Of a stretch of 24,862 bases of DNA, positions 1 to 24,862 are shown one piece after another. The notes under the pieces were generated by a model. That model saw only the letters and a list, made by a program, of their open reading frames with translations, was not told the DNA's origin and made no database searches. A program made the translations under genes and the position numbers. The DNA comes from a virus: positions 1 to 24,862 of IMG/VR virus record IMGVR_UViG_3300035698_017715. One strand, 5' to 3'. Every line of letters starts with the position of its first letter. Position 1 is the first letter of the stretch.

Positions 1-1
1 A

Positions 2-232
2 TGTTTAAAAGAGGCTGAAGAAGATAGTTGGGCTCGTATTGAACTTTGGAGATGGCAGTATGGCCACTTACCTATCATGGGTGAGCTTCGTCCACTTGAT
101 ATTTCAAAGGCTTTGAATAACCTATCGAAGGCGTTAGAGCGAGGAGAAAGAACTAATTATCCCACACCAATGGGAGTGATAACAATACTTCGTTATGTTG
201 CCAAAATACTACCTGAGGAACTACGTAAGTGA
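2..232 (+). CDS. Partial CDS, C-terminal 76 residues of an unknown phage protein
   Basis: An open frame enters from the left edge and ends at TGA 230-232, so the start lies outside the window. The visible 76 residues are charged and mostly helical in character (KEAEEDSWARIELWRWQYG near the start, ending in LPEELRK). No catalytic motif is visible. The stop overlaps the next gene's GTG start in a GTGA junction, which supports translational coupling with it. An ATG at 1-3 lies in another frame and meets a stop within six codons, so it is not the start. Function unknown. Confidence 0.7.
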   Translation, partial: CLKEAEEDSWARIELWRWQYGHLPIMGELRPLDISKALNNLSKALERGERTNYPTPMGVITILRYVAKILPEELRK

Positions 233-615
233 AAAAGAAACGTGGATATTTTACAAATTTCTATAATGTGCCCACGCACACATCATGTGACTATGTTCGA
301 GATAACTACAAAGTACCTGCATGCATAAATCGTAGTATCACACACAAAGGTCGCACAGGTATCATCGTAGCTGATAGGGGTCATTACATCGGTGTAACTT
401 TTGACGATCAAGCATCAAATGTGATTGTCAATGTACATCCTACTGACGATGTTGTATATGGTGGTATAAAGCGACTAAGGACAATGACAAGATCACAACG
501 TAAATATCTTGCTTATCTCGAGGTAGCAGATTGTTATGAAAGCTTCGCACAATACCTTGGCATCAAACCAAAGGGACAGCGTAAGGATCGAAGACAATTG
601 GAATTAGGGTTTTGA
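229..615 (+). CDS. Hypothetical protein, possible SH3/KOW-like fold
   Basis: 128 residues with a GTG start inside the upstream stop (GTGA). The N-terminus is basic (MKKKRGYF). Residues about 42-78 (GRTGIIVADRGHYIGVTFDD and onward) alternate hydrophobic and polar residues with turn glycines, in the manner of small SH3-like or KOW beta-barrels; that is a resemblance only. The C-terminal third is rich in Arg and Lys, so nucleic-acid binding is conceivable but not shown. It ends three bases before the next gene and is part of the run of small genes at the left of the window. Confidence 0.75.
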   Translation: MKKKRGYFTNFYNVPTHTSCDYVRDNYKVPACINRSITHKGRTGIIVADRGHYIGVTFDDQASNVIVNVHPTDDVVYGGIKRLRTMTRSQRKYLAYLEVADCYESFAQYLGIKPKGQRKDRRQLELGF

Positions 616-618
616 AAA

Positions 619-816
619 ATGATACTTATCAAATATGGCGAAGATAATATTGCAGAGATGCGAGATGCAAAAAATATTCCAAACAGGAATGACAAAATCA
701 TACTCGCGAAAGAGACACCTCACGGCACTTTGTTTTCTGTAATCGCAATTATATGGGTTCAGAACATGATAACTTTGGATTTCGATGTCCATGTTTACGT
801 AGAGAAACTTACTTAA
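619..816 (+). CDS. Small hypothetical protein (65 aa)
   Basis: It starts at ATG 619 directly after the preceding TGA, so it is probably coupled to it. The protein is short and looks mostly beta-stranded (KIILAKETPHGTLFSVIAII, then alternating hydrophobics to the C-terminus). It has no signal peptide, cysteines or recognisable motif. An antisense frame covers the same bases, but the + strand context and tight spacing favour this one. I do not recognise it. Confidence 0.55.
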   Translation: MILIKYGEDNIAEMRDAKNIPNRNDKIILAKETPHGTLFSVIAIIWVQNMITLDFDVHVYVEKLT

Positions 817-863
817 CACATTAAGGACAGCAGCAGAAACAAGCGAGATAAGGTTTGTAGATA

Positions 864-1205
864 ATGAGTAAGGACAGTACATGTTTGCAGTTAGCTTATG
901 GAGAGAATATTGATTCTACTCAATTCAACAAACATGCATACACAGTATCGATATACCGATATGAAGATGTAGATATGGTTACCCGGCAGGGTGGGGTGAA
1001 AGATGTAATCATACCACTCACGATTAAAGATGTAGGGAAGGCATATGCTTTAGTTACGAAAGAAGGTTTACTTGTGAATGTCCTTCTCTGGTCTGCACTT
1101 TCCGGAACACCTGATAATGTAGCAGGGCGTGAATTTTTTTCTGTGTGTGTAAAAATAGGCAATCAATGTGATGTATCGGCTATACTTATGAAGGAGATAC
1201 GATGA
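864..1205 (+). CDS. Hypothetical protein (113 aa)
   Basis: ATG 864 follows a purine-rich AAGG segment at moderate distance. The stop (TGA 1203-1205) overlaps the ATG of the epimerase-like gene in an ATGA junction, suggesting co-translation. The protein looks globular, with predicted beta strands (KAYALVTKEGLLVNVLLWSA) and no membrane segment, cysteine pair or catalytic signature. Coupling to the sugar-nucleotide gene does not by itself show a related function. Confidence 0.65.
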   Translation: MSKDSTCLQLAYGENIDSTQFNKHAYTVSIYRYEDVDMVTRQGGVKDVIIPLTIKDVGKAYALVTKEGLLVNVLLWSALSGTPDNVAGREFFSVCVKIGNQCDVSAILMKEIR

Positions 1206-2215
1206 GGATACTAGTAACAGGAGCAGCGGGTTTCATTGGTTATCACGTCACAAAGAGGTTGTTGAATGAAGGACATGACGTTGTGGGCATCGATAACATG
1301 AATTCTTATTACACCACTAACCTCAAGCTGGCAAGAATAGATGTGCTCCAAAAAAAGTATCCAAGCTTTTCGTTCCCAAGTCCTGTGTTTCAATTCTTAC
1401 CAATAAATCTTTTGAATATACACAAATCGCCCTGTCTGACTCTTAAGGAGAAACCTTTTGATTACATAATACACTTAGCTGCACAAGCAGGTGTTCGATA
1501 TTCAATAGAGAACCCTGATGCATACATTGAGAACAATGTGCAAGCATTCATACACCTTCTGGAGTTCATAAAGGCTACACAATGTAGTTCGCTTAAGCGA
1601 TTTATCTACGCCTCAAGCTCAAGCGTATACGGTAACAATCAGCCGACGTTTACAGAAAGTATGAATTTATCAGCACAAGCAAATCTCTATGGTGCAACAA
1701 AGGTGATGAACGAAATGTGTGCTGAAGCTTACAAATCTCTCTTCTTCACATTCCCATGTATAGGGTTACGCTTCTTCTCTGTATATGGTCCTTGGGGTAG
1801 ACCTGATATGGCAATGTGGAAGTTTACAAGAGCAATCGATGAGAATAAGCCTTTGGATCTCTACAATGATGGTGACATGTATAGGAATTTCACTTACATC
1901 GATGATATTGTAGATGGTGTGATGGGGGCAGTTTTTGCTCCTGATGCAGATGTATATCCTATTTACAATCTTGGGGGTTCAGATCTTGTTTACCTACGTG
2001 ATGTGGTAGATGAACTTGAGCAGTACTTAGATAAGTCTGCTATAATAAATAGTATGTGCATGCAGCAAGGTGATGTAAGAATAAATGAGGGAAGCACAGC
2101 TCGTGCACGAGTAGTGTTTGGATTCAACCCTAAGGTGTCCATATCGCAGGGTTTAGAACGATTTGTAGATTGGTACTTAACAACAGGCCGTAATTTTAAC
2201 GAAGTTTGGATCTAA
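1202..2215 (+). CDS. NAD-dependent sugar-nucleotide epimerase, UDP-glucuronate 4-epimerase-like
   Basis: A 337-residue extended short-chain dehydrogenase, a normal full length for this family. The Rossmann NAD-binding loop TGAAGFIG is at residues 6-13, the family phrase HLAAQAGVRYSIENP at 91-105, the catalytic Ser region YASSSSVYG at 136-144, and the catalytic pair Y163-x3-K167 in NLYGATK. GLRFFSVYGPWGRPDMA (188-204) and FTYIDDIVDGV are typical of UDP-glucuronate 4-epimerases, which convert UDP-glucuronate to UDP-galacturonate in the cytoplasm. All key residues appear intact. In a phage this would supply precursors for altering host surface polysaccharide or for glycosylating phage products; that role is inferred. 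A related epimerase or dehydratase specificity cannot be excluded. Confidence 0.9.
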   Translation: MRILVTGAAGFIGYHVTKRLLNEGHDVVGIDNMNSYYTTNLKLARIDVLQKKYPSFSFPSPVFQFLPINLLNIHKSPCLTLKEKPFDYIIHLAAQAGVRYSIENPDAYIENNVQAFIHLLEFIKATQCSSLKRFIYASSSSVYGNNQPTFTESMNLSAQANLYGATKVMNEMCAEAYKSLFFTFPCIGLRFFSVYGPWGRPDMAMWKFTRAIDENKPLDLYNDGDMYRNFTYIDDIVDGVMGAVFAPDADVYPIYNLGGSDLVYLRDVVDELEQYLDKSAIINSMCMQQGDVRINEGSTARARVVFGFNPKVSISQGLERFVDWYLTTGRNFNEVWI

Positions 2216-2240
2216 AATATAGAAAATAAGGAGTGCAGAT

Positions 2241-2492
2241 ATGGTATCTGAAGAGATGAAAGAGACAATCAAGTCATTGTACACAGAAGCTGAAGAGTCG
2301 TTTGAAGCTCACAAAGTGCTTATGGACAAAATCAAAGCGCTGCTTGAAGATGATGAGTTTCTCAGCTTGGTGGATGAGGGTGATCCTGAAGTTAAGAACA
2401 CCTTCGTTCACATCTACAGAGATCCGAGTAAAGTGCCCGTCAGTAAAGCGGTGTCTGCGCTCTCTGCTATCTTTGGTTTGACTTCAGGTTAG
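2241..2492 (+). CDS. Small acidic helical hypothetical protein (83 aa)
   Basis: A strong ribosome-binding site, AAGGAG, lies about eight bases before ATG 2241. The first 50 residues are rich in Glu, Lys and Asp in a helical pattern (EEMKETIKSLYTEAEESFEA). A shorter C-terminal part ends SALSAIFGLTSG. There is no membrane segment or zinc motif. It stands alone between the epimerase-like gene and a membrane protein, with gaps of 25 and 39 bases. Function unknown. Confidence 0.7.
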   Translation: MVSEEMKETIKSLYTEAEESFEAHKVLMDKIKALLEDDEFLSLVDEGDPEVKNTFVHIYRDPSKVPVSKAVSALSAIFGLTSG

Positions 2493-2531
2493 CCATTAAA
2501 GTTGTATAGATAGAAAGAGGAGATAAGTAGT

Positions 2532-2777
2532 ATGAGTCCGAAACGAAATGCTTTAAGTGTATTATGGATTTGGTTGGCACTTGTTATCGGGAATACGAGT
2601 GTAGTATTCTATGCTCGGCAGCTTGAGATTGAGAGTAGGCTATGGCGAGTATTTGCTAACTGCGTCTTAGTCATTGATCTGTCCCTTCTTATCGTCCTAC
2701 TTCTTGTCATCTTACTTGTTTATTCGTCACCATTTTCCTTTGTCAATGAAGAACCTCCCACCAAGAAAGTGAGATGA
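2532..2777 (+). CDS. Small membrane protein with two transmembrane segments
   Basis: 81 residues with AGAGGAGATAAG upstream of ATG 2532. Hydrophobic segments fall at about residues 8-27 and 40-64, separated by a charged loop (RQLEIESRLWR). The tail is basic (PTKKVR). With both short ends on the same side, it would be a helical hairpin in the inner membrane. Small two-segment proteins in phages include holins, superinfection-exclusion proteins and unknowns, and nothing here separates these options. It is far from the holin-like pair at 20653-21391. Confidence 0.7.
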   Translation: MSPKRNALSVLWIWLALVIGNTSVVFYARQLEIESRLWRVFANCVLVIDLSLLIVLLLVILLVYSSPFSFVNEEPPTKKVR

Positions 2778-2780
2778 GAG

Positions 2781-3275
2781 ATGGATACAGACAACAGATT
2801 CAAATCAGACGCTATGCTTGAGTACTTGCTGAAAACATTGAACGGTTTTGTAACAGGTAGCAGAGCATGGGGAGTTGAAAACAAGAGGGGGCCTCCTTGT
2901 CGTTTTAATGAGTGCCAAAGCGAGTTTATTCCTAGTGACGTAGACATCGTTGTACGTCAAGACTACTGGAAGGCACAAGACATATCTGCATTCGCTGAAA
3001 GCGTAGGATGGGAAGTTACGCAAGGATCACCTTCGCACAGAGGGTATAAGATTACATGTCTTCCACCTGTAGATTATGAATCGACGTTTGATATCATAGT
3101 GCTGTGGGGCGATGAGTATAAGGTGTGGTACTTAGCCACACAGATAATGACATTCCTCTGCTCTTTGCCGCATAGCGAAGTGCTATCCCCTAGATTTACT
3201 ACAGCATTGTATAACAAACGATTTCGTTGTGGCTTCTTTGAGGGGCTGAGGGCGTTGTTGAAATTGGTACTCTGA
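2781..3275 (+). CDS. Nucleotidyltransferase-fold protein, compact
   Basis: 164 residues. VTGSRAWG at 24-31 matches the G-S/G-rich helix-start motif of the nucleotidyltransferase superfamily. DVDIVV at 53-58 supplies the paired Asp of the metal site, and FDIIVLW (from residue 103) the third Asp, D104. The three catalytic positions are therefore present in the expected order, so this may be active as an NMP or nucleotide transferase. The substrate cannot be read from sequence: MNT-type toxins or antitoxins, aminoglycoside transferases and tRNA-modifying enzymes all share the fold. A second nucleotidyltransferase-like protein lies at 17792-18796 with different surroundings. Confidence 0.7.
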   Translation: MDTDNRFKSDAMLEYLLKTLNGFVTGSRAWGVENKRGPPCRFNECQSEFIPSDVDIVVRQDYWKAQDISAFAESVGWEVTQGSPSHRGYKITCLPPVDYESTFDIIVLWGDEYKVWYLATQIMTFLCSLPHSEVLSPRFTTALYNKRFRCGFFEGLRALLKLVL

Positions 3276-3284
3276 GGATTTAAT

Positions 3285-3596
3285 ATGCAAGATGTAAGAT
3301 GTCCGTATTGTATGACTGATCAGATGATTAACCACGATGATGGTTATGGATACGATCAGGACGAGATACATCAGCAAGAATGTCGTGCTTGTGGAAAGAC
3401 GTTCACTTACACTACGTCAATCAGTTTCGATTACGATGTGTATGAAGCACCTTGTCTTAATGGTGGTGAGCACGAGTGGAAACGGGTTTGGCACACACCA
3501 AGGCTTTGGCCTGATTGGAAGCGTTGCAAAAATTGTGGTGAAGACGATAAGGGTGAAATAGTCGAAAACGCTGAAGCAATTATAAGAGGAGAGTAA
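3285..3596 (+). CDS. Double zinc-ribbon protein (103 aa)
   Basis: Two metal-site candidates are visible. The first pairs CPYC (residues 6-9) with CRACGKTF (about 33-40), the classic ribbon knuckles. The second pairs GEHEWKRVW with CKNCGED near the C-terminus, an H-x-W then CxxCG layout that recurs in the window. Zinc ribbons of this kind act in nucleic-acid or protein binding in the cytoplasm; the target is unknown. The stop overlaps the next ATG (TAATG), so the two genes are coupled. It leads a run of small Cys-rich genes that continues to 4889. Confidence 0.75.
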   Translation: MQDVRCPYCMTDQMINHDDGYGYDQDEIHQQECRACGKTFTYTTSISFDYDVYEAPCLNGGEHEWKRVWHTPRLWPDWKRCKNCGEDDKGEIVENAEAIIRGE

Positions 3597-3787
3597 TGGC
3601 TACTGTATTTGCAATGGTGAAATGCTCCGTAGAAGGACGGATCTTTCCTGTATTCAAACCCGTAGAAGAAGGTGGTGAAGAGTCTTCTGTACAGATGTGG
3701 GACTCCAAAGAAGAGGCTGAGAAAGAACTCAGTGAGGATTCGTGTATCAGTAAGTTAGGTTACAAACTATTTGACATGGAGGATTGA
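3596..3787 (+). CDS. Small acidic hypothetical protein (63 aa)
   Basis: It starts in the TAATG junction with the preceding zinc-ribbon gene, with GAGGAG just upstream, so the start is well supported. The sequence begins with a beta-like stretch (MATVFAMVKCSVEGRIFPV) followed by an acidic helical region (DSKEEAEKELSEDS). There are two separate cysteines and no CxxC. Its size and coupling suggest an accessory phage protein of unknown role. Confidence 0.6.
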   Translation: MATVFAMVKCSVEGRIFPVFKPVEEGGEESSVQMWDSKEEAEKELSEDSCISKLGYKLFDMED

Positions 3788-3944
3788 TATAAAGAAGGTA
3801 TCAAAACTGTTTAACTTTGCAGACTTCAATGGCTGCGATACATGTGCGAATGAATTTGCAGGTAGTAAATGCCAGGAGTGTAAACATTTTTGGCCAACAC
3901 AGTGGGTGAAGAGAAAGAAGGGTAGAATGAGATGTCAGAATTAA
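3771..3944 (+). CDS. Zinc-binding micro-protein with non-ATG start (57 aa)
   Basis: A frame without any ATG near its front runs to TAA 3942-3944 and encodes CDTC and CQECKHFWP, two knuckles of a small zinc site, followed by a basic tail (VKRKKGRMRCQN). The start is uncertain. TTG 3771 gives 57 residues and overlaps the previous gene by 17 bases; a GGAGG at 3778-3782 would instead favour ATT or ATA starts near 3783-3789. The gene overlaps the next one by 13 bases. The Cys spacing, the fit between neighbouring stop and start, and the otherwise empty interval argue that it is real. Confidence 0.55.
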   Translation: MTWRIDIKKVSKLFNFADFNGCDTCANEFAGSKCQECKHFWPTQWVKRKKGRMRCQN

Positions 3945-4576
3945 CAAGCGCTGAATATGAAGTTAGTACTACACAGCATGTAGGGGTAGCAGCAACAGTA
4001 CCAGTGAAAGCTACAGTAGATGATGCATTCACTTTAGGTTGCATTTTGGATGGTGCTATATTTGTTTTTGTTGTAATGTTGATAATTCGGGTTTGTTTCC
4101 TTAACTACACTATTGAAATTAACAAAGCTAATATTGCTTTGGCACAAAGAATAATTCAACAATTTAACAGCACCTCCGTCGACTCCGAAAAAGCTATCAA
4201 CAGTTGCCATTCTAGTTTAAGTGAAACTATTACTCGCAATAAGCTTTTTGAAGCTAATTGGCGTGAATCTATGCTCAATATATCTCAAGAAGTGAAAGCG
4301 TTGAAAAGCTACGTACACGATCACCTTAAAACCAGACTTTCGTGTATTGAGAAGAATTGTCAACAAGAAAAATGTGATCATGATTTTCCTCATAGCTTTG
4401 TTCATAACGCGAAAGTAATAGTAAAACCGTATGAAGAAATTTGCACGTACTGCGGTAAAGTACTCGCGTCATTCGGAACAAAAGTAGAGATGATTACCAC
4501 TCAACTTGAGTTTGCTAAAGCGCAAGCAATTAAAGAAGCAATATCTCCCCCTCAACATAGATCAAAAGACGCGTAG
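3932..4576 (+). CDS. Membrane-anchored coiled-coil protein with C-terminal zinc ribbon
   Basis: 214 residues. A single hydrophobic segment at about 35-57 is preceded by a short Thr/Ser/Val-rich N-terminus and followed by a long helical, coiled-coil-like stretch (about 60-140). A zinc-site candidate then follows: C148-x-H150 and C171-x2-C174 within ICTYCGKVLAS. This C/H...CxxCG layout resembles the second half of the 3285-3596 protein. It is probably anchored in the inner membrane, with the ribbon on whichever side the long C-terminal arm faces. I do not recognise a named family. Confidence 0.7.
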   Translation: MSELTSAEYEVSTTQHVGVAATVPVKATVDDAFTLGCILDGAIFVFVVMLIIRVCFLNYTIEINKANIALAQRIIQQFNSTSVDSEKAINSCHSSLSETITRNKLFEANWRESMLNISQEVKALKSYVHDHLKTRLSCIEKNCQQEKCDHDFPHSFVHNAKVIVKPYEEICTYCGKVLASFGTKVEMITTQLEFAKAQAIKEAISPPQHRSKDA

Positions 4577-4592
4577 TAATTCGTATAACTTA

Positions 4593-4889
4593 ATGTCACG
4601 AGTCGGGTTACCTGTTACAATGAGCTTAGCGATGGCAATGGCGTTCCCTGAAGATCAACTTATATGTCCTAATTGTGGTTGTAAAATAGACGCCACGTGT
4701 GCCTGTTGTGGATCCGATCTAAGTTGTACTCGATCTAAACGTGCTGCTGTTAACATTGTAGCATCCTTTCTACTATTCCTTTGGCTGATTACAACAATCA
4801 TTTGCTGGTTGTTTGATTGTCAACATCGTTCAATTTATGATTTGCTTTACGCACAATGGGACTTCGTAAAAGGATTATTTCAATGGTAG
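4593..4889 (+). CDS. Zinc-ribbon protein with one transmembrane segment
   Basis: Two closely spaced knuckles, CPNCGC (residues 25-30) and CACCGSD (36-42), form a compact zinc ribbon. A hydrophobic segment follows at about 52-74, then a short tail. The start is uncertain: the frame is open from TTG 4506, but ATG 4593 lies just after the preceding gene's stop and avoids a 70-base overlap, while ATG 4620 is another option. None has a strong ribosome-binding site. With its neighbour this makes two adjacent membrane-tethered zinc ribbons. Confidence 0.65.
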   Translation: MSRVGLPVTMSLAMAMAFPEDQLICPNCGCKIDATCACCGSDLSCTRSKRAAVNIVASFLLFLWLITTIICWLFDCQHRSIYDLLYAQWDFVKGLFQW

Positions 4890-5110
4890 ATCATATTCTT
4901 GTTGCTCAAGGTATCAAATTACTTCAAAGCGGTCACGTGTTGTACCTTGAGGAAGACAAGACTATAATTTATGATCAGGATACAAAAGAAGAGTTGTTGA
5001 ATTTTGATACAGAAAACGCTACTGCATTGCGTACACTTTTACGACTCGACCCTCAAAGTTGTATAAGGGTTAACAAAGGTGAGAATAATGGATTTAGGGC
5101 CACATCTTAA
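4883..5110 (+). CDS. Small hypothetical protein (75 aa)
   Basis: ATG 4883 overlaps the previous stop (ATGGTAG) and has AAAGGA about eight bases upstream, so I prefer it to the further upstream ATG 4856. The protein mixes helical and beta character (HILVAQGIKLLQSGHVLYLE) with acidic patches and has no Cys pair or membrane segment. It overlaps the next gene by 23 bases. Function unknown. Confidence 0.6.
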   Translation: MVDHILVAQGIKLLQSGHVLYLEEDKTIIYDQDTKEELLNFDTENATALRTLLRLDPQSCIRVNKGENNGFRATS

Positions 5111-5318
5111 TTTTCTTTTCAAGAAGAAGTATGCCAAATCAAGACGGAAGAGATCTGCATCTTTGCTTTACTTGTTTGCTAGTTTACTCTGGATTTTGCT
5201 AATTGGTGATATCATTTTTAAGTTTCCTTTGTATCGACTTATCGTTCTTTGGGTAGGACGAGTTAGTGTTTGTCTCTTCGCTATGGTGTATTCGATAACA
5301 GCTTTTGAAAAGGATTAA
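5088..5318 (+). CDS. Small membrane protein with two hydrophobic segments
   Basis: ATG 5088 is preceded by AAAGGTGAG at good spacing and is preferred over GTG 5079, which sits directly on that site. A basic stretch (KKKYAKSRRKRS) precedes two hydrophobic segments at about 25-43 and 50-70, so by the positive-inside rule the N-terminus should be cytoplasmic. It is the last gene before the large inverted repeat at 5320-5387. Function unknown. Confidence 0.65.
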   Translation: MDLGPHLNFLFKKKYAKSRRKRSASLLYLFASLLWILLIGDIIFKFPLYRLIVLWVGRVSVCLFAMVYSITAFEKD

Positions 5319-5319
5319 A

Positions 5320-5387
5320 GACTGAGGGTGTCACTAACAAAAATGAGCGTCACATACTCATCAAATACTAATTCGACACCCTCAGTC
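5320..5387 (+). terminator. Large perfect inverted repeat with nested hairpin; possible terminator
   Basis: Arms 5320-5332 (GACTGAGGGTGTC) and 5375-5387 (GACACCCTCAGTC) are perfectly complementary over 13 bp. The 42-base loop contains a second small hairpin, ATGAG 5343-5347 with CTCAT 5357-5361. It begins one base after the stop of the last accessory gene and ends ten bases before the next ATG. There is no T-run after the stem, so it is not a textbook intrinsic terminator. A processing site, a protein-binding site or a cruciform are alternatives. Confidence 0.55.
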
Positions 5388-5397
5388 CTCATTTATT

Positions 5398-5778
5398 ATG
5401 AAAATGCTAATTACATATGAAAGCGGAATGCTTCCAGCTCTGCTTGAAGCTCTCAAAGAATTCAGGCTAGAAGTTGACGAGATACGAGATACAGCTAATC
5501 ACAGAGGTGTTTTTGTTAATGGCACTGAAGAGCAGAAGTTGAAGTTGGAAGACTTAGCATACGTCGTTAATGTAGCCAGAGTGGTTCTGGATACAGGGTA
5601 TGTCCCTCCAGAGCCTTCAGCTATTGATGAGACTGTAACTCCAGCTACTGATGAGCCACCTCTTCAAACGCTCTCATTTACTAATAATGAATTGCAGCAG
5701 TTTACCGACCTCATCTGCTTGCTCAAAAAGAAGCTTGATGATACGATCGGAATACCGAAAGAGATACTAAATGGCTAA
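5398..5778 (+). CDS. Hypothetical protein upstream of the packaging genes (126 aa)
   Basis: It begins at ATG 5398, ten bases after the large inverted repeat; no clear ribosome-binding site is visible, and ATG 5404 is an alternative. The N-terminal half looks like a small alpha/beta unit (residues 1-70). A Pro/Thr/Glu-rich linker (about 74-95) leads to a helical C-terminus (NELQQFTDLICLLKKKLDD). It overlaps the C2H2-finger gene by eight bases, so it probably belongs to the packaging operon. Function unknown. Confidence 0.65.
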   Translation: MKMLITYESGMLPALLEALKEFRLEVDEIRDTANHRGVFVNGTEEQKLKLEDLAYVVNVARVVLDTGYVPPEPSAIDETVTPATDEPPLQTLSFTNNELQQFTDLICLLKKKLDDTIGIPKEILNG

Positions 5779-6685
5779 ACGATATCCATGTCCTCATTGT
5801 GACCGCGATTTTGCACTGCCTGGACACTTGGGCAGACATATGAAAGCGAAACACCCCGCCCCTCCTGACCAGGGTAACCCCAAACAAAACGAGTCTGACA
5901 AGAAGAAGACAGAGAAGATTGATCCCAGAGCAGTCAATACAATAACAAAAGAGGCTGCCGCAAAGTCCACTACTGGTGAGTTGGAGTGTCCTTTTTGCAA
6001 AGCAAAATACAAATCTCAGTCTGCATTACATGTTCACATTCAGAATAAGCACAAAACAGAAGCGAATCTCACTTCACATAATCTTATAAAGGTGTTGGAA
6101 AGTAAGAAAACTGTGAGTGATATGCTTGTTGCTGTCTCTGAGTGGATACAAAGTGGGAATATGTATTCAGAAACTTTGCCTGTACAAGTTGTAAATTTCC
6201 TTAGAAAAGAAGATGCGAGACTTCAGTTAGCATTGAGAATGATTGCTATACTCAAGGTGCAGAGAGTATTGGATCTCAACACTAAAGTAACTGATCTGGA
6301 TTCACTCTATCGAGAGAAGATGAATAAACCAGAGTGGCGTGATCAAGTTGATCTTGATGAACTTGCTCGACGTATTGATTTCTTACACAACAATATGAGA
6401 GACGAGTTGGCGTTCTTGAAAGAGATATCGCAACTCAATCAGATTGATTTGGCAGGTGTTATTGATAAGTTGACACAGGCTTTTGGTACAGCAGCGTTTG
6501 ATGGAAAGGCAACAGGTGTAGTGAATACGCCGTCAGGTGTTCGGTTACCTGAGTCGGCGCCAGAGCGTGAATTGTTACGTAGACTCATAACAAACTTAGC
6601 ATTGGATGATTATGTCGATGAACTTGGCGGAGGAGCTAGCGAGATTACCGCCGAATCTGAGACAGACAATGACGGAAATAGTTGA
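5771..6685 (+). CDS. Two-C2H2-zinc-finger protein, candidate small terminase subunit or packaging adaptor
   Basis: 304 residues. Two classical C2H2 fingers are visible: C7-x2-C10-x12-H23-x4-H28, and C73-x2-C76-x12-H89-x4-H94. Both have the expected hydrophobic positions (DRDFALPGHLGRH; KAKYKSQSALHVH). They are joined by a Lys/Asp/Glu/Pro-rich linker. The remaining ~210 residues are helical and charged (for example DLDELARRIDFLHNNMRDEL), ending in an acidic tail. C2H2 fingers are uncommon in phages. The position directly before, and overlapping, the large terminase gene is where the DNA-recognising small terminase subunit usually lies, which motivates the call; no sequence match to that family is claimed. 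Fingers plus a helical oligomerisation region would suit DNA-site recognition. Confidence 0.6.
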   Translation: MAKRYPCPHCDRDFALPGHLGRHMKAKHPAPPDQGNPKQNESDKKKTEKIDPRAVNTITKEAAAKSTTGELECPFCKAKYKSQSALHVHIQNKHKTEANLTSHNLIKVLESKKTVSDMLVAVSEWIQSGNMYSETLPVQVVNFLRKEDARLQLALRMIAILKVQRVLDLNTKVTDLDSLYREKMNKPEWRDQVDLDELARRIDFLHNNMRDELAFLKEISQLNQIDLAGVIDKLTQAFGTAAFDGKATGVVNTPSGVRLPESAPERELLRRLITNLALDDYVDELGGGASEITAESETDNDGNS

Positions 6686-8486
6686 CGAAGTTAGGCGTAC
6701 TGGAAATCTAAACATCATCAATGATTTGTACGCAGTCGACTATGATCGCATTCCTGTCTCACCTTCGGAGTTTCTTAATGGAGAGTACTATATTGGTAGC
6801 TCCGTGAAGTATCTCGCTGATGCTTGGAAAAAAGAATTTGATCTTATCTTTGCCCCTGACAGCAAGATTACAACACTTGTTTTGACGGGTGCTATTGGTA
6901 CAGGTAAGACTACGTTCGCTAGTGTGTGCGTAGCAAGAAAGATATTCGAATTATCCTGCCTCAAAGATCCTGCGCAGTTCTTTGGGTTGTTACCGAAGAC
7001 GAAGATCGTGTTTGGTATGTATAACATAACGTTAGACAAAGCAGGTGACATATCGCAGCTCATTGCTAACTATGTTGATACCAGTCCTTACTTTCAAGAG
7101 AATTGTCAACGAAAGATAAGACCTCAGTTTCCTATTACATTCCCCTCAAAGAACATTGAGATATCAGAGGGCAGTCTGGCATCACATTCCCTTGGTGATA
7201 ACGTGTTGGTTTTCGTAATTGATGAGGCGAACTTCTACAAGAAGTCAGGGCAGCTAGAGAATCCATTAGCGTACACTAGGGCGCATGAGCTATTTAACTC
7301 AGCTAGAACACGTCTTGTATCTCGATTCAAACGATTTGGCAAGGTGCCTGGTCTTGTTATCCTAATATCGTCGAAGAAGTTTCAGTCGAGTTTTTTGGAT
7401 CAGTTTTTAGAGAAAGTAGAGAAGATCCCAGAGCTTGCAGAGACAACAAGAATTATAGACTTTGCATTGTGGCAAACAAAAGATCCAAAGAACTATTGTG
7501 GCCAATCATTTGAAGTCTTGGTAGGATCTGAACAATACGATTCCAGAGTACTTGAAGAAGATGAGATCATTCCGGAAGATTGTGAGACTGTAAGGGTCCC
7601 AACTGAGCATTACGAAGACTTCCTACTTGATACAGATCTTGCCTTACGTGATATTGCAGGAGTGTCTACATCAGGTGCAAAAGCGTTCTTCCCTGCAAAG
7701 AGCAGATTGTTTCAGTGTGTCGATAAAACTAGGCAGCATCCGTTCACAAAGCTGTCAATAACACTACCCTTCAACAAAGAAGTGAGTGATCCAGGTGACG
7801 TGATAGGGACTATTTTCAATCACAAAGCTGTATGTACAATAATACATTCAAAGTGGGTTCCATTAGTAAACCCAGAGAAACAGCGATATGTGCATATTGA
7901 TATTGCTTATTCACAAGAGACGTTAGGTTTTTGTATGGGCCATAGTGTTACATTACCAAATGAGAAGTTGGGTGTCTATATTGATTTGATGCTCAGGGTC
8001 AAGCCACCAGTAATTGGTGAGATAGATTTGACTTGCCCTATCCTATTCTTGATGACGTTGAGGGATTATGGATTTAACATTGCAAAGGTTACGTTTGATC
8101 AATTTCAATCTCGTTTACCTATTCAGCATTTGGCTCGAGCAGGATTTAATCCAGAATTACTAAGTGCAAATTTGGCGATATGTAATCACGCAAAGATTTG
8201 TATCAACGAGCAGCGAGTGAGTATGTATCATTATCAGCCATTTTTACAGGAAGCAGGTAACCTACAAAAAGGTGACGAAGGTGATAGACCACATCATCCT
8301 CTAGGGGAAACAGATGATGTATGGGATGCAGTAGCAAGTGTTATCAGTCAATGCTACAAGGTTGAGCATGCAGTGAAGACATTTTCAAATAAGATGGCAA
8401 TACATTCTATTCAACCAAGAAACATCGGGACGCTTGTTGTGTCCACAAATGCATCACATGGTCAAGATGAATTTAGTATACATTGA
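6606..8486 (+). CDS. terL: Terminase large subunit (ATPase and nuclease)
   Basis: 626 residues, typical for the family. Walker A is at 95-103 (GAIGTGKTT) and Walker B at 202-208 (VFVIDEA), with the catalytic Glu. A coupling motif ILISSKK follows at about 252-258. The C-terminal RNase H-like nuclease shows D432 (HIDIAYS), D498 (FDQFQS) and D571/D574 (GETDDVWDAV). The protein would pump DNA through the portal and cut concatemers, using ATP. ATG 6606 gives an 80-base overlap with the C2H2-finger gene. ATG 6618 and ATG 6669 are possible later starts, with little help from ribosome-binding sites. All catalytic positions appear intact. Confidence 0.95.
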   Translation: MIMSMNLAEELARLPPNLRQTMTEIVDEVRRTGNLNIINDLYAVDYDRIPVSPSEFLNGEYYIGSSVKYLADAWKKEFDLIFAPDSKITTLVLTGAIGTGKTTFASVCVARKIFELSCLKDPAQFFGLLPKTKIVFGMYNITLDKAGDISQLIANYVDTSPYFQENCQRKIRPQFPITFPSKNIEISEGSLASHSLGDNVLVFVIDEANFYKKSGQLENPLAYTRAHELFNSARTRLVSRFKRFGKVPGLVILISSKKFQSSFLDQFLEKVEKIPELAETTRIIDFALWQTKDPKNYCGQSFEVLVGSEQYDSRVLEEDEIIPEDCETVRVPTEHYEDFLLDTDLALRDIAGVSTSGAKAFFPAKSRLFQCVDKTRQHPFTKLSITLPFNKEVSDPGDVIGTIFNHKAVCTIIHSKWVPLVNPEKQRYVHIDIAYSQETLGFCMGHSVTLPNEKLGVYIDLMLRVKPPVIGEIDLTCPILFLMTLRDYGFNIAKVTFDQFQSRLPIQHLARAGFNPELLSANLAICNHAKICINEQRVSMYHYQPFLQEAGNLQKGDEGDRPHHPLGETDDVWDAVASVISQCYKVEHAVKTFSNKMAIHSIQPRNIGTLVVSTNASHGQDEFSIH

Positions 8487-8510
8487 AACAATTGAAACAA
8501 TTGAAAAGAG

Positions 8511-8539
8511 TTGATAGCATAACAGCGTATCAGTATAAC
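8511..8539 (+). promoter_or_regulatory. Candidate sigma70-type promoter ahead of the portal gene
   Basis: A -35-like TTGATA (8511-8516) and a -10-like TATAAC (8534-8539) are separated by 17 bases, each matching the consensus at five of six positions. It lies in the 124-base gap between terminase and portal. A short tandem of AATTGAAAC-type units (8483-8509) sits directly upstream. Transcription would begin near 8546 and read into the portal gene. Confidence 0.5.
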
Positions 8540-8610
8540 GTGTATTATGGACAAAGTCTTGGATACTAATCAAACCCTGCAGAGCATTTACTTAGCAAAG
8601 GGCAATATTC

Positions 8611-10404
8611 ATGCTCCACATTCAACCATTTAATATTCTCAGAAGTATTTTCACTCGAACAGATCAGCGAGGTAAGCCTTCACAACTTCAGATGCCAAAA
8701 GGCTTAGAGAATTTCGCTAAAATGTTAGCGGATCCTTTCGATATCTACGCTTCCTGGTATGGAAGTAAGATGTCGTTGATGAGAGATCGATATCAGTTGT
8801 ACAATGAATACGACTTGATGGATGAAGATGACATGATTGTTTCCGTGTTAGATTTGTACGCAGAAGATGCTACACAACGGGACATGTCTTCAAACAAAAC
8901 TATCTGGTTTGAATCAGAGAGTGCAGAGGTTGAGAAGATTGGAAACGCGATGCTCGAAGACATCGGCACAGAAGACAAAATATTTTCTATTGCAAGAGAA
9001 TTGGTAAAGTATGGTGATTCTTTTTCCGCGTTACTTCAGACAATAACAGATCAAGGTATGCCTGGTAAAGTTGTAGGGGTAATACCTGCTAATCCTCACG
9101 TTATGTCTCGTATTGAAGATACGAAAGGTACACTTACAGGTTTCAGAGTAGCTCCTATTGCGCAATCTGTTCAGTATATGGATAAGACTTCAAAAAATAC
9201 AGACCAAGCTCCTGACATTGATCCACCTTGGTGCTTTGTACATTTTAGGCTTCTTGGCAAGGATAGACGTAATATGTATGGCAGTTCATTCCTTCTACCT
9301 GCTCGTCGCCCTTATAGACGCTTTAGAATGGCAGAGGATGCACTCGTTCTTTACAGGCTAAAGCGGGCTCCTGATCGCCTAGTCCTATCTGTAAAGGGTT
9401 TGGATGGAATGTCGCCTGAAGATAGAGCTACTGCAATTAGACGAATACGACAAGAGCTAAGGAAGAATGCAGGTATTGATACAAGTACGGATCAGACAAA
9501 ACAAGATGTTAATCCCCTCTCAGTCGATGAAGATTTGATTGTTGATGAAAGTGCAATATCTGTAACCAAACTTAATGGATCGTCTCAAGTGAATGGGGTC
9601 ACAGATGTAGATTTTATCAGGAAGCGATTATTTGGAGCTTTGAAAGTACCAGCGGATTACATGGGGTTTGATGATGCAAAGAGTGGTTGGGTATCTAACA
9701 CGACACTCAGCTATCAGGATATCAATTTTGCTCGCATGGAGAAACGATTACAAACTTCTATTATGGAAGGGTTCTCATTGATGCTTCAAATCAATTTGAG
9801 CTGGCAGGGTATAGATCCGTCTGCCCCAGGGAATCGTTTCACAGTCCACATGAATCCTGTATCGGCACTCGATGAAACACAAAGGCTTGAAGTAGAGAAG
9901 GTCAGGCTCGATACAATAAATATTCTCAATGAAATTGGTAAATCTTTGGGTTTAGAGACAGAAGAATGGAGAGCGTATATACTTTCCCGCAGTAGGATAC
10001 CCACACATCTACTTAGGAAAAATGGCACTGGTGAAGTATCGACGATTCTGAAGGGTGAGATTCCTGTTGAAAGTAAAACAATTTCTGAAGCAAAAGAGAT
10101 TGAAATCAATTCCTTATTGGAATCTAAGTTGGAGCCAGATGCAAAACATGCTCTATATGATGCGATAACAAAAATACCGTCATTGTTTTCGACTAATGCA
10201 ATTCCAAATACATTCAAAAGTCAGAATTCACTTTCAGTCACAGAGCGTAATCTTATGGAGAGAATTCTTACTGAGCGACAGCTACCAATAGAAGGTCGTA
10301 CATATACTCCAATTGAAGATAAAGCTAATTTGATGCGAGCTACAGTTTCGTATTTAACTGAAGGAAAAAAGAAATCTGAAGAAGGAGAAACAGGTGATGA
10401 ATAG
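8611..10404 (+). CDS. Portal protein
   Basis: 597 residues, following the large terminase as usual. The segment around residues 70-95 (YNEYDLMDEDDMIVSVLDLY, then AEDATQRD) matches the conserved opening of T4 gp20-type portals. Later regions fit too: a capsid-facing core with the GPD-like surroundings DYMGFDDAKSGWVSNTTLS, and a charged C-terminal tail. Portals form a dodecameric ring at one head vertex, dock the terminase and later the neck. ATG 8611 has AAAGGG about eight bases upstream. The very C-terminus (GKKKSEEGETGDE) overlaps the start of the next small gene. No truncation is evident. Confidence 0.9.
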   Translation: MLHIQPFNILRSIFTRTDQRGKPSQLQMPKGLENFAKMLADPFDIYASWYGSKMSLMRDRYQLYNEYDLMDEDDMIVSVLDLYAEDATQRDMSSNKTIWFESESAEVEKIGNAMLEDIGTEDKIFSIARELVKYGDSFSALLQTITDQGMPGKVVGVIPANPHVMSRIEDTKGTLTGFRVAPIAQSVQYMDKTSKNTDQAPDIDPPWCFVHFRLLGKDRRNMYGSSFLLPARRPYRRFRMAEDALVLYRLKRAPDRLVLSVKGLDGMSPEDRATAIRRIRQELRKNAGIDTSTDQTKQDVNPLSVDEDLIVDESAISVTKLNGSSQVNGVTDVDFIRKRLFGALKVPADYMGFDDAKSGWVSNTTLSYQDINFARMEKRLQTSIMEGFSLMLQINLSWQGIDPSAPGNRFTVHMNPVSALDETQRLEVEKVRLDTINILNEIGKSLGLETEEWRAYILSRSRIPTHLLRKNGTGEVSTILKGEIPVESKTISEAKEIEINSLLESKLEPDAKHALYDAITKIPSLFSTNAIPNTFKSQNSLSVTERNLMERILTERQLPIEGRTYTPIEDKANLMRATVSYLTEGKKKSEEGETGDE

Positions 10405-10588
10405 ACTGACTGAAGATTTGCCGAGTTCCGGCCAAACAGCACACGTGTGTAATTGGCAAATGATAAAAGAGAATGCTGACGGCACACTTGTGCTGGCTTG
10501 CACGCACGAAGGTTGTGCAAAAACCAAACTTGCAAACAAACCTGAACTGAAAGAAAGCAAAGGGAGTAAACCCCTGCTTTTTGGTTGA
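10397..10588 (+). CDS. Small Cys/His-rich protein, possible zinc site (63 aa)
   Basis: ATG 10397, or GTG 10394 one codon earlier, has AAGGAG upstream and overlaps the portal stop. The sequence holds HVCNW near residue 17 and CTHEGC about 15 residues later, followed by a Lys-rich tail. This C-x-W ... C-x4-C pattern resembles the second metal site in the 3285-3596 protein. The role is unknown; its place after the portal makes it a candidate minor head or neck-associated factor, by context only. Confidence 0.6.
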   Translation: MNRLTEDLPSSGQTAHVCNWQMIKENADGTLVLACTHEGCAKTKLANKPELKESKGSKPLLFG

Positions 10589-10589
10589 T

Positions 10590-10865
10590 ATGACACCTGT
10601 AGAAAAACTCATATTAGAATCGACACTTGAGAGTCTTGAAGAGCGAATTGAGGAGGTTGCGTTAGCTGCAGCCGATACTGAATTTGATATTGATGAAATC
10701 AAACAGGACTTTGAAAGATTGAAAGAAGATTTATCCGCTGGTGATTGGGGAAGATTCGGTATTATCACAGGTGTGCTGTGGAATAAGCTTGACTCAATGC
10801 TCACTGCTATCAAAGACAGTAATCGTAGTCTTCAAGATATTGTCAAGAACACATCTCGAAAATGA
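10590..10865 (+). CDS. Small helical acidic protein (91 aa)
   Basis: ATG 10590 lies two bases after the previous stop; an in-frame TTG 10581 is possible but less likely. The protein is almost entirely amphipathic helix with heptad-like hydrophobics (EKLILESTLESLEERIEEVA and on through ERLKEDL). A Gly-containing turn GDWGRFGIITG and a second helix follow. It is probably oligomeric. It follows the portal, so a head-completion or scaffold-like role is possible but unsupported by any motif. Confidence 0.6.
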   Translation: MTPVEKLILESTLESLEERIEEVALAAADTEFDIDEIKQDFERLKEDLSAGDWGRFGIITGVLWNKLDSMLTAIKDSNRSLQDIVKNTSRK

Positions 10866-10905
10866 TTCACTTCGTAAAGTTGTATTAAGTTTAAAGGAGA
10901 AGTTT

Positions 10906-11235
10906 GTGGATCGCAAAAGTTGTGTATATTGTAAGCTGCTTGAAAAGTTAACAAATCGTCGTTTCTATTTTGAATCAGACCATTTCGTAGTCGTTGAAAA
11001 TCTCTTCACGATGTCTCCAATCTTGGTGTCTACAAAACATGAATGCCTTGGGATACCAGTACAAGCTTTCCAAGTGATTTCTAACATCGCTACAAAGCTG
11101 TATGGAAAAGATTACAGTTTTTTGGTTACAAAACCAGAAGAACCTCATTACGCTATAAAGGTGGTGCAGCTGTCTTCTGAAACCGACCTTCTTCCTAATT
11201 CCCCTCCTATCCCAGAGCTTGAAATTACATTTTAA
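10906..11235 (+). CDS. HIT-like protein with degenerate catalytic motif
   Basis: GTG 10906 has an excellent AAGGAG six bases upstream, so I use it rather than the longer open frame, which overlaps the previous gene. The 109 residues follow the HIT-family layout: CVYCK at 6-10 (zinc knuckle seen in many HIT proteins), YFESDHFVVVENLF, then ILVSTKHE with H45. At the position of the catalytic HxHxH triad there is only H81 in PHYAIKVV. Nucleotide hydrolysis or transfer is therefore unlikely; a binding-only role is more plausible. Assignment rests on pattern recognition. Confidence 0.5.
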   Translation: MDRKSCVYCKLLEKLTNRRFYFESDHFVVVENLFTMSPILVSTKHECLGIPVQAFQVISNIATKLYGKDYSFLVTKPEEPHYAIKVVQLSSETDLLPNSPPIPELEITF

Positions 11236-11388
11236 CACAGTTCACAGCTCTACTTTTTACAAATTACTTGAACTATTTTAGTCTCAGCGTGGTTGTTAGT
11301 ACTACTTTATTGACACAGATGGTTTACAGTCGCGTCTTCTGGGCGCGCGGATTGAAACACGTTAACAATAACAGAAGGGTAAAACAAC
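11236..11388 (+). other. 153-base leader region before the GC-rich gene
   Basis: This non-coding gap precedes the isolated gene at 11389. It contains a perfect TTGACA hexamer at 11310-11315, but no good -10 element at 16-18 bases, so a standard promoter cannot be claimed. Its 3' part holds the CRISPR-repeat-like hairpin at 11329-11358, described separately, and an AGAAGGG ribosome-binding site before ATG 11389. No open frame of note is present. Confidence 0.5.
11329..11358 (+). ncRNA. Solitary CRISPR-repeat-like hairpin (type I-C-like)
   Basis: The 30-base element starts GTCGC and ends GGATTGAAAC, the hallmark ends of type I-C CRISPR repeats as I recall that family. Between them a stem pairs 11331-11336 (CGCGTC) with 11342-11347 (GGCGCG), including one G-U pair, over a five-base loop. 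The stem is followed by the single-stranded 3' handle, as in such repeats. Only one copy is present, with no spacer array or cas genes in the window. Known phage solitary repeat units act as RNA anti-CRISPRs by capturing host Cas proteins. Here it also lies 30 bases before a gene start, so it may instead, or also, be a leader hairpin. Confidence 0.5.
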
Positions 11389-11799
11389 ATGTCAAAGCAA
11401 AGTAGAATGAGTGTATTTGCCGGTTTTGCGGCAAGCAAATGGGTATGCCTGTGTGAAAGAGTCGAGCCTGCTAATGCAGTGGTTTGGACGTATCACGGCA
11501 TAGATCTGTTTCTCTCCGCTAATCATCTTAATACGGCTAATGTTGAGGTCGCTATTCAGGATAGCATAGACGGAACGACCTGGACGACTCGTTGGATTAG
11601 CACCGCGGCAATCGTCCCCGGTGGAGAGCAAAGCATTGCCGCTTATTTCAGCGGTACGCATGTTCGAGTCCTCGTGTATTCGACCGGTACCGGTCGTATC
11701 GATGGTACTGTGAACGTTCCCGAAGAGCAGGGTCTTGCCGCTCTTGACGTTTCCAATCCTACCTGCCAGACCTATTGCGAAGTTGCCGCAGAGAGCTAA
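11389..11799 (+). CDS. Probable abundant virion protein, beta-sandwich-like (136 aa)
   Basis: ATG 11389 has AGAAGGG upstream. The sequence alternates strand-like stretches with turns, including QDSIDGTTWT (57-66) and TGTGRIDGTVNV (100-111). The QxSxDGxTWT turn recurs as ESGDGGGTWT in the 22901-23254 protein, suggesting a shared fold. In three 60-base stretches I count 31, 36 and 32 G+C, well above the nearby gene at 10906 (19 of 60 in one stretch), with a C-ending codon preference. With its own leader hairpin and a strong stem-loop after the stop, it looks monocistronic and highly expressed, as capsid, decoration or tail-tube proteins often are. Family unassigned; recent acquisition is the alternative explanation for the composition. 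Confidence 0.65.
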   Translation: MSKQSRMSVFAGFAASKWVCLCERVEPANAVVWTYHGIDLFLSANHLNTANVEVAIQDSIDGTTWTTRWISTAAIVPGGEQSIAAYFSGTHVRVLVYSTGTGRIDGTVNVPEEQGLAALDVSNPTCQTYCEVAAES

Positions 11800-11824
11800 G
11801 CTTAGTCTTTGTTACGCGTCGCAT

Positions 11825-11879
11825 AGTTACGGTTTAGTGGCTGTCGGTTGATATTGCCGATAAGTGCTAAACCGTAACT
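11825..11879 (+). terminator. Strong stem-loop after the GC-rich gene, probable terminator
   Basis: Arms 11825-11837 (AGTTACGGTTTAG) and 11867-11879 (CTAAACCGTAACT) pair perfectly over 13 bp. Inside the loop, TGTCGG and CCGATA can add about six pairs, with one G-U. It starts 25 bases after the stop. The following bases are not a T-run, so factor-independent termination is not certain; mRNA 3'-end protection is another role. Confidence 0.6.
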
Positions 11880-11916
11880 TGCCTAAAAATTACCTAAATA
11901 CATGTCACTGAATTTG

Positions 11917-11957
11917 TGATAAAACTGTATTACACAGTTAATGTTCACACTTTATCA
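11917..11957 (+). promoter_or_regulatory. Nested inverted repeats before the membrane-anchored fibre-like gene
   Basis: TGATAAA (11917-11923) pairs with TTTATCA (11951-11957), and directly inside the left arm AACTGT (11923-11928) pairs with ACAGTT (11934-11939). The elements end about 15 bases before ATG 11973. They could form an mRNA hairpin or serve as an operator; nothing distinguishes these. Confidence 0.35.
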
Positions 11958-11972
11958 ATGAGGTTCTATAAC

Positions 11973-12683
11973 ATGAAGCGTAATATTTTTTCACGATTTG
12001 CTCCGTTGTTAATTCTAGGTTCTGTAGCAGTAATGTGTCTTGGGGCATACAAATATATTCTTGAGCTGGAACAAGATAAGTTTATTGATACTGCTTCAGG
12101 CGATACAGCAGTGCGGGCTGTGTTGTATACGGCCGGCGCAGGTTCTCCTACTGGCTCATTGACACAATTAGAGCAAAGAAAGTTTACAAATACAATAGGA
12201 GGGGACGTTGCTATCAGGATTGTTTTGCCTGATAGTACATATACTACAGGGACGCCTGTATACGTTGAATCAGATCCAGTTTGGTCGGCTGCAAGTAGCT
12301 TTTATTTAACAATACTTTCTGCGGCTTCAACATATGCAACTGGAACTCCGGTGTATGCTGAGTCAGATCCAGTGTGGAGTGCGGATAAAAGTAACTATGT
12401 AAAAACAAATGAGACTTTACCTACAAGTATGTTTCCAGATTGCGTGAATTATTACTACGTCAGTCCGTGTGGTGATGAGGCCAATTCAGGGCTTAATGAA
12501 AACAAACCGAAGCTCACCATTCAAGCGGCTGGTGATGAGGGTATCTATATTGGATCACGGTACAACCAGACAGCGGAAGGCATTCACGGTTTTATTCAGG
12601 ACGTACGAATCTACAATAAAGCGTGGACTGCAGACAAAACGCTCAACGAGTACGAGCAGGGTCGATTGAGTTTCAAGCATTGA
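11973..12683 (+). CDS. Membrane-anchored fibre-like mosaic protein
   Basis: I choose ATG 11973, which gives MKRN followed by a hydrophobic segment at about residues 8-26, over the longer frame from GTG 11916. GAGG lies ten bases upstream. After the anchor come two fibre-like repeats of the phrase TGTPVYxESDPVWSA. Next is YYVSPCGDEANSGLNENKPK, the usual opening of a pectate-lyase-type beta-helix, and then without the helix body a typical LamG/concanavalin-like ending (HGFIQDVRIYNKAWTADKTL). The last two parts look like the front of one domain joined to the back of another. Probably exported and surface-bound, or a virion fibre. The role is inferred from composition. Confidence 0.6.
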   Translation: MKRNIFSRFAPLLILGSVAVMCLGAYKYILELEQDKFIDTASGDTAVRAVLYTAGAGSPTGSLTQLEQRKFTNTIGGDVAIRIVLPDSTYTTGTPVYVESDPVWSAASSFYLTILSAASTYATGTPVYAESDPVWSADKSNYVKTNETLPTSMFPDCVNYYYVSPCGDEANSGLNENKPKLTIQAAGDEGIYIGSRYNQTAEGIHGFIQDVRIYNKAWTADKTLNEYEQGRLSFKH

Positions 12684-12696
12684 GAGGATTTCAACA

Positions 12697-12735
12697 ATGG
12701 CCGAACACGACTACGAACGAGATATCAAGGATTGA
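12697..12735 (+). pseudogene. Twelve-codon ORF, possible gene remnant
   Basis: ATG 12697 follows GAGG and encodes MAEHDYERDIKD before a TGA. The phrase resembles the first residues of small coiled-coil phage proteins, so it may be a truncated remnant or a leader peptide coupling translation to ATG 12739 just downstream. Weakly supported. Confidence 0.25.
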
Positions 12736-12738
12736 ATA

Positions 12739-12891
12739 ATGAATATAGCTTTTTGGAACCATTACAGCCAACAAACTCTTTGTGATCATTTTAGTAATTT
12801 AATTTTAGACCTCATCCCAATAGCTCTTTGTATTGTAATTTTACTATTAAGCAGAAAAAGAACATCCAGTCTAACTTACCCCAAAGTTTAG
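12739..12891 (+). CDS. Small single-pass membrane protein (50 aa)
   Basis: ATG 12739 has AAGGA about seven bases upstream, a good site. The 50 residues include a hydrophobic segment at about 20-38 (ending ALCIVILLLSRKRTSS) followed by a basic stop-transfer cluster, so the C-terminus is expected in the cytoplasm. It fills most of an otherwise empty 250-base gap between two fibre-like genes. Small single-pass proteins of this kind in phages can be lysis or inhibitor proteins; no function can be assigned. Confidence 0.5.
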   Translation: MNIAFWNHYSQQTLCDHFSNLILDLIPIALCIVILLLSRKRTSSLTYPKV

Positions 12892-12897
12892 CGCGTA

Positions 12898-12920
12898 ATA
12901 GTATTACCAATTGATACTAT
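12898..12920 (+). promoter_or_regulatory. Inverted repeat abutting a ribosome-binding site
   Basis: ATAGTAT (12898-12904) and ATACTAT (12914-12920) are perfect 7-bp arms around a nine-base loop. The AAGGAG ribosome-binding site of the GTG 12934 gene begins at the next base. An operator or a weak translation-modulating hairpin is possible. Confidence 0.35.
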
Positions 12921-12933
12921 AAGGAGACTCGGC

Positions 12934-13503
12934 GTGATTTTCTACATGGACCGCGACAATCAGAAGCTCGTTGCTAATATTCGTAACTCACAGCAAGTAA
13001 CGGGTGTGAATTGGGTTCTTAGAGATATCTTTCCCGCTAAGCTTTACTACTTGGTACCCGCTGTTTCCTCTTTATCTTCGCCTTATGACGTATCTGCACT
13101 TGACGCAGGACAAGCACTTAAGTTTGGTGTGAAAGTTTCTGCTGATCCAGGAGCAGCTACTTTCCTTGTCGAAGCCATGAGTTGGGTACAAGTAGGCACA
13201 GGTACATCGCTGCATTACGAAGCTGAAATTTCTTTGAACACTGTTGATCTGATTGCAGCGATAGGGTCAGATCCGTCAATAACGCTAACAGGTGAATTCA
13301 CCGTACGCCACACAGATAATTCAGATCGATTTAGTACGCAGTTTTCTGTTGTAATCAATCAAGACTACATTCGAGGTACAGAATCCCCCCCTGCCGCTTC
13401 TACACCTACAATGTGGTCTTGGTATACAGATGCTGATGGTATTTCAAGAGCTCGAGGCGTAAATGCGAATGGCGAGACAGTCGCAGACCTTGCACCAATA
13501 TAA
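12934..13503 (+). CDS. Probable fibre-associated or baseplate structural protein (189 aa)
   Basis: GTG 12934 has AAGGAG seven bases upstream. There is no signal peptide, unlike its neighbours. The N-terminal half is strand-rich (VNWVLRDIFPAKLYYLV). A middle region reads like an Ig-type beta sandwich (FLVEAMSWVQVGTG through LTGEFTVRHTDNSDRFS). The C-terminus (MWSWYTDADGISRARGVNAN) resembles the trimerising ends of fibre or appendage proteins. It sits inside the fibre cluster, which supports a structural role in host contact. No exact family recognised. Confidence 0.6.
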   Translation: MIFYMDRDNQKLVANIRNSQQVTGVNWVLRDIFPAKLYYLVPAVSSLSSPYDVSALDAGQALKFGVKVSADPGAATFLVEAMSWVQVGTGTSLHYEAEISLNTVDLIAAIGSDPSITLTGEFTVRHTDNSDRFSTQFSVVINQDYIRGTESPPAASTPTMWSWYTDADGISRARGVNANGETVADLAPI

Positions 13504-13512
13504 GAGGGTAAT

Positions 13513-15129
13513 ATGAATCTTCGTAGTTTTTCTTTTGCAGTACTTGGCAGTTTATTGCTACTGTGTGCATCTTTCCGAAGTGTAGAAGCAGATCGATATA
13601 CAGATTTGAATAATGTACGTTTTTGGGGGAGTGTAACTACAGGAGCTTGGTCTTACGTAGACGGAATCTCTGCTAATCTTACAAATGATGCAACGTACGG
13701 TACGTATTCAAATGGTGCTTACGCTTTCGAATATCGTCTTCAAGCAACAAATGGTGCTGGAGCTATTGCTATATCGACTAACATAGCTATTTCTTTTACG
13801 GGTAACGCGACAACAAACGCTGTACACTTGCGTTGGACTAGGTACGACCGTATAAGTGCTTACTTCGTTTCTAAATCGTATGACGCCGGCGTAAACTGGA
13901 CAAATTACTATCGTCTAGGCGCTGATGTAACACAGTTATTTGATTACGCGTATACGGATTGGACAGACGGATCAAATACATTTTCAAGTATACCAAGTTC
14001 AACGTACCCATGGGCTAGTTTAGACGTTGTCCCAACAAATACAGACGAACTTCCAGAGGGGCTTACAAACTTCTATTTTACTGATGCCCATCTCCTTATA
14101 AGTGCGCCCTTTATAAGTTTGTCTAACATAGTGTTTGATCTTAGCAATTTCGCCGATACAAATCGGATTTGGATCGGCGTTATATCAAATCAAGTAGTTG
14201 CCAACTCCGGGGCCATTGACACAAATCAGACCAATATCGGAATCAACTCCGGGGCCATTGACACAAATCAGACCAATATCGGAATCAACTCCGGGGCCAT
14301 TGACACAAATCAGACCAATATCGGAATCAACTCCGGGGCCATTGACACAAATCAGACAACAATTGCGGTGCACGCTTCGCGTATAATCTCATATTACTCG
14401 TTCGTGGATTCATCGACGAACTACCTTTATTTCACAAATAACATATTGTATTATTGTGATACCAATAGTGGCGGATCGGGTGTTGCAACGGCACAATCGC
14501 CTATGACTAACACAGTTGATGCAGATTCCCACGGATTCTCTAATGTAACTTCTATCGTATTTACCAATGCTAATGGGACAGTGGATGATTGGTATGTGTT
14601 CACTCATTCAGCGGCAGGTGCTATAGCAATTGGGCAAAGCGAAGATGTCAATAAAGCTATGTTTTATCTTGCTCCGAAAGGAGGAGGGAGTATTGGTTCG
14701 AACGATTATTCACAGACATTTGAATTCAAAGAGAATGTAAATGTTTTGGGTGATTTGAATGTTAGTAGTAATCTAATTGTTGATGGCATTTTGAGTGGGA
14801 ATGGGTCTGGTCTGACTAACTCCCGACCGTATCAAAAGTTTACAACACTCTTGACTCCCGATGAGGGGGGAACCTGTACCGTGACGTATGCTATGGGAAG
14901 TTTGATAGGCATCTACGCTTTGACAAATATGACAATCGCTTTTGATTCATCTGGGTATGCGACAAGCGGAGTATCGAGAGTAGGTGTAGAAATATGGGCA
15001 TGGACCAACGAGATTGCGTTTGATTCCACAACTATTACGAATGCAACAGCACCTACTGTCCTAAGTAATGATTGGACTTCTATGTTCTTTAGACGGGCTG
15101 GGGATAAGTTATGGAAAGGGCGCGATTAA
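13513..15129 (+). CDS. Tail-fibre-like protein with signal peptide and 14-residue tandem repeats
   Basis: 538 residues. An N-terminal export signal (hydrophobic core about 8-18, likely cleavage after residue 26 in SVEA) is unusual for a virion fibre. Fibre phrases follow: TDELPEGLTNFYFTDAHLL at about 176-194, four copies of a 14-residue unit NSGAIDTNQTNIGI (near 231-282), and LNVSSNLIVDGILSGNGSG near 415-435, the common fibre shaft-to-knob link. The tandem unit suggests a trimeric coiled or beta-structured shaft whose length could vary. It is either a virion fibre carrying a signal-like anchor, or an exported adhesin made during infection. The next gene starts immediately after the stop. Confidence 0.7.
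   Translation: MNLRSFSFAVLGSLLLLCASFRSVEADRYTDLNNVRFWGSVTTGAWSYVDGISANLTNDATYGTYSNGAYAFEYRLQATNGAGAIAISTNIAISFTGNATTNAVHLRWTRYDRISAYFVSKSYDAGVNWTNYYRLGADVTQLFDYAYTDWTDGSNTFSSIPSSTYPWASLDVVPTNTDELPEGLTNFYFTDAHLLISAPFISLSNIVFDLSNFADTNRIWIGVISNQVVANSGAIDTNQTNIGINSGAIDTNQTNIGINSGAIDTNQTNIGINSGAIDTNQTTIAVHASRIISYYSFVDSSTNYLYFTNNILYYCDTNSGGSGVATAQSPMTNTVDADSHGFSNVTSIVFTNANGTVDDWYVFTHSAAGAIAIGQSEDVNKAMFYLAPKGGGSIGSNDYSQTFEFKENVNVLGDLNVSSNLIVDGILSGNGSGLTNSRPYQKFTTLLTPDEGGTCTVTYAMGSLIGIYALTNMTIAFDSSGYATSGVSRVGVEIWAWTNEIAFDSTTITNATAPTVLSNDWTSMFFRRAGDKLWKGRD
14203..14357 (+). repeat. Tandem 42-base repeat, 3.7 copies, in the fibre gene
   Basis: Units start at 14203, 14245, 14287 and 14329; each begins AACTCCGGGGCCATTGACAC. 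The first three appear identical and the fourth diverges after 29 bases. The 42-base period preserves the reading frame, so slippage would lengthen or shorten the fibre shaft by 14 residues. Confidence 0.9.
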
Positions 15130-15540
15130 ATGAAATTGAAGTACTTGATATTATCGTTGTTTTTGGTAGGCAATCTTTGTGCAGTTGATTTCGAAGCTGT
15201 TAGTGTCTGGCCCACTGTCTTGTATGCCGAGGGAAAACAGTTCATAAATCCAAGTGCAGAGACGTGTACAAAAGCAGGATACAAGCTGTTACGAGCAGAA
15301 CCCGCTACTCCTGTAGGGTCGTGTATAGCAACCAGAGAAGTCATCCAAGATCCAGAGGACGCAACCCGTGCAATAGTGGTTTTGACTTTTATGGATATCC
15401 CCCAGCTCGTACCTGTAGCACCTACGGTAATCACAAATGTTTCACCCGACCGGGTTGTTTTCAGATTTACTGACAAAGGTGCATTTCAAGAAGTGGTTTG
15501 GGTGGATGCGCCTGACACAAATACTGCAGTCATTAAGTAG
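15130..15540 (+). CDS. Exported hypothetical protein (136 aa)
   Basis: It starts at the base after the fibre stop. A clear Sec signal is present (MKLKYLILSLFLVGNLCA, cleavage likely after residue 18). The mature part has strand-like segments, two cysteines near the middle (TCTKAGYKLL and GSCIATRE), which could form a periplasmic disulfide, and a C-terminus reading DRVVFRFTDKGAFQEVVWVD. It is part of a consecutive run of exported products (13513-17314). Function unknown; a fibre chaperone or surface partner of the adjacent fibre is possible from context only. Confidence 0.65.
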   Translation: MKLKYLILSLFLVGNLCAVDFEAVSVWPTVLYAEGKQFINPSAETCTKAGYKLLRAEPATPVGSCIATREVIQDPEDATRAIVVLTFMDIPQLVPVAPTVITNVSPDRVVFRFTDKGAFQEVVWVDAPDTNTAVIK

Positions 15541-15548
15541 ATAACGCC

Positions 15549-16463
15549 ATGAATAGACGTATAAATATGTTTTTCCGATTTTTGACTATTTCAGGAGTTT
15601 TGGTCTCAGGTGCCCTTGCAAATAACTGGGGTCAGTTCGATGAGTTTTATTTCAAAAAGCCTGCCCAGGCCGGAGGTGTTACTGTCACTCAATTAGTCTG
15701 GGAAGCGTTTGCAGGTTTTCCAGCTACTGTCAGATTAGGATCTTGCGGTACATATAGCAACAAACTTTATTATATTGGTTCAGCTACTGGTAGTGATACT
15801 ACTACGAATGCTCATGTGTTTGATGGCACAGCATGGACATACACTAAAGGTGTTGTGGCTCTGGCAGGGGCCAACGCTACAGCACTCCACAATGGTTTAT
15901 TGTGGGAAATCGCGATATCTCAAGGGTTCGCTTGGAATGGCACAGATTGGTTGACCACAAATAACGCGGGTGCTGTTGCTTTGCCTGCACTCGGTGAAGT
16001 TACAGGCACGTTATACTGTATGGGTGGTGGGAGAACTGATATTTATAGATTTGATGAAACGAATTGGGTGGATACTGGATTCGACGTCCCCATAGTGGGT
16101 AACTATTCGGGTGGATTTGTGATATCAAATAAACTTTACTATATCCCAAGTTACTCTGCTGGGTATCTTACAAATGTTTACAGTTTTGATGGAGCAACGG
16201 TAGCGGCAGTAGCTGGTCTCCCTCATGCTCAAACGTGGATGTCTCCTGCAGCTGCTGGTGGAAACGGATATTGGGCAGGTGGGTCTGATAGTGGGAATAT
16301 GACAAATGTATTACGGTTCAATGGGACAGTCTGGACATATGAGGCTGGATTGCCGATCGCTATGTATCAAACGGCCGTTGGTGTTCTTGGGGACTACATC
16401 TATGTTGTAGGAGGAGCAATGACAAATGTATATAGAAGCAAATGGATAGGAGCACCAGAATGA
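15549..16463 (+). CDS. Exported Kelch-type beta-propeller protein
   Basis: 304 residues. A signal peptide covers about 1-24 (ending SGALA). The rest is repeated Kelch-like blades, each with a Gly-Gly or Gly-rich turn, a Tyr-containing strand (NKLYYIG, GTLYCMGGG, NKLYYIPS, DYIYVVGGA) and a Trp- or Phe-containing outer strand (FDGTAWTY, FDETNWVD, FNGTVWTY). I count about six such units, enough for a closed propeller. Kelch propellers bind carbohydrate or protein ligands and sometimes hold enzyme sites. Here, next to fibres and a lipoprotein, a surface-binding role is likely. The stop overlaps the lipoprotein start (ATGA), so the two are translationally coupled. Confidence 0.75.
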   Translation: MNRRINMFFRFLTISGVLVSGALANNWGQFDEFYFKKPAQAGGVTVTQLVWEAFAGFPATVRLGSCGTYSNKLYYIGSATGSDTTTNAHVFDGTAWTYTKGVVALAGANATALHNGLLWEIAISQGFAWNGTDWLTTNNAGAVALPALGEVTGTLYCMGGGRTDIYRFDETNWVDTGFDVPIVGNYSGGFVISNKLYYIPSYSAGYLTNVYSFDGATVAAVAGLPHAQTWMSPAAAGGNGYWAGGSDSGNMTNVLRFNGTVWTYEAGLPIAMYQTAVGVLGDYIYVVGGAMTNVYRSKWIGAPE

Positions 16464-17314
16464 CACTAATAACAAGATATACATCTCTAATCTTCTCTTT
16501 AGTTTTACTAACAAGCTGCTCTACCCCAAACTCACAACCAAAAACAGTAGCAACCAATTTTTTATGGGACAACGCTTCGTTCTCTACGCATTACTACCTG
16601 AGCGATACGATAGATGACGGTACTCGTGGTTACATGGTGTCTCGCTTAAAAGAACAAGGTTATCGATCGATTTTCATATACTTCTGTAATGAAGGTGATT
16701 ATGGTAGAAAGACTGTTAGTTGTTTTGACGGTACAGTCCTCTACAGTGCTATCAGCGAAGCAAAGCTACAAGTTTGGGATTCCCGCCTCAAAGACCTCCA
16801 CGAAGACAAAGATATGTGGATTGTAGGATGGTTGTTTGCAGACGATTCCAACAACATACGAAAAGCATTTCACAGTAATAGAGCAGCAGTTAAAGCATTC
16901 ATTGACGTAATAGTACCTCGATATGAGAAGTACGTCACGCATTGGGTTCTATGTTTGGAAGCTGATGAGATAGACAATGACGCAGCTGTAAACGAAATCG
17001 GAGCATACCTACAGAGTGTCGCAAGTAAGCCTGTAGGTATTCATCAAACAAGTGGTAGATGGAATATGGGCCATTGGTCTTGGGTGGACTTCATGTGTGT
17101 GCAGTATGGTTTTGGATCAGATAATCATACTCAAAGTCCCGTTGTAGTTCATAACATGACACAAAGAGCAAAGAACGAACTACAGAAACCCATTTGGGCT
17201 ACAGAGTATTCCAGATATGGTGATTCAGATAGAGCAAAAACAGCAGGCGATGCTGCAGTAGGTATTGCTGATGGCTTCGGTAACGGTGTGGATTCAAATT
17301 TAATAGAACAGTGA
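16460..17314 (+). CDS. Lipoprotein, possible glycoside hydrolase-like TIM barrel
   Basis: I choose ATG 16460, in the ATGA junction with AGGAG eight bases upstream, over the ATG at 16442. The N-terminus is a lipoprotein signal with lipobox LTSC and lipidation Cys at residue 20. The mature 264 residues read like a glycoside-hydrolase-type barrel: WVLCLEADEI with E167/E170 on one strand, a middle strand VDFMCVQYGFGSDN, and IWATEYSRYG with E249 on a later strand. Paired Glu on such strands are the usual catalytic acids in clan GH-A. The link is by pattern only and the substrate is unknown. It could trim host surface glycans or alter the envelope during infection. Confidence 0.6.
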   Translation: MTLITRYTSLIFSLVLLTSCSTPNSQPKTVATNFLWDNASFSTHYYLSDTIDDGTRGYMVSRLKEQGYRSIFIYFCNEGDYGRKTVSCFDGTVLYSAISEAKLQVWDSRLKDLHEDKDMWIVGWLFADDSNNIRKAFHSNRAAVKAFIDVIVPRYEKYVTHWVLCLEADEIDNDAAVNEIGAYLQSVASKPVGIHQTSGRWNMGHWSWVDFMCVQYGFGSDNHTQSPVVVHNMTQRAKNELQKPIWATEYSRYGDSDRAKTAGDAAVGIADGFGNGVDSNLIEQ

Positions 17315-17321
17315 GGTAGTA

Positions 17322-17795
17322 ATGGGTTCAGAAAATTGCAAAACTGAGGTGCTAGACGTATGTGAGCAACGCTTCAAGCAAGGCGAGCAGAGGTTCAAAA
17401 GTTTAGACTCTTCAATAAATCTTATGAATGTTAATTTGCAATCCACACACAACGAAGTGCAAAAGATATCAACAAAGCTTGAAGTTTATTGTGCTACGAA
17501 TCAAACGATTATTGAGAATATGTCAACTGTATCTAAAAAACATGATAAGGCACTATTTGGTAATAACGGCGATGAGGGAATTAAATTGATTCTCTCAAAA
17601 CTTATCGATAGAGAGAAACGAAAAGATAAATACTCATTCTTTTTCATCTCAGCTATTCTGTTGCTCGTTGTCACAACGCTCTTTGGATCACTAATGTCGA
17701 TGTATACATGGTACAATGAGCAAAAGATATCTCGTAAAATTGATAATTCACAAACTTCAATATTTCCAAATTCAAACGCAGCTGTAGGACCATGA
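17322..17795 (+). CDS. Coiled-coil protein with C-terminal transmembrane segment
   Basis: 157 residues with GAGGTAG upstream of ATG 17322. Residues about 15-75 form a likely coiled coil (FKQGEQRFKSLDSSINLMNV and on). A conserved-looking short link follows, then a basic cluster REKRKDK and a hydrophobic segment at about 105-127. The plan is like phage XhlA-type or other lysis-associated membrane proteins, but those are shorter. The stop overlaps the next start (ATGA). Possible lysis accessory or membrane-tethered assembly factor. Confidence 0.6.
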   Translation: MGSENCKTEVLDVCEQRFKQGEQRFKSLDSSINLMNVNLQSTHNEVQKISTKLEVYCATNQTIIENMSTVSKKHDKALFGNNGDEGIKLILSKLIDREKRKDKYSFFFISAILLLVVTTLFGSLMSMYTWYNEQKISRKIDNSQTSIFPNSNAAVGP

Positions 17796-18796
17796 AGATT
17801 GAATCAATACTCGACCCTAAGCAGACTACATTTAGTCCTGCTATTTTTCTAGCTTCTGAAGGAGACGAAACTCCAATCTTAAGAGATGATATCCGACAAC
17901 AGATTTTGAGTCTAGCAGCTCAATGGTCAAAGTATGGTAGGATACTTGAGATTTACATTATTGGAGGGATCTTAACAAAGCAGTACACAGATACGTCTGA
18001 TGTTGATGTTACTGTACTGTTACGCCCATTCAACGAAGCGAGTTTAGAGAACGCGAAACATGAAGCTTTCAATTCTGTCGATACTTACATGGCAGGCACA
18101 TCAGCTCATCCAATCAATGTGTTTGTACGAGAAACATACAGTTTTGAAAACGCTGATGTTGTATACGATATTTTGCGAAGTGATTGGGTTAAGCACACAG
18201 AATTGGCTGACTTGTCTTCAAAGCTATTAGGATTGTACCATACGCAGTTTCAAGACGTTTTGAAATCAATCGATACGGCAAAAGATGAGTTATCTTCAGA
18301 TTTGATTTCTTACGATAAGATACAGAATTTGAACAAAAACGATGTATCGAAATTGTCTAAGCAGTTGGAAACAAAGCTGGCTGATATAGATGATGATGTA
18401 AAGCAGTTAGTCAATACATACAATGTTGTGCATGCTTTACGAAAATCAATTTTTGATAAGTCGATGACCCTAGATCAAATCAAAACTTACCGCAGCAAAA
18501 ATCTGCTGCCAGAGAATATTCTGTATAAGCTGCTTGAGAAATATCATTACACCCAATTCCTCAGTCAGCTCAAAAAGGTTTTGAAAGATGCTGATGGTGC
18601 AATTGATACACCAGACGAGATTGAAGAGTTGAAGAAGCTTTTCACAAATGTCGATTTTGAAGAATTTACAGTTGAAATGACATCGTCTGGGGCAGCAGGT
18701 GGTTTTGCAGTCCCCATTGGTACAAAGATTTCACGTAGAAAAAGAAAAAAGAAGAGAAGAGATCAAACAGTTGTTGCTTCTCTGTATAACGTTTGA
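17792..18796 (+). CDS. Nucleotidyltransferase-like protein with long helical and basic tail
   Basis: 334 residues. The N-terminal ~120 show the superfamily layout: YIIGGILTK at 55-63 and DVDVTVLL at 70-77 with D70 and D72. The third carboxylate expected in the HPINVFV strand is N109, so activity is doubtful. Residues about 140-290 are a charged helical region. Near the C-terminus come SSGAAGGFAVPIG and then a very basic stretch (SRRKRKKKRRDQ), possibly binding DNA or RNA. It lies among structural candidates, so a virion or assembly role, with the fold repurposed, is possible. It is unlike the compact paralogous fold at 2781-3275, which keeps all three Asp. Confidence 0.65.
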   Translation: MKIESILDPKQTTFSPAIFLASEGDETPILRDDIRQQILSLAAQWSKYGRILEIYIIGGILTKQYTDTSDVDVTVLLRPFNEASLENAKHEAFNSVDTYMAGTSAHPINVFVRETYSFENADVVYDILRSDWVKHTELADLSSKLLGLYHTQFQDVLKSIDTAKDELSSDLISYDKIQNLNKNDVSKLSKQLETKLADIDDDVKQLVNTYNVVHALRKSIFDKSMTLDQIKTYRSKNLLPENILYKLLEKYHYTQFLSQLKKVLKDADGAIDTPDEIEELKKLFTNVDFEEFTVEMTSSGAAGGFAVPIGTKISRRKRKKKRRDQTVVASLYNV

Positions 18797-18813
18797 AATA
18801 AGGAGTTATTGTT

Positions 18814-19182
18814 ATGCAAGTAAGTTACGGTTTCTACGGTACCAGATTAGTTGTTAATATCACTGTGTATGACCCCATATTGCTTCAGGCTATAGATCCT
18901 ATTGTGGCTACTGCATCATTTTACACGATCGATGGTACCGGTGCTTTTGTAGCACATCCCACATTCGGACCTATTGCACTTGCAAGGATTGGAGCAGAAG
19001 TAGGTTTTTGGGGTGGAACTGAAGTTGTTGGTGATGTCAATACGGCAGCGTTGGTCATGTATATTACAGCGACAGTCGGTGGTCAAGATAGAATTGCTGT
19101 ATGCGATTTTGGTAAGAAAGAATTTTCATCCGTTCCTGGGATAGTAATAACGCCAGGTGTAACAGTTGACACAGAGATGTAG
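18814..19182 (+). CDS. Probable small structural protein (122 aa)
   Basis: AAGGAG lies upstream of ATG 18814. The protein is Gly/Val/Thr/Ala-rich and beta-stranded (YGFYGTRLVVNITVYDP, then ASFYTIDGTGAFVAHPTFGP), with no signal peptide or membrane segment. Composition and position between larger genes suggest a virion component such as a decoration, head-completion or tail-tube protein, but no family is recognised. It is followed closely by the gene that appears split at the A8 run. Confidence 0.6.
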   Translation: MQVSYGFYGTRLVVNITVYDPILLQAIDPIVATASFYTIDGTGAFVAHPTFGPIALARIGAEVGFWGGTEVVGDVNTAALVMYITATVGGQDRIAVCDFGKKEFSSVPGIVITPGVTVDTEM

Positions 19183-19191
19183 AGGTAATAA

Positions 19192-19875
19192 ATGAAAGAC
19201 ACTATCGAAGCGTTGCAGATACAACCTACTGGTAAAAAGATAGTTGAAGCAGATAAGCCGCGTCAGTCTACCAGACCCTTAGCAGTCCATTCTAGAGCAG
19301 CAGATGAATACTTGGAGCTTCGCTCTGCACAGGCAGAAATGGAACGTCAAGCTGGAGCAATCTTGGCGATGGCAGCAGATAAGGCAAGACTTGCTGGTAC
19401 ACTTGAGCGAGATTTGATGGGTTACGCACAAGAGTATAAGGACAGGACTATCAGAACAAAGAAAATTCTTATGCAGCTTGAAACCGTTCCTCCGCATATG
19501 TCAAAAACACCTACTTGGACAGCTTTTAGGGAGTGGGCATTCAAAAAGTTTGGTGCAATTTCAAAGGACATGGAAAAAGAAGCGCGTGAGTTTCTTGAAT
19601 CGACAAAGAGAGAAGTACCTGGTTCTGACGTTCTTAATTGGGCAGAATTGAGGGGTGAGTCAATTATGGGCTCGGCTTGGAAGCATTTCAAATTGATGCT
19701 CACAAAGCTAAAGAATATGGCAACCAAATCAGATACAGAGATTAGTAAGCTTGAAGCTGGTATGGCAAAACTGGATGTTTTGCAAAAAGAAGATAAAGCG
19801 AATGTAACCGAAGACGAATACGACGACGAAGCCGAAAATGTAGATAAAGCCACAAAAAAAATATGCGTCTTCTGA
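19192..19875 (+). CDS. Helical protein ending at an A8 run, upstream part of an apparently frameshifted gene
   Basis: 227 residues with AGAGGT upstream of ATG 19192. It is highly helical and charged (residues about 35-75, 100-150 and 170-205), and ends in an acidic linker (EDKANVTEDEYDDEAENVDKA). Then TKKICVF is read out of a run of eight A (19854-19861) and terminates. Directly after the run another frame is open for about 75 codons. The last four residues therefore look like out-of-frame reading, not a natural end. The role is unknown; length and helical content would fit a scaffold, chaperone or internal virion protein. Confidence 0.7.
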   Translation: MKDTIEALQIQPTGKKIVEADKPRQSTRPLAVHSRAADEYLELRSAQAEMERQAGAILAMAADKARLAGTLERDLMGYAQEYKDRTIRTKKILMQLETVPPHMSKTPTWTAFREWAFKKFGAISKDMEKEAREFLESTKREVPGSDVLNWAELRGESIMGSAWKHFKLMLTKLKNMATKSDTEISKLEAGMAKLDVLQKEDKANVTEDEYDDEAENVDKATKKICVF

Positions 19876-20089
19876 TGGTTGGAATAAAGAGGAATTTGAT
19901 GATAACGGCTTGTCGGATGTGTTAGATACTGCAAGTCAAATAAAGTACGAAATTGATTCGGCTCAGCGGGGGACGTATATAAAAGGTGGTACTATTAACG
20001 ATTTACTAACAGCACTTGACGGTCTTAGGCATAATTTGGACGCTGTAACTAATAGTATAGAAGAATATATCGAAAGTATGGAAGACTAG
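19862..20089 (+). CDS. Downstream frame of the split gene, C-terminal part (about 75 aa)
   Basis: From base 19862 a frame shifted by +1 (equivalently -2) reads YASSDGWNKEEFDDNGLSDV onward to TAG 20087-20089, ending EEYIESMED. It has no ATG, and the open stretch begins only at 19844, 18 bases before the junction. A TTG near 19907 is the best internal start but lacks a well-spaced ribosome-binding site. Composition and acidic-helical character continue those of the upstream frame, so both were probably one protein of about 300 residues. It may be joined by programmed frameshifting, by slippage at the A8 run, or be separated by a real or sequencing indel. Confidence 0.55.
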   Translation, partial: YASSDGWNKEEFDDNGLSDVLDTASQIKYEIDSAQRGTYIKGGTINDLLTALDGLRHNLDAVTNSIEEYIESMED

Positions 20090-20092
20090 GCT

Positions 20093-20644
20093 ATGCCACA
20101 ATCATTTGTTCCAACTCAATCGTATAACGATCTGCAAGAGGCAGCGAAACGAGCAGCAAAAACTACTCGTAAGAAGAAGCTTGTCTCTAAGTTGAACAAA
20201 TCTACACCTATAAAGCGAAGTAAAACTCCGCGACGAATTAACACAAAGTCTTTGGCACAAAAGTTGTCTGCTGAAAAACGTTGGTTGCACGAACCTGTTG
20301 TTAGAAAGAAAATGAAAACAAAGGTTTCAAAGAAGAGCAAACCGATGTATTCGAAGTCGTTGTTATCGCACCCGCTGCCTAGTCCTACATTTTCATTGCA
20401 TCAGGCGCCTGTAGGAGGATCTGCAGAAGGTGTTTCGTTGATTCCTGTTGTGTCTAGTAATGTCGCTGCGTATGGTTATAATGATCAGAAACAAAATCTT
20501 TACGTTCAGTTCTTTGACGGTTCGATTTACAAGTACGATGATGTCCCAGAGGATATCTGGACATTGTTTCAGACAGCTTCAAGTAAAGGCAAGTTTGTAT
20601 GGACAGACATACGGGATGTCTATTCGTATACAAAAATACAATAA
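20093..20644 (+). CDS. KTSC-domain protein with a basic N-terminal region
   Basis: 183 residues. The last ~63 match the KTSC domain: VSSNVAAYGYNDQKQNLYVQ, FFDGSIYKYDDVPEDIW and SSKGKFVWTDIRD, with the S-K-G-K core and the final aromatic strand all present. KTSC domains are small beta units found in phage proteins and at the ends of Lys-tRNA synthetases; their molecular role is not settled. Residues about 20-85 are extremely rich in Lys, Arg and Ser, suggesting nucleic-acid contact. ATG 20093 lies three bases after the split gene, so it belongs to the same operon. Confidence 0.75.
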   Translation: MPQSFVPTQSYNDLQEAAKRAAKTTRKKKLVSKLNKSTPIKRSKTPRRINTKSLAQKLSAEKRWLHEPVVRKKMKTKVSKKSKPMYSKSLLSHPLPSPTFSLHQAPVGGSAEGVSLIPVVSSNVAAYGYNDQKQNLYVQFFDGSIYKYDDVPEDIWTLFQTASSKGKFVWTDIRDVYSYTKIQ

Positions 20645-20652
20645 GGAGTGAA

Positions 20653-21126
20653 ATGGCGATGACTTTCTGGAGTAATTTTGGTATTATAGGTTCTTTTGCA
20701 GAAAAAATAGTATCGTTGCTTTCTGAATTCGTAACAGATAAAGACAAAGCAAAAGAACTTGAAACAAAGATAATTGAGTTGACCACCGTTGCTTATTCTC
20801 AGATAACGGAATGGCGTGCAAAACTCCTATCTGAAGCGTTGACAAAAGGTTCTATGCTTGAGCGGAATATGCGGGCAATTATCACGATTTTTGTTTTAGG
20901 CGGGCCTATTTTCTGTGCGTACGTGATACTTCCTATCACTCACGCCTTTTACATACCGTCTCGAGCGATCTCGCTCGAAATACCTTGGTATCTATGGGCC
21001 CTTCTACTTATAGGGTATACAGGTTACTTACCTACTCCGGAAGTAATGAATTTGTTTATGAAAAAGATAGCAGAAGCGAAAGCATCAAATCTGAACCAGG
21101 AGGCAGAAAATGGCAACGAAAAATAA
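20653..21126 (+). CDS. Holin-like membrane protein (157 aa)
   Basis: ATG 20653 follows AAGGAG and is better placed than the upstream frame start at 20599, which overlaps the KTSC gene. An N-terminal amphipathic helix (FWSNFGIIGSFAEKIVSLLS) and a charged helix (DKDKAKELETKIIELT) are followed by hydrophobic segments at about 74-97 and 112-128. That is the order seen in 3-TM phage/GTA-type holins, in which a dimerising helix precedes the membrane hairpin near an R-x-I motif (ERNMRAIITIF). Holins permeabilise the inner membrane to time lysis. The neighbouring small membrane gene at 21110 supports a lysis context; no endolysin is recognised in the window. Confidence 0.65.
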   Translation: MAMTFWSNFGIIGSFAEKIVSLLSEFVTDKDKAKELETKIIELTTVAYSQITEWRAKLLSEALTKGSMLERNMRAIITIFVLGGPIFCAYVILPITHAFYIPSRAISLEIPWYLWALLLIGYTGYLPTPEVMNLFMKKIAEAKASNLNQEAENGNEK

Positions 21127-21391
21127 TGTAGATAACACAAGCAACGTTTTAATGACCCGCGGAGTTAAGACTTCGGAATTCTGGACATGCTTAGCAACAA
21201 ATGTTGGAGGGTTGCTTACTGCTGTGATAGGTCTGCTCGTTATGTTTGGTAAAGTCTCTCCTGAAAACAGTGGAAAACTCACTACGTATGTTGTTACGAT
21301 TTCGGGGATAGTCGTAAGTTTGGTTTCCTCATTCGTGTATACGTATTTTAGAACTAAGGTAAAAACAAACACACAAAATAGTACACCATAA
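21110..21391 (+). CDS. Small two-segment membrane protein, holin-like
   Basis: AGGAGG lies six bases before ATG 21110, an excellent site, and the gene overlaps the preceding one by 17 bases. The 93 residues begin with a polar stretch and TRGVKTSEFW, followed by hydrophobic segments at about 26-46 and 58-80 and a polar tail ending KTNTQNSTP. Together with the upstream protein it could form a holin/antiholin-type pair, a common arrangement; this is inferred from topology and adjacency. Confidence 0.6.
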   Translation: MATKNNVDNTSNVLMTRGVKTSEFWTCLATNVGGLLTAVIGLLVMFGKVSPENSGKLTTYVVTISGIVVSLVSSFVYTYFRTKVKTNTQNSTP

Positions 21392-21420
21392 TATGGTCCT
21401 TTTTGTTTGGAGATTATACA

Positions 21421-21573
21421 ATGACTACACCTATTGATCCTTCGGTTAGCGCAATGATGGAGACGTACTTTAGTGAGAACTTGCCTGGTCCTTCGACAAG
21501 TGATAATGAAATAGAGATTGTAGCAATCGTAAACTCGCCGAAAGTACAACCAAGGGGCTCATGGCTATCTTAG
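21421..21573 (+). CDS. Small hypothetical protein (50 aa)
   Basis: ATG 21421 has GGAG about nine bases upstream and the frame ends at TAG 21571-21573, overlapping the next gene by 13 bases. It encodes a mostly acidic, Pro/Ser-containing peptide (MTTPIDPSVSAMMETYFSEN at the front) with no membrane segment or Cys. Coupling to the next gene and an otherwise empty interval support it. Function unknown. Confidence 0.5.
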   Translation: MTTPIDPSVSAMMETYFSENLPGPSTSDNEIEIVAIVNSPKVQPRGSWLS

Positions 21574-22886
21574 CTCCAAATGGCATCGAGCCTAAGGAGC
21601 TACACGAAGCAGCTAAAACAGAAACTAAGCAGATTGTTGAAGGTGGTGTAGACAACGTAGCGAGATTGCACAAGCTCTTCGATACAGAATGGGCAGAAAA
21701 ACCTGTCACCGCATTTATCGATATTGCAAAATCTAGCATACCTGGCAATATGATGTCAAAATTGGAAAGCGGAGATTTGACAGAGGACGAAGCAAAGAAA
21801 GTATTCAGTTACGTAAATCGTCTATATCGAACGAATGAGCGAAAGTTGATCGATGAAGGATCACAAGATTTTCTATCCATATTTGAATCGATGCGAGTGA
21901 CGGAAGCTGCAGTACAAGATTGGGTTACGTCAAAAATCAATTCTGAGCTAGTATCACTTGGTGTAGCGCAGGAGAATTGGGCTTCGATTGAAGATGCAAT
22001 CTTTTCTGCTCTGCTTAGCGGTAAAGTTGGTGACGGCACCACTTCAGACGAGACATCTGCAGCTATATCAGATATGGTGAATCAATTGGCACCTGTCCAA
22101 GTATCGGCTACGGTTGTGGCTACAGCAGGTTCTGATGACACCGCACAAGCAATACCAACAGCCGATGTGGGGATTCAGTCTCCTGATAGTGTAGTTGCTG
22201 TAGAACCGTCTGATGATTTTGAGCCAGAACCTGACGATGAGCCTGGGGACATGGCACCGGAAGACGATGACGAGCCTGGAGACATGGGACCTGAGGACAT
22301 GGGACCTGAGGACGGGCCTGAGGACATGGGACCTGAGGACATGGGACCTGAGGACGAGCCTGAGGACATGGGACCTGAGGACGGGCCTGAAGATGACGAC
22401 GATGAAATAGATCTCGATTCTCTCATCGCTTCTTTGAAATCTGAAAGCGAACAACGCATCGAGCGTAAAGAGGAAGAGCCACGTACAGAGCCAGATGGCG
22501 AATACGGCGAAGAGCACGATGCTGATCTTGACGCTGAAGCAGAAGTATTGAAAATGGTCAAAGCTCACGATGCAGATCAGCAAATAGATCAAGACAAAGC
22601 AGATAAGAGCTCAGATATGTTTGTTAAAGATTTGAAGAAACGCGCTTATCCAAAAACAGAAACTTTCAAACCAGGGAGTTTGGTGCTTGTGAAAATTGGA
22701 GATATGCTTAAAGAAGGTACTGTGATAGATACTGATGCTCGCTTTGTTGATGTACAAGTTGATGGTGAGCTTGAAGTAATACCCGCAGCGCTTGTAACCA
22801 AGATGGATTTTGATGAGTCTATTCTTGATGAATTGAATACGGATAACATTGAATCGATAGTCGATCGACTTGCTAGGGAAATATAA
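21561..22886 (+). CDS. Large protein with central acidic repeat and C-terminal SH3/KOW-like region
   Basis: 441 residues with AAGGGG just before ATG 21561. The N-terminal ~170 are helical (DVARLHKLF-like segments, then KVFSYVNRLYRTNERKLIDE). Residues about 224-278 are an acidic repeat built from GPEDM/GPED units. Next is a charged helical linker, and then residues about 369-415 (PGSLVLVKIGDMLKEGTVID and on) read like an SH3/KOW beta-barrel. No enzyme motif is seen. A scaffold, head-internal or adaptor protein would fit this plan: a helical domain, a flexible acidic spacer and a small barrel. The name is not established. Confidence 0.65.
   Translation: MAILAPNGIEPKELHEAAKTETKQIVEGGVDNVARLHKLFDTEWAEKPVTAFIDIAKSSIPGNMMSKLESGDLTEDEAKKVFSYVNRLYRTNERKLIDEGSQDFLSIFESMRVTEAAVQDWVTSKINSELVSLGVAQENWASIEDAIFSALLSGKVGDGTTSDETSAAISDMVNQLAPVQVSATVVATAGSDDTAQAIPTADVGIQSPDSVVAVEPSDDFEPEPDDEPGDMAPEDDDEPGDMGPEDMGPEDGPEDMGPEDMGPEDEPEDMGPEDGPEDDDDEIDLDSLIASLKSESEQRIERKEEEPRTEPDGEYGEEHDADLDAEAEVLKMVKAHDADQQIDQDKADKSSDMFVKDLKKRAYPKTETFKPGSLVLVKIGDMLKEGTVIDTDARFVDVQVDGELEVIPAALVTKMDFDESILDELNTDNIESIVDRLAREI
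22232..22392 (+). repeat. Degenerate 12/15-base coding repeat (acidic GPED units)
   Basis: The region is built from GGACCTGAGGAC-type units with or without an extra ATG codon, encoding GPED and GPEDM alternations after two DEPGDM units. Units keep the frame, so copy number could vary without breaking the protein. The opposite strand is also open here, only because of the repeat. Confidence 0.85.
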
Positions 22887-22900
22887 CGAAAGGGTTGGCC

Positions 22901-23254
22901 ATGCTTGCTACATTAACAGACGTTCTTGACGTACCAGTTTCTTTGGATACTATTCTGCAGATTCGTGAAACAAATTCATACCAGCGTACATTGTTTTTCC
23001 AAAATCTGACAGCAAGTGCACTCGCAGCGCAGATAGAAGAATCTGGCGATGGCGGTGGTACGTGGACACTAATCGATACTTCTTTCGCAATCGGTATAGC
23101 AGGTTCGGGAAGTGATGTTGTAATAAAGAATATAAGTTCCACAAATATTCTTCGAGTTAGAGCATCAGGTGGCGGAAATGATAGAGATATGTACGTCGGA
23201 TTTTCACGCATGTACTTGGATGCAAATCACATCTGGTCTTCGCCGTTGGTGTAA
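22901..23254 (+). CDS. Probable virion beta-sandwich protein (117 aa)
   Basis: ATG 22901 has GAAAGGG six bases upstream and is preferred over TTG 22895. The protein is mostly beta-stranded with turns ESGDGGGTWT (47-56) and ASGGGNDRD (88-96). The first resembles QDSIDGTTWT of the 11389-11799 protein, at a comparable place between strands, and both are of similar length, so a shared fold or distant paralogy is plausible. It lacks a signal peptide and membrane segments. The likely role is a decoration or tail component, inferred from composition and neighbours. Confidence 0.6.
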   Translation: MLATLTDVLDVPVSLDTILQIRETNSYQRTLFFQNLTASALAAQIEESGDGGGTWTLIDTSFAIGIAGSGSDVVIKNISSTNILRVRASGGGNDRDMYVGFSRMYLDANHIWSSPLV

Positions 23255-23266
23255 GGATAGCTAAAA

Positions 23267-23950
23267 ATGGAAACAACAAAAAGAAGCATGCGTGACCAAC
23301 GGAAGCTTAGAATTCAGGAATTAGGCGTCGGCCTCCCTGAATGGATATACAAAGCTCACATCGCTAAGCCAGAATCAAAACAAGACATTTTACCCGATCG
23401 TGCTAGTCCAGATTCAATTGTTTGGAAAAAAGGTACTTGGGTAGACGGCGTTTGGAAGATTGGTCATTGGAAAAACGGCACTTGGATAAATGGTATATGG
23501 GAGAACGGTCTTTGGGAAAATGGCATTTGGGAGGACGGTCTTTGGGTAACTGGTGCTTGGAAAGATGGTAAGTGGGAAGACGGTGTTTGGAAAAATGGTC
23601 GTTGGAGTGATGGTACTTGGGGAGGCGGCGTTTGGGATCAAGGTTCTTGGTTTGATGGTACTTGGGATGAAGGGGATTGGAATCATGGTATTTGGCATGA
23701 TGGTGTTTGGAATGATGGTACTTGGAAAGACGGTACTTGGAAAGACGGCACTTGGTATAATGGTACTTGGGAGAAAGGTAGAATTTGGGATTCGAGCCTT
23801 AACAAGCTGGTCTTTTCCAAAGTCTCCCCCGCAGAATATTTTGCCGGAAAACAAGAATCTCTCAATTCAAAGACTTCGGCTTTAATTGAACGAGCAATTG
23901 ACAAAATGCTAAAGGAAAAGGATTATGAACGTAACAGTGACGTCAGCTGA
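23267..23950 (+). CDS. Trp-Gly pentad repeat protein A
   Basis: 227 residues. A charged N-terminal ~51 residues (with LPEWIYKAH) leads into 24 consecutive five-residue units of the form x-W-x-x-G (residues about 52-171). Typical units are TWKDG, VWKNG and IWENG. The fixed five-residue Trp/Gly period suggests a regular beta-solenoid or stacked-aromatic structure, possibly binding glycans. The C-terminus carries SPAEYFAGKQE and then LIERAIDKMLKEKD, elements shared respectively with the second repeat protein and with the intervening gene. It overlaps the next gene by 26 bases. I know no established function for this repeat; a tail or fibre component is a guess. Confidence 0.7.
   Translation: METTKRSMRDQRKLRIQELGVGLPEWIYKAHIAKPESKQDILPDRASPDSIVWKKGTWVDGVWKIGHWKNGTWINGIWENGLWENGIWEDGLWVTGAWKDGKWEDGVWKNGRWSDGTWGGGVWDQGSWFDGTWDEGDWNHGIWHDGVWNDGTWKDGTWKDGTWYNGTWEKGRIWDSSLNKLVFSKVSPAEYFAGKQESLNSKTSALIERAIDKMLKEKDYERNSDVS
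23420..23779 (+). repeat. Tandem 15-base repeat, 24 units (xWxxG)
   Basis: Every 15 bases carry TGG for Trp, and a GGN Gly codon closes each unit, often as GGTACTTGGAAAGAC. Units are variable between copies, so the array looks old and under selection at the protein level. The antisense strand is open throughout only because of the repeat. Confidence 0.9.
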
Positions 23951-24269
23951 GATTGAGCAATTGAAATCAATTCAAGTAAATATGGATGCTTTGTGGTCTA
24001 AGTACAAAGTAGAAGAAGATGTATCACGTAAATGGTTTATTAATTTTCTTCGATCTCATCCTAATATCGATAACGCATTAGGTGGTAAAAAAAATCAACC
24101 GTCTGCTTTTTTGAGAAAATTAAGTATGTTTCCAGGTGATCTTACTGCACATAGGTATGCAAAAGAAGCCGAAAATATTTTGAATATAATTCCTGGTAGC
24201 GATGAATCCACGCATAGAACAAGTGACCTGATTGAAAGAGCGATTGACAAAGTATTGAAGGATAGCTAA
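23925..24269 (+). CDS. Small helical protein between the repeat genes (114 aa)
   Basis: ATG 23925 has AAGGA nearby and overlaps the preceding gene by 26 bases. The protein is helical (TSAEIEQLKSIQVNMDALWS, then VSRKWFINFLRSHPNID). It ends SDLIERAIDKVLKDS, nearly the same as the C-terminal SALIERAIDKMLKEKD of repeat protein A. This shared tail suggests a common binding partner or targeting signal. It contains no Trp-Gly units. Function unknown. Confidence 0.65.
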   Translation: MNVTVTSAEIEQLKSIQVNMDALWSKYKVEEDVSRKWFINFLRSHPNIDNALGGKKNQPSAFLRKLSMFPGDLTAHRYAKEAENILNIIPGSDESTHRTSDLIERAIDKVLKDS

Positions 24270-24270
24270 C

Positions 24271-24862
24271 ATGCCGACAAACAAAGAACTTCCAGCTTGG
24301 GTCACCGCAGCAGAAACACAACAAGTAGAATTTAGATATACAAATAAAGGTGTTTTTGTATGGGAAAATGGTACTTGGGAAAATGGTGTTTGGAAAGATG
24401 GTGTTTGGGATTATGGTACCTGGTACAAAGGTACTTGGAAAGATGGTGTTTGGAATAACGGTTGGTGGAACGATGGGACATGGACAACAGGATGGTGGAA
24501 AAACGGTCAGTGGCACGGCGGCACTTGGGGTGGCGGTCTTTGGAGAGACGGTCAGTGGAAAGATGGTGTTTGGAATCAAGGTTCTTGGGAGGGTGGTACT
24601 TGGGAGGGCGGTACTTGGCATGTAGGTATCTGGGATGACGGTGTTTGGCGGGATGGTGTTTGGAAGAATGGTGTTTGGAAAGGGGGGCTTTGGGAACGCG
24701 GTACTTGGGAGGCTGGTGAGTGGCAGGGTGGTACGTGGAAAAAGGGCAAAATCTACGATCCAGACAAAAACGGTAATTTCAAGCCTGATTGGGAATGGGA
24801 AGGTAATTATGTCCATTCCCCCATCTCCCCCAAAGAATACTTTGCCGGAAAACAAGAAGCTC
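24271..24862 (+). CDS. Trp-Gly pentad repeat protein B (truncated by window end)
   Basis: ATG 24271 begins a frame that runs past the right edge. After 29 residues (starting MPTNKELPAWVTAAE) come 26 x-W-x-x-G units (bases 24358-24747). A non-repeat segment follows (IYDPDKNGNFKPDWEWEGNY), then SPISPKEYFAGKQE, nearly identical to the post-repeat motif of protein A. A shared LIERAIDK tail may therefore follow beyond the window. The gene appears to be a diverged tandem duplicate of 23267-23950, with the small helical gene between. Confidence 0.75.
   Translation, partial: MPTNKELPAWVTAAETQQVEFRYTNKGVFVWENGTWENGVWKDGVWDYGTWYKGTWKDGVWNNGWWNDGTWTTGWWKNGQWHGGTWGGGLWRDGQWKDGVWNQGSWEGGTWEGGTWHVGIWDDGVWRDGVWKNGVWKGGLWERGTWEAGEWQGGTWKKGKIYDPDKNGNFKPDWEWEGNYVHSPISPKEYFAGKQEA
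24358..24747 (+). repeat. Tandem 15-base repeat, 26 units (xWxxG)
   Basis: Same unit logic as 23420-23779, with more W-W and G-G variants (WWNDG, WEGG-type). Copies differ from one another and from the first array, so the two arrays diverged after duplication or are maintained independently. Confidence 0.9.

Follow-up and report, generated by a model that had tools for sequence, protein, structure and literature searches.

Type I-C CRISPR repeats are processed by Cas5d, which cleaves each one at the foot of its hairpin, so that an 11-nt 5' handle remains (PMC5965380, PMC3890593). Phages can turn such repeats against their host: RNA anti-CRISPRs (Racrs), which phages produce as mimics of CRISPR repeats, sequester Cas proteins (PMC10651486). 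RacrIC1, a single I-C repeat in a Bifidobacterium pseudocatenulatum prophage, is encoded on one transcript with acrIC5, was found experimentally to inhibit I-C immunity and re-enabled phage infection of a strain carrying an I-C system (PMC10651486). The SRUFinder screen reported 2,103 solitary repeat units (SRUs) on viral sequences, and among prophage SRUs in hosts with cas genes, 83% have a host that carries the matching CRISPR subtype (PMC10651486). Two other systems share part of this architecture. Viral CRISPR mini-arrays also place a host-type repeat on a virus, with two or more repeats around a spacer, while the crRNA-like RNAs CreR and CreA are likewise single repeat-like RNAs outside an array, and need a guide that partly matches a promoter.

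The window analysed here is a linear fragment of a virus record, 24,862 bases in length. It contains a T4-like portal gene at 8611-10404 (Pfam Portal_T4 E=3.7e-44; PHROG portal), in line with the original prediction that the repeat lies in a phage. The top tblastn matches between the window and sequenced phages are only ~26% identical. A 30-mer, GTCGCGTCTTCTGGGCGCGCGGATTGAAAC, is located at 11329-11358 (+) in a 153-nt intergenic region bounded by an ORF end at 11235 and an ORF start at 11389. It has no second copy in the window, even when 3 mismatches are tolerated, and 0 copies are expected from shuffles. Its GC content is 63% compared to 34% for the remaining intergenic region, and the lone, GC-rich element with a GTCGC start noticed at the outset is thus borne out. 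The features of the locus are as follows.

11329-11358, plus strand: solitary type I-C-like CRISPR repeat (SRU and candidate Racr); single copy, covariance model match, 28/31 identity to the end repeat of a Chromatiales array.
11331-11347, plus strand: hairpin of 7 pairs (C3-G19 to U9-G13) with loop UCU, from folding; the expected Cas5d recognition stem.
11348-11358, plus strand: 11-nt single-stranded tail CGGATTGAAAC, equivalent to the I-C crRNA 5' handle, from the sequence and the Cas5d literature (PMC3890593, PMC5965380).
11317-11365, plus strand: possible extended helix between upstream flank and handle, from folding; weak and post hoc.
11359-11388, plus strand: rest of the leader of the next gene, with a Shine-Dalgarno-like AGAAGG.
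11389-11799, plus strand: ORF of 136 aa, GC 51%, 3' of the element; possibly beta-rich (AF2 pLDDT 42, low confidence).
11825-11879, plus strand: perfect 13-bp inverted repeat 3' of this ORF, a possible transcription unit end; not scored as an intrinsic terminator.

The element is laid out as a GTCGC start, a GC hairpin and a tail that begins at the stem base. The stem ends at 11347 and the tail is exactly 11 nt, hence Cas5d would be predicted to cut between 11347 and 11348. RNA folding gives -9.7 kcal/mol for the element, with an isolated G1-C20 pair besides the seven-pair hairpin and its 3-nt loop. The six-pair stem and five-base loop described originally correspond to this hairpin with its last U-G pair unformed. 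The 19-nt hairpin by itself has a folding z of -2.9, while that of the full 30-mer is unremarkable (z -1.2). The first base of the handle is C in the element and T in arrays; the same C is present in 13 of 108 solitary viral repeats (window's counted in) among the matches listed. Pairing of the upstream flank with the handle was matched in 9 of 500 flank shuffles. This deserves little weight, because the total energy of the helix is ordinary and was reached in 346 of 2000 shuffles.

Beyond what had been predicted, 30 nt separate the element from the ATG of ORF 11389-11799, which puts it in a likely leader with the Shine-Dalgarno-like site in between, and such placement recurs (see below). The ORF itself has no family match and no relatives in viral contigs or phages.

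The identity of the repeat was established by two routes. A scan of GTDB genomes with the framework GTCGCGTCTTC-N0-4-GGGCGCGNGGATTGAAAC yielded one matching locus, an array in a Chromatiales MAG (JALSGT010000120.1, hereafter L002) with the repeat GTCGCGCCTTCACGGGCGCGTGGATTGAAAC and a degenerate end copy GTCGCGTCTTCACGGGCGCGTGGATTGAAAC. The latter is the closest repeat found, identical to the element in 28 of 31 columns (90.3%), compared to ~87% for the main array repeat. The GTCGCGTCTTC..GGGCGCGNGGATTGAAAC framework is common to both, whereas the L002 repeat is 31 nt long and occurs 19 times in its array, and the phage element is 30 nt and single; in the phage copy, T replaces AC within the loop and C replaces T within the handle. 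Furthermore, a covariance model (R1) was built from 14 array repeats, with the window left out of training. It matches 11329-11358 over the full length with 27.6 bits and E=3.8e-6, the runner-up in the window having E=0.39 (E-values are rough); arrays score 45-49 bits. Long arrays marked by this model lie beside cas5d in 4 of 7 genomic regions examined (L225, L226, L230 and L231), and the family is therefore type I-C by tested association. Cas5d loci with short flanks displayed no arrays, which appeared once the regions were widened. The repeat is likewise in agreement with the I-C repeat published for Bacillus halodurans (PMC3890593), and the motif GTCGC-N8-16-GCGNGGATTGAAAC had 0 occurrences in 300 dinucleotide shuffles of the window. 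No Rfam family matches the element, and neither the exact element nor close variants were found in viral contigs. The element hence belongs to the type I-C repeat family, and both the I-C-like assignment and the similarity to a CRISPR repeat family expected from the sequence stand. A single degenerate I-C repeat was also seen ~400 nt 5' of cas3 (L225:6300-6332), co-oriented with the cas3-cas5d-cas8c-cas7-cas4-cas1 operon and array, and is a candidate CreR-like regulator.

Within 100 nt on either side there is neither another repeat nor part of one (the local score, 0.50 of repeat length, does not exceed that of shuffles). No Cas5d match was found within the 24.9-kb fragment, and PADLOC gave no credible match in ten proteins. 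The repeat is thus lone and without spacers or cas genes as claimed, a description that covers the 24.9-kb fragment; the rest of the phage may hold a further copy or cas genes. It has no full or partial repeat within 100 bp and is intergenic, as are SRUs, and it reaches the identity (>=90%) and coverage (>=90%) asked of them, at 90.3% over 31 columns against the degenerate L002 end repeat. Where the comparison with published solitary repeats proposed at the outset falls short is the BLAST bit score, which is 30.2 against the SRUFinder cut-off of 41.1 (PMC10651486); this value derives from the repeats collected here, a smaller set than the published database of 17,823. The published screen may have overlooked the element, its bit score being under the cut-off. 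Unlike a mini-array, the locus does not hold two or more repeats flanking a spacer.

To place the element in a wider class, IMG/VR viral contigs were scanned with GTCGC-N8-16-GCGNGGATTGAAAC, giving at least 120 stretches, to which an SRUFinder-like flank test for solitariness was applied. Among the matches listed, at least 108 (window's counted in) are solitary and at least 95 have a stem of 5 or more pairs; solitary I-C repeats are common in IMG/VR. They avoid genes, with 22 of 95 inside ORFs of at least 150 aa compared to 69 expected at random positions among the matches listed. After deduplication, a gene start with ribosome-binding site lies within 60 nt downstream for 21 of 91 in the sense direction and 7 in the opposite one. 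Orientation bias persists without the window for gene starts (20 vs 7, p=0.019) and for co-oriented upstream ORF ends (42 vs 19, p=0.004; 43 vs 19 with it), and is also seen for terminator-like hairpins within 100 nt downstream (12 in sense vs 2, p=0.013), all among the matches listed, with p-values that are indicative, as the tests share data and rely on simple ORF calls. Because they avoid ORFs and share the sense of nearby gene starts, ORF ends and terminators, solitary repeats look like transcribed RNA elements, which suggests that they are read as RNA in their own sense.

Two layouts are suggested by these positions, a unit closed by a terminator and a repeat within a gene leader. The clearest terminator-closed cases are L066 and L232, and leader-type cases comprise the window, L005, L009, L017, L031, L064, L097 and L235. 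About a fifth of the class among the matches listed (~20 of 91) lies 10-60 nt 5' of a gene start in sense, as in the window. The genes downstream of leader-type repeats are mutually unrelated and include portal, sigma factor, head decoration and SbcC-like proteins; no shared function was found for them. Across the 91 repeats among the matches listed, native flanks preserve the hairpin no better than shuffled flanks. In L066 (508-539) and L232 (1054-1085), from two different metagenomes, an identical I-C repeat has an intrinsic terminator 17 nt downstream, making repeat and terminator a candidate compact Racr gene. One phage contig (IMGVR_UViG_3300031673_000079; L021 and L031) carries one I-C repeat in three identical copies scattered across 2.7 kb, at about 9272, 11329 and 11926 of the contig, each copy solitary and one of them 24 nt 5' of a gene start.

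We consider it probable, with moderate confidence, that the phage carries the element, a solitary type I-C repeat, as an RNA decoy (Racr). Its sequence, hairpin, 11-nt handle, solitariness and family link to cas5d-adjacent arrays are direct observations, and judged by them it carries the parts needed for a RacrIC1-type mechanism. In this model, sense transcription would make the element part of the ORF 11389-11799 leader. If the host has a type I-C system, its Cas5d would bind the hairpin, cleave between 11347 and 11348 and remain on the hairpin, while Cas5d and Cas7 would take up the handle-bearing downstream RNA. Cas proteins would thus be diverted into useless complexes, away from the phage-targeting Cascade. 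The full-length R1 match, from the same model that marks cas5d-adjacent arrays in 4 of 7 genomes, argues for the decoy, as do the tail of exactly the length that Cas5d processing requires and, among the matches listed, the class-wide ORF avoidance and sense orientation. RacrIC1 provides the experimental precedent, being of the same I-C subtype with Cas5 doing the processing, and like the element it is a single repeat carried by a phage in the orientation of a neighbouring gene. The arrangement differs in that RacrIC1, of proven activity, lies 11 nt 3' of acrIC5, whereas the window's candidate lies 5' of ORF 11389-11799, with no acr gene recognised nearby. Against the decoy, a search of 11200-12000 for sigma-70-like promoters and intrinsic terminators found neither (it would miss promoters of phage or non-sigma-70 type), native flanks give no hairpin advantage over the 91 repeats, the element is diverged in score, in its handle base and in length, and it is missing in the nearest 80 portal relatives. 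The initial observation is hence confirmed and its reading as an RNA anti-CRISPR is reasonable and partly supported, as the best-supported function, with the activity itself predicted from sequence. The Racr mode, a recent discovery, is already known, and the element looks like a further, candidate example. If active, it would show that RNA anti-CRISPRs also occur in a phage whose portal is T4-like and which lacks close relatives in databases, in an element possibly too diverged for the published screen.

The position 30 nt 5' of the ATG also fits a Cas5d-responsive leader, in which host Cas5d would cut or bind the hairpin and alter the stability or translation of the ORF 11389-11799 mRNA, such that a phage gene senses the CRISPR state of its host. 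The Shine-Dalgarno-like site between element and ATG would stay on the 3' cleavage product, and the recurrence of this placement among the matches listed (~20 of 91) is consistent with such a role. In contrast, the unrelated downstream genes provide no shared regulated function, and 12 other solitary repeats among the matches listed have a terminator-like hairpin downstream instead. We regard this explanation as unlikely on balance; it could coexist with the decoy role, the two being compatible and not separable by sequence. A broader version, in which recurrent phage genes carry an I-C repeat in the mRNA 5' leader that is cut by host Cas5d, both releasing a decoy and setting downstream expression, with the window's element as one member, is quite doubtful. 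If true, such a class would tie a phage gene to the CRISPR activity of the host. The leader layout predicts Cas5d cutting of phage mRNAs at defined sites, and this placement, adopted by about a fifth of the class among the matches listed, is the part most worth experiment.

The divergence of the repeat would also suit a fragment of a host CRISPR array, either a non-functional leftover or one acquired recently. The portal sequence alone found no relatives, while a portal alignment search found 80; the element is missing from the nearest 80 as far as stored flanks reach, and 0.68 Mb of portal-relative DNA contained one weak R1 match (E=0.36). This absence and the lack of folding advantage from native flanks (91 repeats among the matches listed) are compatible with a remnant. 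However, neither a second nor a partial repeat is nearby, both hairpin and handle are intact, and the class is biased to sense orientation and away from ORFs among the matches listed, making a remnant improbable. No host is claimed, because the Chromatiales repeat was present in 1 of 398 genomes sampled from its phylum (the L002 MAG itself) and in no plasmid, and that MAG has no Cas5d match.

A CreR/CreA-like guide, in which the repeat and following bases form a crRNA-like RNA directing host Cascade to repress a promoter, is very unlikely. Such RNAs occur in type I systems (PMC12737573) and a solitary repeat is found 5' of cas3 in L225, but a PAM-adjacent seed match in the window was no better than for shuffled pseudo-spacers. 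Finally, a hairpin with an accidental CRISPR-like 3' end would agree with the unexceptional strength of the whole 30-mer, yet the E-value in the window, the motif's absence from 300 shuffles (some first-reader selection allowed for) and the single weak match in portal-relative DNA render chance unlikely, indeed extremely so.

The remainder of the window has several unusual genes. A 626-aa protein with a GAIGTGKT Walker-type motif is encoded immediately 5' of the portal gene (6606-8486); it is the probable large terminase, not picked up by PHROGs or Pfam, and its L145 counterpart (688 aa) occupies the same position relative to the portal. A phage protein at 5771-6685 contains two C2H2-type zinc fingers (Pfam, above cut-off), unusual in phage. 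An TNQTNIGINSGAID tandem repeat is located at 14185-14386 within a presumed fibre protein (ORF 13513-15129). Two ORFs, 23267-23950 and 24271-24861, are built from short tandem G-x-W-x-x-G-x-W-type units and share an SPxEYFAGKQE stretch as a common ending.
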